From Acidobacteriota bacterium (GTDB lineage Bacteria; Acidobacteriota; Holophagae; Acanthopleuribacterales; Acanthopleuribacteraceae), in contig JAGQSC010000009.1 in NCBI GenBank assembly GCA_020439745.1, positions 124,001 through 188,000 on the forward strand: a DNA stretch of 64,000 bases, written 5' to 3'. Within the stretch, counting starts at the first letter, position 1, and every line of letters begins with the position of its first letter. The position numbers and the translations under genes are program-made. Below the pieces are notes generated by a model. It made no database searches. It saw only the letters and a program-made list of their open reading frames with translations, and was not told where the DNA came from. This document shows, piece after piece, positions 1 through 64,000 of the stretch.

Positions 1-1
1 C

Positions 2-559
2 TATTCGCTTGGAGCGGTATTCCGCAAAAGTCCCAGGTTTCGACTCAGTGAAGATGTGGAGGAATTTACGGCGGGTCAACCACCTCGTGTGACGACATTG
101 ACGGTTCCATTCGTGGTGCCTGATGTCGTGGGTTTGGGCACCCGGATTCGACCGCGAAACGCGATCAACATCCTCTTCGATTGGCAGCATGTGTTTTATG
201 GCCAGATCATCGAATCGGGTTTTACGATAGTGGAGACACCCCAAAGTGACCAGCGGCAGAACTACACGATTGATGACATCGACGAGTTCCATATGGGATT
301 TGAATGGCTGTTCCCCACCGAGCACTATGTGTTTGCGGCCCGAGCGGGTTATTACAATATCCCCAATCACCAAGTGCGCTACGTAGGCGAGGATCCTGTA
401 AAGCAAAGCCTATTCTCAAGAGGCATACTGGCCGACGAAGACCATTTCACATTTGGATTCGGTGCAAACCGCGACAACCGGCTTCAGTTCGATGTGTCCG
501 TCAACATTTGGCAGCAGGGCAGAGAGTTTACGACTTCGTTTATTTGGAGGAAGAAATGA
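2..559 (+). CDS. Outer-membrane beta-barrel protein, FadL/OmpP1-like (3' part only)
   Basis: The reading frame is open from the left edge, so the true start lies outside the window; the GTG at 56 is probably internal. About 185 residues are visible. They alternate short amphipathic strands and turns, with segments such as VVGLGTRIRPRNAINILFDW and a final FTTSFIWRKK, as expected for the last strands of an outer-membrane barrel. The pattern resembles the C-terminal half of FadL/OmpP1-type transporters of hydrophobic compounds, but this is by eye and another barrel family is possible. The stop codon overlaps the ATG of the next gene (ATGA), so the barrel is probably translated together with the ATPase pair downstream. 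Confidence 0.6.
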   Translation, partial: YSLGAVFRKSPRFRLSEDVEEFTAGQPPRVTTLTVPFVVPDVVGLGTRIRPRNAINILFDWQHVFYGQIIESGFTIVETPQSDQRQNYTIDDIDEFHMGFEWLFPTEHYVFAARAGYYNIPNHQVRYVGEDPVKQSLFSRGILADEDHFTFGFGANRDNRLQFDVSVNIWQQGREFTTSFIWRKK

Positions 560-2700
560 TCGCCTTGTTGATCCTCCTTGTAACACAAGATCTCTATTGG
601 TACGAACATTACGAAGAAGCTGAGAAGGCTTTCAAAAGGGCCGACTACACGCTGTGTCTCAGTCATCTGGACGCGGCTATCGCCGTAAAACCCACCTCAA
701 AAAAGGCAGAGATTATCCGCGCCGGACAGAAGCTTGAATACAAGCCTCACTACTACAAGGCTCTGGCACTCTTCAAATTGGGCCATATCGACGAAGCGGT
801 TGTAGCAGCGGGCATTGCGGCTCAGGGTGAGGTGGTCAAGAATTCATTTGCGCTGCAAAACGAGCTTTTCCCAATTCTGCGCGAATACTCCAGGCGAATC
901 CAGACGTATAGGCAGGAAATACACAAGGAGCAACAAATCATCAATGCCAGAAGAGAGGTGCTCGAGCTGATTGGTGCTGGCGATCTGGAAGGTGCACGAC
1001 AGGCAATCGGCGCTGCGCGCGCGGACGACCAAGAACGATTCAACGACATTGTCTACCTGCTCAACATGATCGATACCGTTGACCAGCAATCATCCAATAC
1101 CCGCAATCAAGCGCTTTCCCGAATCGAGAGATATCTCTTTGACAAGCAGCCTGAATCAGCACAAGCCTTGTTTCTTGCTCTTCAAGAGACACTCCCTGCA
1201 GACCAGGCCAATGAGCTCAATAAGCGCATCAATCTGGCGATCGAAGCGAAACAAGCATCGCAACTGACCACACAAGAGGACCCACAAGAACAAGCGAGAC
1301 TGCAAGATCAGTTAGACCAGGGTCTAGACGAAATTCGAGGATTGATGGAGCAGAGGGAACTGATGCGCGCCAGTTTGGATGCATTGGCTAATCAGAATGA
1401 ACGGTTACAGCGCGAGCTCACCAGTCAGATCAACGAGGGTAATCCCCTGCCCGGTCCACCTACAGCAGTGTTGCAGGTGATCAAGACAGGACTGCGTGCG
1501 ATTCGGGTCGAAGCTCGATTTGCGGTTCCTTCTGGACTGGCGGATTGGTCCGTAGCGAGCGATAGTTTGATCCTCGAAAACAAAAACCCTGAAGTTGTCT
1601 CTCCGTCCCCAGACAACTTTGTCTACGTGAAGGAGTTCTTGGATGTACCGTTTGGCGATCACTTGGTCACATTATCGGTAAGAGACCAATTGGGACGCAC
1701 GGAGTCCACTCAAACAACAGTCAGCTTGCCCAAGCCCATCTACTTGAAACCCCCGTTTTGGATCATATCTGCAATCTTGGCCTTAGCGGGCACCCTGTCT
1801 CGTTGGTTGAAAACACAGCGAGCTCGGCGTCATGCATTGATGAAACACTTCAACCCCTACATCGCCGGAAGTCCGGTTCGAAAAAGCGACATGTTTTATG
1901 GTCGGGACGCGCTGGTGGAACGGATTGTCGGTCTTGTCCACAAAAACAGCCTCATGATCTATGGCGAACGGCGCATCGGTAAGACAAGCTTACTCTTTCA
2001 GATCAAGAACCGTCTGGCTGCTGTGGAGAGCGACCAATACGCATTTATCCCTTGCTATGTCGATCTTCAGGGCGTCAAAGAGGAAGATCTGTTTCATCAG
2101 ATTATGGCTGATATTCTTCTCGAGCACCCCGAGTATGGCAGCCATCTTGAACTGGACTTTACAGAAGAAAACGAAGGCTATCGAAGCCGCCAGTTCTCCA
2201 GAGATATCAAACGTATCATCGAATGGGCGCAGCAACAGGATCAACGCCACTTGGTCATGGTCTTGCTTATGGATGAGGTGGATGTGATTAATGAGTTCAG
2301 TGAAAAGACCAACCAAAAATTGCGCGGTATTTTTATGAAGGAGTTCGCAGAGCATTTGAGTTGCGTCATGGCGGGTATTCACCTCAAAAAGGAATGGGAA
2401 AGCAGCGGCTCGCCTTGGTACAACTTCTTTGAAGAGATCCCAATGACCTATTTTGATGAGGAGGCCGCCAAGGAACTCATCTTGGATCCCGTGAAAGGCA
2501 TTTTTTCCTTCGATAGAGACGCTGTCACTCTGATTATGACAACCACCGGTGGACAGCCTTATCTGATCCAAAAAATCTGCGTCAGCCTGATCAATCACAA
2601 ACTCAGCGAACACCATTTCCGCATCGGAAAGGACGATGTCACACGCACGTTGGAGCAGATGCGTGATGAAATGAAGTTGATTCAAGGAGTAGCCACATGA
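556..2700 (+). CDS. Membrane-anchored AAA/STAND-type ATPase with periplasmic TPR and Ig-like sensor region
   Basis: The start is ATG 556, overlapping the upstream stop; an in-frame start at 304 lies inside the barrel gene and is rejected. The 714-residue product begins with a short hydrophobic segment (MIALLILLVTQ), then an alpha-helical TPR-like and coiled-coil region to about residue 310, an Ig-like segment (about 310-390), one membrane helix (about 400-417) and a C-terminal P-loop ATPase. Walker A is GERRIGKTS at 470-478; Walker B is LLMDEVD with Asp573-Glu574. This layout suggests that the N-terminal half is exported and senses something outside the inner membrane, while the ATPase is cytosolic. 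The ATPase resembles the archaeal ATPase/STAND group (Orc1/Cdc6-like fold). The partner ATPase starts within its stop codon. The molecular function is unknown. Confidence 0.75.
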   Translation: MIALLILLVTQDLYWYEHYEEAEKAFKRADYTLCLSHLDAAIAVKPTSKKAEIIRAGQKLEYKPHYYKALALFKLGHIDEAVVAAGIAAQGEVVKNSFALQNELFPILREYSRRIQTYRQEIHKEQQIINARREVLELIGAGDLEGARQAIGAARADDQERFNDIVYLLNMIDTVDQQSSNTRNQALSRIERYLFDKQPESAQALFLALQETLPADQANELNKRINLAIEAKQASQLTTQEDPQEQARLQDQLDQGLDEIRGLMEQRELMRASLDALANQNERLQRELTSQINEGNPLPGPPTAVLQVIKTGLRAIRVEARFAVPSGLADWSVASDSLILENKNPEVVSPSPDNFVYVKEFLDVPFGDHLVTLSVRDQLGRTESTQTTVSLPKPIYLKPPFWIISAILALAGTLSRWLKTQRARRHALMKHFNPYIAGSPVRKSDMFYGRDALVERIVGLVHKNSLMIYGERRIGKTSLLFQIKNRLAAVESDQYAFIPCYVDLQGVKEEDLFHQIMADILLEHPEYGSHLELDFTEENEGYRSRQFSRDIKRIIEWAQQQDQRHLVMVLLMDEVDVINEFSEKTNQKLRGIFMKEFAEHLSCVMAGIHLKKEWESSGSPWYNFFEEIPMTYFDEEAAKELILDPVKGIFSFDRDAVTLIMTTTGGQPYLIQKICVSLINHKLSEHHFRIGKDDVTRTLEQMRDEMKLIQGVAT

Positions 2701-4199
2701 CATTTGTCACTAATCGATGGGTACGTGGCGACGATTTCTTCGGTCGCCAAGCCATCCTTGATGATGTTGCGCAACGCCTTCACCGCCCCATCTGGTTATT
2801 GGGAAATCGGCGCGCCGGAAAAACATCATTGCTTCGCCAGATTGAGTACCTTTGCGATTCCAATAAGTGGCCCAAAGCCCAGGCACTTTTTTGGGATATC
2901 CAAGGTGCAGGTAGTTCCGACGGACTGAAGGAATCCATTCTTGAGAGCTTGGAAGATAAGCCCCCACTACTCGAAACATTGGACCTGACCATCGAAGAGT
3001 TAGAACAAGCCAGTTTCCCGGAAATCTGTTTGCGTTTGAGGCGAAAAGTCAGGCAATCGTCCTTGGCCAGATTAATCATTCTGATCGACGAGATTGAAGA
3101 GCTTGTGGAGATCGCCGCTCAGGAACCCCAGGTGCTTAGTGCCTTTCGCAAGCTGCAAGACAATGGGCAGCGCGTAACGATGATACTTTCAGGATCCTTG
3201 CGACTCCTGGATATGGACGAAACGGCAAGTCGCACGTCGCCCTTCCTACCCGATTTTATGCCGCCCCTCCTGCTGGAGCCTTTCTCTGAACAAGAAACCC
3301 GGGCGCTCTTGAGCCATGGCGGCATTGAAGGTGACTTGGGTTCCAAGATCTACCAAGCGACGTTTGGTAACCCCCATTTGGTGCAGTCCTTGGGTGATCG
3401 CACCCATCGACTGCAAGACTTGGACAAAGCCATTGAAGATCTCCGCCACCACAATGTGCTCGATTACTTCTTTCGCTCCAACTTCGCTTGTCTTAAGATG
3501 CCCTATCGAAAGTGGTGGCACGACGATGACTTACTGCAACGATTAGAGCAAATCAGTCCCCAACACCGGGATTATCCCTACCTTAAACAATCGGCACTGG
3601 TCCGTCCACAAGACGGTCGGAACAATTCCATAAACCCTCTTCTGCGCATCATCCGCGAAACGGGAAGAACAACCATGGAGTTGCCCGCGGACATGCCACA
3701 AGACGAAGTGGACGGATTGGCAGGCGTTTTCGAGTTGATCGAAGCCATCCGTTCGCGCGATATTCCATTGAATTGCTTGCCACCTTCGGTATTCGAAGGC
3801 GACATTGACCAAGTCCGTTCCGCTGCGCCCATGCCCAACCTGAACATTCTCTATTCCACGGGCGAAGACCACAAGAAACTGCATGCCGTATTGAATGGTG
3901 CATCGCCTGAATATGTATCCGGCAAAGAAGCTGACAGCCGCACGTCTGTTTTCTTGGTAGGGGTCTATCTTTTTCGACAGGAATTCGGACGTTCCTTATT
4001 TGATGATCTGGAAGATCCTTGGGACCGCGCTGACAAGTTGGCAGACCAAGATGTGGGCATTCCTACACGATCACAATCTGAGAAAAAGGTGGACGCCAAG
4101 TTGGGCATGATCCTGTTACGATGCCTGCGCGCCCATCCTGAACATCGTTATGCGGACTTGGACCAGCTCGCAGCGGATCTCTTAGGTCGTCACGCATAA
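2697..4199 (+). CDS. Soluble P-loop ATPase (STAND/ORC-like), partner of the upstream ATPase
   Basis: The start ATG 2697 overlaps the preceding stop (ATGA), so the two ATPases are translationally coupled. The product has 500 residues. An FFGR motif precedes Walker A (GNRRAGKTS, 36-44), and Walker B is IILIDEIEEL with Asp131-Glu132. The same order, FYGR then GERRIGKTS then MDEVD, occurs in the upstream ATPase, so the two domains are related. The second protein has no signal peptide or membrane helix and carries a roughly 300-residue C-terminal helical region that I do not recognise. A heteromeric signalling or assembly ATPase is plausible; this is inference from layout only. Confidence 0.72.
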   Translation: MTFVTNRWVRGDDFFGRQAILDDVAQRLHRPIWLLGNRRAGKTSLLRQIEYLCDSNKWPKAQALFWDIQGAGSSDGLKESILESLEDKPPLLETLDLTIEELEQASFPEICLRLRRKVRQSSLARLIILIDEIEELVEIAAQEPQVLSAFRKLQDNGQRVTMILSGSLRLLDMDETASRTSPFLPDFMPPLLLEPFSEQETRALLSHGGIEGDLGSKIYQATFGNPHLVQSLGDRTHRLQDLDKAIEDLRHHNVLDYFFRSNFACLKMPYRKWWHDDDLLQRLEQISPQHRDYPYLKQSALVRPQDGRNNSINPLLRIIRETGRTTMELPADMPQDEVDGLAGVFELIEAIRSRDIPLNCLPPSVFEGDIDQVRSAAPMPNLNILYSTGEDHKKLHAVLNGASPEYVSGKEADSRTSVFLVGVYLFRQEFGRSLFDDLEDPWDRADKLADQDVGIPTRSQSEKKVDAKLGMILLRCLRAHPEHRYADLDQLAADLLGRHA

Positions 4200-4330
4200 A
4201 AAGTGAGTCACCAAAGACAAGGTACAAATTGGTTTTGACGTGACAGCGCAACTTCTTCAACCGTCCATCCGTCGTTCTTGACGAAGACATCCAGCACACT
4301 TACCGGCTGAATATCTCTAGTTTCTGTTGC

Positions 4331-6745
4331 CTATCGGTTGATTTCGTCAAAGTAGTCAGCAGGGACCAAAATATCGCGTGCCTTGGAACCTACATTTGGA
4401 CCCACAATCCCGTCCGCTTCCATCATATCTACCAATCGCGCGGCCCTGTTGTAACCCAATCGCATCTTGCGTTGGATGTATGACACCGAAGCTTGTCCAC
4501 TGCGAACCACAAGACGAGCTGCCTGATCATACATTGGATCATCGCTGCTAGAAATGCCACCTACCATCACGTCGTCTGCTTCGCTCTTGAGGACCGTGTG
4601 GTTGTAATCCGGTTGTCCTTGTTGCCTGAGGAATTTGACCATTTGCAGGATCTCGCTCTCCATCAACAAGGGCGCATGGATGCGTACCAAACGCGCTGTG
4701 CCGGGTGCCAGAAACAGTGAATCGCCCCTACCTAACAGCTTTTCGGCACCGTTGCCATCCAAAATGATGCGTGAGTCGTTTTTCTGAGCCACCCGATAAC
4801 TGAGCCTGGATGGCAGGTTGGATTTGATGACGCCCGTTATAATATCGACTGACGGCCGTTGGGTGGCCAAGATCATATGAATACCGACGGCTCGCGATTT
4901 TTGCGCGATGCGGGCGATGGACTCCTCGACCTCGCCACGTGCAACCATCATCAGGTCGGCCAATTCATCGATCACCACCACGATATTTGGCATGGGTTCT
5001 AACGGATCTTCTCCTTCTTCGGCTTGAACCTTACCTTGAATGACCGATGCATTGAATTGTTCCAGGTTGCGGAAGTTATGGCTCGCCAGGGTTCGATAGC
5101 GGTCTTCCATCTCGGCTACCGCCCATTTGAGGGCATTGGAAGCTTCTTGTGGATCCGTCACAACCGGAGTCAACAGATGAGGGATATCGGCATAGATCCC
5201 CATTTCCACCATCTTGGGATCAATCAGAATGAACTTTGCTTCGTGTGGCGCCGCACGCATCAAAATGGAACAGATCATGGCATTGATGCCCACGCTCTTG
5301 CCTGAACCTGTCTGTCCCGCGATCAGCAGATGCGGCATCTTCGCAAGGTTAGAGTAGTAAGGATCGCCTTCGATGGTCTTACCCATAGCAACAAGCAGCT
5401 TGGAGCGGTCATCGCAGAACAGTTTGCTTTCGATCATCTCGCGAAAGGTAATGATCTCCCGCTTGGAGTTGGGGACCTCCATACCAATCGATGAGCGACC
5501 GGGCATGCGATCGATGCGAATTGATTCAGCCCCAAGTGCCAAACATAAGTCGTCTTGCAAGTTCACAATTCGGCTGTACTTGATACCGGCATCGGGTCTG
5601 AATTCGTAAGTGGTGACCACCGGACCTGGATGAATGGCCTCCATGTTTCCAGTCACGCCGAATTCCTCAAACTTCTCTTGAAGTAGTTTCGCTTTTCGCT
5701 TTAATTCCTGCTCGTCGATCTTGTGTTCGGGTTTGGGTGCTTGAAAAAAGTGGCTGCTGGGGTATACCCATTTCCCACCCATGTGATCCATGAACTCAAA
5801 CGTTTCTTGGCCGGTTTCCTTTCGTTTGCGCTCCTTAACAGGCACATCAGCAGGCGAACTAGGTGTCTTTGACTGAAGAACAGGTTGAAGTTGCGGCGAG
5901 TCAGCCACAGGAACGGGATCGGGTTTGACGCTGACCGTTCGTCGCGGAGGCGGTTCTTTGACGTTAGTTGATGACGTTTCTTTCGATTCGGCCGGTGGTT
6001 GATCCATCTTCTCCAATTCTCGGATGATGATCGAGTCACGCATACGGTTCTTGCGTCTACGTTCCAGCCATTGGCCCAACCCAAGGAACAGGGAACCGCC
6101 CGACCTGCCAAACGCCATCAAGCGATTGAGCATCCAATTGCCAATGTCGGCCAACGTCAGTTGCGTGGCCATGAGAAGTGCGAGTCCTATGAGACCAAGC
6201 AAAACGATGACCGTACCGACTGTGTTCAGGTACAAAGTCATAAACCTGTAGAGGTCGATGCCCACCGTACCGCCAGGATGAATGGGAATATCCTTCACGA
6301 CAAAGGGCGACATGCCGCCTGCAAAAACAACCAGCGCAACCCATATCGTCGAGCCTGCTAATAACTTCACAAAATAATCCGAAAATGCCTTACCGCGAAT
6401 GGCCTGAATACCCAAATAAGCGGCTAGTATCGGAAAGAAATAGCTGGCCAATCCCAAGAACTGCATCAAGACCGCAGCTAGGTGGGCACCTACGGGTCCC
6501 AACAGGTTGTCAGCCCGATGTTTCGATGTTTCCGTAAAAAAGGAGGGGTCGGTGGGGTCATAAGACATCAAGGCCAAAGCCAACGCGACCGCAACCACGA
6601 CAGATGTCCAACCAAATGCGTCTCGGCCCGCCGACGGAGCCTGTTCTTGAACAGGCGCCTTTTTTCGACGCACGGATTTGCGGTGTGCGGTCAAGCCGTC
6701 GTCTTCATTCAAGTCCACAGCCGCCAAGTTATCCCCGCTCGTCAC
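4331..6745 (-). CDS. ftsK: DNA translocase FtsK/SpoIIIE
   Basis: FtsK is an inner-membrane, septum-located motor that pumps chromosome ends and promotes dimer resolution at cell division. The 804-residue product has an N-terminal membrane part with about four to five helices (between residues 45 and 185), a charged proline-rich linker, and the RecA-like motor with Walker A GQTGSGKSVG near 475-484 and the strand IVVVIDELADLMM. The C-terminal 65 residues fit the winged-helix gamma domain that reads KOPS-type sequences (QRKMRLGYNRAARLVDMME). Length and order match classic FtsK. The start is GTG 6745 with GGAGGC about 12 bases upstream. It is the last gene of a same-strand run, 79 bases after the PTPS-like gene. 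Confidence 0.95.
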   Translation of the reverse strand: MTSGDNLAAVDLNEDDGLTAHRKSVRRKKAPVQEQAPSAGRDAFGWTSVVVAVALALALMSYDPTDPSFFTETSKHRADNLLGPVGAHLAAVLMQFLGLASYFFPILAAYLGIQAIRGKAFSDYFVKLLAGSTIWVALVVFAGGMSPFVVKDIPIHPGGTVGIDLYRFMTLYLNTVGTVIVLLGLIGLALLMATQLTLADIGNWMLNRLMAFGRSGGSLFLGLGQWLERRRKNRMRDSIIIRELEKMDQPPAESKETSSTNVKEPPPRRTVSVKPDPVPVADSPQLQPVLQSKTPSSPADVPVKERKRKETGQETFEFMDHMGGKWVYPSSHFFQAPKPEHKIDEQELKRKAKLLQEKFEEFGVTGNMEAIHPGPVVTTYEFRPDAGIKYSRIVNLQDDLCLALGAESIRIDRMPGRSSIGMEVPNSKREIITFREMIESKLFCDDRSKLLVAMGKTIEGDPYYSNLAKMPHLLIAGQTGSGKSVGINAMICSILMRAAPHEAKFILIDPKMVEMGIYADIPHLLTPVVTDPQEASNALKWAVAEMEDRYRTLASHNFRNLEQFNASVIQGKVQAEEGEDPLEPMPNIVVVIDELADLMMVARGEVEESIARIAQKSRAVGIHMILATQRPSVDIITGVIKSNLPSRLSYRVAQKNDSRIILDGNGAEKLLGRGDSLFLAPGTARLVRIHAPLLMESEILQMVKFLRQQGQPDYNHTVLKSEADDVMVGGISSSDDPMYDQAARLVVRSGQASVSYIQRKMRLGYNRAARLVDMMEADGIVGPNVGSKARDILVPADYFDEINR

Positions 6746-6824
6746 CTTGATCCGATCGCCTCCGGAGCATGTTATCAGATTGTAGCACAGGCCCCCAACA
6801 GCACTCGGATCGACACCCTTCGCA

Positions 6825-7316
6825 TTAAAGTCGGCGACTGAGACTTACAGACTGGCCAGCGGACTCACTTACGCGAACCACAAATTCTTTGACCACAGGT
6901 AACTGGTGTCGAATCAACGGCTCCAGTTGTTGGGACACATAAAGGGCCAGCTGTTCCGACGACGTATTGTCTACCGGCAACAAGATCACGTCTTCCTTTG
7001 GAAACACATAGCGTTTCTCAACCTGAGGTGTCTTGACTAATACCGAAATACATGGCTCTTGCTGTTCGATCACGACCCACGGTTGATTGGCAGGCAGTAA
7101 AACCCGCTCGTCCAGGGCATCACACACATCTTGGATCAGCTTTTTCCCAATCGAAAACGGAAACAACAAACCGTTATGTAACCTTGCGCCAATCAGATCT
7201 ACGCTCACTTCGTAGTTATGCCCGTGAAGGCGCTCGACCGAACCATCATTAAATATGGTGAAATGAGCAGCTGAAAACTTGGCGCGCTGTTTGGCAAGAC
7301 GGACAACGAAACTCAT
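6825..7316 (-). CDS. 6-pyruvoyl-tetrahydropterin synthase family enzyme, class with Glu instead of Cys
   Basis: The family handles 7,8-dihydroneopterin triphosphate and related pterins in queuosine, folate or biopterin synthesis. The three zinc ligands are visible as His18 (FSAAHF) and His31/His33 (RLHGHNYEV). In QueD a catalytic Cys sits four residues before the first His of HGH; here that position is Val27, and Glu28 gives an ExxH pattern. That pattern is known from PTPS-III proteins, which can replace dihydroneopterin aldolase (FolB) in folate synthesis. I therefore do not assign queD. Length (163 residues) is slightly long for the family. The ATG overlaps the trmB stop (ATGA), so the two are translationally coupled. 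Confidence 0.85.
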   Translation of the reverse strand: MSFVVRLAKQRAKFSAAHFTIFNDGSVERLHGHNYEVSVDLIGARLHNGLLFPFSIGKKLIQDVCDALDERVLLPANQPWVVIEQQEPCISVLVKTPQVEKRYVFPKEDVILLPVDNTSSEQLALYVSQQLEPLIRHQLPVVKEFVVRVSESAGQSVSLSRRL

Positions 7317-7945
7317 GGCTTGCGATAACCAGTGCGAAAAATGGGCCGCCCTTCCCGTTGATACTTGATTTCGTAGTTGGTCAAACCATCGGTATCTTCC
7401 GGTGGTTCAGGCAGCAAATCCGAAGGCACAAAAAGGGTCTGTTTGGCGAGTACATCGCACATCCAAGCCCAGTAATCGGCGTGATCTGTGGCAATGAGAA
7501 GGTCGCCTTGCGTGACCAATAGGCGGTAACAGGCCTCCAGGAACACTTGATTGAAAATACGTCGTTTGTGATGGCGTTTCTTTGGCCAAGGATCGGGAAA
7601 GTACAAGTGGATGGCTTTGAGGGAGTCGGGAATTAACCAGTCCTGCATGAAGCTCATTGCCTCAGCGTGCACCACGCGTACATTTCTAATCGGTCGTTTT
7701 TCAATCCGTTCGCGGGCCCGATTCAGGTATTTACGGGCGTATTCAATGCCCAAGAAGTTTTCTTGTGGCTTGGCCAGGCCGCTTCGCATCAAGAACAGCC
7801 CTTTTCCGATCCCAATCTCTAATGAGACAGGATGGGGATTGCCAAAGACCTGTCTCAAATCGAGCGGCGGTTTGAGTGAGTTCAGGTCTAATTCACAAAC
7901 TTGCCGCTGGGCCACAGGAACAATAAGATCTTCGTCAGCCATCAA
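7313..7945 (-). CDS. trmB: tRNA (guanine-N7-)-methyltransferase
   Basis: TrmB makes m7G46 in the variable loop of tRNAs using S-adenosylmethionine. The 210-residue product shows the SAM-binding LEIGIGKG segment, the acidic turn FLGIEYA, and the family signature YFPDPWPKKRHHKRR followed by ATDHADYWAWM. The C-terminal TNYEIKYQREGRPIFR segment is also typical. The start codon overlaps the upstream crotonase stop as ATGA, and its own stop overlaps the next start, so it sits in the middle of a tightly packed operon. No truncation is seen. Confidence 0.95.
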   Translation of the reverse strand: MMADEDLIVPVAQRQVCELDLNSLKPPLDLRQVFGNPHPVSLEIGIGKGLFLMRSGLAKPQENFLGIEYARKYLNRARERIEKRPIRNVRVVHAEAMSFMQDWLIPDSLKAIHLYFPDPWPKKRHHKRRIFNQVFLEACYRLLVTQGDLLIATDHADYWAWMCDVLAKQTLFVPSDLLPEPPEDTDGLTNYEIKYQREGRPIFRTGYRKP

Positions 7946-8718
7946 CGGCCCTTGAAAGCGGGTTTTCTTTTTTCTAGGAACGCAGACACACCTTCACGCG
8001 CGTCCTCTGATGATGCCAAGATGCCAAATAAGGTGGCTTCATATTCATCACCTTGATTTTGCGACATGTCCATCCCGCGATTAACCGCTTCAAGCGCAAA
8101 TCGAACGGCGCGGGGCGCTTTTTTTGTGGTCTTCTGAGCCAGCTCCACGGCTTCATCCAAGAGTGATTCGATGGGGTATACATGGTTCACCAGCCCCAAT
8201 TGCAACGCTCTAGAGGCATCAACCATATCTCCTGTAAGGATTACCTCCATCGCAGCACCCTTACCCACAAGACGTGCCAAACGCTGGGTACCCGAATATC
8301 CGGGAATCAATCCTAAGCCCAATTCTGGGAGTCCAAATTTGGCATTGTCCGATGCCACACGAAACGTGCAGGCCATAGCCAACTCGCAACCACCACCGAG
8401 TGCGAATCCGTTTACCGCAGCAATAACAGGTTTGCCAAGGTGTTCTAGTCTCCGAAACACACTTTGTCCGTAGCGTGCCAGATCGCGTCCCTGGTCCTGG
8501 CTTAATGATTGGAGCTCGGTAATATCGGCACCAGCCGCGAAAGCCCGATCACCCGTGCCAGTTAACACGACCGCGCGTACATGGTTGTCGGAACGAATCT
8601 CGTCCAGAACGGTTCTCAATTCAGACAAAAGCTCGTGGTTTAACGCATTCAGCGCTTTAGGCCGGTTCAAACTGATGACCGTAACCCCATCGCGCGCTTC
8701 AACCAAAAGGGTGTTCAT
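7942..8718 (-). CDS. Enoyl-CoA hydratase/isomerase (crotonase) family protein
   Basis: The start ATG 8718 is chosen because GGAGG lies about six bases upstream; a TTG at 8733 is in frame but lies before that ribosome-binding site. The 258-residue protein has the crotonase fold signatures: the oxyanion-hole segments AFAAGADITEL and NGFALGGGCELAMAC, and the two usual catalytic acidic positions around LPELGLGLIPGYSGTQRL. This fits a short-chain enoyl-CoA hydratase of fatty-acid or amino-acid breakdown; the exact substrate cannot be read. It leads the crotonase-trmB-PTPS overlap group. The association with tRNA and pterin genes looks like packing rather than a pathway. Confidence 0.92.
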   Translation of the reverse strand: MNTLLVEARDGVTVISLNRPKALNALNHELLSELRTVLDEIRSDNHVRAVVLTGTGDRAFAAGADITELQSLSQDQGRDLARYGQSVFRRLEHLGKPVIAAVNGFALGGGCELAMACTFRVASDNAKFGLPELGLGLIPGYSGTQRLARLVGKGAAMEVILTGDMVDASRALQLGLVNHVYPIESLLDEAVELAQKTTKKAPRAVRFALEAVNRGMDMSQNQGDEYEATLFGILASSEDAREGVSAFLEKRKPAFKGR

Positions 8719-8781
8719 GGTTCCTCCCGACAAAAATCCCCATGTTCTACCATAGTTCGGGGCGGGAAACCAATTGAAGGG

Positions 8782-9513
8782 TTATGGATTTTCCAGGCCA
8801 GGGGTTCCCGTAATGGAATATTCTGTGCGAACCAAAGCCGAACTCTTAGTCACTCGAAAAGAAGCAGTACCAATTTGGTTCCGGTTCAATTGCTCTGGCG
8901 TCACGGGAAGCTCATTTACTTCCACACTTCCATCCTCAAACCAAGCCTTCATACTCACTTTCAAACCGCTGAAACCACGGGGATCGTTCACCGAGACGGA
9001 CACCTTGAACCCCCAACCATCAGCATAACGGCGTACTTCTTCCTGCGAAACATAGATATCGTCACTCGAGTTCCAGTTCTGGACGCGGGGAGATTCGATC
9101 AAGCCTTCGCTGTCGTCCGTTGTTTCGACCACCAATTCGCCGACCGACGTGTTTGCGCTACCCGAATATGCGGGGATGTCGTCATCGATCGTGATGTTGA
9201 TCGGTTTGTGTTTTTCTTCTTGCGCTGGAGCTGCCGTTTCGGCTTCCATAGCTGCCTGGGCCTCCATTGCGATCTGGTCGTTGTATGCCTTAGTTTGGTC
9301 GCGATCGACGATTTTGGCGGGCATCATGCTCTTTTCACCATTGAGCTGCGTGAAATAGACAAACTGACCCTCGAAACGCGCCTCGCCCTGAATCTCCAGG
9401 ACCTTACCTCCATTCAGTACCAAGAACGAAGTGTCGCCGCTAATGGGTATCAAGCAAAACAGAAAACAAATAATCATGACCAAAGTCCTTTTATTGCTCG
9501 CGAAGGAACTCAT
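8782..9513 (-). CDS. Secreted protein of unknown function
   Basis: I do not recognise this family. Starting at ATG 9513 gives about 243 residues with a signal peptide: an N-terminal KR pair, the hydrophobic run MIICFLFCLIPIS and a likely cut near SGD. An alternative start at ATG 9477 has a better ribosome-binding site (AAGGA, eight bases) but would lack the positive residues. The mature part begins with a short beta-rich stretch (FLVLNGGKVLEIQGE), then an Ala/Glu-rich linker (about 80-110) and a C-terminal beta-rich domain (about 160-243). The first piece resembles the short segments in periplasmic proteins that describe an enzyme's parameter table, but no function can be named. The gene lies 63 bases before the crotonase on the same strand. 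Confidence 0.7.
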   Translation of the reverse strand: MSSFASNKRTLVMIICFLFCLIPISGDTSFLVLNGGKVLEIQGEARFEGQFVYFTQLNGEKSMMPAKIVDRDQTKAYNDQIAMEAQAAMEAETAAPAQEEKHKPINITIDDDIPAYSGSANTSVGELVVETTDDSEGLIESPRVQNWNSSDDIYVSQEEVRRYADGWGFKVSVSVNDPRGFSGLKVSMKAWFEDGSVEVNELPVTPEQLNRNQIGTASFRVTKSSALVRTEYSITGTPGLENP

Positions 9514-9626
9514 AGTGTGGAGATAACAGCATCTTATGCCCCTGCTAAACATGTGTCAATCGGTCACGTACAGATCATTCATGACAATAAGCAGTGACGA
9601 TTCGCTGTGATACTCTTGGGACCAAC

Positions 9627-12600
9627 ATGATGTGTGCGATGAGATCCAAGCGACCCTTATGGGTTTTGCTCGGTGCGTTAGCACTGATAGGCGACCTTTT
9701 CGCTGACACACAGGTCCGATTTGAACGTTTGTCCATAGATGATGGCCTGTCTCAAAGTGTCGTCTACACCGTGGAGCAAGATCATCTCGGATACATGTGG
9801 TTTGGAACACAGGATGGCTTGAATAAATACGACGGGTCGTCATTTCGCGTGTATCAACACAGACCGTTTGATCGGCAATCGCTTGCCGACAATCTGGTCA
9901 CTTTTGTTGCCGAGGACACAAGCAACCGGCTGTGGGTGATCACCAGTGGCATCCTCAACCGATTCGTACGCGAAAGTGAGCAATTCGTTCGATATGTGCC
10001 ACAGAACCCATCACAGTACGCACCTATTGGGGCGGCGCTTGTATTTGAAGATCGAGATGGGCGCATCTGGGTAGGCACCCAATCCAATGGCCTGTTCTTA
10101 TACATCACCAAGACCGATCAGTTCGCCCACTTCCAGATCGTCGATGGACCCGACTTCAGTGAATTCGCCGTGACAGGCATGGTGCAAGATGATCAAGGTT
10201 ACCTTTGGGTGTCGTCTTCCGACAAAGGTCTGCTCCGCATCGATGTCAATGGCGGCCAAGCCGACACTTTTAATGAGAAGAACTCGGGCTTAACAGGGAA
10301 AGGCGTCTCCAATCCGGGCGGGCATCGCAGCAATCTTGTCATTGATAGTCGAGGCCAACTTTGGGTGGGCACATTGCGCGGCCTTCACCGCTTTGATCCC
10401 AAAGAAAACGACTTCATTCTCTACCAAAGGGCGCCCAGTCTTCCTGAAGAATACACACTCGAAGTGGTCAACTGGATTCAACCTGATTCGAGAGGCAATT
10501 TGTGGATCAGCTACGAAGACCTGGGACTTACGTTATATGAACCAGATTTGGGATTTACTCATTATCAAAAAAATGGAGAAGCCGTAGACGGGTTACCCAG
10601 CAACCGTGTCACATCGCTCACCGAGGACACTAACGGGACCATTTGGGTCGGCACTGATGGCGCGGGCATGGCTTGCTACGACTGGGATCGGCGCTCGTTC
10701 ACCCATCATCGGCACAGTCCTCAGAATGCGAAGTCGCTCTCTAACAACCACATCACAGCCATGTATGTAGATCGCACCGAAACGATGTGGATCGGTACCA
10801 ACGGCGGTGGCCTCAACACATACAACCACAGCCGACAAAAGTTCAGACACTACCAACTAAGCGAACTGTTGCCCGAAATCTCCGATCATTTGGTATGGGC
10901 CATTCAAGAGGATGCCTATGGCCAATTGTGGGTGGGGACACGAGCCGATGGTGTGGTCGTAATGGACGTCCAAACCGCAACGGTTGTGCGTCAATTTCGC
11001 AAAGGCACGGGTCCACTGGACTTAAAATCAAACGAAATACGGGTGCTCCATCAAGATGACCGGGGCAACATGTGGCTGGGCACAGTAGGTGCCGGTCTGT
11101 TTCGGTATCACCCTATGGAACAGGGTTTTGTTTCGGTGTGCCCACCGCAGTCAGAACATGGCATTGACTCAAATGTCATTACCTCTCTGCATCAACAAGC
11201 GGACCAATTGTGGGTAGGAACACGTAACGGCCTATTTGTGCTTGACATGAGTACCGACCGTGCAAAGCCTGTTGGACTGGGACTTGACGGAGCCGCTCGA
11301 CCTTCTATCAGTTCGATTGTCAACGATCACAATGGCCGACTTTGGGTGGGATCAGCGGAAGGCCTTTTCATGCTTGATGGCGATCAGTCCCGCAGGTTCG
11401 AGCACCACATCAATGACCCTACATCCATCAGTCATAATCACGTTTTGACGGTGCTTGAAACGCGAAATCAGGTTTTGTGGATTGGTACATTCGGCGGCGG
11501 CTTGAACCGTATGGACGGAGAGACATTTACCTACCTGACCGAAGAACATGGGTTGCCTAGTAATGCCATCTACGGAATTATGGAAGACGAAAAGGGACAT
11601 CTTTGGCTGAGCACCAACCATGGGCTATCTCGTTTTGACCCCGTACTGCAGGTTTTTCGTAACTACGACACATCGGATGGTCTCCAAAGCAATGAGTTTA
11701 ATCTTGGAGCCGTTTATGGTAGCCGAACCGGGGAATTCTATTTTGGGGGCATAAACGGGTTTAATGCATTTTTTCCCAGCCACATTCGTGACCTTCAACG
11801 GCTTCCGCCCGTGGCGATCACCGAATTGGCTGTTCAAGGGGGAGACACGCGAACGGAGTTTGGCAATAAACAGAAGATCGTGTTGGGCCACCAAGAAAAT
11901 GCCTTTGTGATCCAATATGCAGCGCTTGATTACACCTCACCCCACAAGAACCTTTACGCCTATATGCTCGATGGGTTCGATCCCACTTGGAATTTCGTAG
12001 GCAATCAAAAATCGGCTTCATACACCAATCTGGATGGCGGCACTTATACCTTTCGTGTCAAGGCAACCAATAGTGATGGCATTTGGAACGAGCAAGAAAC
12101 GGAAATCTTGGTTGTCATCAAACCACCATTTTGGCGTACCCACGGTTTCTATGCACTTTGTGTGATTCTGGTCGTGCTCATGGTGGTTCTCGGGTTCATC
12201 ATTCAACGACGTCGACTGCAAAAACAAAAGGAAGATGCACTCAACGCGTTAGACCTATTGCGAAAAACAGAAGAACTCGAGTATGCGCGCAAAGTGCAGC
12301 TTTCCATGCTACCCAGCAAGCACCTCAGCCTTCCCAACCTGGAAATCTGGGGCACCATGAAAACAGCTACCGAAGTGGGTGGTGACTATTACGATTTCTT
12401 CCATTTGGATGATCATCGAATTGCCATCGCCATCGGGGATGCGACCGGGCATGGCATGGCAGCAGGTGTGGTGGTGGGCATGGTAAAAATGGCGACAACC
12501 GTCTGGTCACTCGATCCCAAAGAAACCCTATGTGCCACCTTCTCCAAATTAAACAAAGCACTGAAACGATCCATCACCGAACGAGGGATGGGGATGGGAC

Positions 12601-13076
12601 TTACGCTCGCAGTTGTGGACTTGCGCAATGGCAGCATGGAACTCGCATCATCGGGCATGCCCTATCCCTACCATTTCAAGCACAATGCCCAATGTCTCGA
12701 TACATTGGTACACAAAGGCCCACCCTTGGGGTTCTTTGAGTCGATCGCCATTGAACCCCGTTACTTCCACCTCGAAGATCAAGATCGGCTGATTTTCGTT
12801 AGTGACGGCCTCACTGAGCGATTCAATCACCAAAATGAGATCTGGGGTAGTAATCGACTGGAAAAGGAAATCCGGAGGCTCTGTCAGACAGCAACCACAC
12901 CGAACGATCTTTGTGGCCAACTGCTGGCTCGATGTGACAGCTATGCCAATGGTCGCAAGCATGATGACGACATGACGGTATTGGTGATTCAGTACAAAAG
13001 AGTCATTCAAGACACCCCAAAATACCAGAAAGACCAATCAGGATTTCAACTAACATCTGAGCCAGTGTTAGACTAG
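9627..13076 (+). CDS. Two-component-regulator propeller / Y_Y_Y / SpoIIE-type phosphatase sensor
   Basis: ATG 9627 is preferred (GGGA about seven bases upstream) and gives 1149 residues. A signal peptide (LWVLLGALALIGDLFA) is followed by about 14 blade repeats of the LWVGT type (roughly 30-720) forming two periplasmic beta-propellers, then a Y_Y_Y Ig-like domain ending in FRVKATNSDGIW (about 735-825). One membrane helix (about 840-862) leads to a short coiled coil and a cytosolic SpoIIE/PP2C phosphatase with GGDYYDFF, GDATGHGMAAG, VSDGLTE and HDDDMTVLV metal-site motifs. Such sensors usually end in a histidine kinase; here the output is Ser/Thr dephosphorylation, possibly of an anti-sigma-factor antagonist, though no such gene is adjacent. 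A Crp/Fnr gene follows. Confidence 0.9.
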   Translation: MMCAMRSKRPLWVLLGALALIGDLFADTQVRFERLSIDDGLSQSVVYTVEQDHLGYMWFGTQDGLNKYDGSSFRVYQHRPFDRQSLADNLVTFVAEDTSNRLWVITSGILNRFVRESEQFVRYVPQNPSQYAPIGAALVFEDRDGRIWVGTQSNGLFLYITKTDQFAHFQIVDGPDFSEFAVTGMVQDDQGYLWVSSSDKGLLRIDVNGGQADTFNEKNSGLTGKGVSNPGGHRSNLVIDSRGQLWVGTLRGLHRFDPKENDFILYQRAPSLPEEYTLEVVNWIQPDSRGNLWISYEDLGLTLYEPDLGFTHYQKNGEAVDGLPSNRVTSLTEDTNGTIWVGTDGAGMACYDWDRRSFTHHRHSPQNAKSLSNNHITAMYVDRTETMWIGTNGGGLNTYNHSRQKFRHYQLSELLPEISDHLVWAIQEDAYGQLWVGTRADGVVVMDVQTATVVRQFRKGTGPLDLKSNEIRVLHQDDRGNMWLGTVGAGLFRYHPMEQGFVSVCPPQSEHGIDSNVITSLHQQADQLWVGTRNGLFVLDMSTDRAKPVGLGLDGAARPSISSIVNDHNGRLWVGSAEGLFMLDGDQSRRFEHHINDPTSISHNHVLTVLETRNQVLWIGTFGGGLNRMDGETFTYLTEEHGLPSNAIYGIMEDEKGHLWLSTNHGLSRFDPVLQVFRNYDTSDGLQSNEFNLGAVYGSRTGEFYFGGINGFNAFFPSHIRDLQRLPPVAITELAVQGGDTRTEFGNKQKIVLGHQENAFVIQYAALDYTSPHKNLYAYMLDGFDPTWNFVGNQKSASYTNLDGGTYTFRVKATNSDGIWNEQETEILVVIKPPFWRTHGFYALCVILVVLMVVLGFIIQRRRLQKQKEDALNALDLLRKTEELEYARKVQLSMLPSKHLSLPNLEIWGTMKTATEVGGDYYDFFHLDDHRIAIAIGDATGHGMAAGVVVGMVKMATTVWSLDPKETLCATFSKLNKALKRSITERGMGMGLTLAVVDLRNGSMELASSGMPYPYHFKHNAQCLDTLVHKGPPLGFFESIAIEPRYFHLEDQDRLIFVSDGLTERFNHQNEIWGSNRLEKEIRRLCQTATTPNDLCGQLLARCDSYANGRKHDDDMTVLVIQYKRVIQDTPKYQKDQSGFQLTSEPVLD

Positions 13077-13103
13077 GGTCTTAATTGCTTGTCGGAGTGT
13101 CGT

Positions 13104-13817
13104 GTGGGGCTGCGAGAAAAGGAAACGGATCGCGATATCTTGGGTGACCTGCCCATGTTCGCAGGACTTGAGCTGCAGGAGCGCGAGGCGTTATCGAGGT
13201 GTGCCAGCTTGGTGTTGGGGCAGACGGATGACCGCCTTTTCGAGGAAGGTGAACCCGCCAATGGCTTCTTTATTCTGCGTTCAGGTCGCGTGAAAATGAG
13301 GAAGATAAGCCCTAGCGGCCACGAAGTCGTACTGCATGTGGCGACTCCACCCAACATGATTGGTTGTCGCGCACTTACCTCCACCGGGACTTCGTATCCT
13401 GCCACAGCTGTTTGCATGGAACAGGTTGAGGCATTGCGTTTTACACGCGACAAATTCCTTCAAGCAGTTTCCGATTCACCGGACGTGTTTTTTGGATTAC
13501 TGATCGACCTCAACCGACGTTTAAAAGAAATCTACACCCTGCAATCGGCACTTATGGAGCCTGTGGAACAACGTATAGCCACACTTTTGTTGCATCAAGC
13601 GCTCCCAAAGGACCGCGAGCTTTCCGATTGGCGCAAATACCCGCTTCAGGAAGTCAAACTAACGAAAAGCGTCATTGGCTCGATCGTAGGTACTTCCACC
13701 GAAACCGCTATTCGGATTTTGAGTAGGTGGAAGAAGAAGGGTCTGATTGGGTCGGAACGCGGCAGTACTCGAGTGCTCAATCCCGAAGCTATTTACGAGA
13801 TCGCTCAAGGCTCCTGA
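13104..13817 (+). CDS. Crp/Fnr family transcriptional regulator
   Basis: GTG 13104 is preferred because CGGAG lies seven bases upstream; a TTG at 13089 is also in frame. The 237-residue product has an N-terminal cyclic-nucleotide-binding fold (LFEEGEPANGFFILRSGRVKM about 49-70) and a C-terminal winged helix (KLTKSVIGSIVGTSTETAIR, about 190-215). The cluster of N-terminal cysteines of oxygen-sensing FNR is absent, so an iron-sulfur oxygen sensor is unlikely; a NO/heme-type (DNR/NnrR-like) or ligand-binding member is more plausible. A perfect palindrome of Crp/Fnr size (13855-13872) lies just after the gene and before the RIC-like gene, which is the obvious target. Confidence 0.9.
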   Translation: MGLREKETDRDILGDLPMFAGLELQEREALSRCASLVLGQTDDRLFEEGEPANGFFILRSGRVKMRKISPSGHEVVLHVATPPNMIGCRALTSTGTSYPATAVCMEQVEALRFTRDKFLQAVSDSPDVFFGLLIDLNRRLKEIYTLQSALMEPVEQRIATLLLHQALPKDRELSDWRKYPLQEVKLTKSVIGSIVGTSTETAIRILSRWKKKGLIGSERGSTRVLNPEAIYEIAQGS

Positions 13818-13854
13818 GTCAAACGCCCCTATCTTGAGGTAAACATTCAGCGGT

Positions 13855-13872
13855 GTATGACCCGAATCATAC
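13855..13872. promoter_or_regulatory. Perfect palindrome, probable Crp/Fnr-type operator
   Basis: The sequence is GTATGA, six bases, TCATAC: a perfect 6-bp inverted repeat with 18 bp in total. Size and symmetry fit a dimeric Crp/Fnr regulator, and a gene for one ends 37 bases earlier. The centre lies about 63 bases before the start codon of the RIC-like gene, which would suit activation. Direct binding is inferred. Confidence 0.55.
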
Positions 13873-13926
13873 CCGGGCACCTGTTCTGCCTTCTAGGCTG
13901 GGTGTATTCGATTGAGGAGGTGACCT

Positions 13927-14637
13927 TTGACATCCCCCAACCAGGTAACTGAACAGACAATCAAAGAGATTGTTTGGCGGCACCCCAGTGCCATCTCACT
14001 TTTTGAAGAGCTGGGACTTGACTATGCATCCGTGCCGCAAAGACTCTTTCGCGATGCGTGTGCACTTCGCGGTTTGCAGCCTGCGGACGTGCTTGATTCA
14101 TTGAAAAAGTTACCGCAGGCTGATCCGCCAGCCCCATTTTTGGAAGGCATCGAAGAAGACCAGGTAGGTGACCTCATTCATCACATATTCACGCATTACC
14201 ACGAGCCACACCGCAAACTGTTTCGAACCCTGGAACACGCGCTGGACGCTTTTGTGCCTCCTCCGTCACAGGAAGACACTTGGCACCAACTACGCCTATC
14301 AGCGCTCGGCCTTATCGAGGAACTTCAGATCCACATGATGAAAGAAGAACACGTGCTCTTTCCGGCCATGCTCGCCAAAGTCGGGGGCAGTACGCACCAG
14401 TCAGGTTGCCCGGCTTCCATGAATCCCGAAGCGCCGATGCGGGTCATGGAAATGGATCATGCCCACGCCGGCCAAGTATTGTCGAATATTAGGTCCGCTA
14501 ATGAGCGTATGGCTGGCTGTTCCAAGTCCTTTCAGCAGGTTCACAACCTGCTCTTAGAGCTTTGGCAGGAAGTCAATCGACATATGTATTTGGAAAACGA
14601 GGTGTTGTTCCCCGCATTCCGCACCTGGCTTCGATGA
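13927..14637 (+). CDS. RIC/YtfE/ScdA-like di-iron (hemerythrin-fold) protein
   Basis: The start is TTG 13927 with a strong AGGAGG six bases upstream. The 236-residue protein has an N-terminal DUF542-like part (IKEIVWRHPSAISLFEELGL) and a C-terminal hemerythrin four-helix bundle with iron ligands in HHIFTHYHEPHR, MMKEEHVLFPAM, MEMDHAH and HMYLENEVLFPAF. RIC proteins repair iron-sulfur clusters damaged by NO or peroxide. The paired cysteines normally present in the DUF542 part are missing here (GLDYASVPQRLFRDAC), leaving one Cys. So the di-iron part is intact but the N-terminal chemistry is probably changed. The palindrome upstream and the adjacent Crp/Fnr gene suggest control by nitrosative or respiratory signals. 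Confidence 0.88.
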   Translation: MTSPNQVTEQTIKEIVWRHPSAISLFEELGLDYASVPQRLFRDACALRGLQPADVLDSLKKLPQADPPAPFLEGIEEDQVGDLIHHIFTHYHEPHRKLFRTLEHALDAFVPPPSQEDTWHQLRLSALGLIEELQIHMMKEEHVLFPAMLAKVGGSTHQSGCPASMNPEAPMRVMEMDHAHAGQVLSNIRSANERMAGCSKSFQQVHNLLLELWQEVNRHMYLENEVLFPAFRTWLR

Positions 14638-14641
14638 GACG

Positions 14642-15901
14642 TTACAGTTGTAACACCCATTCGCTGCTTATGCCCGAACCGAACTCACCATCCAACCGGT
14701 TGAGATATGCATCGAACCGGATTACATTCCGGTGCCCCAAACTGGTTTGGTAGCGGCCCACTAGGGCAATCTGTTCCCTGGAGATCCCTTCCGTTTTTGC
14801 AGAGGCAAATCGTCCAGCAGCTTCAAGAACCAATTGGCTTTTGCCATGGGAGAAAAACCACTGCCGGCCACAGGCCGCGCCAAATGAATCTTCGCCACCA
14901 CCCGAAATCGCCGAAGGCGCGCGCCCCAAACCCTTCCCGGCGAAGGCAATACCCACAGGAGCCAAGATGCCCGGGGCACCGGGCGACCTCCCTGCTGAGA
15001 CGACGCCTCGCCAAATCTTGTACCCATTGATGTATATATGATCATGGGAACCCACTGGGGCTCGGGACCAACTGGCGAAGGCTAAAAACCCTTCACTTGA
15101 GGCTTCGTTATTTTCTCCCATCAATCTGAAGGTTGTGTTGTTGGCGCCGATGCGTTGTGTGGCCGAAACGCCACCCACCCATCGGCTCGAATCGTCTACA
15201 TCGGTATGCACCAGATCAACATCCCAACTGGAGGTACGTGTATCCATGGACGAGAACAAACCCCACAGTTTGCCGTCGTCCTGAGATCCTCGGTTTACGC
15301 CATCCCATGCCCAAACGGCGGTAATTCTTAGATTGGAAAGGCGCTTTGGCAACACGTTGTTTCGAACCAAACCCACTGCATCCACATTGTCATTGATCAA
15401 CATGCCATCCTGAAACGACAATGGCATGCGGCCGATGGCAGTACCCAGGTCCAAGGCACGTCGATCTGATTGGTTTAGGGCCGGAAACACCTCTCCCAAA
15501 TCTGCTTCGAAAAATGCTGAGGTGACTTCCGCATTTGCTTCGCTCCTACCACCGGTTTCACCGTCCGGATCCGAAAAAACATAGCGTGTGAACTGGCCCC
15601 CCTCGTCCAGGTTCCGCATGGAGAAAACAAAACGCTCCGTGCCACTCAATTGAAGGTTACCAACTAGATCCAATCGGGTCGACAGCGCCGAAACATCACC
15701 GTTGTTTGCAGAAAACCACGAAAAATCAGTGCGCAATGCGCCAAATAGGATGAATTGCGGCTGCCAAACTGCACCTGTTGGCAAAACCCACTGTTTGGGG
15801 GTGGGGCCTTGCCCGAGAAATTTTCCACCCCACTCAATGGGCGGGCGAGGTCGTTGAACGTCTTCTCCACCGAAAAATGCCAGCCATAGGAACCAAATCA
15901 T
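14642..15901 (-). CDS. Outer-membrane porin paired with a pentaheme cytochrome
   Basis: The 419-residue product has a very short signal peptide (MIWFLWLAFFGG) and a long series of alternating amphipathic strands with turns rich in Asp, Gly and Asn, as in an outer-membrane beta-barrel. No catalytic motif is visible. The ATG overlaps the stop of the upstream cytochrome gene (ATGA), so the two are made together. A barrel coupled to a multiheme cytochrome suggests a porin-cytochrome conduit moving electrons across the outer membrane, or a barrel that anchors the cytochrome. The size is smaller than MtrB-type barrels. Family assignment is uncertain; the barrel call is fairly safe. Confidence 0.7.
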   Translation of the reverse strand: MIWFLWLAFFGGEDVQRPRPPIEWGGKFLGQGPTPKQWVLPTGAVWQPQFILFGALRTDFSWFSANNGDVSALSTRLDLVGNLQLSGTERFVFSMRNLDEGGQFTRYVFSDPDGETGGRSEANAEVTSAFFEADLGEVFPALNQSDRRALDLGTAIGRMPLSFQDGMLINDNVDAVGLVRNNVLPKRLSNLRITAVWAWDGVNRGSQDDGKLWGLFSSMDTRTSSWDVDLVHTDVDDSSRWVGGVSATQRIGANNTTFRLMGENNEASSEGFLAFASWSRAPVGSHDHIYINGYKIWRGVVSAGRSPGAPGILAPVGIAFAGKGLGRAPSAISGGGEDSFGAACGRQWFFSHGKSQLVLEAAGRFASAKTEGISREQIALVGRYQTSLGHRNVIRFDAYLNRLDGEFGSGISSEWVLQL

Positions 15902-17607
15902 GGGACGACCACCGATTCATGTACCTGCCAAAGCAGGCTGTGACCTTTCACGACACGACGGGCCAATTCATGGGCGCTAAGACCATAATCAAATCCGGCA
16001 TCCTCAATTTCGTAAACAAGGTTCACAGGTACCATGCCCGAAATCAGTGACACAGAAATGTCATACCTCCCCGGGTTCAATGGTCCTTTTAAGTGAAACT
16101 CGGCTTTTCGTTGACCCAATGGCTCGATATTCATCTTATGTTTACGAGCGCCACTTGGCCGTCCTGTGAGGATATTAGGTGTGGCGGCGGGTCTCACAAA
16201 GGGTAAGGGCGATAAGGATTGATTTACAGCTAAGACCTGCTCGCGTTCACCTCCTCGCACCATCTGTGTCAGAAACTTAGACTGCAAACTGAACAGATCA
16301 CGGTCCAATGGGACATGCCCATCGATGACTTCCTTGGAATGTAAATCACGAAGATCACCGCGTGAATCCAGGTCGCCGGACACGTACACTTGACGCCCAT
16401 CTTGGTTGGAGATCTCAACCCGCAAGAACACCAAACGCTCCGCATCAAATCCAGTGGGTACGCCATGTCCATCGGTTCCGTTCGTCACGTTCACATGGAT
16501 CTGGATACCATGAAGTCTCGAGGCGTCCGCCACCTTTAGTGGTCCAAGTTGATATCCGCGTTTGAGTATCTCCAGCCGTTGGCGTTGTGCCTCCTCAAGC
16601 AAAGCCAGATTCTGGTCAATCAAAACTCGGGCATCGTAGCGATCATCAATGGACTTCCAGCGTTCGGGGAAAATACCCTCATCATGGTCTTCATCCTCAA
16701 AATCGTCCGTACCCCAACCAGCCTCCCAATCGAATTGCAGCCACTCTTCAATCTTGGCAAACGATTCAGCGCGATCATTGTGCGGAAATATGGCCGGATG
16801 AACCACCGAGTAATCAGGACCCATGAACATGTGATTGGTACGTTTTCGTGGCTGCGTTTCCACTCCATTGACGTTCGCTGCAGGTGCCTTGGGAAACGGA
16901 CCTGCCACACCCGGATTTGGACCCATGTGACAATCCACACACGTCTCACCTCTTCTTGCGGCGGGAGAGGTTTTGAACTCGCTGAAAGCTTCTTCAAGGC
17001 GAAAGCCATTGACGAAATTCACATCGTGACACATACCGCAAAATCCTGGATCCGACATGGTTTCCAGCTGAATCACGCGTTGATGTACTAAACGACCCGG
17101 TTCTCCGGGTTCCGATGTCATGCGGTAATCGCCACTTTGGAGTGCACGCTGCAGTTCCTTGTCACCCGTGGGGCCCACAATCGGTTCCTCAAGGGGTCCC
17201 TCCTGGATTCGCTGTCGACCACTCACCTTACCGTAGCTTTCAGTGACACGATGACATACGATGCAGGTCACAGCTTCCCGGGCCACTGGCGCTCGATCCT
17301 TGATACTGGCTGTGGGCGATTCACCCATTTGCATGCCGACAGGCGTATGACAGCGGATACAAAAATCGGCATTGCTGCCACTGGTTAAGGCGTTGATTTT
17401 CTTGTGCATCGCATTGAAAACAGGGCTCACTACGGCATAAGCGTGGGGCGATACGGACCATTCTTTGTAGTGGTCCGGATGGCAGTTACCACAATCCGAA
17501 GCCCGTGGGTACGCTTTTTCATCAAACAAATTGGTATGGGCTTGGTTCCCTGCCTCACCAAACAAAAACACGACGCACAACAATCCAACCATGAGCGCAA
17601 ATCTCAC
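15898..17607 (-). CDS. Exported pentaheme c-type cytochrome
   Basis: The 569-residue product has a signal peptide (MRFALMVGLLCVVFLFGEAG; GTG start 17607, ATG 17592 possible) and five CxxCH heme-attachment sites: Cys39-His43 (CGNCH), Cys83-His87 (CIRCH), Cys115-His119 (CIVCH), Cys190-His194 (CGMCH) and Cys223-His227 (CVDCH). The N-terminal 230 residues resemble cytochrome c554-type proteins; the remaining 340 residues form a heme-free C-terminal region with a beta-rich segment, usable for binding a partner or substrate. It overlaps the porin gene. The 321 bases upstream contain two inverted repeats. Candidate roles are extracellular electron transfer or reduction of a nitrogen or sulfur compound; the sequence does not decide. 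Confidence 0.9.
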   Translation of the reverse strand: MRFALMVGLLCVVFLFGEAGNQAHTNLFDEKAYPRASDCGNCHPDHYKEWSVSPHAYAVVSPVFNAMHKKINALTSGSNADFCIRCHTPVGMQMGESPTASIKDRAPVAREAVTCIVCHRVTESYGKVSGRQRIQEGPLEEPIVGPTGDKELQRALQSGDYRMTSEPGEPGRLVHQRVIQLETMSDPGFCGMCHDVNFVNGFRLEEAFSEFKTSPAARRGETCVDCHMGPNPGVAGPFPKAPAANVNGVETQPRKRTNHMFMGPDYSVVHPAIFPHNDRAESFAKIEEWLQFDWEAGWGTDDFEDEDHDEGIFPERWKSIDDRYDARVLIDQNLALLEEAQRQRLEILKRGYQLGPLKVADASRLHGIQIHVNVTNGTDGHGVPTGFDAERLVFLRVEISNQDGRQVYVSGDLDSRGDLRDLHSKEVIDGHVPLDRDLFSLQSKFLTQMVRGGEREQVLAVNQSLSPLPFVRPAATPNILTGRPSGARKHKMNIEPLGQRKAEFHLKGPLNPGRYDISVSLISGMVPVNLVYEIEDAGFDYGLSAHELARRVVKGHSLLWQVHESVVVP

Positions 17608-17928
17608 CGAGACAATCGTTTAGCCGAGATCATAACATCATCTCGATTCATGTGTCCCTGAGGACCCGAACGTGCATTCACGTGAGCAACCGAAAATGTT
17701 GGCCTCGTGCGCAGACGCGGGCAAGATAACTCTTCTAATCTATCATTTTTCTCGCTTCAAAATCCCTATTAGGAATTCCTGGTTGTCAGCGATACCTATT
17801 ACCGCCCGAACACTTCGTGGATTCATGTGAGACATCAATCCATATCCGTTATCTTCTCGCGGCTTCGCGCGTTTGCGTGAGGCAATTTGATTGGCCTTGT
17901 CGCTCTGTACGCCTACGAGATTCAACCC
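17608..17928. other. Intergenic region upstream of the cytochrome-porin operon
   Basis: This 321-base gap separates the histidine-kinase stop from the cytochrome start. It should hold the cytochrome promoter (minus strand). Two inverted repeats lie near the cytochrome end: CGAGAT-N9-ATCTCG (17625-17645) and ACGTG-CATT-CACGT (17670-17683). A self-complementary AGGAATTCCT lies at 17771-17780. A 60-codon minus-strand frame (17743-17925, TTG start) begins just after the kinase stop; I see no family in it and do not call it. Confidence 0.5.
17625..17645. promoter_or_regulatory. Inverted repeat before the cytochrome start
   Basis: CGAGAT, nine bases, ATCTCG. It lies 18-38 bases upstream of the GTG start of the pentaheme cytochrome, so it could be a regulator site or an RNA hairpin near the ribosome-binding region. 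No consensus is recognised. Confidence 0.35.
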
Positions 17929-19335
17929 TTAGGTTTCACCTTCTTCATGATTGACCAGCGGTATGCGGATGGTGAACCTAGTGCAGCCTTCTTTACTTTG
18001 GCAGGTGATTTCGCCTCCCATTGAGGTAATAGCCGCTTTGCAAAAACTCAAACCCAATCCGCTGCCCCGTGTGGATCTACTTTGCTCACCACGACGAAAC
18101 CGATCAAATAATTGGGTCGCCAGTTGGGGGTCCATGACAGGACCTTGATTGGAAATCGACCACACAGCATATGTGCCGTTTCCACAGAGACTTAACTCGA
18201 TTTGGCCACCTAAATCACTAAACTTGATCGCGTTATCCATGAGGTTGGCCACCACCCGTTGCCAAACCTTTGGGTCAAAACGTACCTTGAGCCCGCGCTC
18301 CAATTGGCTGGAGACATTTAGGTTTCTGGCCTCCAGTAGCGGTTCAAAGATCTCAGGTGCCCATTCAATGGCTTCGGCAGGATCACCGACGACCCAATTC
18401 CAGTTGGGAATCCCACTCTCTGCGGCTGAGATCTCTAACAGCGTTTCGACCAGTTGCAAGATATGGTCGCACTCACCTATTACCCGACCTGCCCATTCCG
18501 AATTCTGTTCGGATAAGGCTTGTTCCGCAATCGCCCGTAATCGCGTCACCGGCGAACGAACATCGTGGGCAATATCATCCATCGTGTTCTTTTGAAAATC
18601 CACGAGCTCTCGTATGCGGTTCAACATGCCATTCATAGCCACTGCCACACGATCCGTCTCCGCAGTTCCAGTCGGTAGCTGAATCCTGCTTTTCAGATTC
18701 ATGTTCACACTGATGAGGTCCGCAGTCTCGCCCAGCATTTTCACACCCTTCAAGGCACGTCTGCTCAACAGCCATCCAATCCCCGTTCCGACGACAGCTA
18801 CCAAGACGAAAATGAACGCGCCCCAAAGCTGACCCTGCCTGCGCAGCAGGTTGCGTTCGTATTGATCCTCAACGATCAATACCGAAAACCCTTCGTCGCT
18901 GTGGTAACGCAGGGCGATCACACCCGCAGAATGTGCCGGATGAATTTGCTCCTCCCAGGTAAACAAACCATCACCCACTGCGAGCTGTTGTGGCTTAAGG
19001 TCCTGCCACGCCTCGGTCTCAGATTGAGTGACCCAATCCTCGTCAACGCGCACGCCCAACCAGAGCTGGTTCGTACCACGTGTTAACGCGTGCCGGTCCA
19101 AGATATCCTGCACGGCGTCCAAACGACCTTCAGCCACGGGTGTCTTAAGTTCCAGCCCGAGATCCAATGCATGGTTAGTCAGCTCGCGCTTGGACTCCCG
19201 GCTCAAGTAATGACGCAAAGCCACCGACCACCCAAAGATCGCGATCGTGGTCGCCAAAAGAAAACCCACAAGGCTTCCGCTGATCAGTTGGAAAGCCAAA
19301 CCGCGAGTAAGTCTAGCTCTCCTTGCGGACCACAT
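17929..19335 (-). CDS. Two-component sensor histidine kinase (OmpR-partner type)
   Basis: The 468-residue kinase has two membrane helices (about 15-38 and 172-192) around a periplasmic sensor of about 135 residues, a HAMP linker, a HisKA domain with the phospho-accepting His in DDIAHDVRSPVTRLR, and a HATPase domain with N box (NLMDNAIKFS) and G boxes (RGSGLGLSFCKAAI). The periplasmic part has no family I know. The start overlaps the response-regulator gene by 23 bases, so they form one operon and almost certainly a cognate pair. The cytochrome-porin genes lie downstream on the same strand and the spondin/porin/PstS-like group is divergent; either may be the target. Confidence 0.95.
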   Translation of the reverse strand: MWSARRARLTRGLAFQLISGSLVGFLLATTIAIFGWSVALRHYLSRESKRELTNHALDLGLELKTPVAEGRLDAVQDILDRHALTRGTNQLWLGVRVDEDWVTQSETEAWQDLKPQQLAVGDGLFTWEEQIHPAHSAGVIALRYHSDEGFSVLIVEDQYERNLLRRQGQLWGAFIFVLVAVVGTGIGWLLSRRALKGVKMLGETADLISVNMNLKSRIQLPTGTAETDRVAVAMNGMLNRIRELVDFQKNTMDDIAHDVRSPVTRLRAIAEQALSEQNSEWAGRVIGECDHILQLVETLLEISAAESGIPNWNWVVGDPAEAIEWAPEIFEPLLEARNLNVSSQLERGLKVRFDPKVWQRVVANLMDNAIKFSDLGGQIELSLCGNGTYAVWSISNQGPVMDPQLATQLFDRFRRGEQSRSTRGSGLGLSFCKAAITSMGGEITCQSKEGCTRFTIRIPLVNHEEGET

Positions 19336-19990
19336 ATCCTGCTCCGCGAACGGTTTGCAGCAGCTTGGGTTCGAAATCGCGATCTACTTTTTCTCGCAGA
19401 CGCGACATACGCGCTTCCACAATATTCGTGTTCGGATCAAAATTGTAATGCCATACGTGGTCGATAATCATGGTTTTCGAAACCACTCTTCCGGCATTGC
19501 GCATGAGGTATGCCAACAAATCGAATTCACGCGGTTGCAAGTCAATCACTTGGGAGCCGCGCCATACCTGGCGGGCAAGCATGTCCAGTTTCAGGTCTTC
19601 CACTTCAAGCGTGGTTGACTCAGCCGTTCCTTGTGATCGCCGAACCAAAGCAGTAACCCGTGCAAACAGTTCGGTAAACGCGAAAGGCTTAATCAGGTAG
19701 TCGTCAGCACCCGCATCCAATCCGCGGACGCGCTCCTCCACTCTCTGTTTCGCACTCAAAATCAGGATGGGAACCTGTACACGCTGGGCACGTAATCGTT
19801 TGATCAATGAAATGCCGTCAAGTTCAGGCAGCATAACGTCTACGATGGCGACATCAAACACATCCGTCAGGAACATCGTCAAAGCGTCCAGACCATTATC
19901 AGCTTCACTAACGGCGTACCCTGCCTCTCTGAAACCTTTAGCGATGAAGTGGGCAATCTCTTGATCATCTTCGACAACTAAAATCTTCAC
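19313..19990 (-). CDS. OmpR/PhoB-family response regulator
   Basis: The start is GTG 19990, preceded by GGAGG six bases upstream; longer in-frame starts up to 20245 lack such a site. The 225-residue product has a receiver domain with acidic pocket Glu7-Asp8-Asp9, phospho-acceptor Asp51 (VDVMLPELDG), Ser79 and Lys101 (LIKPF), and a C-terminal winged helix of the OmpR/PhoB type (EFDLLAYLMRNAGRVVSK; VRGAGYVVRK). The sequence resembles CusR/QseB-like regulators. It is followed by its kinase in an overlapping frame. About 166 bases separate it from the divergent spondin gene, and control of that gene is likely but not shown. Confidence 0.95.
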   Translation of the reverse strand: MKILVVEDDQEIAHFIAKGFREAGYAVSEADNGLDALTMFLTDVFDVAIVDVMLPELDGISLIKRLRAQRVQVPILILSAKQRVEERVRGLDAGADDYLIKPFAFTELFARVTALVRRSQGTAESTTLEVEDLKLDMLARQVWRGSQVIDLQPREFDLLAYLMRNAGRVVSKTMIIDHVWHYNFDPNTNIVEARMSRLREKVDRDFEPKLLQTVRGAGYVVRKES

Positions 19991-20156
19991 GACAACCTCC
20001 AAGCGCAGGTTACCGCATACGCATTCAACAAACCAAGCTCGAGTGCGTTCATGACGAATCGGTAATGCAGTGGTCAGCATGTGGTTAGATCCAGCAGCTA
20101 TTTTTTGAAGTGTCTCCCCGACCTGATCGGAAATGACCCACAAAAAGGAGTTTGTC

Positions 20157-20813
20157 ATGAAGAAGTTGTTAATCACCGCGGGTTTATGTGCCGCGAACAT
20201 CGTGTTTGCCCAAACCTGGGACGTCACCATCACCAATATCACCAAGTCTCAAATCTTTTCTCCGCCTATTGTCGTGGCCCATGACGGCCAATCCGCGCTG
20301 TTCCAACTTGGTCAGCCCGCATCCACTGGACTTTCAACCATGGCCGAAGACGGTGACCTGAGCGTTTTGATGACCGAACTGAACGGCAATGAAAAAGTAG
20401 GTGATGTAAATGCGGCTGGTGGCATGGTGATGCCCGGGCAGTCCGTAACCGTACAGATCAACACATCGGGCAACTTCAATCGAATCAGCGTTGCGGGCAT
20501 GTTGGTCTCCACCAACGATGCCTTCTTTGCCGTGAACAGCGCCGTGGCGCCAACCATGTTCCTTAAATCAGCGGGTATCAGTCAGCCCATTTCCATCATG
20601 GCGTTGGCTTATGACGCCGGTTCCGAAACCAATACCGAAGATTGTGCAAGTATTCCCGGTCCCCCTTGTGGAAATCCCGGTGTACGCGACACATCCAACG
20701 CAGAGGGGTTCGTGCACATCCATAGCGGCATTCATGGCGTGGGTGATGTGACGGAATCCACCTATACCTGGGACGGACCTGTGGCATTGGTAGAAATAAA
20801 ACGCGCTTTCTAA
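20157..20813 (+). CDS. Secreted spondin-domain protein
   Basis: ATG 20157 follows AAGGAG with six to seven bases spacing. The 218-residue product has a clear signal peptide (MKKLLITAGLCAANIVFA, cut before QTWDV). The mature protein fits one spondin N-terminal (Spond_N) domain: it opens with WDVTITNITKSQIFSPPIVV and contains APTMF and the central FNRISVAGMLVSTNDAFFAV strand region. In bacteria these are secreted proteins of unknown role, often beside two-component systems or porins, as here. A GC-rich hairpin follows the stop codon. It is transcribed away from the response regulator and towards the porin gene. Confidence 0.88.
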   Translation: MKKLLITAGLCAANIVFAQTWDVTITNITKSQIFSPPIVVAHDGQSALFQLGQPASTGLSTMAEDGDLSVLMTELNGNEKVGDVNAAGGMVMPGQSVTVQINTSGNFNRISVAGMLVSTNDAFFAVNSAVAPTMFLKSAGISQPISIMALAYDAGSETNTEDCASIPGPPCGNPGVRDTSNAEGFVHIHSGIHGVGDVTESTYTWDGPVALVEIKRAF

Positions 20814-20825
20814 GCCCTCCGTTAA

Positions 20826-20848
20826 GTGGGGCGGAAACTCCGCCCCAC
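20826..20848 (+). terminator. GC-rich hairpin after the spondin gene
   Basis: A perfect 10-bp stem (GTGGGGCGGA and its complement) closes a three-base loop 12 bases after the stop codon. No T-run follows, so it may be a weak terminator, an mRNA-stabilising hairpin or a dispersed repeat. A similar GGCGGGGC hairpin follows another secreted-protein gene at 53677. Confidence 0.5.
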
Positions 20849-20911
20849 ATCGCATCTAGCCGAAAACGATGTTAGAGTCAGGACGGGAATGATGTTCCCA
20901 CAGGAAGACTT

Positions 20912-21883
20912 ATGCGATTGATTTGTTTGCTGTTGATTGGGACTTGGGGCTTAGGCCAAGACTTGCCGTCACAGCCTGGATTTCAAGTTCATGACAACCT
21001 GACCCTAGGTGGTTGGTTTGACCTTATCATCAGTGATTCCGAGGGCGGACCAAGTGATCAACGGATTCCCCATGCCTTTGTGTACCTTGATGCGGACTTC
21101 ACATCAGGGTTTCGCGCATTTTTGGAATACGCTTCCACGGACATTCAAGGCCAGCCTGAAGAGACGCAATTGCAACGAGCATATTTGGAATTCAAACATT
21201 CGACGCGTGCCAAATGGCGACTGGGGCAATTCAACACGCCATCCGGCCTCTGGAAAGAAAAACACTGGTACACCATGGTGGACAGTAACCGAAAACCCGC
21301 GATTGCTGATTTCAGGACCATTCCCATGGAAGCATTGGGGTTGGAGTTTTCGGGCACAAGGACCACTGCCGCCATCGAGTGGGACTACTCACTCTTTATC
21401 GCACGTTCTCAAGATAAAGAATTGAACAGCGACCTTGGCTACGGAGCGGACCTCAGTTTCAGCATTCGGGATCGTTTTCGCTTTGGCAGTTTCACGTACC
21501 AATTCATGAATTCGGACGAAAGTACCGACCCCCTGCCCGGCGAGCGCAGGGCCCTGTTACTGTACACGGAGTCTTGGCTGATAGATAAGCAGCTCATGTT
21601 CCGCGCCGAATATTTGCACATGGACCGGGACACCCTTGAACCCACTAATGGCGCTTACGCAAAAATCAAATGGCAAATCAACAAAAAGACCTTCCTGAAT
21701 TACCGCTTTGACGAATCTGACGATACCCGGACGGGCCAGCCGCAACTCTGGCAAGGCCAGGCGTTGACCGCTGGGTACTGGTTCAATCCGCGTGTACGCG
21801 CGCGGCTTGAGTTGGGGCAAACCCGTCACAAAGGTTCGAATTGGCGTTCTGAATGGTCTGCATGGGTCGGATTTATCCTCTAA
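20912..21883 (+). CDS. Outer-membrane porin (OprO/P-like barrel)
   Basis: The 323-residue product begins with a signal peptide (MRLICLLLIGTWGLG) and then a strand-rich barrel sequence with typical segments such as FRAFLEYASTDIQG, RAYLEFKHS, WRLGQFNTPSGLW and a last strand ending in WVGFIL. The GQFNTPSGLW segment is reminiscent of porins of the phosphate-selective O/P group. It is followed after 19 bases by a small PstS-like protein, a combination that suggests uptake of an anion such as phosphate or a related oxyanion. The substrate is not visible from the sequence. Confidence 0.8.
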   Translation: MRLICLLLIGTWGLGQDLPSQPGFQVHDNLTLGGWFDLIISDSEGGPSDQRIPHAFVYLDADFTSGFRAFLEYASTDIQGQPEETQLQRAYLEFKHSTRAKWRLGQFNTPSGLWKEKHWYTMVDSNRKPAIADFRTIPMEALGLEFSGTRTTAAIEWDYSLFIARSQDKELNSDLGYGADLSFSIRDRFRFGSFTYQFMNSDESTDPLPGERRALLLYTESWLIDKQLMFRAEYLHMDRDTLEPTNGAYAKIKWQINKKTFLNYRFDESDDTRTGQPQLWQGQALTAGYWFNPRVRARLELGQTRHKGSNWRSEWSAWVGFIL

Positions 21884-21902
21884 ACATTACGAGACCTCAT
21901 AC

Positions 21903-22322
21903 ATGCTGATGTTTGCCTGCCTGTTGTGGCTGGGTCAATCAGACGCAGATCTCATCTTAGTGGCCCACCCAAGAGTTGAGTTCAGATCGATCACTGTGCG
22001 TGAACTTCAATTGATCTACCTAAAGCGCATGGACCGCCTGCAAAAACAACGCGTGGTGCCCTTACAGTATCGCCATGACCATCCAATGCAAAAGCTCTTT
22101 GAACGCTTGGTTATGGATCCACACTTCGATTTAGACAACTACTGGTACGAGCAACAGGTACAAGCGGGCGAGCGTCCGCCCCAAGCGGTCCCTGATGAGG
22201 CACACCTGCTTGTGTACGTATCACGAAACCCTGGCCATATTGGCTTTGTCTCAGCCAAACTGTTAGAGGACGCCAGGGGTCTGGGATTGGTCATTATTCC
22301 GTTCCCCAAACCCCCTGGTTAG
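21903..22322 (+). CDS. Small PstS-like periplasmic binding protein
   Basis: Starting at ATG 21903 gives 139 residues with a signal peptide (MLMFACLLWLGQSDA). The mature part (LILVAHPRVEFRSITVRELQLIYL ... HPMQKLFERLV ... ISY-type helix pattern, YVSRNPGHIGFV) resembles the short, single-lobe phosphate-ABC-transporter substrate-binding-like proteins found beside porins. It is about half the length of true PstS, so transport by an ABC system is not implied; no permease is nearby. It may bind an anion for the adjacent porin or for the sensor kinase. The gene ends five bases before the convergent protease gene. Confidence 0.7.
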   Translation: MLMFACLLWLGQSDADLILVAHPRVEFRSITVRELQLIYLKRMDRLQKQRVVPLQYRHDHPMQKLFERLVMDPHFDLDNYWYEQQVQAGERPPQAVPDEAHLLVYVSRNPGHIGFVSAKLLEDARGLGLVIIPFPKPPG

Positions 22323-22326
22323 TGGG

Positions 22327-24918
22327 TTACGGGCACATCAACGTGTAAGCCAGCAAATCAAGCATGTCCACGAATCCGGAGCCATTAAAGTCATAAATGG
22401 CACTGGTTTCAGCCCAAAGCGCGATGACCTGAGGAAACGTAGCGAAGGTGCAGGGATTCACTGCTGCCTCGCAGTCGTAACCCGAGACATCGTTAATGCC
22501 CCACGAATTGAGAGTCCCCTCATCTCCGTTTGCATTATCACTGACGATAAGTGTCCATTCCCCATCAAGCGGATCGCCAATGAATCCCGACAACGATTCG
22601 GCTGGTGTAAGGGTCAAGGGATAGTTACCAATAATATCTTCGGCCGTTCCCCCTGTTCGGTTATGGAGCCGCACCACAGTTCCCATGGGTGACTCCAAAT
22701 CGACAATCAGATCACCAATAAAGGTGTGGGAGATGTTGATGTCCACATTGAAGTTGGCGGACACCGTAGCGCCCGTACCCACAATCGTCATGGGCGACAT
22801 GATGGTTTGATTATCGAGAATCGCCAATCCTGGCGAGACTGACTGTGAAGCACCTAAGGGCTCACCTGTAGTGATGGAGAAACCAAGATTGGTCGACAAC
22901 CCGCGGTCCGTCACGTTTTGATAGTCTACTGCCAGATTGAAATCGATGGGATCACCACATACGAACCCGGGATCAATCTCAACCACATAACTGGTATTGT
23001 TCATAGCGCTGCTGCCCAGTGCGATATCCGGATAAGTAGACGAGTTGCTGGTGATATTCACGCCGGGCGTCGTCGTTGTCAACAAGCCGGACACGCCCAT
23101 ACACCCAAGAGTCCCGTTATTGTCAATCCGAATGTCCAGTTGGACCGTTTCACCCGGATCGGGGAAACCGTTCACGCCGGGATCCGTTACCATCACGTCA
23201 CCAAACGCCAGAATCACCACGGGCAAGTCAATGATGTTATGGACCAAAAACTTGTCAATGAAAATCTGTTTATGCGGCCCTAGTGGGTACATCATTTCCG
23301 CTGTTTGAATGATGCGGTTGGCCATGTCTCGCATTTTGGGTCCAGCGGCAATGCCAAAATGGGATTCAAGAATGATGGCGTCACATTCCTCCCTGGTACC
23401 ACCTTGATTAAGGATTTCCAAATGCGATTGAAAAAGAGGTGTGGACCATAGTTCATCCGACTGGAATCCGCCAGGTATGGCGGAATGGGCACCGTAAAAC
23501 GTCGTGTGCACGTATTGCGCGGCAAATGCGTTGAGAATGCGGCCATTCCAACACAGATTACCTGTTCCATGCCCATCCCAAGGGAACGCCCATTCGGGAT
23601 GATAGGCTGGGCCATTGGGTGTACTGTGCCTGTACGATGCAGCCCAATAGTCGCCAAATCCCTCGCCCATGGCGCCGGTATCACCGCCACTCCAATTGCT
23701 GGGGTTAATGGAATGGTGAATAGCATGACCGTATTCATGGAGGATCACGAACTGATCTTCGTTGTCATCCACACATCCATGGCCAAACGCCATTCTGTTG
23801 GTACCTGGAATATAGTGAGAATTGTCGCCGCCGTTGAGGCCGTCCGTATCTGTTTGTATGGGACCTTGCTGAATCCCAGATCCACCTATAAAGCCCAACG
23901 ATTGTATGTATCGTTGGTTTTGATCGATATGAAAATAAGTATTGGCGTCGTTGAATGCGTTATCGCCGCGAGTCGCAGTCCACGTTCCAGTCATGGTGGT
24001 GGATGGCGCCGTTGCTGGTGATTCAAAGTCTCTGATCAGAATCCAAGGCCCATCCAAAATGAAGGTTCCGGCATTGTTCGTAATTTCGGGCAAAGTCTTT
24101 GTGAAATAGGCGGTGGTAAAAGCCGAGGCCGGCGATCCGTCCTGAAGATTATCGTCCAAAAGTGTGGTCCGAGGATCCGGATCAAACACCTGCCCAGAAC
24201 CGTCTACCAGTACCGCCGATTTCGAACGGCGATTAAGGGCTTCTCGCTCCATCTCAAGCGATTCGTAGCGATGCTGCGCTGCAACTCGGTCCAAGGCCGG
24301 GCCCTCGGGGCGCCGAAAGGGTTCTTGCGGAACACGAGAAAGATCATATCGTTCAAACTCTAAAATCTTGCCCGAAAGTGCGTCGATGGTATGTTGCCAG
24401 TATCCGTAAGGCTTTTCGACTGCGATGCGCGTCCGATAAACCAATTGGAATGATCCCTCGTCGCCCAAGTAGCCAAGATCTGCCTTGGGCTGCTCAAGCA
24501 GTTCGCCAACAACGTTTAGGTCTTGCCAGGCAAGGTCCAACGCATCATCAGTGGTCAATGTAACTTTGGCGCGATTGAAAGATGCCGTTTCGGTGTAGGC
24601 ATGGTTAGAAACTCTGTAGATTTTCCCCGCTGCATCCACGGAAACCACGATTTGACCCATGAATAACGGTACATCGTCGATGTATTGCTGGAACTCGTAA
24701 TGGGTCCCCAACAAGCTCTGTTGCACATCCTCCAGGATCAACGAGCCAAGATCAATGCCCAGCGATTGCGTGTTTTGGTCGAGATAGTCCCAAGCCAATT
24801 GTGTTCCAGAAAGCCCGCGATCCACGTAGGTAGGGTTTAAGATCTCGTGTGGCCCCACGGGATTACCAGCCCAAATTTGAAACGTGAGCGCACAAACCAT
24901 CCATTTGCAGTAGTTCAA
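22327..24918 (-). CDS. Secreted M36 (fungalysin-type) metalloprotease with P-domain and dockerin-like tail
   Basis: TTG 24918 is chosen because GGGGAGGA lies about five bases upstream and a signal peptide (MVCALTFQIWA) begins just after; the ATG at 25020 would add an unlikely leader. The 863-residue product contains an FTP-like propeptide, then the peptidase with zinc motif HEYGHAIHH (about 393-401) and the downstream GEGFGDYW glutamate. A C-terminal proprotein-convertase P-domain follows (INISHTFIGDLIVDLESP to LNSWGI). The last 30 residues hold a DFNGSGFVDMLDLL calcium-loop motif and end in Cys-Pro, like the tail of the beta-helix protein at 28868. The protein is probably secreted and activated by removal of the propeptide. 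Confidence 0.92.
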   Translation of the reverse strand: MNYCKWMVCALTFQIWAGNPVGPHEILNPTYVDRGLSGTQLAWDYLDQNTQSLGIDLGSLILEDVQQSLLGTHYEFQQYIDDVPLFMGQIVVSVDAAGKIYRVSNHAYTETASFNRAKVTLTTDDALDLAWQDLNVVGELLEQPKADLGYLGDEGSFQLVYRTRIAVEKPYGYWQHTIDALSGKILEFERYDLSRVPQEPFRRPEGPALDRVAAQHRYESLEMEREALNRRSKSAVLVDGSGQVFDPDPRTTLLDDNLQDGSPASAFTTAYFTKTLPEITNNAGTFILDGPWILIRDFESPATAPSTTMTGTWTATRGDNAFNDANTYFHIDQNQRYIQSLGFIGGSGIQQGPIQTDTDGLNGGDNSHYIPGTNRMAFGHGCVDDNEDQFVILHEYGHAIHHSINPSNWSGGDTGAMGEGFGDYWAASYRHSTPNGPAYHPEWAFPWDGHGTGNLCWNGRILNAFAAQYVHTTFYGAHSAIPGGFQSDELWSTPLFQSHLEILNQGGTREECDAIILESHFGIAAGPKMRDMANRIIQTAEMMYPLGPHKQIFIDKFLVHNIIDLPVVILAFGDVMVTDPGVNGFPDPGETVQLDIRIDNNGTLGCMGVSGLLTTTTPGVNITSNSSTYPDIALGSSAMNNTSYVVEIDPGFVCGDPIDFNLAVDYQNVTDRGLSTNLGFSITTGEPLGASQSVSPGLAILDNQTIMSPMTIVGTGATVSANFNVDINISHTFIGDLIVDLESPMGTVVRLHNRTGGTAEDIIGNYPLTLTPAESLSGFIGDPLDGEWTLIVSDNANGDEGTLNSWGINDVSGYDCEAAVNPCTFATFPQVIALWAETSAIYDFNGSGFVDMLDLLAYTLMCP

Positions 24919-25072
24919 ACCATCCTCCCCGTTTTGAAATATGTTGCCGTTTGGATTGTAAACCTCTGGTAAACCCATCGCAACTGATGAAAAAAGCTTG
25001 TTTGACCGAGTCGATCGCACCTAATTGATGGATGAACCGTATAATCTCCAGAAATGGGAGGGTTTGTTACTT

Positions 25073-28000
25073 ATGATTTGGGCAGTTTTACAGTTACTAA
25101 CCGCAGATAATCTGGGCTACTACCGTATGCCATCACTTCATCAAGAAACCATCGTCTTTTCGGCTGAAGGCGATCTTTGGAAAGTATCGAAACACGGTGG
25201 GCAAGCAACCCGACTCACCACACATGCAGAACAAGAGCTATTCCCTGAGATATCTCCAGACGGCAGTAAGATTGCCTTCTCCGCCACCTATCACGGCGCT
25301 CAGGAAGTGTATGTGATGCCCATCCAGGGTGGACTGCCGCAGCGGTTGACTTTTGACGCTGACCAGGCAGTTGTTCGTGGTTGGACTCCCAACGGTAAAG
25401 TCATCTACAGCACGTCGCGCTATTCTCGATTGCCCAGTCAACAACTTCATTTGGTCGATCCAACAACGCTCGAAAGGACGCCTGTTCCCCTGGCCCAAGC
25501 GGACATGGGTGAATACAGCCCAGACGGCAAAACACTCTACTTCAATCGCCTCCCCTTTAACGGCAGTTGGACCAAACGCTATAAAGGCGGGACGATTCAA
25601 CAAATATGGGTTTATCGAGAAGGTGCGGCCGAAGCCCAACCGCTTACGGTGGATTACGAAGGTACCAGCAAAGACCCCATGATTGTCGGCGATCGCGTTT
25701 ATTTCACGTCCGACCGAGATGGAACGATGAACCTGTGGTCCATGAAGTCCGATGGTAGCGACACAACGCAACACACATTTCATGCCGGCCATGATATCCG
25801 TGAGGCCGACGCCTTTGGCCCGGAGATCGTCTACCAATGGGGGGCCGATCTCTACTTGTTCGACAGTGAAAGCAATGTAACCCGGTTGATTCCCATTCAG
25901 TTGGTTTCGGATTTTGAGCAACGACGTACGCAATGGGTCGATGACATTCAACAACAAATCACGTCTCTCAGTTTGGCACCCAAAGGCGACAAGGTCGCGG
26001 TCACAGCACGGGGCCGCACGGCGATCATGCCGGTAGGTGAAGGACGAATCGTTGAAATAGCCAAGCCTGGCATTAGAATGCGCGAAGCCACATTTGTCCC
26101 AGAGTCCGACGAGATTCTGCAGTTAAGCGATGAATCTGGAGAAGCCGAGTTTTGGTTGTTCGATAGTGCTGATCTCAAAGCCCCAAAACAGCTAACCCAT
26201 GATGCCAAGGTCTTAAGAGGTGATATCAACATCGCGCCAAATGGAAAGATTTATTGTTTTTCCGATCAGGATGCACGCTTATGGTACGCACCTCTTGAAG
26301 CAGCCACACCGAAACTGGTGGAGCAGTCTCCCTATTTTGGGATCGGCAGAACAGCATGGTCGCCAGACAGTCAGTGGTTGGCCTATACCACCCAAGCCGA
26401 GAACGGTGCATCCATCATTCGGCTCTTTCATCCCACAACCGGCGAACGATTTGATGCCACAAGTGACCGGGTGGAGAGCTACAGCCCCACTTGGAGCTCC
26501 GAAGGCGATTTCCTCTATTTTCTTTCCGACCGCAATCAGGTATCCGCGGTTTCTAGCCCATGGGGCGCTTATCAACCGGAACCATTTTTTCATGCTCCCA
26601 CTGAGATCTACGCATTGGCCTTGAATCGAAAGGCATCATTCCCTTTTCTCGAAAAACATGAATTGATGCCAGACAAGCAAGACGACAAAAAGGACGAGAA
26701 GAAGGACGACAAGGACCCTCCAAAAACTACCATCGATCGCGAAGGTCTATTCACGCGACTTTATCAGGTTCCTGTGCCAGCAGCCAATTACGGCAGTCTT
26801 CAAGTCACCTCAAAACGGCTTTATTTCATGACACGCCAGGTGGGTGAGCGGAATTCCAATTTAATGACCCTCAAAATCTCCAACGAGTCGCCTGAAGCGA
26901 AAACCTTTGCAAAAGACATCAACGGCTATCAACTTTCATTGGACGGCGAAAAAATTCTGCTGGTCAAAGATCAACAATGGCTGGTTGGGCCCGCAGATGC
27001 CGACGAAATGAGCAAAGACGCCAAGGGCTTACCACTCAACAATTGGAAGCCTACTATTAACCCGCTCGCCGAATGGCGGCAAATGCTTGTGGATGCTTGG
27101 CGATTGGAACGCGACTACTTTTACGATCCCGAGATGCATGGCGTGGATTGGGACAAGGTATTGGCCAATCATCTCCCTCTGGTTGATCGCGTCACCACGA
27201 GACAGGAACTGAATGACCTGATCGCCCAAATGGTCGGTGAACTATCTGCCTTGCACACCTTCGTGGTGGGTGGCGACACCCGCGACGCTCAAGAAAACGT
27301 AAGTTACGGATCACTTGGCGCAGATTGGGAACGTCACGAAAAGGGCTATCGCATTACCTATATCTATCAACACGAGCCGGATTATTTGGACCTTATGTCG
27401 CCCCTGGCGCGACCCGAAGTTCATGTAACCGAGGGTGATGTGGTTACCGCTATCAATGGAACATCCACGCTTTCTGTGAACCACCCTTCATCACTGCTCA
27501 TGGACACCGTCGGGCAACAAGTTCGATTGTCCATCCTGTCGAAAACGGGCGATACCAGAGATGTGATCGTAAAACCCATTAGCGAAAACGACGCGTCCAA
27601 CCTGCGTTACACAGACTGGGAAGTCACGCGCCGTCAGTTAGTGGATCACTGGTCCGATGAAAATTTCGGCTATGTGCATCTTCGAGCCATGGGCGGCCGC
27701 AACTACACGGAATGGGCCCGCAATTACTTCCCAATCTATCAACGTCAGGGCCTCATTCTGGACGTCAGACATAACCGTGGAGGCAATATTGATTCTTGGA
27801 TCCTGTCCCGACTCCTGCGTCCCATTTGGTTCTATTGGAAAGGCAGAGATCGGAACATCTACCCCAACATGCAATATGCTTTTGGAGGTCATATGGTCTT
27901 GTTGATGGATGAGTTCACTGCTTCAGATGGGGAGGCAATCAGTGAAGGGTTCCGACGTTTGGGTTTGGGTCCCCTCATCGGTACTCGAACATGGGGTGGT

Positions 28001-28282
28001 GAAATCTGGCTGTCTTTTAACAATCGACTAGCCGACGGTGGCATTGCGTCGGCCGCCCAGTCGGGTGTGTTTGGACTAGAACGCGAGTGGTTGATTGAGG
28101 GCGTGGGTGTGATCCCCGACATGGAGGTGGACAACCTCCCTCACGAGACCTTCAACGGTACCGATCGTCAACTGCGAGCAGCAGTCGACTACCTGAAGAA
28201 AAAGATGCAGGAATCGCCAATCACGCGACCCGAACCACCCCCCTACCCCGACAAATCATTCAGCTACCCGGAGCGCCAGTAG
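25073..28282 (+). CDS. Tricorn-type S41 protease with beta-propellers and PDZ
   Basis: The frame runs from ATG 25025, but ATG 25073 gives a better exported N terminus (MIWAVLQLLTADNLGYYRMP) and GGGAGG about 11 bases upstream. About 1069 residues are made. Repeated blades (EISPDGSKIAFSA; YSPDGKTLYFN; WSPDSQWLAY) form tricorn-like propellers up to about residue 640, with an Asp/Lys-rich insert near 545. The C-terminal half has the tricorn core with SALHTF, a PDZ domain (VTEGDVVTAING) and the S41 region LILDVRHNRGG and FTASDGEAISEGF, where the Ser of ASDGE is the expected nucleophile. It probably degrades peptides in the periplasm. The stop overlaps the next GTG start by one base. Confidence 0.93.
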   Translation: MIWAVLQLLTADNLGYYRMPSLHQETIVFSAEGDLWKVSKHGGQATRLTTHAEQELFPEISPDGSKIAFSATYHGAQEVYVMPIQGGLPQRLTFDADQAVVRGWTPNGKVIYSTSRYSRLPSQQLHLVDPTTLERTPVPLAQADMGEYSPDGKTLYFNRLPFNGSWTKRYKGGTIQQIWVYREGAAEAQPLTVDYEGTSKDPMIVGDRVYFTSDRDGTMNLWSMKSDGSDTTQHTFHAGHDIREADAFGPEIVYQWGADLYLFDSESNVTRLIPIQLVSDFEQRRTQWVDDIQQQITSLSLAPKGDKVAVTARGRTAIMPVGEGRIVEIAKPGIRMREATFVPESDEILQLSDESGEAEFWLFDSADLKAPKQLTHDAKVLRGDINIAPNGKIYCFSDQDARLWYAPLEAATPKLVEQSPYFGIGRTAWSPDSQWLAYTTQAENGASIIRLFHPTTGERFDATSDRVESYSPTWSSEGDFLYFLSDRNQVSAVSSPWGAYQPEPFFHAPTEIYALALNRKASFPFLEKHELMPDKQDDKKDEKKDDKDPPKTTIDREGLFTRLYQVPVPAANYGSLQVTSKRLYFMTRQVGERNSNLMTLKISNESPEAKTFAKDINGYQLSLDGEKILLVKDQQWLVGPADADEMSKDAKGLPLNNWKPTINPLAEWRQMLVDAWRLERDYFYDPEMHGVDWDKVLANHLPLVDRVTTRQELNDLIAQMVGELSALHTFVVGGDTRDAQENVSYGSLGADWERHEKGYRITYIYQHEPDYLDLMSPLARPEVHVTEGDVVTAINGTSTLSVNHPSSLLMDTVGQQVRLSILSKTGDTRDVIVKPISENDASNLRYTDWEVTRRQLVDHWSDENFGYVHLRAMGGRNYTEWARNYFPIYQRQGLILDVRHNRGGNIDSWILSRLLRPIWFYWKGRDRNIYPNMQYAFGGHMVLLMDEFTASDGEAISEGFRRLGLGPLIGTRTWGGEIWLSFNNRLADGGIASAAQSGVFGLEREWLIEGVGVIPDMEVDNLPHETFNGTDRQLRAAVDYLKKKMQESPITRPEPPPYPDKSFSYPERQ

Positions 28283-28830
28283 TGATCATTGAAACGAAAC
28301 GATTGGCCATGCGCGAACTCACCATGGATGATCGACCATTTATCGTTTCGCTCCTCAACCAATCTTCGTTTCTACAGTTCATTGGTGATAAGGGTGTGCG
28401 TAACTTGGAGGATGCCCGCAATTACCTGAACAACGGGCCTATTGCCAGTTACCAGAAGTATGGTTTTGGCCTTTGGCTGGTGGTTGATCGGGTTTCAAAC
28501 GAACGTTTGGGTATGTGTGGACTTCTAAAACGCGACACGTTGGAACATCCTGACCTGGGTTACGCATTCTTGGAAAGTGCCTGGGGTAAGGGTTACGCCC
28601 TTGAAGCAGCCAAAGCCAGCCTTACCTACGGTTTCAAGAATCTCAATATCCCAATGATTGTGGCCATCACACAACCCGATAATGAGGCGTCGATTAGGGT
28701 GCTCGAGCGTTGCGGTATGTCCTTTGAGAAAACAATTCCTCCGCAACCTGGAGATGTGGCCCTGAGTCTTTACGTCATGAACAATCCAGGGAATTGTGCG
28801 CCCGATCACGGACCCCAAGCTTCGCCCTAA
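28282..28830 (+). CDS. GNAT family N-acetyltransferase (RimJ/RimL-like)
   Basis: The GTG start 28282 overlaps the protease stop (TAGTG), so the two are coupled. The 182-residue product opens with IETKRLAMRELTMDD, the usual beginning of RimJ/RimL-type acetyltransferases, and has the acetyl-CoA-binding segment LESAWGKGYALEAAKA (about 97-112) and the late motif NEASIRVLERCGM. Such enzymes acetylate the N terminus of ribosomal proteins or small amines; the substrate here is unknown. The last 15 residues, after position 165, look unrelated to the fold. A new secreted-protein gene starts 37 bases later. Confidence 0.9.
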   Translation: MIIETKRLAMRELTMDDRPFIVSLLNQSSFLQFIGDKGVRNLEDARNYLNNGPIASYQKYGFGLWLVVDRVSNERLGMCGLLKRDTLEHPDLGYAFLESAWGKGYALEAAKASLTYGFKNLNIPMIVAITQPDNEASIRVLERCGMSFEKTIPPQPGDVALSLYVMNNPGNCAPDHGPQASP

Positions 28831-28867
28831 GTTAAGCTCGGTCAAACGTGACAATCTGGAGTAAGGT

Positions 28868-30238
28868 ATGGGCGTGTTGCTATTGTGCTTGCTCGTCTAT
28901 GGTGGCAATACCTATTACGTAGCAAATGGTGGGTCCAATGGAAGTACCGGCACATCGTTGGGAAATGCATGGGAAACGTTGCAATATGCCGCAAACAACG
29001 TAACGGCTGGGGACACCGTGCTCGTAGCGGATGGCACGTACGCAGGGTTTGAGTTGTTCACTTCGGGATCGCCGGGTTCGCCCATTACTTTCATGGCCAT
29101 GGCTGATAACGCCGTCATCAACACTGGCGACAATGTACGGGGTGATTTGATCAATGTAGAGAACGCCGATTATGTGGTGGTCGACGGGTTCGTGGTCACA
29201 GGGGCCGGTCGAGCGGGGATCGCCGTCTTGGGGTTACCCACCGACCACGTTCTATTCGTCACCATTCGCAACTGCGTGTGTGTGGACAATTTCCGATGGG
29301 GCATCTTCACCGGTTATGCCGAGGACGTGTTGATCGAAAACAACACCTGCTCAGGTGCCGATGACGAACACGGGATTTATGTAAGCAACTCCGCCGATCG
29401 ACCCATCATCCGCGATAACGTGGTGTTCGATAATGTGGCCAGTGGCATTCAGATCAATGCAGATCCCGCCCTTCCTGGCGATGGCATCATCAGCAACGCC
29501 CATATCTTGCGCAACATCATTTACAACAATGGGACTGCCGGCGGGGGATCGATCAATCTCGCATCCGTACGCGATTCTCTGATTGCCAACAACCTAGTTT
29601 ACGATAACTTGAACACCGGAATTGCCATGTGGGATGACGGATTTGATCCCGCGTTTGGTTGCAAGAACAACCTGGTCGCCAACAACACGGTCATCATGGC
29701 ACCTGGAGGACGTTGGGCGTCCAGCCTCAGCAACGGCAGCACGGGTAACACCTTTCGCAATAATATCCTGCTCCACCGAGGCACGCGTGGTGGTCTGGAA
29801 ATCGATGCAAGCAGCAAAGTGGGCTTAGACACAGATTTCAACGTGATCCATCGCATCAGCGATTTGGACAACTGGATCCTACTTCCAGAATGGCAAATGC
29901 AGGGTTACGACGCCAACTCCTTGGATGCGCTACCTCCGGCTCTATTCGTAAACGAAGCTTCGGATGATTATCACCTTTCTGACACCTCCCCTGCCCGGGA
30001 TGCGGGTACGAATCTGGCCGAAGTGCTCGACGACCTGGAAGGCAATGCACGTCCCGTGGGCGTTACCACCGATATCGGGAGCTATGAGTATGGCGGCACA
30101 CCGCCACAATGTGGTACCGGGTTAGGCCCCTACTTTGAGAACTGGCTACTCGCGCCTCAACCCCCAAACGCTCTGGATGTGAACCTGAATGGATGGATCG
30201 ACATCGCTGATGCGGTCACCATGGTGAATTGTCTCTAG
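28868..30238 (+). CDS. Secreted right-handed beta-helix protein with dockerin-like tail
   Basis: ATG 28868 follows GGAGTAAGG at close range. The 456-residue product has a short signal peptide (MGVLLLCLLVYGGN) and then a right-handed parallel beta-helix, beginning with the family opening YYVANGGSNGSTGTS and continuing with repeated Asn-rich coils (ENNTCSGADDEHGIYVSNSA; LRNIIYNNG; ANNLVYDN). This fold is used by polysaccharide lyases and surface proteins; no catalytic triad is evident. The C-terminal 35 residues contain DVNLNGWIDIADAV, one calcium-binding dockerin-like loop, and end in Cys-Leu. A similar tail is on the M36 protease, suggesting a shared anchoring or export signal. Confidence 0.88.
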   Translation: MGVLLLCLLVYGGNTYYVANGGSNGSTGTSLGNAWETLQYAANNVTAGDTVLVADGTYAGFELFTSGSPGSPITFMAMADNAVINTGDNVRGDLINVENADYVVVDGFVVTGAGRAGIAVLGLPTDHVLFVTIRNCVCVDNFRWGIFTGYAEDVLIENNTCSGADDEHGIYVSNSADRPIIRDNVVFDNVASGIQINADPALPGDGIISNAHILRNIIYNNGTAGGGSINLASVRDSLIANNLVYDNLNTGIAMWDDGFDPAFGCKNNLVANNTVIMAPGGRWASSLSNGSTGNTFRNNILLHRGTRGGLEIDASSKVGLDTDFNVIHRISDLDNWILLPEWQMQGYDANSLDALPPALFVNEASDDYHLSDTSPARDAGTNLAEVLDDLEGNARPVGVTTDIGSYEYGGTPPQCGTGLGPYFENWLLAPQPPNALDVNLNGWIDIADAVTMVNCL

Positions 30239-30251
30239 TGACTTAATTGGG

Positions 30252-31937
30252 TCAAGCGTTCAATTTGGCTTCGATCTTGGCCCAGCTGTCCTTCAGCGTG
30301 ACCGTACGATTGAACACAGGCCTGCCCCGCTTCGAATCGGGGTCCACACAGAAATATCCGGTGCGTTCGAATTGTACGCGATGGCCAGCCTCTACCTCGG
30401 CCAACGAGGGTTCGACCCACGCCTGGACCACGCGCAACGAATCCGGGTTGATCATTTCAGACAATGGCACATCTTTCACAGAACCTGGGTTCGGGTCCAG
30501 GAACAAGGTGTCGTACAACCTGACCTCAGCCGCTAAGGCTTGGGCCGCCGAAACCCAATGAAGGGTGCCCTTCACCTTCCGGCCATCGTTGGACCAGCCA
30601 CCACGCGTCGCAGGATCGTAGGTCGCATGAATCTCGACCACATCACCCGCTTCGTTCTTGACGAAGTCTTGGCACGTGACGTAATAGGCAAACTTCAAGC
30701 GTACTTCTTGACCTGGAGCGAGGCGAAACCATTTCTTGGGGTTGTCTTCTCGAAAATCGTCGCGTTCTATCCACAGCTCCCTGGAAAAGGGAACACTTCG
30801 GCTGCCCCACGCCTTGTTGTCCTGGAAGTAGGCTGCGTCCAGTTCCTCAACCTGGTCCTCAGGGTAATTGGTGATGACCAATTTGATGGGGTCCAAAACC
30901 GCCATCACTCTGGGCGAATGGGCATTCAGATCCTCTCGAACACAGAACTCCAATAGGGGCAGGTCTACGGTGCTGTCAGCCTTGGCGACACCAATCCGTT
31001 CACAGAATTCGCGCAGCGACTCGGGTGTGTACCCCCGACGACGCATTCCGGCAATCGTGGGCATGCGTGGATCGTCCCACCCAGCTACATGACCTTCCTC
31101 CACCAGGGCCAACAACTTGCGTTTACTCATCAAGGTATGGGTGAGATTCAATCGAGCAAATTCAATTTGTTGCGGGTGACAAGGCACGGGAAGCTTATCC
31201 AGAATCCAGTCGTATAGGGGTCGATGGTTTTCAAACTCCAGCGTGCAAATGGAATGGGTAATGCCTTCCAACGCATCTGAAATGCAGTGTGTGAAATCGT
31301 ACATTGGGTAAATGCACCAATCATCGCCTGTTCGGTGATGATGCACCTTCTTGATGCGGTAGATGGCTGGGTCACGCATCTGGATGATGGGCGACGACAT
31401 GTCGATTTTGGCCCGCAACACGCACGCGCCTTCCTCAAACTCGCCCGCACGCATTCGGCGAAACAGGTCCAGGTTCTCGTCTGGTGTTCGGTCGCGGTAA
31501 GGACTGTTCTTGCCGGGTTCTGTCAGCGTGCCACGGTAGGAGCGCATTTGCTCGCCGTCCAAGTGACATACATAGGCGTTCCCGTTCACGATCAGGTGCT
31601 CTGCATACTGGTACAGCTGTTCGAAATAATCCGACGCAAAAAACAAGCGGTCATCCCAATCAAAACCAAGCCACTTGACATCGGCCTGTATGGCATCGAC
31701 GTATTCCTGTTCCTCTTTGGACGGGTTGGTGTCGTCAAAACGGAGGTTACAGATACCCCGATAATCGTTGGCGAGCCCAAAATTGAGACAAATCGATTTG
31801 GCATGGCCTACATGCAGATAACCATTGGGTTCCGGCGGAAACCGAGTGTGCACTTGTTGGGTCTTTCCCGCGCTCAAGTCCTGGTCCACGATGTTGCGGA
31901 TGAAATTGGAGGTTTTCTTGTCCGTACCTTCGGTCAT
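30252..31937 (-). CDS. glnS: Glutamine--tRNA ligase
   Basis: GlnRS charges tRNA-Gln with glutamine using ATP. The 561-residue product shows the class I signatures: the HIGH-type [17 protein letters not shown] near residue 35 and the KMSKS-type MSKRKL near 270, plus the GlnRS/GluRS-specific LRFDDTNP and WDDPRMPT. The C-terminal anticodon-binding beta-barrels are present ([24 protein letters not shown]), so the protein is full length. It lies alone, 13 bases from the convergent beta-helix gene. Its presence means that Gln-tRNA can be made directly, without the GatCAB route being required for it. Confidence 0.97.
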
Positions 31938-32031
31938 GGGGGAAACTCCTGCGGGAAATCTGCACCGGCGGTGCCGGATAAAAACCTGGATTCTAGCACA
32001 GACGAGGTTTGAACTTGGTGTGAGGCTTTGG

Positions 32032-33432
32032 CTACTGGTTCCGAGTGTATACCAATGACACTCGAGCTTCTTGAAGGTCCACTACGGCCAGATCCGGCCT
32101 TCCATCCCCATTGAAATCGCCCAACTCGAGTTGGTCTGGATCGTCGACGGCACCTAGCCCGCGGTACATGTTGATCACACTGCGTGAACTGCCTGGAAAC
32201 AACAGCACGTTGTTGCCTTCGGACTGAACGGCAATCAGGTCTGAAATCAAGTTGCCATCCCAATCGATTAGTTCGAAAGGACCAAGCGTAGGATCAATTT
32301 CTATGTCACGGGCATCACCAAACTCTAAATCGGCCGCCTGCCACCAATGAAGTAATGTATTGGATCCGTCCTCGTAGCGTATACTGACGAGATCTAAAAG
32401 ACCGTCCCCGCTCACCTCCGCAGCCTTTATGACGTTCGTTCCTCCCACTTGGCTGGCTGGCAGACCCTGCCGCCAAGTCTCGAATGCGAAATCACCTTCT
32501 CCTTTAGCGACGTCCACACCGGTGTCACTCCAAATCACCAAGTCTAGAAGTTCGTCATCATCAAAAGCAGCCACCAACAGATGGGGTTGTAAGTGCCCAG
32601 AAAACGATGTGGATTCCCATACCCAGGTATCGCTGTCGGTAGCTTTGTAGATGACTACGGCCCCAGCTTCAGTGGCAAACACAAGATCCAACAGACCATC
32701 GGCGTCCACGTCCATGGCATGAATGGTGCCGGCAAAGGGCAATTCCACGATTTGAAAATCGTCGTCTCGCTGGTATTCACCGGCGCTCCACACGTACCGA
32801 GTCAAACCCAATTGCGGATGAAGGATCCAAAAATCGTCATAGTCGTCCGTAGAGGTCCGAAATGGAACAAAGTCAGCAATGTTCTCTTCGGCACGAAATT
32901 GGGGACCCACTGTGTTGAAAGAGCCGTCTTCTCCCAGTCCTAGCCAGGTAATGTCCCGACCATCTACCAGGCCAAGCTGCATGCGGTCAGTGGAATTGGC
33001 GTGTGCTGCGACCACATCGTCAATGGAAGCATAGCCGCGGTACGTGACGGTCACATATTCTCCCAATGCAGGCGTCGTGAACGAAAGTGTTTGGTCGTTT
33101 TCCGACAGGTGAAAACCCCTATCTCGCACCCTGACCAGCACCTCGTAGTCGGTTTCAGGCGTGAGACCGTCCAAGTTGTAGCTCAGGACTCCTTCATTGG
33201 TCACGATGTCTGGCTCGCCTTCTCCGTTTTCAGAACCAGATTCGAACCAAATGGCATAACGCAACTCGTGCGCTTCGTTCAGATCGTCGGTTCCCGCCTG
33301 CCAGGAAATAGAAACCTGCGTCGCGCTCACGATAGAGGCCGTGGCCTGTCCCACGAATTCCGGTGGATCGGAGATGACATCGCTGCAGCTAACCATCGAG
33401 AGCAGCGCTACCGCCACTAGCCAATAACGCAT
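32032..33432 (-). CDS. Lipoprotein with fibronectin III and FG-GAP/VCBS repeats
   Basis: ATG 33432 is used because it begins a lipoprotein signal ([16 protein letters not shown], lipobox SMVSC with Cys16); longer in-frame starts lie inside the upstream gene. About 466 residues are made. Residues 25-120 fit a fibronectin type III domain ([14 protein letters not shown] ... [16 protein letters not shown]). The rest carries FG-GAP-like repeats such as [34 protein letters not shown] and [16 protein letters not shown], forming a seven-bladed propeller on the cell surface. No enzyme motif is seen. The ATG follows the acyl-CoA dehydrogenase stop by one base (TGACATG), so it is translated from the same transcript. 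Confidence 0.85.
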
Positions 33433-33433
33433 G

Positions 33434-34576
33434 TCAGCCAAGCACGATTTTCGCAATCGTGTTGAGTTGCATAAACGAAGTACCCTCGTAGATCTTGCCG
33501 ATCTTGGCATCGCGATAGTACTTTTCAGCTGGGTATTCCTTGACATACCCGTAGCCGCCAAACAGTTCGAGGGCGCGAGAGGTGACCAGCTCGGCCATTT
33601 CCGATGCTTTCAATTTGGCGATGGCTGCCTCACGAATGAACGAGTGGCCCGCGTCCTTGAGGCGAGCTGCGTTGTAAACCAGCAACCGCGCCGACTCCCA
33701 TTCGGCTTCCATCCGTGCGATTTCATGCTGAACTGCCTGGAACTTGGCGATTGATTGACCGAACTGAACGCGTTCCTTCACGTAGGCGACTGCTTCATCT
33801 AAAGCGCCGCGGGCGAGACCCACCATTTGTGCGCCAATACCAATACGCCCTTCGTTCAATGTCTCGATGGCCACTTTATAACCCTTGCCCACCTGACCCA
33901 ACACGTTTTCACGAGGCACCTTCACATCTTCAAAAGCGAGTTCCATGGTGGAGGAGGCGCGAATGCCCAATTTGTCTTCCTTCTTGCCGCGGGTAAAGCC
34001 AGGCATGCCATCTTCCACCACAAAAGCAGTGATCCCGCGATACCCAATTTCAGGGTTGATGTTGGCAAAGACGATGAAGATCTCGGCTTCAAGCCCATTG
34101 GTGATCCACAGTTTGGTTCCGTTGAGCAGGAAATGGTCGCCCATGTCCTTGGCTGTCATGCGCAAGGCAAAGGCGTCGGACCCGGAAGCCGGCTCGGAAA
34201 GGCAGTAGGCTCCCAATTTCTCACTAGCGAGTTGGGGGAAATACTTGGCTTTCAGTTCGGGGCTAGCCCAGTTCGTGACGGCATTGTTGACAAGCGTGTT
34301 GTGTACATCCACCAACACACCGCAACTGGCGTCGATGCGCGATAACGCTTCAATCACAAGGATCGCCGAAAAGAAGCTGGACTCCAGGCCGCCGTACTCG
34401 TCCGGAATCTCGATACCCATATAACCGTTCTCAAAGAATTCGCGTACGAAGCGCGGATCCATCTTCTGATGCTCGTCCATGTGCATGCGCACAGGCTTGA
34501 TTTCGCTGGCAGCGTACTCGTACACCGCGTCATAGAGCATCTGTTCTTCTTCATTCAAAATGGTCAATGGATTCAT
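33434..34576 (-). CDS. Acyl-CoA dehydrogenase (short/branched-chain type)
   Basis: ATG 34576 is preferred; GGGGGAC lies about five bases upstream, and the earlier in-frame ATG at 34618 adds an unrelated leader. The 380-residue product has the family's order: N-terminal helical domain with IPDEYGG, FAD-binding YCLSEPASGSDAFAL, LNGTKLWITNG, ERVQFGQSIAKFQAVQ, and the C-terminal LFGGYGYVKEYPAEKYYRD and KIYEGTSFMQLNTIA. The Glu of YEGTS occupies the position of the catalytic base in short- and branched-chain enzymes. It oxidises acyl-CoA with electrons passed to ETF. The lipoprotein gene directly behind it has no evident metabolic link. Confidence 0.95.
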   Translation of the reverse strand: MNPLTILNEEEQMLYDAVYEYAASEIKPVRMHMDEHQKMDPRFVREFFENGYMGIEIPDEYGGLESSFFSAILVIEALSRIDASCGVLVDVHNTLVNNAVTNWASPELKAKYFPQLASEKLGAYCLSEPASGSDAFALRMTAKDMGDHFLLNGTKLWITNGLEAEIFIVFANINPEIGYRGITAFVVEDGMPGFTRGKKEDKLGIRASSTMELAFEDVKVPRENVLGQVGKGYKVAIETLNEGRIGIGAQMVGLARGALDEAVAYVKERVQFGQSIAKFQAVQHEIARMEAEWESARLLVYNAARLKDAGHSFIREAAIAKLKASEMAELVTSRALELFGGYGYVKEYPAEKYYRDAKIGKIYEGTSFMQLNTIAKIVLG

Positions 34577-34639
34577 AGTCGTCCCCCAGGGCTTCATAGA
34601 ATGGCGCCATTCTAACAAGAAAAAGGTTGTCGTGAAGGA

Positions 34640-36298
34640 CTAGTTCGGCGGAAAAAGATCCCCTTGAATGCCACAACCGTTGCATGGGGATACGCGCGCA
34701 TCGTATCGGGTATAGCTCACCTTCAAATTGTCATCAAACGTCGCAGTGACAAGTAGAGGGTCGGACAGCCCCACAAAGGAATCGGTGTATTTCAAGTTAA
34801 CGTTAGCCGTTCGCAACACGTTCCCATTGAACCCGGCACGCAATTGTATGGAGGACCCACTGAAGATGCCACCGGCCCCATCATCTAAATAGGTACAGCG
34901 ACAACCACCATTTGCATCAAGTCGATTGATCTCTCGGACAAAGGGTTCTTCGGGTAACAGGATGTGGATGAACTGATTTGAACTGTTGACGAATCGAAAA
35001 ATAACCACGCGGAAGCTCAAATCAAGCAGCACCAAGTTCAAATGATCGAAAGGCGAATCGAAGGTGGCATTCACCACTTCTGCCACGAGATTAGTTTTTG
35101 TCTCCGCTACGGATTTCAGATCTGCCACGATCACAGCCTCGGGGTTGGATACCCAGTGAGTCAAGATGGCTGATGATGATTGATTGAGAAATGACTGAGG
35201 CGTGGTGTACATATTGAGTTCGGGATCGCCATTCAAATTATCGACATCAAAAAACGCAATATGCGTATTCAGCACAGCCGAAGATGCCTGGATCCTCAGT
35301 TGAAAATAGTCATTGGACAAGTCAGGAAACAACTTAAAGAAATGATTGGCGAAATGCGAGAACGTCCGTGGCACAAGGTCGTCTGGCGTCTGAACCTTAT
35401 GAATGTGTGAGAACCTAGCCGCATCAATCAGTTGTCTTGCAGTTACCGAATACACCCCGCCACTAGAAAAAGACCGAGAGAAATCTTTCCACCAACCGCC
35501 GTCACGCTTGGCTTCCGGAATTTGCTGCAGGATGGCCTCAATGTGGCCTTCGCCACTAAGAATGGCAGCATAGATATCCGCCACACTGTTGGGCCCATTG
35601 GTAAATAGGTTAGTCACTCCGTACTTGAAAAGACCAGCCATGCCATAGCCATGGTCGCCGCCCGGAGAGGGCTTATGAGCGCCGTATTCAGCTCCACTCC
35701 TAATGGCATCCGCGTTGTCATTGAACACAGTACTTTGGTGGTTAGGACCGTTGAGCGAGTAGTAAGTCTCAATCCAGGCGGCACTGGCTTCATTAACCCA
35801 ATGGTGAGGTGGCGCCTTTTTGGCACGGTCCCAATTTCCGCGAGGATCGTACAGGTATTGTACGAAGTGGAAGAACTCATGGAAACCCGTGCTTCCTGCC
35901 TCTTTCAAGTCGCTCATTTTACTAGCGTTTATGCTAATGGTGTGGAAATTTAAGCCAAATAAGCTGGTGTTGTGGTACCCGAACACAGATTCGTCCAGAT
36001 CTTTAATGTCAACGACCAACGGCCAAGACGTACGTTGAGCATATGAAAAGCCCAATTGTTGATACTGGTCGTAGGCCTCTTCAAGCGCTGACGCCAACGA
36101 ACTCAGTTCGGCTTCGGATGATCCACTCGTACTATCGAACAGGAAAAAATGGCCCTGAGCACTGGTAAAGAGCGCTTGCGTTTCAAAGGACAAGGCAATC
36201 CCGCCCGTTTGGCGCACGGCTTTACTTCGACCCACAGAGCCGCCTGAGTTGGGCAGCGAAGCCCGCGCCATCCCATTGGTGACAATACTGTTCAACAA
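34640..36298 (-). CDS. Gluzincin-type metallopeptidase without its own signal peptide
   Basis: About 552 residues from the first available start after a TGA. Zinc motif HEFFHFVQYLYD (about 139-150) and a downstream WVNEASAAWIETY with the third-ligand Glu fit a gluzincin metallopeptidase. The C-terminal part is beta-rich and ends with Cys pairs (CNGCGIQ). No signal peptide is present, although the fold is one usually exported. The frame is identical to the upstream module protein and only one TGA plus two to three codons lie between them, so both may be parts of one interrupted gene. The start codon near 36298 (TTG) has no convincing ribosome-binding site. Confidence 0.75.
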   Translation of the reverse strand: MLNSIVTNGMARASLPNSGGSVGRSKAVRQTGGIALSFETQALFTSAQGHFFLFDSTSGSSEAELSSLASALEEAYDQYQQLGFSYAQRTSWPLVVDIKDLDESVFGYHNTSLFGLNFHTISINASKMSDLKEAGSTGFHEFFHFVQYLYDPRGNWDRAKKAPPHHWVNEASAAWIETYYSLNGPNHQSTVFNDNADAIRSGAEYGAHKPSPGGDHGYGMAGLFKYGVTNLFTNGPNSVADIYAAILSGEGHIEAILQQIPEAKRDGGWWKDFSRSFSSGGVYSVTARQLIDAARFSHIHKVQTPDDLVPRTFSHFANHFFKLFPDLSNDYFQLRIQASSAVLNTHIAFFDVDNLNGDPELNMYTTPQSFLNQSSSAILTHWVSNPEAVIVADLKSVAETKTNLVAEVVNATFDSPFDHLNLVLLDLSFRVVIFRFVNSSNQFIHILLPEEPFVREINRLDANGGCRCTYLDDGAGGIFSGSSIQLRAGFNGNVLRTANVNLKYTDSFVGLSDPLLVTATFDDNLKVSYTRYDARVSPCNGCGIQGDLFPPN

Positions 36299-36304
36299 CG
36301 TTTT

Positions 36305-36307
36305 TCA
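36305..36307 (-). other. In-frame TGA joining module protein and metallopeptidase
   Basis: The single TGA (complement of 36305-36307) is the only stop between the two frames, which are otherwise continuous in the same phase. Reading through it would give a signal peptide-module-module-ZU5-peptidase protein of about 1,125 residues. It may be a point mutation, a base-calling error or a true gene boundary. Confidence 0.6.
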
Positions 36308-38026
36308 CATGGCTTCGGCCTCGATCTCATTGGACCATCCCGACGATTCCGCTCGCAAGTAGACCGTCCCTTCGGCCTCTGAAACAGGCGCTTCCACCGT
36401 CAGATTACGTAGGAAATTCACCGGAAGTCCCGATATGTAGTAGCTAGACGACACCGACTTCTCGGATCCCGGCTGTTCGAACAGGGTCAAAGTATAGTTC
36501 CCGTCAAAAGCGTTACGAGGCACGGTTAACACAAACGAGCCATCCGTCAGTTCACCCCCACTTGTGCCAATGGTGGCCTGGGCTTTTGCTGTTGAGCCTG
36601 GCGGAATTTGGGGGAAGAAGGCACTACCGTTACCGATGGAAGGTTCAGAGGCATTGTTGAAGACGAAAGAAACTCCGGTCAGCGGTTCGCTAGATTGCGC
36701 CACCATGTAGGAATTAACAAGGTCGTCCAACAAGCTGTTCGCCACGGCTGCAAACGGTTGAAACGGAGGTACGTTCGTCAAGGTCGACTGACCGGTCACT
36801 GTCCCATCCAGTCCATAAAAATACAGCGCGACATCGGAGGATTTGCGCCCCACATTCACCACGACCGGTGCCGATGTAAGTCCATCTGTGACAGGCAGGT
36901 ACGAAAGGAAAAGGTTGGGACCGACTTCGGGCGAGAATTGACCCTGGGGTGGAAGGCGAATCGCATTGCCTTGAGAGGGTGATCTGCCTGAAACAGTCTC
37001 CAAATTGTTGGTCACCCAAGCACCATACATATCCGAATGCGGCATGGTGACGGTCACCGAGAATCCACTCCCCTGTCCCAAGGGCGAAAACAAATCACTG
37101 GCAAACGCCTCCAAGAAGCCAAAGGGCGGAATCGCGCGTTCTGCTGAAGCTTCACTGCCATCGGCCCGCCTGGCCGTGAGCCGAACCGTGCTTTCTTCAT
37201 CGCGAAGGTTGTTTACGACCACGATGGACTCATATTGGGCGTTGCTTGAAACCCAAGGCATCAACAAACGATCACTTTGGTCACCACGAATACTCACGGC
37301 ATTGCCAATGGAAGGTTCGGCGGCTAGGTTGAAGACGAACGCTACGCCCGTGATGTTTCCTTCGGCAGAGGCCTGCACCATGAGATTGTCTTGTGAGTCA
37401 TCAACCAACGCATTCACCACGGCTGCAAACGGGCGATTGGTTTCAAGCTGTGGGAGCAAGGTAGAGCCCACTTCAAGACCTTGTGGATTCAAGAATCTCA
37501 ATGTCACGTCCAAAGGCTGAGGGTCAACATTTACCACCACCAATGCGGACGTCAGCCCCTGCGTCACGGGCAGGTAGGCGTACAGTAAATCTTGACCCAC
37601 AAACGGGGATCCGCCTAGCGAGAGATCGTCGATCCGCACAGCTTTGCCCTGAGACGGCGAGCGACCCGAACCTGCCAGCAAATTGTTGGTGACCCATCCA
37701 CCATGCAACTCTGCAGAATCTGAGGATGCAATCACTGCGAATCCACTACCGTCGCCAAATGATGGGAACAGCGTTTCTGGCGGCGATTCAAACAAGCCAA
37801 ACGGAGGAATGGTTATCTGGGTCGGTCCCGCGTCGCTGACACCCGTTCCGTTGAGGGCCCGATGAGCGGTCAAGGTGACTGCAGCTGGCTCGGCGCCCAT
37901 GTTGTGGATGAAGATGATCGAAGCAAACTGCGCATTCTTGGAAACCCAGGGAAAAACGAGCTTCGTGCCGTCCTGGGCCAGACTGAATACAAAACAACTC
38001 GCCGCCAAGATTGCTCTGGCTACCAT
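36305..38026 (-). CDS. Secreted protein with two PWVS modules and a ZU5-like domain
   Basis: ATG 38026 follows GGGAGGA and starts a good signal peptide (MVARAILAASCFVFSLAQ); 573 residues. Two tandem modules of about 230 residues follow (about 25-250 and 256-470). They share FPWVSKNAQ/MPWVSSNAQ, IPPFG, WVTNNL, SGRSPSQG, YLPVT.GLTSA, PFAAV.N.L.DD and FVFN...EPSIGN. The last 100 residues (from about 473) resemble a ZU5-like beta domain (TIGTSGGELTDGSFVLTVP). The protein ends at an in-frame ATG-TGA directly before the metallopeptidase frame. I do not recognise the module as a named domain. A role in surface binding or in carrying the protease is inferred. Confidence 0.85.
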   Translation of the reverse strand: MVARAILAASCFVFSLAQDGTKLVFPWVSKNAQFASIIFIHNMGAEPAAVTLTAHRALNGTGVSDAGPTQITIPPFGLFESPPETLFPSFGDGSGFAVIASSDSAELHGGWVTNNLLAGSGRSPSQGKAVRIDDLSLGGSPFVGQDLLYAYLPVTQGLTSALVVVNVDPQPLDVTLRFLNPQGLEVGSTLLPQLETNRPFAAVVNALVDDSQDNLMVQASAEGNITGVAFVFNLAAEPSIGNAVSIRGDQSDRLLMPWVSSNAQYESIVVVNNLRDEESTVRLTARRADGSEASAERAIPPFGFLEAFASDLFSPLGQGSGFSVTVTMPHSDMYGAWVTNNLETVSGRSPSQGNAIRLPPQGQFSPEVGPNLFLSYLPVTDGLTSAPVVVNVGRKSSDVALYFYGLDGTVTGQSTLTNVPPFQPFAAVANSLLDDLVNSYMVAQSSEPLTGVSFVFNNASEPSIGNGSAFFPQIPPGSTAKAQATIGTSGGELTDGSFVLTVPRNAFDGNYTLTLFEQPGSEKSVSSSYYISGLPVNFLRNLTVEAPVSEAEGTVYLRAESSGWSNEIEAEAM

Positions 38027-38187
38027 TCGTCCTCCCGGTTTGCTTGCCTTGCATTCAAACATGGGTTCCAATCCGGATTAACGTCAACCTAAGAAAAGCG
38101 GATCGTGTTAACTTTCTATTTGGTCACGGCAATTCGACTGGGGCTCAAGGCATGAGAAAATCTCACCGACAACATCGAAGAATTGCG

Positions 38188-39057
38188 ATGACCAATATAG
38201 GAGAATATTTCAAACTGCATCAATTCAAGACACGAAGAAAAACTGCATGGCCTGAGCGCGTAGCCACCGTGATCGGCGGGTTGCTGATCATGCTGTTTGG
38301 CATCGGATTGACGTTGCCGTTCTTCTTGACGCTCGAACAGCCCAAATTCACATGGGCAGTCATCCTCATTCTAGTCCCGATATGGTTCTTAACACTTTTT
38401 GGCGTCAATTGGTTCATTCAAGGAATCCGTGGAGAATCGCGCCATCAGGGTCCTTTTTATGCCGTTCTAGGGTATTTTCAACAATTTCGTCCGGGCACCA
38501 TCGCGGCAGCTATTCCAGTAACGATTGTCACTGTTTACCTAATCACTATCCTACTTGATGATGGGCCAGGCCAAGACTTGGCGATCTCTTTAATCATCTT
38601 CTGGTTCATAGTCATTGGCTCCATTACATTTCACGAGTTGGGACATGCGCTAGCTGCCATCTATTTGGGACTCAAAATCTGGCGTGTCACGATTGGACCC
38701 CTGGCATTGACAAGGGGACGGCAAGACTGGCGCCAGTCTCTTTCGGATCAGTGGATCTCCATCTTTGGCGGTTGCGTGGAAGTCGCCTACCAGCATATAC
38801 CGCCCAAATCACGTTTATTATTTGCGGCCGGTGGTCCCATAGCCACTGCGATTTTGATGTTGGCGACGTCCACGCTGCAACATGGAAACTTGGTTCATTC
38901 GACGGAATGGAAACAGATACTCGACCATTTTTTTACCCTCAATCTAGTCACCTTATTGTTTAACCTCATTCCTAGCCACAACAACTTCAGTTCCATGGCT
39001 ACAGATGGCCGTCTCATACTCGACGCACTTTCAGCCATGCGCAAAAGACGGCTTTGA
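38188..39057 (+). CDS. Membrane-bound M50-family (site-2-protease-like) metalloprotease
   Basis: ATG 38188 gives 289 residues; an in-frame ATG at 38152 would add a charged leader and is possible. About five to six membrane helices are visible (30-48, 54-75, 107-124, 131-147, 200-235, 250-262). The zinc motif is HELGH, with His149, Glu150 and His153 inside a helix, and the second conserved segment is FNLIPSHNNFSSMATDG near 257-273 (NxxP...DG). GGP near 220 is also family-like. M50 enzymes cut substrates inside the membrane, for example anti-sigma factors, but others process unknown targets. No obvious partner is encoded next to it. Confidence 0.82.
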   Translation: MTNIGEYFKLHQFKTRRKTAWPERVATVIGGLLIMLFGIGLTLPFFLTLEQPKFTWAVILILVPIWFLTLFGVNWFIQGIRGESRHQGPFYAVLGYFQQFRPGTIAAAIPVTIVTVYLITILLDDGPGQDLAISLIIFWFIVIGSITFHELGHALAAIYLGLKIWRVTIGPLALTRGRQDWRQSLSDQWISIFGGCVEVAYQHIPPKSRLLFAAGGPIATAILMLATSTLQHGNLVHSTEWKQILDHFFTLNLVTLLFNLIPSHNNFSSMATDGRLILDALSAMRKRRL

Positions 39058-39321
39058 AAGGCGAATGGGTCGGCGTTCTATCGATCAAGTCCGGCGTTTT
39101 GGCTCAATCACCCGCAGACGGGTCTGAAACTCAACACCGTGCCAAAATTACGACCAGTAGGCACAAACTTCGGCTGATCAACTGACACTCCCAAGATCGA
39201 TGCTGAGTAAAGAAATTCTTAACCGGCGAAAAACAGCGAGAACCGTGAGCTTGAAACCGAAAATTTCCACACATTCTTGATCTGGATGGTACAATTCATG
39301 TTTTTCATCGAGGGGGATTAA

Positions 39322-40143
39322 GTGATCTATTTTTGGGGCACGAAAACCGTCCATCGCAAACAGGGATACGCAGCAGATTTGTGTCCAATCTGTCGCGGGG
39401 CTCGGCCATTTCAAATATTTGCCGTTAAACATGTGGCACATTTCAATTTCATTCCCTTGGGGACTGGGAAAACTGTCGCCCACATAGCAAAATGCATGGA
39501 TTGTGGTATTCGACTTGGTGTTGAGTTAGAAGAATATGCCAATCTACAGAAAACGAAGCCACATGACATTGGCAGTTTGATTGCAAACACAAGACCTTAT
39601 CTGGTGCAAGATTATCAGGATCGTTTGGAGATAGAACGACTGATCAAGAATAGGAAGTTGTCAGAAATCGACGCCGAAACGCGATCTCAATTACTCTGGG
39701 AACCGTTTCAACTCATTGAACCTTGGTTCCTTAATCGGTATGAAGAAACAAAAATAGACAAACCAACGGGAATAGGTTGCTTAGGTACCCTGGCTTTGAC
39801 ATGTTTCTTCCTGTTTATTTTGGACATAAAGCCTGGGAGTCTTAGCGCAAAAATTGCCGTCGGGTTGGTATGTACAGGGTTTTTGTACACAATCATTTCT
39901 GGCATCACTGCGAATGGTAGGCATATCAAGACTTGGATTTATCCAACACTCGCTCGTTCCTTACGTCCCCTACTCCCAACGATTCTCGAGCTCCAAAGGA
40001 TCTTAGACAAACTCTCCCGCGATGTGTCCAGGCACTTCAGAAAGATCAAAGCAGACAAAATCATGGAACATATACATGCTCCCACGCAGAGGACTGAAAC
40101 GCTGGACGCAAGACTAACCAAAGACGTGAACCAATTGCATTGA
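39322..40143 (+). CDS. Zinc-ribbon membrane protein of unknown function
   Basis: GTG 39322 follows GAGGGGG at seven to eight bases. The 273-residue product begins with a zinc-ribbon pattern, CPIC (about 21-24) and CMDC (about 58-61), of the type used by small nucleic-acid- or metal-binding ribbons. Two membrane helices follow (about 153-170 and 178-195), and a helical, charged C-terminal tail of about 75 residues ends the protein. The N-terminal ribbon resembles those in bacterial zinc-ribbon/TM proteins of unknown role. A function cannot be named. It is alone on its transcript, between the M50 protease and a damaged gene. Confidence 0.65.
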   Translation: MIYFWGTKTVHRKQGYAADLCPICRGARPFQIFAVKHVAHFNFIPLGTGKTVAHIAKCMDCGIRLGVELEEYANLQKTKPHDIGSLIANTRPYLVQDYQDRLEIERLIKNRKLSEIDAETRSQLLWEPFQLIEPWFLNRYEETKIDKPTGIGCLGTLALTCFFLFILDIKPGSLSAKIAVGLVCTGFLYTIISGITANGRHIKTWIYPTLARSLRPLLPTILELQRILDKLSRDVSRHFRKIKADKIMEHIHAPTQRTETLDARLTKDVNQLH

Positions 40144-40447
40144 GAATCCGACCCCAATTGACCACAATCGTTGAGCCCAGCCCGATCAAATTCGCGAACG
40201 AGTATTTCGACCCATAACCCAATCTTCAACATCGTAAGTACTCTTGCCATCTCCTTTTCGACACCGCGAATTACGTTTTTTGGATCTAGTATTTCCGGAA
40301 TTGGTGTTCATTCGTGTGAATCGGTTCTTCAAGATCTGCTGGTGATACGTCTCTAACGTGATGTGTTCCGAGTTAATCCTTTCTAGAATGGTGAGATTCT
40401 TGCTCTTTTGGCCCTTGCTTCCAATTTGTGAGTAAAAGGAGACCGCT
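40144..40447. other. Gap between the zinc-ribbon gene and the damaged module gene
   Basis: A 304-base gap. It contains AAGGAG just before the TTG start at 40448 but no clear promoter, terminator, tRNA or repeat. The low-scoring frames in it carry no recognisable domain. Confidence 0.4.
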
Positions 40448-41134
40448 TTGCTTTTGTATGCTTGGGTTCCTTGCCTGTTACTGTTTCAGGAGACGTTGTA
40501 TGAACAGCGACCTATAGCGGGACTCGGAGCTGTCCAATCCACGAGTCAGGTGATCGACGGTGAACTCAGGCATTGGTCTTTGGCAGCAGATGACTTCTTG
40601 GTGCCGCCTAACGAACGCTGGGCCATTGAAGCCGTGACGTTCGAAGGAGGTGAAGTAGATTGCCCACCAAGGACTGGCCGACGAATGTCTATCTTTTTGA
40701 GGATGACCTGGGAAAGCCAGGACGTTTGCTCGTTCATTTTTCGGAACTTGTATCGTCCGAACTGCCACGACCTGTTCACATGGGAACCGGCACGTACAGG
40801 ATCGGTGTCAAGTACACATTCCAAACGCAATTTTCAATTGATGGGTTCAGGATTGGATCCACTCCCCCACCGGCAAGTGTTACCTTGGGTCGCCAGCAAT
40901 GAACGCTATCGCACCGTTATCCAGATTTGGAACCCAACTGAAGATGCTCAGACGTTAGTGCTGCAAGCCAGGACCCATAATGGAGGCGACTCCCTTGAGA
41001 CGACGTTTCAGGCCGGGGCATGTGAGATGGTGGAAGACATCTTTGACATTCATGAGCCAGCCTATCTCGTTCTTCCGCATCAAGCACTCCGTTTCTTAGG
41101 ATACAGGCCATGCCCTCAAAAAATCACGCCATAA
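40448..41134 (+). pseudogene. Frameshifted secreted protein with a partial PWVS module
   Basis: A TTG start 40448 (AAGGAG upstream) opens a signal peptide (MLLYAWVPCLLLFQ) and a segment ADDFLVPPNERWAIEAVTFEG typical of secreted beta proteins. Around 40655 the sensible frame moves by one base: NVYLFEDDLGKPG, MGTGTYRIGVKY and FSIDGFRIGS lie in the other frame (about 40657-40868). At a CCCCC run near 40872 the first frame becomes sensible again (LPWVASNERY ...), a partial PWVS module. So the annotated 228-residue frame has a nonsense middle between two compensating one-base shifts. Sequencing indels or real decay are both possible; intact, it would be another module protein. Confidence 0.6.
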
Positions 41135-41333
41135 GCATATCTCGACCTTCGTCAAGTATGGGGCTTATGCATTTAGTGAGGTAGCTGCATCTGTCGGTCG
41201 GCCAATAGGAGTGCGGTTACTTCTGTCTCATAAATATGTGACCATTGTGATGGAAAGAATTTCACGGACAACCTATATCCAATAGAAACAAATCGATTAC
41301 CGCCTGCAAAAATCGGTAGTCTAGGGGTTTGAT

Positions 41334-42191
41334 ATGAGTAGGATTGAAGTTTCGACAATCGGTCAGTTCCAAAAAGTCTATCGTCAATTGAAAAAACATC
41401 ACATCCTGGATCGGACGAAGGTGGTCTTTTGCGAAGGGGATTCTTGGTTTTCAACGCCCCTCTCTATGAATATCCTCGATTGGCTCGTATTTGAGCTGCC
41501 AGGTGGCGATTCACCTTACAAACCAGTTTTTGGTGGCGGTGGCCTTTTCCTCAGAAAAGAAAACAGTGGGGATTTGGCGATCGACATGTTCTCCAAAACG
41601 AAAGTCAAGTCGCTCGTACGATGGTACAAGGCCTTCGAATTTGATGTGGTCCTTTTGAGTGGCGGTGGCAACGATTTTGTCGACGAATTTTTGAGGAGGC
41701 TGTTTTCAGGACGTCATGAAATGTCGGTGGACGATGCCTTCCAACATGTCATCGACTCGGGACGGTTCGAGCAAGTGCTTAAGGCCTATTCTCATGTGCT
41801 CAGTGAATTTGCCCGCGTGCGTTCGAAGCCTATCATTGCCCATGGTTATGACTATCCAAGGCTCTTGGGAAAGAAAGCGAACTTGACTCTGGAAAACATT
41901 GGGCTGATTGCCATCTTTAAGAAAGAAATAGGTGCATGGATCCAGCAACATATCCAGGTGGTATTGCCCAATAAGAATGACCAACTGGTCTTTGTCAAAC
42001 GGCTCATCGACGGTTTCTATGACCGCGTGTTGGCCGTACTCAAGCAGAAACACCCCAATTTCTCATATGTCGATTTTCGCCGTACACTGGACAAAGATGA
42101 ATACTGGCATGACGAAATGCACCCCACAAGCGAGGGCTTCCAGATCCTGGCGCACAAAATGAACGCGCACATCAACCAAATCCTAAATTAG
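41334..42191 (+). CDS. SGNH/GDSL-type hydrolase, cytosolic
   Basis: The 285-residue product has the SGNH order: GDSW with nucleophile Ser37, a Gly-rich GGGND (112-114 GND), and Asp260-x-x-His263 in WHDEMHPTSEGF. These are the four blocks of the SGNH hydrolase superfamily, which includes esterases, lipases and acetylhydrolases. There is no signal peptide, so it acts inside the cell. The variant with CEGDSW and HPTSEG is seen in small bacterial hydrolases of unknown substrate. It ends nine bases inside the convergent small frame at 42183-42401. Confidence 0.85.
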   Translation: MSRIEVSTIGQFQKVYRQLKKHHILDRTKVVFCEGDSWFSTPLSMNILDWLVFELPGGDSPYKPVFGGGGLFLRKENSGDLAIDMFSKTKVKSLVRWYKAFEFDVVLLSGGGNDFVDEFLRRLFSGRHEMSVDDAFQHVIDSGRFEQVLKAYSHVLSEFARVRSKPIIAHGYDYPRLLGKKANLTLENIGLIAIFKKEIGAWIQQHIQVVLPNKNDQLVFVKRLIDGFYDRVLAVLKQKHPNFSYVDFRRTLDKDEYWHDEMHPTSEGFQILAHKMNAHINQILN

Positions 42192-42401
42192 CCTAGGTGG
42201 CGTGCGAAACGGAGAAAGCCTCAAAACTTCAAACACCAGTCTCTCGAAATCAGCAAGCGGATGATTCAGTGTCTTCATAGCGTTTTCAATGCAAATATCA
42301 ATACTCACGTGCAAGCACCCCCGGCTTAAGAGATAGGCTCCTCCCAAGGCTGGCAGGACAAGAGGGGCATCATTCTTCGCTCTATCAGGAAATTTTTTCA
42401 A
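42183..42401 (-). CDS. Small protein of unknown function (doubtful)
   Basis: A 72-residue frame starting at TTG 42401, which overlaps the stop of the PDZ gene (TTGA). It contains a short Cys/Ile-rich segment and no known motif, and its end overlaps the convergent SGNH gene. It may simply be a chance frame at the 3' end of the efflux operon. Confidence 0.25.
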   Translation of the reverse strand: MKKFPDRAKNDAPLVLPALGGAYLLSRGCLHVSIDICIENAMKTLNHPLADFERLVFEVLRLSPFRTPPRLI

Positions 42402-42889
42402 GGTAACAGGTAGTTTCGTTCGATTTCGACTGCATGAGTTGCTTGGGCACGCCTGATTTTGAGCGTCACTTTGGAATAGACAGGGCCCTGGACCTCTGAT
42501 TGAAAACAGTTCATGGCCAGACCCAATGGCTGTACGGGTCCCAAACCAGCCACCGAGACGATTAAATCGCCCTCTTTCAGGCCTGCCTTTTCAGCCCCGA
42601 ACCCAGGCAATACCGCCTTCACCAGGAGCCCTTCTTGGGTGGCCTTCACCTGAACCCCGATACCCGCAATCGGTGTTGTATAGTCCAGCGTCTCGGGGAA
42701 CTGTTTCAAAGCCAGCTTTTCCCAAAGTTTGATTTCGTTTGGTGATGCGCTTGTCGGAAAGGGCTTTTGCAGGTACCGCAGACTGAGCTTATTGAGTTGA
42801 CCGGCAAGAACACGGGTAAAGGTTTCGTCGGTCTCATTGCACCAGCTTGCCATGGCACGGGGCAAAAATCGTCGCGGTGCGGTCTCCAA
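42398..42889 (-). CDS. PDZ-domain protein at the end of the efflux operon
   Basis: A 163-residue frame (TTG 42889; ATG 42853 also possible, neither with a good ribosome-binding site). Residues 75-150 fit a PDZ domain: GIGVQVKATQEGLLVKAVLP, GAEKAGLKEGDLIVSVAG and a final beta strand. There is no signal peptide or membrane helix. The N-terminal part may be damaged: a GTG frame at 42921 encodes MTLFERNLIL in another phase and reads well into LETAPRRFLPRA if one base is added near 42890. The gene lies 53 bases after the RND pump stop on the same strand, so it is probably cotranscribed. Confidence 0.7.
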   Translation of the reverse strand: METAPRRFLPRAMASWCNETDETFTRVLAGQLNKLSLRYLQKPFPTSASPNEIKLWEKLALKQFPETLDYTTPIAGIGVQVKATQEGLLVKAVLPGFGAEKAGLKEGDLIVSVAGLGPVQPLGLAMNCFQSEVQGPVYSKVTLKIRRAQATHAVEIERNYLLP

Positions 42890-42942
42890 CAGAGGATCAA
42901 ATTGCGTTCAAAGAGGGTCACGTTTTATTGATTGGCCATTGC

Positions 42943-45900
42943 TTATTCAGGTTCCATGCGCACCCGGAACAACAGACAGTAAAACAGGGGTACCACCCCA
43001 AGTGTGAGCACCGTGGCGAAAGCGAGACCGAAGATGATGGTGACCGCCATAGGTTCGAAAAGCGGCCCGCCCCCCATCCACAGAGGTATCAGACCCACTA
43101 ACGTGGTGATGGTCGTCAAGAGAATGGGGCGCAGACGGCGTTGTGCCGATTCAATGATGGCTGCCGACGGACTGAGTCCGTTCTCATCGATTTCAATGCG
43201 GATGCGGTCGATCAATACAATGGCGTTGTTGATCACGATCCCGGAAAGTGCGATCACACCCAGAAAAGCCATAAACCCCAAGGATTGTCCAGTTAACAAC
43301 ATCCCAATCACCACACCGATGATGCCCAACGGCAACGTGGCTAGTATGATCACGGGCCGCCGAAATGAATTGAACTGACCAACCAAAAGCAAGATGATGA
43401 TCATGCCGGCAACGGGCAGTTGTTCCATGATCGATTGGTTGGAATCACCCGATGTCTCGTATTCACCGCCTATTTCATAACGGTAACCCGGTGGCCACTG
43501 TTGTGACTGCAACCACGGAATGAGTTGGGACTCAACATCAGCCGCTGCGGCGTCCGGCCGTAATTTGGAAGACACCGTCACAGTACGTAAACGGTTGTAT
43601 CGCCTTATCTGAGGTGCCTCCCAGATCAATTGGATATCGGCAATTTGCGCCAAAGGGACTGAACGACCCGTCGCTTGCGCGTACATGTTGAGTTGTTCCA
43701 GTTTGTTGAGATCGGTGCGGTCGGCTTCCACCGAGCGCAACACGACAGGTATCACTTGGTCCTCTTCACGGAACTGCGTCGTTTCGATGCCACTTAATGC
43801 GGTTTGCAAAGATATCGCGATATCCTGGCTTGTCAGACCAGCTCGACGTGCTTGTGCCTGATTGATGCGAACCACCATTTTCTTGGTGCGCAGGCCCCAG
43901 TCGTCGTCGATGTTCACCGTTCCTTCGATCTGCCTAAGTTTTGCCTTGATGCTTTCCGCGAGATCAAATAGTTGCTCGGATTCGCGGCCCGAAACGCGCA
44001 CTTCGATAGGACTGTTGATAACTGGCCCTTTAGGCAACGCCTGACCGGTCACTTTGGCGTCAGGTAAGGATGTGGCGCAGAATGATTGGATCCTTTCGAT
44101 CACATCTGGAATCGCTCGGTGATCGTTTACATTGACAATGAAATAACCGAGTTCGGGCGTGGGCGGATCTGGTGCATAGGATAGAAAAAACCTCGGCGCG
44201 CCCTCCCCCACATAGGATGACCAATTGGTGACGGCACCGCCGTCTGTCGCCAATTCCCGGCGAATGAAATCATTCAACTTACGCACCTGTCGACCGGTTT
44301 CTTCAATAGCTGTGCCACCTGCCAGTTCCAACTTAATGGTAAAGACCGGTTCGTCTGAGGCGGGAAAAAAACTGACTGGTATGTATTTGAAGCCTTGTAT
44401 CGACAAAAAGAACAAACCCGCCACGCCTAGTAAAGAAACTGCGGGGCGACGCAACACCAACAACAGTGTCTTACGATAGATGCGATAGAAACGCGTATCG
44501 AACGATTCGGCACCCGCAGTGACCCTTAACGACGATGCACACAGCAGAGGAATCAGGGTTATCGCAATGACCCATGAACTCAGCAATGCAATGGTTACGA
44601 CCTTGAATAATGAAGCGGTGTATTCACCAGTCGTTGATTTGGCCAGAAAGATAGGCAGAAAAGCAGCAGCCGTCGTCAACGACGACGTCAGCAGCGGAAT
44701 CTTGAGTTCATTGGCTGAGTCAACAGCTGCAGTCACAGGGTCCTTCCCCGCTCCCATCTGAACCAGACATGACTCCGACATCACAATGGCGTTATCCACT
44801 AACAGACCCAACGCGATGATCAATGCTGCCAGCGAGATCTGATCCAACCCAATATCAAACACACGCATCAAGAGAAACGTCATCAGGATCGTGCTTGGGA
44901 TCAACGTCGCAACTACCAACCCTGTCCTGAGTCCAAGGAAGATGATCATCGACAACATCACCACGAGCACGGCTTGCAACAGATTACCGGTGAATCCCGA
45001 GATGATCTTTTGGACCGAACCCGGTTCAAAAGACACAATGTCAAAATTGACGCCGATGGGGTACACGCTCTGCAAGTGGCGGATGGTTTCTTTGACACCT
45101 GTTCCCAAGTCAATGATATTCCCGCCTGAACGTAAAGAAACAGCCAGTGCCAGAGCCTGTTCTCCCGAAGAATACATGGCGCGACTAGGTGGATCCACAT
45201 AGCCTCGCTTCACTTGGACCAGGTCTTTCAGGGATACCAAGTCTCGACGGCCCGGTAAGGCAATGATCGTGTTCTCGATGTCCTCGATGCGCTCATAGTT
45301 ACCCGTAGGTTCCAAGAAGATCCGCTCCAACCCCACCTGAATGGAACCACCCGGGATCAGAATATTCTGAGCCGCAAGAATCTGTTGCAATTGGATCGGT
45401 GACAGGTTCCACTCTCCGAGTCGCGCCGTACTGAACTCCAGAAAGACACGCTCTTCCTGTGCGCCCACCAAATCGACCTTGGCCACATTCTCAAGCAGCA
45501 GAAGTTCGTCGCGCGATGCGTCGGCAACCTCCTTCAACTCCGCATAAGAATAACCGTCGCCTGTAATCGTGATGATGGTGCCAAATACGTCGCCATACTC
45601 GTCGTTCACAAATGGACCGATCACACCCTCTGGTAGATCTGAAGCCGCACGCTGCACTTTTCGGCGCAGGCTGTCCCAGATAGGTCGCATGACGCGTTCA
45701 CTTTCTTTGATGTTCACCGTGATGATCGATACGCCTGTCTTGGATTTGCTCACCACCGTATCCAGTTCCGGCATTTCCTGGATTGCCTTTTCCAACGGTT
45801 CCGTGATGAGGTTCTCGACGCGTTCTGGGCTGGCACCTGGCAGTATGGTCTGAACCAATGCACTTCGGATGATGAATCCCGGATCCTGACTCCGAGGCAT

Positions 45901-45993
45901 GGACATGTAGGACAGATATCCCCCGATACACACCAAAGCCATGACGGTAATCGTGACCCTGTTCTTTTCAATGGCTGTGCGCGTGATGTCCAT
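42943..45993 (-). CDS. RND-family efflux pump (inner-membrane permease)
   Basis: The 1016-residue product is full length for an AcrB-type proton-driven transporter: 12 membrane helices (first IEKNRVTITVMALVCIGGYL), two large periplasmic loops with PGASPERVENLITEPLE, the SMIIFLGLRTGLVVATLIP segment, and the helix-4 region ALIIALGLLVDNAIVMSE with the proton-relay Asp. The second half repeats the pattern (VIALSGIVINNAIVLIDRIR). No Asp-Asp pair as in AcrB is seen in helix 4 (one Asp only: GLLVDNAIV), so it fits the heavy-metal or HAE-like group of uncertain substrate. It starts five bases after the adaptor stop. Confidence 0.95.
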   Translation of the reverse strand: MDITRTAIEKNRVTITVMALVCIGGYLSYMSMPRSQDPGFIIRSALVQTILPGASPERVENLITEPLEKAIQEMPELDTVVSKSKTGVSIITVNIKESERVMRPIWDSLRRKVQRAASDLPEGVIGPFVNDEYGDVFGTIITITGDGYSYAELKEVADASRDELLLLENVAKVDLVGAQEERVFLEFSTARLGEWNLSPIQLQQILAAQNILIPGGSIQVGLERIFLEPTGNYERIEDIENTIIALPGRRDLVSLKDLVQVKRGYVDPPSRAMYSSGEQALALAVSLRSGGNIIDLGTGVKETIRHLQSVYPIGVNFDIVSFEPGSVQKIISGFTGNLLQAVLVVMLSMIIFLGLRTGLVVATLIPSTILMTFLLMRVFDIGLDQISLAALIIALGLLVDNAIVMSESCLVQMGAGKDPVTAAVDSANELKIPLLTSSLTTAAAFLPIFLAKSTTGEYTASLFKVVTIALLSSWVIAITLIPLLCASSLRVTAGAESFDTRFYRIYRKTLLLVLRRPAVSLLGVAGLFFLSIQGFKYIPVSFFPASDEPVFTIKLELAGGTAIEETGRQVRKLNDFIRRELATDGGAVTNWSSYVGEGAPRFFLSYAPDPPTPELGYFIVNVNDHRAIPDVIERIQSFCATSLPDAKVTGQALPKGPVINSPIEVRVSGRESEQLFDLAESIKAKLRQIEGTVNIDDDWGLRTKKMVVRINQAQARRAGLTSQDIAISLQTALSGIETTQFREEDQVIPVVLRSVEADRTDLNKLEQLNMYAQATGRSVPLAQIADIQLIWEAPQIRRYNRLRTVTVSSKLRPDAAAADVESQLIPWLQSQQWPPGYRYEIGGEYETSGDSNQSIMEQLPVAGMIIILLLVGQFNSFRRPVIILATLPLGIIGVVIGMLLTGQSLGFMAFLGVIALSGIVINNAIVLIDRIRIEIDENGLSPSAAIIESAQRRLRPILLTTITTLVGLIPLWMGGGPLFEPMAVTIIFGLAFATVLTLGVVPLFYCLLFRVRMEPE

Positions 45994-45997
45994 GAGA

Positions 45998-47137
45998 TCA
46001 CTCCGCCATTTCAGCAGGCGCCTTGACCTTCATGCCATCCTGAAGAAACCGAATGCCCGCCGTAACCAGTAAGTCACCTTCGTTCAAACCAGACAACACT
46101 TCCAAGCCCTGCTCAGTCAGGTCACCGGTAGTGACCAGTTGACGTGAAACCCGAGCTGCAGTTCCCTGCTCCTTGACCACGTAAGCAAAACGCCCTTCAC
46201 GGTCTTCGGCAATCGCATGCGCGGGTACGTAGATGTGGGACGCCTCGCCGGACTCCCCAAAAGTCAACGTTACTTCCGCGGTCATGCCAGGTCGAACAGA
46301 GGTATTGGATTTGATAAGGCGCAGGGTTACTGGGAATGTAGTAGCCGCGGTTCCCGATGCTGCGCCAATTTCCGTGATCGTTGCGTCAAACAGTTCGCCC
46401 TGTAAGGAATCGAAACGTACTGTCGCACGATCCCCAACCTCTATGTCACCTACCCATTGTTCAGGAGCACCAATAGTCACCTCTGGTTGGGAACCTGCGT
46501 TGAGCACAGCTATGGGCGTGCCCGCACCTACGTTCTCAGACAACTCCACATTCACAGACGCGATGACACCTTCGATGGGCGCACGGAGCACGGTGTAGCT
46601 CATTCGTGCTTGTGCCAGTTCAAGTTTCTTGGTGAGGGACTCCACCTGTGCGCGCGCCGATTCTGCCTGTGCGCGCGCGCCATCCAATTCGGCGATGGAG
46701 ATGTTGTTGTTTTCGTAGAGTCCGCGTACCCGTTCGTAATTGGCCGTCGCGCTGCGCGCCTGGGCTTGGGCCTGATCCAACGACGCACTGACGTCTTGGA
46801 GCTGTAATTCATAATCCTTGGCATCAAGTCGCGCCACCACTTGGTCCTGTTTGACACGATCGCCCATGTTGACACTTATCGCTTCAATCGTGCCTGCCAC
46901 TCTAAAGCTCAATTTGGATTCAAGACCAGCCTTGGAAGTACCGGAAAAGGTCCGCAGTCGCTGTCCCCCTGACGGGACCACGCGCATGACTCGGACAGGA
47001 CGAAGGACCTCCTCGGGCTCCTTGGTGGTATCACCACAACCCGTGACCGATGCCATCAATCCTAGAGCCATCAGGCAGGTGCATAGGGCTGATACCCAAT
47101 TTCTTGGGTTTGAAACGGATCCTAATAACGTCTTCAC
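45998..47137 (-). CDS. RND periplasmic adaptor (membrane-fusion protein), lipoprotein
   Basis: The 379-residue protein has a lipoprotein signal (LMALGLMASVTGC, Cys34). The order is typical for an HlyD-family adaptor: first lipoyl half (GTIEAISVNMGDRVKQDQVV), an alpha-hairpin coiled coil (about 105-170) that meets TolC, second lipoyl half (TVLRAPIEGVIASVNVEL), a beta-barrel (EVTIGAPEQWVGDIEVGD) and a membrane-proximal domain (VPAHAIAEDREGRFAYVV). It links the RND pump to the outer-membrane channel. It is encoded between the two, 11 bases after the TolC gene and 4 bases before the pump. Confidence 0.95.
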   Translation of the reverse strand: MKTLLGSVSNPRNWVSALCTCLMALGLMASVTGCGDTTKEPEEVLRPVRVMRVVPSGGQRLRTFSGTSKAGLESKLSFRVAGTIEAISVNMGDRVKQDQVVARLDAKDYELQLQDVSASLDQAQAQARSATANYERVRGLYENNNISIAELDGARAQAESARAQVESLTKKLELAQARMSYTVLRAPIEGVIASVNVELSENVGAGTPIAVLNAGSQPEVTIGAPEQWVGDIEVGDRATVRFDSLQGELFDATITEIGAASGTAATTFPVTLRLIKSNTSVRPGMTAEVTLTFGESGEASHIYVPAHAIAEDREGRFAYVVKEQGTAARVSRQLVTTGDLTEQGLEVLSGLNEGDLLVTAGIRFLQDGMKVKAPAEMAE

Positions 47138-47148
47138 GGAACCCCCTT

Positions 47149-49512
47149 TTACTGGCTGTCCTTGTCTTGGTAATAGCGGTCCAGTCGCTCAAAAAATAAG
47201 GTCCGTTCTGCCGCCGAAACAAAGAAATCAAAATTACCAGCAGCGCGTTGGAACTTCATCAATTGGAGTAGAAAATCGTAGGTCGCATTTGCCGCAGCCT
47301 GATCGGCTACGAGCGTGGCGTTTTGAGCATCCAAGACATCGAGCGTGGACGCCAGGCCTTTGGCATAAGCATCATTGACCAGGCTCAGATTTTTGTGTGC
47401 GGCTTGGGCCGCGTCCTGGCTTAGGCGCATGGCGGGCGTCGCCGCACCCACGTCCTGTAGCGCCACGCGAATACCCAATTCCACCTGTTCACACACCGAC
47501 TGATGGCGTTTTTGTAGCTGGTCTAATTGGATCCGATCCTCGTCCCGCTCCGCTTTCAATCGGCCACCTGTCATGAGTGGCAATGAAAAATTCAAGGCAA
47601 TATTCCAGCTATCGTCCGGTGATGAAATAGCGGGGAAATCAGGAATTGGCGGGAGACCACCACCTGACGACCTATCGATCTGATAGTTGTAAGCTCCGCG
47701 CACCCCTACGGTGGGCAAATAAAAGGCACGAGATCCAGCTAATACTTCGCGTTGTTTGGCGAGAATGAGCGCGTCCAGTTGCTGTACTTCGGGTGACCGT
47801 CTCAGGCCTTCGTCGACCATGAAATTGCGGAAGATGCCAAACGAATGCTCGTTATTGACATAGGGCAAGAGTCGGCCCAAACCCGTCAGTAATTGCGGAT
47901 CGGTGAGGTCGGGTTCTGTAACCGTAATGTTCTGTTCCATCGGCAGATGGAGCACTTGGTTGAGTGCGTAGCCTGCCGCGTCGACCTGTGTCCGAGCGTG
48001 GATAGCACGTTGTTTGTCGGTGGCTAATTGGCTCTCCCAGCGATAGACTTCGGAGGGGTTGCCAATGCCAATATCACGACGAACCAGCGTTGTATCTAGA
48101 TGGGACTGAGTCAAGGTGAGGTTATCTGATTGAATTTGATACAACGCTTTGGCCTTAAGCAGATTGAGAAATCGATTGGCAGTCTCCAAGGCGATATCGA
48201 GGCGGGTTGACTGAACCTGAGCTTCAATGGCAGTTTGAACGTCTCTTTGAGCCTCAATGGCCGCGTTCACGCGATCCGAAAACACCAACTGATCCAGTTG
48301 AATAGAAGCCTGCCACAGCCGCTCAGGTTGTAATCCAAAAGAGGCCGCAGCCGATTGGGAATCGACATGAACACCCACGATCGAAAGATCCAATTGCGGC
48401 AGACGATTGGATGACAACTGTTGGATGCGTGACTGACCTGCGTCTATGTCCAATGCCACATCTGCCAGTTTCAGATTGCTGGTCACGGCGCGTTGCACAG
48501 CTTCACCCAGACTGAATGAGGGCCCCGACTCCGATTTTCGCTCATGCAGTAGGTCTGCTTCGATGTAGATGTCCCAGGTGGGATACCAGCCGATGGCACG
48601 CGCGGTTTCCATGTTGATGACCAGTTTTTGCGAGTCGCGTATTGTAACCGCCAAGTTGGCAGGATCTTCGCCACCCACCGTGCTGAGGATGTTCAAAGCC
48701 ATGCGACGCATGATGCGCTGGAAATCGGTTTTCGGTGCTGCGCCCGCCAACACGCCACGTTCCACGTGGTCGCGCCCCAGCATGGAAAAACTCGGTATCT
48801 TTTTGGCTATCAACCCATGGAATAACACATCCCGTTCCGCATTGGACAGGCGAAGCAGTGGCGTGATGTAAACAAACTGAGTAGCATCATCGATCTGATC
48901 AAGAATAGGCGCAGCTCGATCGGCTGCAGCAACCACGGTCACTTCCAAACCATACTTCTTGAAATTGGCGTCTAGGTAATCGTTTAGACCGGGAATCAAA
49001 TTGATGAAGAGAGAGTCTCCTATCATATGTACCCGATGGACTTCAGCGAGCTTCTGGATATAAGGCAAGTCTCTGTTCAAGCCATTGGCGGCAACCAGAT
49101 AATTGAGGTTGTGGACACCGCTGCTATCACCCGTTCGCGGGTAGGTGGGTAAATCCGCATCGATGCCAAAAGGTGCAAAAACGGGTTTCTTGTAAGGCCC
49201 ATTCTGCGTGGCCTGAAGTGACGAAAACACACCGAAACACACGATCAAGTCGACGGCCGGTTCGGCCAAGAGCGTCTGCAAGTTTGATTGAATTTTCGCC
49301 TGGTCCCAATTCCCTCGGAGTAAGAATTCGTCTGGGAAACGGACATCGTAATCGCGTTCGAGTAATGTGGTCACTTCGGTATGAAGGACGGGCAAAAACT
49401 CGGATTGAAAATCGTTGGGATCCCCATCGGCGCATACGCCTATCGTCAATGTGGGTCGCTGCCCGAACAACTGAAGGCACAGGAAAAACAGACACATTGC
49501 ACCCAAACGCAT
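47149..49512 (-). CDS. TolC-family channel fused to an N-terminal substrate-binding-protein domain
   Basis: The 787-residue product has a signal peptide (MRLGAMCLFFLCLQLFGQ). Residues about 20-335 resemble a periplasmic binding protein of the ABC_sub_bind/TrpX type (VDLIVCFGVFSSLQATQNG; KPVFAPFGIDADLP; AINGLNRDLPYIQKL-like helix; RAIGWYPTWDIYIEADLL). From about 345 to 755 it is a TolC family channel with the repeated helical signatures (AVQRAVTSNLKLADVALDID; DALILAKQREVLAGSRAFYLP; NDAYAKGLASTLDVLDAQN). TolC proteins are usually about 420-500 residues, so the fusion accounts for the length. It may let the efflux channel sense or capture a ligand. First gene of the RND operon. Confidence 0.85.
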   Translation of the reverse strand: MRLGAMCLFFLCLQLFGQRPTLTIGVCADGDPNDFQSEFLPVLHTEVTTLLERDYDVRFPDEFLLRGNWDQAKIQSNLQTLLAEPAVDLIVCFGVFSSLQATQNGPYKKPVFAPFGIDADLPTYPRTGDSSGVHNLNYLVAANGLNRDLPYIQKLAEVHRVHMIGDSLFINLIPGLNDYLDANFKKYGLEVTVVAAADRAAPILDQIDDATQFVYITPLLRLSNAERDVLFHGLIAKKIPSFSMLGRDHVERGVLAGAAPKTDFQRIMRRMALNILSTVGGEDPANLAVTIRDSQKLVINMETARAIGWYPTWDIYIEADLLHERKSESGPSFSLGEAVQRAVTSNLKLADVALDIDAGQSRIQQLSSNRLPQLDLSIVGVHVDSQSAAASFGLQPERLWQASIQLDQLVFSDRVNAAIEAQRDVQTAIEAQVQSTRLDIALETANRFLNLLKAKALYQIQSDNLTLTQSHLDTTLVRRDIGIGNPSEVYRWESQLATDKQRAIHARTQVDAAGYALNQVLHLPMEQNITVTEPDLTDPQLLTGLGRLLPYVNNEHSFGIFRNFMVDEGLRRSPEVQQLDALILAKQREVLAGSRAFYLPTVGVRGAYNYQIDRSSGGGLPPIPDFPAISSPDDSWNIALNFSLPLMTGGRLKAERDEDRIQLDQLQKRHQSVCEQVELGIRVALQDVGAATPAMRLSQDAAQAAHKNLSLVNDAYAKGLASTLDVLDAQNATLVADQAAANATYDFLLQLMKFQRAAGNFDFFVSAAERTLFFERLDRYYQDKDSQ

Positions 49513-49652
49513 CGCAACTCCAATCTGCTCAAGTAATGGTTACTACACACCCTGCCAATTGCAAACAAAACAGTCAAGTGAATTTATTGAGTCGTGTCTG
49601 TTGGGTTGTCTCGCCAGCATAACGGCATAAACCGTGAGATGTTCTTCTTGTC

Positions 49653-50990
49653 CTACTTTGCCTTTTTAGGGTCAGGGTAATATCCGCTGCGGTAGCTCAA
49701 CTTCACATCCTCGCGGTTGCAAGTAACTTTGATGCTTCGGAACTTCTTGCGGCCCGATGGTTTGGGGTAACCGAGTACATAGTGAAGGCTGTGGTTGTCT
49801 AGCACCCTCTGTAATGAAGGGCCCAAAGGGCTCTCCGGCACAAATTCACCGCCCGTGGTCTCGGCGAGATAACTTAGTCCTTTGTTCATTTCTTCGCTGA
49901 AGGCATCGAAATGAAGGGACGTGTCCTCATTGAGTCCAGCCACGCCACCATCAGCACCCATGCGATGAAGACTGGTCTGTCCACCCGACCGAAAGGTGTG
50001 AAACACCATTCTATTTGCGGTCGCAGCATGTGCGATGCGCATAAATTCACGGGTCAGGTTCGACGTGGCAATGTGTGCAGGCGTAGGTGCCGCGCCCTGA
50101 CTTTGATTTGAGGACACATAAGAACCTGCTTTCATGCGATCGGCGTAACTGCGCGTGAGTGATGCCGCCTCGCTGCCGGGCCGCAACGAAAATCCAGGCG
50201 ACACAAAATAGATTGATTTCATTCCTGGGACACGAGCAAATGCCATGGTGAGGCTTTCGAGTGCAGCCAATATGCCCTTGGTGTGCGCAGCATGCATGTT
50301 TAGAAAGCGATCGTGAGCCAAAGTAATGCAGTCATTGTATTCACGAGTCTTGGAAGCATCGTTCTCTGCGCCAAACACGTCACCGCCACCCGAGTTGAAT
50401 CCAGTAATGAAACGCGTGCAGTCGTTCAGTTCAGATTCAAGGAAACTTAGCTTTGTTTCACGGTTCACCATCAAATTGCCGCCAGGATTCATGATCAGTT
50501 TTTTCTCATACTCCAATAATTGCTGATAAACAACGCTTGGTTGATTGGTGAAGTCTGAAGTAATCCGCCCATGTTCCAGGCTGACCACAAAGAAATTGAC
50601 GTTGGGGCGAACTTGAGCCGTCTGAAAGTACTGCTTGAGCTCTTCCACGGTGGACCGCACTTGATTGGTATCGGCCATACTGAATTCCAACACCAGGATA
50701 AATGTCTGTGGGAACACTTGAACGGGGTTGTCGGGATCAGCTTCCTCCTGCATTTTTGCGAACTCTTGTTGGGGTGGTGCAAATCGATAATCCACCACCT
50801 GAAAGATCTCAAATTTGATATCTTTCTTGTCCTCTTTCAAGCGGAAGTCCGAGGCTTGCAAATCTACTACGGGACTGCCGTCAGGGTTATGCGCAAACAC
50901 ATCCAACATGACATATTCAACCGACATACTCTCCACAAGATCCATTTGTGGATCATCTTGGACCCACAGCGACAAACAAAACAAGATCAT
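49653..50990 (-). CDS. Secreted VWFA-domain protein, acidobacterial type
   Basis: The 445-residue product opens with a short hydrophobic signal (MILFCLSLWVQ) and the strand MLDVFAHNPDGSPVVDLQASDFRLKEDKK, the beginning of the VWFA-related domain typical of Acidobacteriota. The VWFA core follows (FILVLEFSMADTNQVRSTVEE; the DxSxS metal site is changed to FSMAD). The C-terminal signature GRKKFRSIKV and LSYRSGYYP is also of that family. The function is unknown; such proteins are exported and sometimes bound to surface complexes. It is one of the best phylum markers in the window. About 500 bases of mostly empty DNA separate it from the ECF gene. Confidence 0.9.
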   Translation of the reverse strand: MILFCLSLWVQDDPQMDLVESMSVEYVMLDVFAHNPDGSPVVDLQASDFRLKEDKKDIKFEIFQVVDYRFAPPQQEFAKMQEEADPDNPVQVFPQTFILVLEFSMADTNQVRSTVEELKQYFQTAQVRPNVNFFVVSLEHGRITSDFTNQPSVVYQQLLEYEKKLIMNPGGNLMVNRETKLSFLESELNDCTRFITGFNSGGGDVFGAENDASKTREYNDCITLAHDRFLNMHAAHTKGILAALESLTMAFARVPGMKSIYFVSPGFSLRPGSEAASLTRSYADRMKAGSYVSSNQSQGAAPTPAHIATSNLTREFMRIAHAATANRMVFHTFRSGGQTSLHRMGADGGVAGLNEDTSLHFDAFSEEMNKGLSYLAETTGGEFVPESPLGPSLQRVLDNHSLHYVLGYPKPSGRKKFRSIKVTCNREDVKLSYRSGYYPDPKKAK

Positions 50991-51494
50991 GTCGGACTCC
51001 TGAAGAACTGGTACCTGATCCAGAATGGAAACTCGAGCAGTACTTAAATCATCATACGCCCCTGAGGCTCCCTAACCGAAGTGTTCGCCGCAGTCGGTCA
51101 TGAGTTTTTACAATTTGTTGCACGGGTATTATTGATGTGATGCATCAAAAGCGCCAAGACGACAGCACGGTATGAAAGCGGCCCATGAATCATGTATTAC
51201 GTGTGGTTTATCACGCTGTGGTTAAGACAACCAATTCGGTTCCTAGATATTCAGGTAGACACTCTTCAAAAAGATCGCTGGGCATTTAGGTCCCGTAACC
51301 TTGGGAACGTGTTACGTAAAACAGGGAACGAACGGCGCCTGTGAAACATACCCATCAACTTACCTTAAGTACGCCCAAAAACTTAGCCATACCTTCGAAT
51401 AGTTGGAATTTGACGCCTCGTTCACGGTGGCTCCCAATCTCAAAGCCTATCCATGTCGTGAGATGACTTACATTTTTCCTCTGTGCCTGGCTGT
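50991..51494. other. 504-base intergenic region between the VWFA and sigma-factor genes
   Basis: It should carry the VWFA-gene promoter and the end of the ECF transcript. TTGATG-N5-CATCAA (51132-51148), including a self-complementary TGATGCATCA at 51138-51147, is the clearest structure. Spacing is not that of a canonical FNR box. I see no tRNA, small RNA or coding frame with support. Confidence 0.45.
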
Positions 51495-51983
51495 TCAATG
51501 GGCGGTCAGTTGGTCATAAAGCCAGGCGCGTGCGAAACGCCAATGACGTTTCACGGTAGCGGTGGACAGATGGAGGACCTCTCCGATCTCTTCGGTGGAA
51601 CATCCACAAAAAAACTTGAGCTCCACAACGCGAGCCTTAACGTCATCTACTGACTCCAACTCCGTCAGTAGCTGTTCCAGTTTTTCGTAGTTGGGTAGAT
51701 TCAGCTCGAGCGCTTCCGAGAACGTGACTTGAAGTGCGTCCCCGCCCCGTTTTTGACGTCCTTTGGCACGAACGTGATCAATCAAAATACCGCGCATGGC
51801 ACGGGCCGCAAATCCCAAGTAATGTGCATCGTCTTGCCACGTAATATCCTGATTGGCCAGTTTCAGCCAGACCTCATGTACAAGCACGGTGGGACTGAAC
51901 ACCGTGTCTTTCCGGCGGTGTAGTAACGCGTTCAATGCAATGCGTTTCAACTCCTGGTAGGTGGTGCTTTCGAGCGCATCCAA
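51495..51983 (-). CDS. ECF sigma factor of the kinase-associated (SigX6/ECF-Ser-Thr) group
   Basis: TTG 51983 is preceded by AGGAGG at six bases. The 162-residue product has region 2 (TYQELKRIALNAL; LVHEVWLKL; YLGFAARAMRGILIDHVRAKGRQKRGG) and region 4 (CGCSTEEIGEVLHLSTATVKRHWRFARAWL). These signatures fit the sigma-factor group common in Planctomycetes and Acidobacteria that is encoded with Ser/Thr kinases. The N terminus is about 15-20 residues shorter than usual. No anti-sigma gene is adjacent. It is divergent from the module/NHL gene, which stands between it and the kinase gene. Confidence 0.9.
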   Translation of the reverse strand: MDALESTTYQELKRIALNALLHRRKDTVFSPTVLVHEVWLKLANQDITWQDDAHYLGFAARAMRGILIDHVRAKGRQKRGGDALQVTFSEALELNLPNYEKLEQLLTELESVDDVKARVVELKFFCGCSTEEIGEVLHLSTATVKRHWRFARAWLYDQLTAH

Positions 51984-52139
51984 CGATCACCTCCTCAGCC
52001 TCTTTCTACGATGGAATCCAAGAAAAGTGTAAACCCTGATCCCTTTTCGTCGAAAAAGTCGGATTCCTACATAAGCAAACGGTGACTTGGTGTCGCCTAA
52101 CTAGTCCGGCTTTTCCGGAAATAACAAGGAGTTTTGTCT

Positions 52140-53666
52140 ATGAAACGGTATCTTTTGTTTGTCATCACGCTTGGGTCTGTGCAAGGGTGGTCCCAGCAGT
52201 TCCTGCCTTGGGTAACCTTTAATGAACAATTCAACAGTGAAATCGCAGTCAATAATCTGAGTGCCGAGGTGCAGCAGTTGACGTTCACTGCCACTAGGGC
52301 AAACGGCGAAACCCAAATCGCTGAGAGACAACTGAATCCAGGTCAGCTTTGGGTGGAATCCCCAGGTCAACTTTTCCCAGCCATGGCGGCGGGACAAGGA
52401 TTCTCGGTTCGCATTGACAGTGAGAATCCCGGTATTCATGCAGCATTTAGGGTCATAGGGTTGGGTTCTGCTTCTGGGAGTTCGCCCGCGCAGGGTAATG
52501 CCGTTGATATGAGCGATGCTTCTCAATTTTCACTCTTTCATTACCTTCCCGTACCCGAGATGGCACCCGCCAACGCGGCCGTAGTGGTTGTCAACGTTTC
52601 AGACAGCCCGGCAAACGTGGTGCTTCATGGCTTTACGTCCAATGGTAAGTTAGGTGAAGTCACTTGGGACTTGGCGGCCCAACATCCCCGGGCAGCGCTC
52701 ATCACGGATTTGTTTCCGTCCGCGGCGGATCCGGTTTTTGTGATTGCTGAGAGCGATCGCTCAGTAGTGGGTACAGCTTTCCTCTTCAATGAACTCCTGG
52801 AACCGTCCATGGCAAATGCCGAACCGCTCACTCATCTGCCGTCCTGGATGAGTGAGCCCGCTCCAATTACTGTTTCTTCTTTGACTCTAGGGCAGTCGCT
52901 CTCCATTGAGAACCTGGTAATTGCAGAGGACGGGTCGATGTATGCCGTGGAGGGATATGCCAACTCAAGAGCCTTTCACATTTCGGCAGACGGGTCTCAA
53001 ATCGACGTCATCACGTCCAGCCTCAACGGGCCCAATGGGATTGCTCGGGACTCCAAAGGCAATTTGTTCATTACAGAATACAACGCCAATCGATTGAGTA
53101 AGATCGATACATCCGGTTCCGTGATTCCTTTCGCAACTTTGGAAACTGGACCCCAAAACGTCACTGTAGATGCAGCGGACAATGTGTACGTTTCGTATTG
53201 GGGCTCAGGAAACGGCAATGGAAACAAAATCACGAAGATCACACCAGAAGGTGATGTCTCCACATTTGCACAGGGTATCAGCGTACCAAACGGCTTGAGT
53301 TTTGGCCCCGATGGGTTCCTTTATGTGGTCACAACCTATGGTGGCTTGATCAAGCGCATCTCTCCGGACGGCGTTGTCTCCGACTATGCCGACTTGCCCG
53401 GAAATGGCATTATCGGAGGATCCATGGTCTGGGTTGAAAACAAAATGTACGTCACGGGCGTTTATGGTCATCAGGTGTTCATGGTGGAAGACGGAACCGC
53501 TAGTCTACTGGCTGGGACCGGAACCCCTGGCGATTCTGATGGTCCCGCCCTGGAGGCCAGCTTTGAGTCACCACTAGGTATTGCCTACCATGCCGACAAG
53601 AAACAGCTCTATGTGACATCGGTGGGATTTGCCACGCCGGTCATTCGTCTCATTCAACTGAACTAA
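52140..53666 (+). CDS. Secreted protein: PWVS module followed by an NHL beta-propeller
   Basis: ATG 52140 follows AAGGAG at eight bases. The 508-residue product has a signal peptide (MKRYLLFVITLGSVQGWS). One PWVS module (about 21-235) follows, with FLPWVTFNEQFNSEIAVNNL, SPAQGNAVD, HYLPVPE and FLFNELLEPSMANAEP matching the two modules at 36305. From about 250, NHL/SMP-30-like repeats form a propeller (NGIARDSKGNLFITEYNANR; VTVDAADNVYVSYWG; PNGLSFGPDGFLYVV; GIAYHADKKQLYVTS). It lies between the divergent sigma factor and the Ser/Thr kinase and may be a surface sensor or a target of that circuit. Confidence 0.85.
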   Translation: MKRYLLFVITLGSVQGWSQQFLPWVTFNEQFNSEIAVNNLSAEVQQLTFTATRANGETQIAERQLNPGQLWVESPGQLFPAMAAGQGFSVRIDSENPGIHAAFRVIGLGSASGSSPAQGNAVDMSDASQFSLFHYLPVPEMAPANAAVVVVNVSDSPANVVLHGFTSNGKLGEVTWDLAAQHPRAALITDLFPSAADPVFVIAESDRSVVGTAFLFNELLEPSMANAEPLTHLPSWMSEPAPITVSSLTLGQSLSIENLVIAEDGSMYAVEGYANSRAFHISADGSQIDVITSSLNGPNGIARDSKGNLFITEYNANRLSKIDTSGSVIPFATLETGPQNVTVDAADNVYVSYWGSGNGNGNKITKITPEGDVSTFAQGISVPNGLSFGPDGFLYVVTTYGGLIKRISPDGVVSDYADLPGNGIIGGSMVWVENKMYVTGVYGHQVFMVEDGTASLLAGTGTPGDSDGPALEASFESPLGIAYHADKKQLYVTSVGFATPVIRLIQLN

Positions 53667-53676
53667 CCGTGTCTTG

Positions 53677-53695
53677 GGCGGGGCTACGCCCCGCC
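53677..53695 (+). terminator. GC-rich hairpin after the module/NHL gene
   Basis: GGCGGGGC, loop TAC, GCCCCGCC: a perfect 8-bp stem 11 bases after the stop codon. There is no T-run. Only 24 bases separate it from the kinase start, so it could attenuate kinase expression. Confidence 0.45.
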
Positions 53696-53718
53696 TTCAC
53701 CCAAACAGGAGCATATCG

Positions 53719-56262
53719 TTGGAACATCTTTTAGATCTAGAGAGCCTGTTCTATGAAGCTCTGGATAGAGACTTAGAAGACCGTGATGCTTATCTTGAAG
53801 AGGCATGCTTCGGCGATCAAGAGCTGGTTTCTCGAATCAAACGATTGTTGGACTGTGATGCACGTGTCGGGAACTCACTCGACGACATGGTCCTTGCATT
53901 CACAGACGTCGACGACGAATGGAAGCCCGACATGCCTCCTGGATTTCAGTTCATTAAGAAACTCGGGTCTGGGGGTATGGGCGACGTGTTTTTGGCGGAA
54001 CAACAACAGCCAAAACGTCGTGTGGCCGTCAAATTTCTAAAGCACGCCCTTCAAGCCGCTTCAGCGAGACGCCGCTTCGAGGCTGAATCAGAAGTGATGG
54101 CGCGGCTAAATCACGCCTCCATTGCGGCAGTTTATGAGGTGGGCATGCAACAAGCCCATCCCTACATCGTGATGGAATTCGTGGATGGTGTCCCGATTCA
54201 TGAGTTCGCCCATCAGCTTGATCTGACCGAGAAACTGGCGCTCTTCACTCAGGTGTGTACAGCCGTGCAGCACGCTCATCAAAAGGGGGTCATCCACCGC
54301 GACCTCAAGCCCACCAACATCTTGGTGGATGACGGCGTTGCGAAAGTGATTGACTTTGGTATCGCCAAGTCGATGGAATCACGATCCGTTCAAAACACAG
54401 GAGGCTTGGTGCCCCTGGGCACACCGGGCTATATGAGTCCCGAGCAATTGAGCGGAAACGAAGATACGGATACCCGATCGGATATCTACAGCCTCGGAAT
54501 CCTGCTACATGAACTGATTGCCGGAAAACCTTTATGGCACGGCAACCACGTATCTCCCCTCCATTGGATACAGAGTATTCAGAAAGGTCTGGAAAAGGGT
54601 TTACCTCGCTTGAGCTCATCCATTGCCGACCCTGAATTGAAAAGAAAAGTTAAAGGTGAATTGGATTGGATTGTGGCCAAAGCCACAGCAAGCCATCCAG
54701 ACCATCGTTATGCCAGCGTAAGAGATTTGATCCAGGATATCGAGAACTACCACCAGAATTTGCCGATTCAAGCCCGGCCACCCTCTTTCGCCTACCTATT
54801 CAAGACCACGATGAGGCGGCACAAATGGATCATGGCGGGCTCATGTATTTTGCTGCTCAGCGCGTCCGTCGCCATAGCAGGCGTGATAGCCGGGCTTGTG
54901 CAATCACGAGAAGCAGAAAGACGCGCTATTGCGGCGAAGGATCGGGCCGAACAAACCTTGTCTTACTTCACGCAGCGACTGGCCTTGTCCACTCCTGAAC
55001 AAATGGGAGGAAACCTCACCGTAAGTGAGATGCTACAAACGATGGAACAAGGGCTTGATCACGATCTGAGCGCAAACCCTGAACTCAAACATCAATTTGA
55101 ACTTGCCCTCGCTGAAATGTTCTTTGCCAGTAGCGATTACGATCGTGCATTGCAGCTTTCCCGAAAGAGCGATGCCTATTTCTCAAACGAACAGACTGTG
55201 AGTTCGGCTGATGCGGCTTTTCAACTGGGCCGCGCAGAAGCTGTATTTGATCGGCAAGCAGGCGTACAACAACTGGACAAGGCCCTCAATCAATACGTAT
55301 CCGTCCTGGGCAACACACACGAGAAGACTTTAACTTGTCGTGCAGAATTAGCCTTGAGACTTGCCTATCACGATCCCAACAGAGCCCTTGATGAAATCGA
55401 AGCAGTCATCCAGCTCCGCCAGTCTTCTGGTGATCAGAAAGCTGTGACCAAAGCATCACTGGACCGAGCACGGATATTGTTTCTTGTAGGTGAATACGAT
55501 GCGGCCAACCAAGCGTTTGCGCAGCTGCTACCCACAGCACGGATCGCATTCGGTGAGCAACACATGCAAGTGCTGCGATCTTCACATGATTTTGCGCACG
55601 CGCTACAAGTCATTGGCCGTTTGCAAGAGGCACAGGTTCTGCTCGAAGAGATCAGCCCGATCCTAGCCGAGCGTTTTGGCGAGCATCACTTCAACACGTT
55701 GCTTAATAGGGAGATTGCTCTTGGCAATCTATTGCGGATGAAGTTGTTAGACATGCCGGTTTCCATATCGTGGGATGAGTTGAGCCAGCAAATGCACACC
55801 TTGATTGTTCAATACCAGAGCTTCTATCCCTGGATCGACGTGGACCATCTCATTGAAGACCAGGCCCATATCTCCATGGCTTTGGGCGATCTAAATGAAG
55901 CCAAGTCCCTTGTGATGTCTGTTCGAGTTCGGCTCGATCCCGAGAGTCCCAACTACGTTGTGAGAAATGGTTGGACCTTATGTCTCTTGGCCCAAATTGA
56001 GAGTACGGTCGGCGACCCCAAAAAGTCATTGGATTTGTTTCGGTTGGGATTCCACGACTGGCGAAGTAGCCAGGGCACTGCCTTTTGGCACTATATGAAG
56101 ATGCGCTACGCCATTGCGTATCAGTTAGCGGGCGAGTCCGATCAAGCCCAATCGCTCTTGCGCGCAACTTACGGCTCGTTTTGCAATGTAACGCTTGACC
56201 GAGGCATTTTCCGACGCCTCATCGACCATGACCTCGTCAAACTGGGACTTGACATTAAGTGA
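53719..56262 (+). CDS. Ser/Thr protein kinase with membrane anchor and TPR region
   Basis: TTG 53719 follows AGGAG at seven bases; earlier frames lack a site and overlap the hairpin. The 847-residue kinase has an N-terminal region of about 75 residues shared with Acidobacteria/Planctomycetes kinases (LEDRDAYLEEACFGDQELVSRIKRLL), then the kinase with GSGGMGDVFLAEQ, VAVKFLK, HRDLKPTNILVDDG, DFGIAK and GTPGYMSPEQL (about 90-345), one membrane helix (about 375-397) and a C-terminal helical TPR region. All catalytic residues are present. Such kinases are often encoded beside ECF factors; here the module/NHL gene intervenes. Confidence 0.93.
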   Translation: MEHLLDLESLFYEALDRDLEDRDAYLEEACFGDQELVSRIKRLLDCDARVGNSLDDMVLAFTDVDDEWKPDMPPGFQFIKKLGSGGMGDVFLAEQQQPKRRVAVKFLKHALQAASARRRFEAESEVMARLNHASIAAVYEVGMQQAHPYIVMEFVDGVPIHEFAHQLDLTEKLALFTQVCTAVQHAHQKGVIHRDLKPTNILVDDGVAKVIDFGIAKSMESRSVQNTGGLVPLGTPGYMSPEQLSGNEDTDTRSDIYSLGILLHELIAGKPLWHGNHVSPLHWIQSIQKGLEKGLPRLSSSIADPELKRKVKGELDWIVAKATASHPDHRYASVRDLIQDIENYHQNLPIQARPPSFAYLFKTTMRRHKWIMAGSCILLLSASVAIAGVIAGLVQSREAERRAIAAKDRAEQTLSYFTQRLALSTPEQMGGNLTVSEMLQTMEQGLDHDLSANPELKHQFELALAEMFFASSDYDRALQLSRKSDAYFSNEQTVSSADAAFQLGRAEAVFDRQAGVQQLDKALNQYVSVLGNTHEKTLTCRAELALRLAYHDPNRALDEIEAVIQLRQSSGDQKAVTKASLDRARILFLVGEYDAANQAFAQLLPTARIAFGEQHMQVLRSSHDFAHALQVIGRLQEAQVLLEEISPILAERFGEHHFNTLLNREIALGNLLRMKLLDMPVSISWDELSQQMHTLIVQYQSFYPWIDVDHLIEDQAHISMALGDLNEAKSLVMSVRVRLDPESPNYVVRNGWTLCLLAQIESTVGDPKKSLDLFRLGFHDWRSSQGTAFWHYMKMRYAIAYQLAGESDQAQSLLRATYGSFCNVTLDRGIFRRLIDHDLVKLGLDIK

Positions 56263-56301
56263 GTGTGTTGACCATCGGTAACCGTTCTTAGGAGGATTAA
56301 C

Positions 56302-56766
56302 TTGAATTTGCTGTTTTCACGTGCCCATGCTTCAGATGCTGGGTTTCTGGGCAGTTTGGCCATGCGTTCGAAAGCATATTGGGGATACTCAAGCTCATTC
56401 ATGACCGCTTGTCGCGCAGAACTGTGTCCCCCACCGGGAAAACTGGAGGACCCAGCCTTCATCTATGTCAAAGCAACCAAAGGAGACGGTTGCGTCGGTT
56501 TCTATGCCTTGGAACGAATCTCCGAGACACAGTATGAACTAGAGGCTCTTTTTGTAGAGCCGCACTGGATCGGTCAGGGTGTTGGTAGGGCCCTTATGGA
56601 CCACGCCAAGTCACATGTTCGCAAACTCGGCGGTAACCATTTGGTGATTCAAGGGGACCCGAATGCGCAGAGTTTCTATGAGGCGGCCGGTGGCGTGTGT
56701 GCAGGGACTCGGGAATCAGTCAGCATTCCGGGCCGATTACTGCCCATTTTTCATATCCACTTGTAA
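56302..56766 (+). CDS. GNAT family N-acetyltransferase
   Basis: TTG 56302 is preceded by AGGAGG at six bases. The 154-residue product has the acetyl-CoA loop LFVEPHWIGQGVGRALMDHA (about 91-110) and the late motif GDPNAQSFYEAAGG, which fit the GNAT fold. The substrate is unknown. It follows the kinase by 39 bases and could be read from the same transcript. The convergent alpha/beta hydrolase gene starts 14 bases after its stop. Confidence 0.88.
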   Translation: MNLLFSRAHASDAGFLGSLAMRSKAYWGYSSSFMTACRAELCPPPGKLEDPAFIYVKATKGDGCVGFYALERISETQYELEALFVEPHWIGQGVGRALMDHAKSHVRKLGGNHLVIQGDPNAQSFYEAAGGVCAGTRESVSIPGRLLPIFHIHL

Positions 56767-56780
56767 GAACATTCGAATGC

Positions 56781-57563
56781 TCAGAGTTGGTACTTGGCAA
56801 GAAACAATTTGATCGCTTCCATCACATCGTTTGGTTGTTCCTTAAACGGCCTGTGACCACATCCTTGGAGTAAGACCATCTCAGACGGTCCAGCCGATTG
56901 GGTGGCAATGGTTTGAGGAAAGGCTTCACTGCCGAACTCATCATCGCTGCCGTGAATCACTAATACCGGACAGGTCATACGCTGCAGCCAGGGGTCCAAC
57001 CGCCAATCTGCAAATGAGGGCTTGAGCCATGTTTCTGTCCATGCATGGAGCACCCATGTGGCCTTGGCTCCATGCCATCTTACTAATTTGGCGAACTGGT
57101 TTTGATCCCCAAATGAGTCCTTGGCTCGTTTGATACCATAGATGGTCCGATCTTCCACAAATGCTTGGGAAGACACTGTGATCACCCCTACCACCTGGGG
57201 ATCATCCGCAGCAATACAGACTGCCATGGATCCACCCACACTATGACCCAATAGAACAACCTGCTCCACCCCAATGGCCTTCTTGAGCTCGACGAAGTGC
57301 AGCACCTCATCTTCGATGAATGTCTTCTTTAAAGGGATTGGATTCACATCCGAATCGCCGTATCCCAGGCGGTCGTAGGCGATCACCGTTCGATTCAGGA
57401 AACTGGCCAATTGTGCCGGAAACTGACGCCATAATCCGACACTGCCCAAGGAGTCGTGGAGCAGAACAATAGGCGTGAGACGTGAACATCCAGGTGGCGT
57501 CCAAAACTGCAGATTCCTCTTTCCATCCGCAAGGCATATTGAACGTGTTTCATTCTTAATCAT
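56781..57563 (-). CDS. Alpha/beta hydrolase
   Basis: The 260-residue product has the alpha/beta-hydrolase order: oxyanion segment VLLHDSLGSVGLW, nucleophile elbow GHSVGGS (Ser of GHSVG near residue 108), the acid in VIHGSDDEFG and the His in QGCGHRPF. Length fits a single-domain esterase or C-C hydrolase. No signal peptide is present. The substrate cannot be named. It is transcribed convergently with the GNAT gene and appears to have its own promoter. Confidence 0.9.
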   Translation of the reverse strand: MIKNETRSICLADGKRNLQFWTPPGCSRLTPIVLLHDSLGSVGLWRQFPAQLASFLNRTVIAYDRLGYGDSDVNPIPLKKTFIEDEVLHFVELKKAIGVEQVVLLGHSVGGSMAVCIAADDPQVVGVITVSSQAFVEDRTIYGIKRAKDSFGDQNQFAKLVRWHGAKATWVLHAWTETWLKPSFADWRLDPWLQRMTCPVLVIHGSDDEFGSEAFPQTIATQSAGPSEMVLLQGCGHRPFKEQPNDVMEAIKLFLAKYQL

Positions 57564-57664
57564 AGTTTGGTCCAGCTCCAGAATCCGTCACCGATAACCG
57601 ATCTAGTTCCAGAGTATACATTCCGCAGCAGGCGTCTCCATGAGCAACACCAAGCGCAGCTTAA

Positions 57665-58933
57665 CTAATGAACCGGAGTCAGAAATTCAGTGCAACCAAA
57701 CGTTCCAATCTGTCGGCCGAGTCTGTAACCTTCCTCAGAATCGTAGCGGAAGTGGATTCCTAGGTAGACGCGTGAAAGAGAACATTCCATAGCCGCTTGT
57801 GAAAAACTATCGAAGGTACGAGTTGGTGGGTCCATGGAAACCTTGCCCGAAAACGGACCGGCTTTGTCCACCTTATCTGTTCGCATGGTGAAGCCAAACT
57901 CCTTTCCAAACACGTCTTCCAAGACACGCATGGCCGCAGCGCTTGCCGTGCCATGGGCTGACGGATAGGAAGGAAAGGCATAGGTGTGATGGTGAAGGTT
58001 GTTCCAAGACGGATCAGCTTGGGTCTCCGGATTACCATCGTGCTCGGCCCATCGAATCGCCGTGTACGGACGCCAATGGTTGTAGTAGAACTTGTTGTCG
58101 AATACGTTGACGTACGCGTCATAAATGCTCATGTTCAAGAGGGCGAACAATCTAGCCGTCCGCCACATATCCAGATCGTGCTTGGATACCAAGTCTCTTG
58201 CCAGTCGATTGTGGGAATTTTCCACAAAATCCTTCCACCACATGGCAAGGTGGCTTTGGTCATCAAGGCGTGTGGTACTGGAGTCGCGACCCACCTCTTT
58301 CACCTCCCGAAACGCGGTCGTGTACGCATCACTTTGAATGTCCGGTGGCGGGGGCGATCTGAAATGGTCTTGACTTGGCAACATGAAAGGCATGGCCTTG
58401 GCCCATCCGGCTCCAAACACAAATCCAGTTGGGGTGTTGCTGTGTTCACTGAACTCCGCGTACACACCAGGCCCCATGGGATGGAAGTGGTATTCGGCTT
58501 CGGAGTCCCAGCCATCGTGTTCCCGTATTTTGATTACCGATGCGGCAGAATCCTTTCCCAGCAAAGCCGCAGCAGAAACGTTCTCACTTGATTCGACCGT
58601 TCGTACAAGCAACTCACGTAATTCGGTAAGTGAATCTGGATACTGATTCACGACCACTGAAAAAGCAGCAAAAGCAGCTGCTACAGATGGATCGACTGGT
58701 TCAACCCTGTCCGATGATGCATAGGTTGCATACTTCGGTTCAATACGGTTAAGCGCATCGTGAATGGCCACATGCATCATGGCCGCACAGCGTACACCCT
58801 TCAGTGTCAGCAAACCGTCTTCTTCCTCGGCCAAACGAAATACCGCTTGGTTCCACGCAATGACTAGATCCGAATCCAATAGAGGTTTGGCTTGGTCGAG
58901 ACCGCAAAATTGAGCAACAAACAAGAGGATCAT
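57665..58933 (-). CDS. Vanadium-haloperoxidase/PAP2-superfamily protein, exported
   Basis: The 422-residue product has a short signal peptide (MILLFVAQFCGLDQ). The oxyanion/vanadate pocket motifs are visible: KFYYNHWRPYTAIRW, FPSYPSAHGTASAA and SRVYLGIHFRYDSEEG, with the Arg, Ser-Ala-His and His ligands of the vanadium-dependent haloperoxidase group, which shares its fold with PAP2 phosphatases. The arrangement resembles the secreted bacterial haloperoxidase-related proteins rather than lipid phosphatases. Halide oxidation is possible but cannot be shown by sequence. It stands alone between the hydrolase and the AraC regulator. Confidence 0.85.
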   Translation of the reverse strand: MILLFVAQFCGLDQAKPLLDSDLVIAWNQAVFRLAEEEDGLLTLKGVRCAAMMHVAIHDALNRIEPKYATYASSDRVEPVDPSVAAAFAAFSVVVNQYPDSLTELRELLVRTVESSENVSAAALLGKDSAASVIKIREHDGWDSEAEYHFHPMGPGVYAEFSEHSNTPTGFVFGAGWAKAMPFMLPSQDHFRSPPPPDIQSDAYTTAFREVKEVGRDSSTTRLDDQSHLAMWWKDFVENSHNRLARDLVSKHDLDMWRTARLFALLNMSIYDAYVNVFDNKFYYNHWRPYTAIRWAEHDGNPETQADPSWNNLHHHTYAFPSYPSAHGTASAAAMRVLEDVFGKEFGFTMRTDKVDKAGPFSGKVSMDPPTRTFDSFSQAAMECSLSRVYLGIHFRYDSEEGYRLGRQIGTFGCTEFLTPVH

Positions 58934-59002
58934 GGTTAACTCCTGATATGAATGGTCCCTTCAGCATAGAAAAAACGACTCACAGGTGCTTGATTCTATG
59001 GT

Positions 59003-59872
59003 TCAGTTTTTTGACGATTCGGACAACTTGCGAAACTGACTGGGTGTCATACCTGTTGCCTGTTTGAATGTGCGACTGAAAACGGAAATATGTTCGAAAC
59101 CACACTGCAGGCTTACTTCAGTGACGTTCAGATCACAGCTTTGAAGCAGAGAAGCGGCGTAGGCCAACCTTCGTTCACGGATCCATTTTCCGGGCGACAT
59201 GCCGTATTGCTGACGGAAATCTCGCTTAAACGCGGATAGACTTCGACCTGTGAGCTGCGCAAACTCGGTCAGTTTGAGATTAAAACAAAAATGTTGGTCC
59301 ATAACCTCTGAAATGACGGGCCGCTCACCACGGTGCCTTGAACGCAGATAATTTGCCAACGGTTGATTTTCAGAACTCTGTAGGACATGCAACAACAACT
59401 CGCGGAATTTGAGTCGCAGCAGTGACTCAGTTGGACGCTCTTTTTGTGCAAAGTAGCTAAGCATGGACTGAAAAAAGGATGCCAACAGCACGTTGTGGTG
59501 GATTTCGATGACTTGCTGTTTTGCATGATTCAAAGGGGGTTTGGGTATCCCCGCATGAAGCCTTACGGTGTCGCAAATAAAGTCATCCGTTACAAAGAAG
59601 AGCAACATACAGAACTCTTCTTCGAAGAACTGTTCAATGAGATAGGCGCCCTTTTTGATATAGAAAGATTGGCCGGCTTCTGCAGTCCAACTTTGATTCA
59701 AAGACCGCCAAGCCTTTTTTCCCGTCAATACATGAATGACATAGTCACAGGGCGTCCAGATGGGCAAGAATTGTTCGGCAACCGGGCAGTTATATTCAAC
59801 AAAAAGCAGATCCCCCAACTCGAACTTGTTAAAGAACAGACCACTGCGCACGGTTTCATAAACATTAAGCAT
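59003..59872 (-). CDS. AraC-family transcriptional regulator
   Basis: The 289-residue protein has an N-terminal cupin-like ligand domain (about 20-150) and a C-terminal double helix-turn-helix (about 190-285): FNLKLTEFAQLTGRSLSAFK and the signature GFEHISVFSRTFKQATGMTP. The ligand is unknown. The neighbour downstream is the haloperoxidase-like gene, whose regulation is a reasonable guess. Nothing unusual is seen in the sequence. Confidence 0.95.
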   Translation of the reverse strand: MLNVYETVRSGLFFNKFELGDLLFVEYNCPVAEQFLPIWTPCDYVIHVLTGKKAWRSLNQSWTAEAGQSFYIKKGAYLIEQFFEEEFCMLLFFVTDDFICDTVRLHAGIPKPPLNHAKQQVIEIHHNVLLASFFQSMLSYFAQKERPTESLLRLKFRELLLHVLQSSENQPLANYLRSRHRGERPVISEVMDQHFCFNLKLTEFAQLTGRSLSAFKRDFRQQYGMSPGKWIRERRLAYAASLLQSCDLNVTEVSLQCGFEHISVFSRTFKQATGMTPSQFRKLSESSKN

Positions 59873-59911
59873 GTTCGAAACTATAACTCGTTATCGATCA
59901 AAAATCCTTGG

Positions 59912-60595
59912 TCAGCCCGCTCCTTTGCCGTACCGGTGTTCCAGGGCGGCGCTGAGTGCGGCCTGCCCGCCCGTCTCAATCACATCACCATGAGCCATAA
60001 CCATGCGATCAAAGGGTAGTTGACTAATTTCCCATGCCGATGACACAAATCTGGCTTTGTCGGTCGTGACAAATCCAAGCAGCCGACTTATGCGCGGCCC
60101 GGGCGCGGAATTGGCCAACCAATTCAAGAATCTTGCCTGCCAATTGAGCGGCTGCTGTATGTGGAACAGGAGGTCGGTCACGATGAGCGTGGCACTCTTC
60201 TTGTGAAGGAACACAAACTCAGCCAGCTTGTCCATGCCCTCCAAAGGGACGACTGTGAAGTCCTTCGGCCATAGGTCCCTTTGCAATTCGGTCGTCCAGT
60301 TAATATCAGACCTTTTGCTCATCAACGCCTTTGGCGCATAAAGGCACGCCCCGCCAAACTCAACGGCCAACTTCTTAATGAACAAATGGTGGTAGGTGTT
60401 GGGCGCGACGATGTGCCTGACATCCCCAATCGCTTTCAGATCTCGGACCCATTCAGGCGAGGGATGAACGGGCGAGTGCACCCAAAGGGAGCCATCGTCC
60501 AACTGCACCACCGTTGCGCGGATGGGAAGCACGGCACCTCCAGGTAACTTCACCTCTGCATCCTGAACCCATACCCCATCACAGACAGCCTTCAT
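59912..60595 (-). CDS. DUF4336 / metallo-beta-lactamase-like protein
   Basis: ATG 60595 follows AAAGGGGGCGG closely; a TTG at 60610 is also in frame. The 227-residue product (LWVHSPVHPSPEWVRDLKAIG, VAPNTYHHLFIKKL, DFTVVPLEG, FDRMVMAHGDVIETGG) matches the DUF4336 family, which has the metallo-beta-lactamase fold with an altered metal site. Its physiological role is unknown. A well-formed sigma-70 promoter and a MarR-type operator lie directly upstream, shared with the divergent MarR gene, so the regulator almost certainly controls it. Confidence 0.82.
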   Translation of the reverse strand: MKAVCDGVWVQDAEVKLPGGAVLPIRATVVQLDDGSLWVHSPVHPSPEWVRDLKAIGDVRHIVAPNTYHHLFIKKLAVEFGGACLYAPKALMSKRSDINWTTELQRDLWPKDFTVVPLEGMDKLAEFVFLHKKSATLIVTDLLFHIQQPLNWQARFLNWLANSAPGPRISRLLGFVTTDKARFVSSAWEISQLPFDRMVMAHGDVIETGGQAALSAALEHRYGKGAG

Positions 60596-60628
60596 ACCGC
60601 CCCCTTTCAATCGTCAAGCGCACCTGAC

Positions 60629-60657
60629 AAGATAGTCAAGCATTCTTGACAAGTCAA
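60629..60657 (-). promoter_or_regulatory. Sigma-70-type promoter of the DUF4336 gene
   Basis: On the minus strand, TTGACT (complement of 60652-60657), 17 bases, TATCTT (complement of 60629-60634). Spacing is ideal, and the start codon follows 34 bases after the -10. The operator palindrome fills the spacer. Confidence 0.65.
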
Positions 60658-60658
60658 G
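60635..60658. promoter_or_regulatory. MarR-type operator, overlapping inverted repeats
   Basis: GTCAAG-CATT-CTTGAC (60635-60650) is a perfect 6-bp inverted repeat, and its right half forms a second one with GTCAAG at 60653-60658 (CTTGAC-AA-GTCAAG). A further GTCAAG lies at 60613. The site lies between the -10 and -35 of the minus-strand promoter, so binding would block RNA polymerase. Confidence 0.65.
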
Positions 60659-60681
60659 CGGATTCGTGATGGACTGGGGCC

Positions 60682-61176
60682 ATGACAGATTGGCACGAGA
60701 TCGAGACTTCAAAACGAGAAGCTACCTTACAAGTACTGTTCAAAGTGGCTCGTTTGCTGAACGAGAAGGCGGTGGCTCGAGTCCAGGATCGGCCGGGTGG
60801 TCAGTCATTTCGAGCCGCACATACGGCCCTATTCCCGCATATTCCGCCGGAAGGAATCCGTCTGACACAACTTGCTGGGCGATTGGGCATCACCAAGCAG
60901 GCCGTATTTCAGCTGGTCCGTGATTTGGAAGGGATGGGTGTGTTGGAGCGTCTGCAAGATCCCAGCGACGGCCGCGCAAAACTCATCGCCTTTTCAAGTA
61001 CGGGTCGTACAGCTATCGCATCTGGACTAAGCACGTTACGCGAATTGGAACAGGACATGGCAGCGGGAATTGGTCAGGAATCCTGGCAGCAATTGCGCAT
61101 GACGTTGTTGCGGTTGCATGATCATTTGTTGGATCCCCTTAAGCCTTGTCAAGGGGGTCACCAAACATCGGAATAA
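60682..61176 (+). CDS. MarR-family transcriptional regulator
   Basis: The 164-residue product has a MarR winged helix: LTQLAGRLGITKQAVFQLVRDLEGMGVLER (about 60-90), with a beta wing containing Asp-Gly-Arg (DPSDGRAKLI) and flanking dimerisation helices. Such regulators are released by small phenolic or oxidative ligands. It is divergent from the DUF4336 gene, and the 86-base gap contains a pair of overlapping GTCAAG repeats that fit its operator. Autoregulation is likely. Confidence 0.92.
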   Translation: MTDWHEIETSKREATLQVLFKVARLLNEKAVARVQDRPGGQSFRAAHTALFPHIPPEGIRLTQLAGRLGITKQAVFQLVRDLEGMGVLERLQDPSDGRAKLIAFSSTGRTAIASGLSTLRELEQDMAAGIGQESWQQLRMTLLRLHDHLLDPLKPCQGGHQTSE

Positions 61177-61208
61177 CATTGCGCTGTCATTTCGAAGACC
61201 GCCATCAT

Positions 61209-62552
61209 CTAATCCACACAAATGCGGTTCTTGCCACCGTTTTTGGCACGGTACAACGCCTTGTCCACGCGCTTCAGGAATTCGGCGGTGTCTTCTCCAT
61301 CGCGTAACGAAGTCACTCCTATCGAAATCGTGCAACGCGGGTCCTGTTTTTGATGGCTGCAGAACAAGTTTTGAAGCTCGGTCGCACGCTTTTGTGCCTG
61401 GGCCGTACTTGCCGACGGCATGATAATCAAAAATTCATCGCCACCTAAACGACAGGCAATATCACATTCTCGCGTGTTGGTTGTGATAATTTTCGACAAC
61501 AGCGTGAGCAATTGATCACCCGCATCATGACCCTTTTCATCATTGAGCACCTTAAACGAATCGACGTCGATACTCACCGCGCTCAATTGGGAACCCGTCC
61601 GCCGGGCCCGGGCGATTTCACGACCTAAAGAATCGGATAGGTAACGGCGATTAAACAGCTCGGTCAATGGGTCGCGGGTTGCCTGCTCCCGTAGTTTTTG
61701 CTGCAGATTCTCAATCTGATTGAGTTGCGCCCTTAAAGCGTCATTGGCTTCCTGCAGCTCCAGCTCAGCGTGCTTCCGTGCTGTGACATCCTGTTTGATT
61801 GCAATAAAGTGCGTTAAGACGCCCTCATCATCGCGGACCGGTGCAATGTGTTGTTCCTCGTAATACAGGGTACCGTCCTTGCGGCGGTTGGCGATGTCGC
61901 CATACCATGTGCGGCCAGAGAGAATGGTTAGCCATAGGTTGCGATAAAAGCCATCGTCATGTTCACCCGATTTCAACATGTTTGTGTTTTTCCCGATAAG
62001 CTCGTCACTACTGTAACCCGTTATGCGACAGGCGGCAGGGTTTACCCATTGGATAATGCCCCTGGTATCGGTGATCACAATTCCGTTGGCGGCAGCATCC
62101 ATGGCAATTCGTTGGAGATTCGACGTGGCATCCATTCGCGGCACTGCTCTTCGTATCGATGCTTCCACCAGCCCCGTTTGACCCATTACGGCAGGTAAAG
62201 GGCTCAATGATATATCCACAGCGACATTGCGGCCATCGCGATGCTTGGCCTCAAGCACGGGTCGAGTGGTCATTGGCTTCACGGATGGGTTTTTAATGTA
62301 TTCAGCTCTGAGTTCCGCATGTCGCTCGGGATTACCCGGAACCAAGGTTTCTACCTTTTGACCAATGAGCTCTTTGGGCTCATAGCCCAACAACTCCTGG
62401 ACACGCGCATTGGCCGTCACAATAGAACCCCTACCATTCACAATAATAATGGCATCAGGGCTGTACTGGTAAATGGCATGTAGCATCGGCAGCGAGATAC
62501 CAATGCGTTCCCCTGATGCAGTCAAGTCCGAGTTTTGGGCCGCTTGGTCCAT
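61209..62552 (-). CDS. PAS-PAS-GGDEF diguanylate cyclase
   Basis: ATG 62552 follows GGAG at eight bases. The 447-residue product has two PAS domains (about 25-140 and 148-265) with FFY-type pockets, a short coiled coil and a GGDEF domain (about 285-445). The active-site motif is GGDEF (ACRLGGDEFLII), with the metal-binding Asp in VSIDVDSFK; an RxxD inhibitory site (Arg-Glu-Cys-Asp) lies five residues before it, so product inhibition is expected. It makes cyclic di-GMP. It is cytosolic, with no membrane segment, so the PAS domains must sense a cytosolic signal, possibly redox or oxygen. Confidence 0.95.
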   Translation of the reverse strand: MDQAAQNSDLTASGERIGISLPMLHAIYQYSPDAIIIVNGRGSIVTANARVQELLGYEPKELIGQKVETLVPGNPERHAELRAEYIKNPSVKPMTTRPVLEAKHRDGRNVAVDISLSPLPAVMGQTGLVEASIRRAVPRMDATSNLQRIAMDAAANGIVITDTRGIIQWVNPAACRITGYSSDELIGKNTNMLKSGEHDDGFYRNLWLTILSGRTWYGDIANRRKDGTLYYEEQHIAPVRDDEGVLTHFIAIKQDVTARKHAELELQEANDALRAQLNQIENLQQKLREQATRDPLTELFNRRYLSDSLGREIARARRTGSQLSAVSIDVDSFKVLNDEKGHDAGDQLLTLLSKIITTNTRECDIACRLGGDEFLIIMPSASTAQAQKRATELQNLFCSHQKQDPRCTISIGVTSLRDGEDTAEFLKRVDKALYRAKNGGKNRICVD

Positions 62553-62668
62553 CGTCTTAGCTCCATGTAAGTCCTGAGGCACTTATCGGAAGCGGTTCTC
62601 AATTTCTTAAGCAGCAGAAAGCTTCATTGGGCAGGCTACATCGTTCATATTGAGTGTGGTTGAGCCAC

Positions 62669-62701
62669 AAAGGGCCAAAGGGTGATGCCCTTTGGCCCTT
62701 T
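62669..62701 (-). terminator. Strong hairpin after the porin gene
   Basis: A 14-bp perfect stem (AAAGGGCCAAAGGG with its complement) and a five-base loop, four bases after the stop of the minus-strand porin gene. The plus strand carries a T-run after the stem, so it can also stop plus-strand transcription. Confidence 0.8.
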
Positions 62702-62705
62702 TTCT

Positions 62706-63752
62706 TCAGTACTGGTAACCAAATCCCGCGTTGAATTGGCGTTTCTCGCCACCAGCACCGTCTTCCCAACTTTCGTAATCGGCTTTGATGGCCAATTTGG
62801 GAATCGGGAAGTAGGCCACACCGATGGTGATGACTTCACTTTCAGTTCCTGGCTTGTCGGCGAATCCATTGGGCACGCCGTCCTGTGTGTCGAATTTCTC
62901 ATAGGTGACAAATGGTACTAATCTCTGTTTCTTGCCATGGAGCAGGTCATATCCGGCCGTCAGATAGAATCCGTATTGGTTTTCCCCGACACTTTGTTCC
63001 CCTTCAAGACCGAGATAATCATTGAGCGATTCGGGGTTGGAAACGGTAGACATGGCATAAGTCCCGCGCACATCAAATCCCGATTGTTGGAACTGGAAGT
63101 CCACATCCCATAATGTCAAGTTACTGTTGAAGTCCAGATCGCGGCCCTGGTCGATGCCACCGTGATAGAGTGTGGTACCCAGCTGCAAACCGGGCTGACC
63201 CCAAGTCAGTCGACCGAGGTAACCGGCTTCATTGGCGCTACTCTCGATGCCTTTCGATCGCCAGCCGCGGATGCCTTTGCTTCCGTCGTCACCTTCTGCT
63301 TTCACGCCCGCAATCACATAAGCCTGATAGTCAAAACCTTCCCCAAACGAACCAAACACTCCAAATCCGGGTTCCTGCCAAGTGGTAGGGATGATTGACT
63401 TTTCCGTGTAGGGCCGCTCGACCGAGAAAAAGAGATTGGGCTCGTGGTTCTGATTCAATTGACCCACAGGCAACAAGATCAGACCTGCCCTGAAGTTCAG
63501 GTTTTCGCGGTACGAATAGTCCAAATGGAGGAACTCGAATTCAGGTTCTTCAAAGGCGTGTTCCAAGTCTATTTCCATATCAAAGGACCAGCGATCGTCA
63601 AAGGCATAATTCATGCCCAATACAAACCGATGAAGGTCCAGTTCGTTGTCGGCATTGGTCGGTGCATTAAAATGCAGCTCGGCATACCCGTGAAAATGAA
63701 TCTCGCCAGCGAACAGCATGCTGGCCGCAAGTGTCAACAAAGTGGTGCGCAT
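62706..63752 (-). CDS. Outer-membrane porin (OprO/P-like or related barrel)
   Basis: ATG 63752 is chosen to begin the signal peptide MRTTLLTLAASMLFAGEIHFHG; in-frame starts at 63761 and 63800 add other residues. About 348 residues of alternating strands follow (HGYAELHFNA; FRAGLILLPVGQLNQNHEPN; QEPGFGVFGSFG; last strand FNAGFGYQY). The LILLPVGQLN and FSVERPYTEK segments resemble proteins of the phosphate-selective or carbohydrate-linked porins and of 'porin with OprO fold' families. The final Tyr is the usual barrel C-terminal aromatic residue. Its promoter region is shared with a divergent gene and includes a Fur-like inverted repeat. Confidence 0.85.
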   Translation of the reverse strand: MRTTLLTLAASMLFAGEIHFHGYAELHFNAPTNADNELDLHRFVLGMNYAFDDRWSFDMEIDLEHAFEEPEFEFLHLDYSYRENLNFRAGLILLPVGQLNQNHEPNLFFSVERPYTEKSIIPTTWQEPGFGVFGSFGEGFDYQAYVIAGVKAEGDDGSKGIRGWRSKGIESSANEAGYLGRLTWGQPGLQLGTTLYHGGIDQGRDLDFNSNLTLWDVDFQFQQSGFDVRGTYAMSTVSNPESLNDYLGLEGEQSVGENQYGFYLTAGYDLLHGKKQRLVPFVTYEKFDTQDGVPNGFADKPGTESEVITIGVAYFPIPKLAIKADYESWEDGAGGEKRQFNAGFGYQY

Positions 63753-63774
63753 ATACCCCATCCCAGATTTAAAT

Positions 63775-63795
63775 TGATACTGAATCTCAATATCA
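63775..63795. promoter_or_regulatory. Inverted repeat in the porin promoter, loosely Fur-like
   Basis: TGATA, eleven bases, TATCA, in the 141-base gap between the two divergent genes. The 21-bp span and A/T-rich centre recall a Fur box, but the match is partial and no iron-uptake gene identity is proven. Confidence 0.3.
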
Positions 63796-63847
63796 TTCAC
63801 AAACCAGCGGCATTATGTGCGCATTCAACCCCATTGTCAAGATGAGA

Positions 63848-63876
63848 TTGAGTTGCAATTTTAATTTTGCTATGAT
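63848..63876 (+). promoter_or_regulatory. Sigma-70-type promoter of the last gene
   Basis: TTGAGT (63848-63853), 17 bases, TATGAT (63871-63876), then a GAGG ribosome-binding site and ATG 63894. The distance from the -10 to the start codon is 17 bases, so the 5' leader is very short. Confidence 0.6.
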
Positions 63877-63893
63877 CCCCAGCGAGGTCGATC

Positions 63894-64000
63894 ATGCTTT
63901 TCTGGTTATTGATGCTCAACGGGAACCGAGACTTCTATTCGCACGACGAAGCCATGCTCAACTTGTTCCCACAACACACACAAAAGACTCTTGTCTGGGG
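63894..64000 (+). CDS. Secreted protein, N-terminal 36 residues only
   Basis: The frame starts at ATG 63894 (GAGG about seven bases upstream) and runs off the window. The first residues form a short hydrophobic export signal (MLFWLLMLNG). The following segment, SHDEAMLNLFPQHTQKTLVW, faintly recalls the start of exported FMN-binding-domain proteins, where an Ala-rich helix precedes a Phe-Pro turn. That is too little to assign. It is divergent from the porin gene. Confidence 0.5.
   Translation, partial: MLFWLLMLNGNRDFYSHDEAMLNLFPQHTQKTLVW

Follow-up and report, generated by a model that had tools for sequence, protein, structure and literature searches.

To our knowledge, the only outer-membrane electron exits understood in detail are those of Shewanella and, in part, Geobacter. 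In the extHIJKL cluster of Geobacter sulfurreducens a porin of ~45 kDa, ExtI, is encoded together with ExtKL, a periplasmic pentaheme cytochrome carrying an Ig-like domain (PMC5877670, PMC6148476); the set includes no outer-surface cytochrome, and its extended cluster has decaheme, dodecaheme and b-type cytochromes (PMC5877670, PMC6148476, PMC11976967). With this cluster alone, Fe(III) oxide is reduced at about half, and Mn(IV) oxide at three quarters, of the wild-type level (PMC6148476); without ExtI, the reduction of selenite and tellurite is impaired (PMC5877670). ExtKL, the pentaheme cytochrome c552 of Thermochromatium tepidum (PDB 5ze8) and proteins of cable bacteria have been grouped as a single family of pentaheme proteins that bear an Ig-like domain (PMC11976967), and porin-multiheme clusters of freshwater Verrucomicrobia have been proposed as a novel porin-cytochrome system outside the Proteobacteria (PMC5615132). 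Here we compare with these systems a cytochrome-porin gene pair from a 64,000-nucleotide stretch of an Acidobacteriota genome (the window, to which coordinates refer unless another locus is named).

A pentaheme cytochrome with an Ig-like domain

The cytochrome gene (15898-17607, minus strand, GTG start) encodes 569 residues laid out as a Sec signal peptide, a pentaheme domain over residues ~30-235 and an Ig-like C-terminal domain over residues ~350-569. Its five heme sites, all on the minus strand, are CGNCH (residues 39-43; 17479-17493), CIRCH (residues 83-87; 17347-17361), CIVCH (residues 115-119; 17251-17265), CGMCH (residues 190-194; 17026-17040) and CVDCH (residues 223-227; 16927-16941). 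All five are invariant across 11 aligned cytochrome sequences and are thus not a product of chance, and the N-terminus reads as an ordinary Sec-type one, which bears out the exported five-heme protein noticed in the first-pass annotation. In the Ig-like domain, alignment reveals an HGVPTG motif (residues 381-386; 16450-16467, minus strand), whose invariant histidine has its counterparts in the HxxPTG of 5ze8 and the HSIPDG-Sec of MccSep, a multiheme cytochrome c selenoprotein.

Pfam places Cytochrome_C554 and related heme domains on the N-terminal part of the protein, and the best NCBIfam match is the ExtKL model NF040886, at 41.1 bits (E 8.1e-11) against a curated cut-off of 250 bits; the same model returned nothing above cut-off from control genomes. 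The family profile, searched against the PDB, matches 5ze8 along the heme domain (E 2.5e-15) and, weakly, once more around GHxxPTG in the C-terminal domain. The structure model is poor (pLDDT 54.4), as is usual for heme proteins; 5ze8 nonetheless ranks first in a Foldseek search with it, and the two superimpose with a Z of 11.2 and an rmsd of 5.1 over 269 aligned residues from the span 28-566. The marks of the pentaheme c552/ExtKL-like (PHC) group, namely five CxxCH sites, an Ig-like domain with GHxxPxG and the 5ze8 fold, are all found. Given this architecture and the fold match to 5ze8, and in line with the sequence comparisons, we assign the modelled cytochrome to the c552 (5ze8)/ExtKL pentaheme family, as a member that is not ExtKL proper. 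A separate multiheme protein of the same genome (L027, G000:C27:231560-232384; a 584 aa frame) comes nearer to the ExtKL model than the window's cytochrome does in a six-frame search (E 6.3e-14).

Two more specific readings of the cytochrome were dropped. A selenoprotein of the ExtKL or MccSep type does not fit, as Phe387 occupies the selenocysteine place and the aligned family elsewhere has Phe or Ser there; the TGA flagged in the related cytochrome of the acidobacterial genome G287, the sole in-frame TGA reported, is its terminal stop codon. Histidine counts give no ground for an open catalytic heme, because invariant histidines outnumber the need of five hemes. Furthermore, neither Pfam nor NCBIfam names a reductase family for the protein above cut-off, their matches being to cytochromes at the domain level, and the models for NrfH, TorC, octaheme tetrathionate reductase and the like score far under their curated cut-offs.

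The adjoining barrel and the constancy of the pair

On the minus strand, the cytochrome gene overlaps by an ATGA stop/start (15898-15901) with an ATG-initiated porin gene (14642-15901; 419 aa), modelled with ~18 strands over residues 45-418. The overlap had been noted from the sequence, and the barrel is now backed by an AlphaFold2 model (pLDDT 76.5, pTM 0.77, ~18 strands as counted from DSSP elements) and by fold matches that include, among those listed, OprD/Occ, MOMP and AlgE (Z 25-27, identity 6-12%). By sequence, neither Pfam nor NCBIfam gives the porin a family name, a profile search of the PDB finds no relative at E up to 1 and a single-sequence search gives chance-level matches only, so that the OprD/MOMP shape is a likeness of fold (Z ~27) with no Pfam or PDB sequence match beside it. 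MtrB is absent among the 50 matches listed in either barrel fold comparison, an absence that in itself excludes nothing.

The porin begins with MIWFLWLAFFGGED, an odd and very short signal peptide that lacks a basic residue, and no in-frame ATG, GTG or TTG is available upstream because a TGA lies directly before it. Conserved motifs are carried by a long loop at residues ~300-336 and by a segment preceding strand 1 (residues 18-48; 15758-15850, minus strand) with the consensus RPxPLIExGxPFLGTG...LPTGAVWQP; in the isolated model, residues 1-34 have pLDDT values below 50. This N-terminal segment is a possible partner-binding or docking stretch, a role we put forward as a suggestion only, since its conservation (3.03 bits) barely exceeds the protein mean (2.74 bits).

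Searches of genomes and contigs place the porin gene directly after the cytochrome gene in all relatives found, which are spread over Acidobacteriota, Planctomycetota, Verrucomicrobiota and Alphaproteobacteria and by record title belong to Thermoanaerobaculia, 'Deltaproteobacteria', Verrucomicrobiales, Planctomycetota, Hyphomicrobium, Parvularculaceae and Kiloniellales, bearing in mind that assignments of metagenome-assembled genomes (MAGs) may be wrong. Overlaps of the ATGA/GTGA type recur in the planctomycete, Parvularculaceae and G074 pairs, and short gaps of up to 98 bases (Hyphomicrobium) separate the remaining ones. The Kiloniellales barrel gene, downstream of its cytochrome gene, is interrupted by what look like frameshifts and keeps a recognisable C-terminal end, and that of G216 is divided between the ends of two contigs. 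The search for the pair in other Acidobacteriota that the first-pass annotation had proposed finds both profiles in the same six of 297 genomes, drawn evenly over the phylum, and neither alone in any; the six carriers come from six different families. In the plasmid collection searched, the barrel has no match and the cytochrome only remote, partial ones. Across 14 pairs the cytochrome and porin distances covary (r 0.965), as shared ancestry alone could explain.

The constant adjacency, the co-occurrence in the same genomes, the frequent overlap and the linkage to further multiheme cytochromes strongly support, at the level of gene order and content, a functional pairing that is not accidental. 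Accordingly placed beside its cytochrome throughout, the barrel does not fit the outcome that would have spoken against the original idea, a named soluble reductase accompanied in most genomes by an unrelated barrel. In one acidobacterial genome, G287, the pair (L034 8405-10228) contains a cytochrome of an alphaproteobacterial subtype (GHNLPSGSLGAQ), and this subtype is suggestive of a transfer between phyla.

Companion genes and genomic setting

In most of the acidobacterial relatives, as read in six genomes (G003, G004, G198, G273, G074 and G216), the pair opens an operon encoding, in order, the five-heme cytochrome, the porin, an eight-heme protein, a cyclic-nucleotide-binding (cNMP)/4Fe-4S protein, a cytochrome b-like protein and a ten-heme protein; a small membrane protein listed for the G273 operon came from a wrongly read frame. 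The eight-heme companion is of the c554 type, and the cNMP protein combines cyclic-nucleotide binding with two 4Fe-4S motifs. The 'Deltaproteobacteria' MAG keeps the same order as far as its stretch extends, and in Kiloniellales four-heme, cyclic-nucleotide/4Fe-4S and ten-heme genes lie upstream of the pair and a 2Fe-2S/FAD/NAD reductase gene downstream. In the window's genome and its congener G001 no chain genes adjoin the pair: the set sits at a second locus (G000:C63, L046; G001:C20, L047) with genes for a reductase, a c554-type four-heme protein, a cNMP/4Fe-4S protein, a cytochrome b-like protein and a ten-heme protein, on a contig other than that of the pair in the window's genome. There, L046 6618-13377 reads as a 2Fe-2S/FAD/NAD reductase, a tetraheme protein, the cyclic-nucleotide/4Fe-4S protein, a membrane protein and a decaheme protein, the last with a Cys-rich stretch before its membrane segment that the G003 protein does not have. 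The cytochrome b call is a weak one (DUF4405 at 0.0031 for the copy in the window's genome, cytochrome b561 at 5e-4 for that of Hyphomicrobium).

Nine of the 297 genomes match the decaheme profile; five of these are pair carriers, and G287 is not one of the nine. The cyclic-nucleotide/4Fe-4S profile occurs in 24, including all six carriers, with the G287 match at the weaker level only and to a longer, different protein. The Verrucomicrobia, Planctomycetota, Hyphomicrobium and Parvularculaceae genomes give no strong cNMP/4Fe-4S match, and each has another multiheme gene adjoining the pair. Judged by gene content, then, the chain companions are not universal among pair carriers.

Upstream of the pair and in the same direction, the window encodes a sensor histidine kinase (17929-19335, minus strand) and, upstream of it, a response regulator (19313-20245, minus strand; its true start probably lies later), both named from sequence. 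The same two-component arrangement is found in the congener and was seen in none of the other relatives read. A divergent block (20133-22322, plus strand) encodes a Spondin_N-domain protein, a small second porin with a weak BBP2 match and a short protein whose resemblance to PstS-type (phosphate-binding) proteins was judged by eye; the congener, too, has this block next to its two-component system and pair (L035 3802-6099). Convergent to the pair, at 13089-14637 on the plus strand, lie genes for a Crp/Fnr-type regulator and a RIC-type iron-sulfur repair di-iron protein (TIGR03652, E 1.1e-30, under cut-off), possibly a nitrosative-stress unit. Nitric oxide, suggested as an acceptor by these neighbours, was dropped, as the two genes do not lie beside the pair in the congener.

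Proposed role and relation to described systems

We propose, as a reading with about an even chance of being right, that a reductive multiheme electron chain ends in this pair at the outer membrane, with the cytochrome docked at the periplasmic mouth of the porin. Electrons would enter from NAD(P)H or quinol, reach the decaheme protein by way of the 4Fe-4S protein and cytochrome b, and cross the periplasm on the tetra- or octaheme protein to the pentaheme cytochrome; the latter would dock on the barrel's periplasmic mouth, for which the conserved segment at the porin's N-terminus may serve, and would reduce an acceptor entering through the barrel or met at its mouth. A metal or metalloid oxyanion, a small oxidised compound or a shuttle could serve as acceptor, metals and metalloids being the first to consider because of the reduction phenotypes of Geobacter ExtI/ExtKL. 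The companions in Acidobacteriota look like an electron chain from the inside to the outer membrane, a little-studied cousin of the Geobacter metal-respiring conduits. More tentatively, and with somewhat less confidence than would make it an even call, the succession from NAD(P)H through the cyclic-nucleotide-binding 4Fe-4S protein, cytochrome b, decaheme and tetra/octaheme proteins to the pentaheme-porin pair may be a so far undescribed chain with its own kind of outer-membrane exit in several phyla, of which Acidobacteriota and Alphaproteobacteria have chain components and the others the pair. A literature search, beyond which lay most subscription journals, found nothing on the pair, the chain or a cyclic-nucleotide/4Fe-4S/decaheme/porin cluster.

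The first-pass annotation had offered an electron conduit across the outer membrane or a barrel-anchored reductase. The functional pairing behind that idea stands; the conduit itself, with the cytochrome held inside the barrel like MtrA in MtrB and reducing extracellular solids, is possible but in our estimate unlikely. It would agree with the obligate pairing, with the counting as conduits of small Pcc porins that have 18-22 predicted strands and partners of 5-14 hemes (PMC4245776), and with the 18 strands assigned to ExtB, of the ExtABCD conduit cluster (PMC6148476), yet it would have to accommodate a bulky Ig-like domain in an ordinary OprD-shaped barrel of 18 strands, whose lumen is by geometric estimate far narrower than that of MtrB, and no gene for an outer-surface multiheme partner is evident beside the pair. 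The small size of the modelled barrel makes docking at the mouth likelier than MtrAB-style threading of hemes through it.

Electrons might instead flow inwards, the porin admitting a reduced compound, or outside electrons being taken up, and the pentaheme cytochrome feeding the inner membrane. Multiheme chains and b-type cytochromes can work in either direction, and the sequences do not fix which; the NAD(P)H-type 2Fe-2S/FAD reductase among the cytoplasmic partners in the window's genome, however, fits a reductive chain better, and we regard inward flow as distinctly improbable. We give the least credence of all to the reading that a plain nutrient porin and a soluble cytochrome sit in one operon purely for regulatory reasons: the barrel does resemble general substrate-specific porins and the window's pair stands alone beside a two-component system, but in several phyla this cytochrome is followed by this one porin family, neither is found alone in 297 genomes, and the barrel family is single-copy in the window's genome. 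A compact pentaheme-porin pair that comes with a conserved supply chain, in groups seldom examined for such a trait, would add to the organisms that may reduce metals, metalloids or shuttles at the cell surface, and so small a two-protein system offers a means of settling whether the cytochrome sits in the barrel or at its mouth.

MtrB-type barrels have ~26-28 strands and ten-heme partners, and Pcc sets usually include an outer-surface cytochrome. The pair shares with OmbB-OmaB-OmcB (Pcc) and MtrAB a barrel gene adjoining that of a periplasmic multiheme cytochrome, the gene-cluster arrangement expected of a Pcc system; five hemes and a 419 aa barrel modelled at ~18 strands set it apart from the MtrAB type, and our searches found no sequence link to either. 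The barrel is indeed shorter than MtrB, as first noticed, but the separate class then suggested is weakened by small Pcc porins (PMC4245776) and by ExtI with its pentaheme partner (PMC6148476), which are already described. The freshwater Verrucomicrobia clusters differ in their eight-heme cytochromes and in porins of at least 20 predicted strands (PMC5615132). MccSep (PDB 9wt8) is reached by a remote heme-domain profile match and shares the HxxPxG motif, but its Sec325 aligns with Phe387 of the window protein, in a family that has neither Sec nor Cys at this position. The T. tepidum c552 has an identical two-domain architecture, at ~16% identity in the structural alignment, and is not known to us to have a porin partner. 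Of the described systems, ExtI/ExtKL of Geobacter comes nearest: it likewise joins a porin to a pentaheme cytochrome with an Ig-like domain and does without an outer-surface cytochrome, the window's barrel being likened to ExtI by description only. The window's cytochrome differs in scoring 41 bits against the cut-off of 250 and in lacking selenocysteine, and the locus differs in its order, cytochrome then porin, with no rhodanese or ExtJ seen adjoining the pair. Alongside that system, the pair described here is real, conserved and specific, and couples a known cytochrome family to an unnamed porin family.
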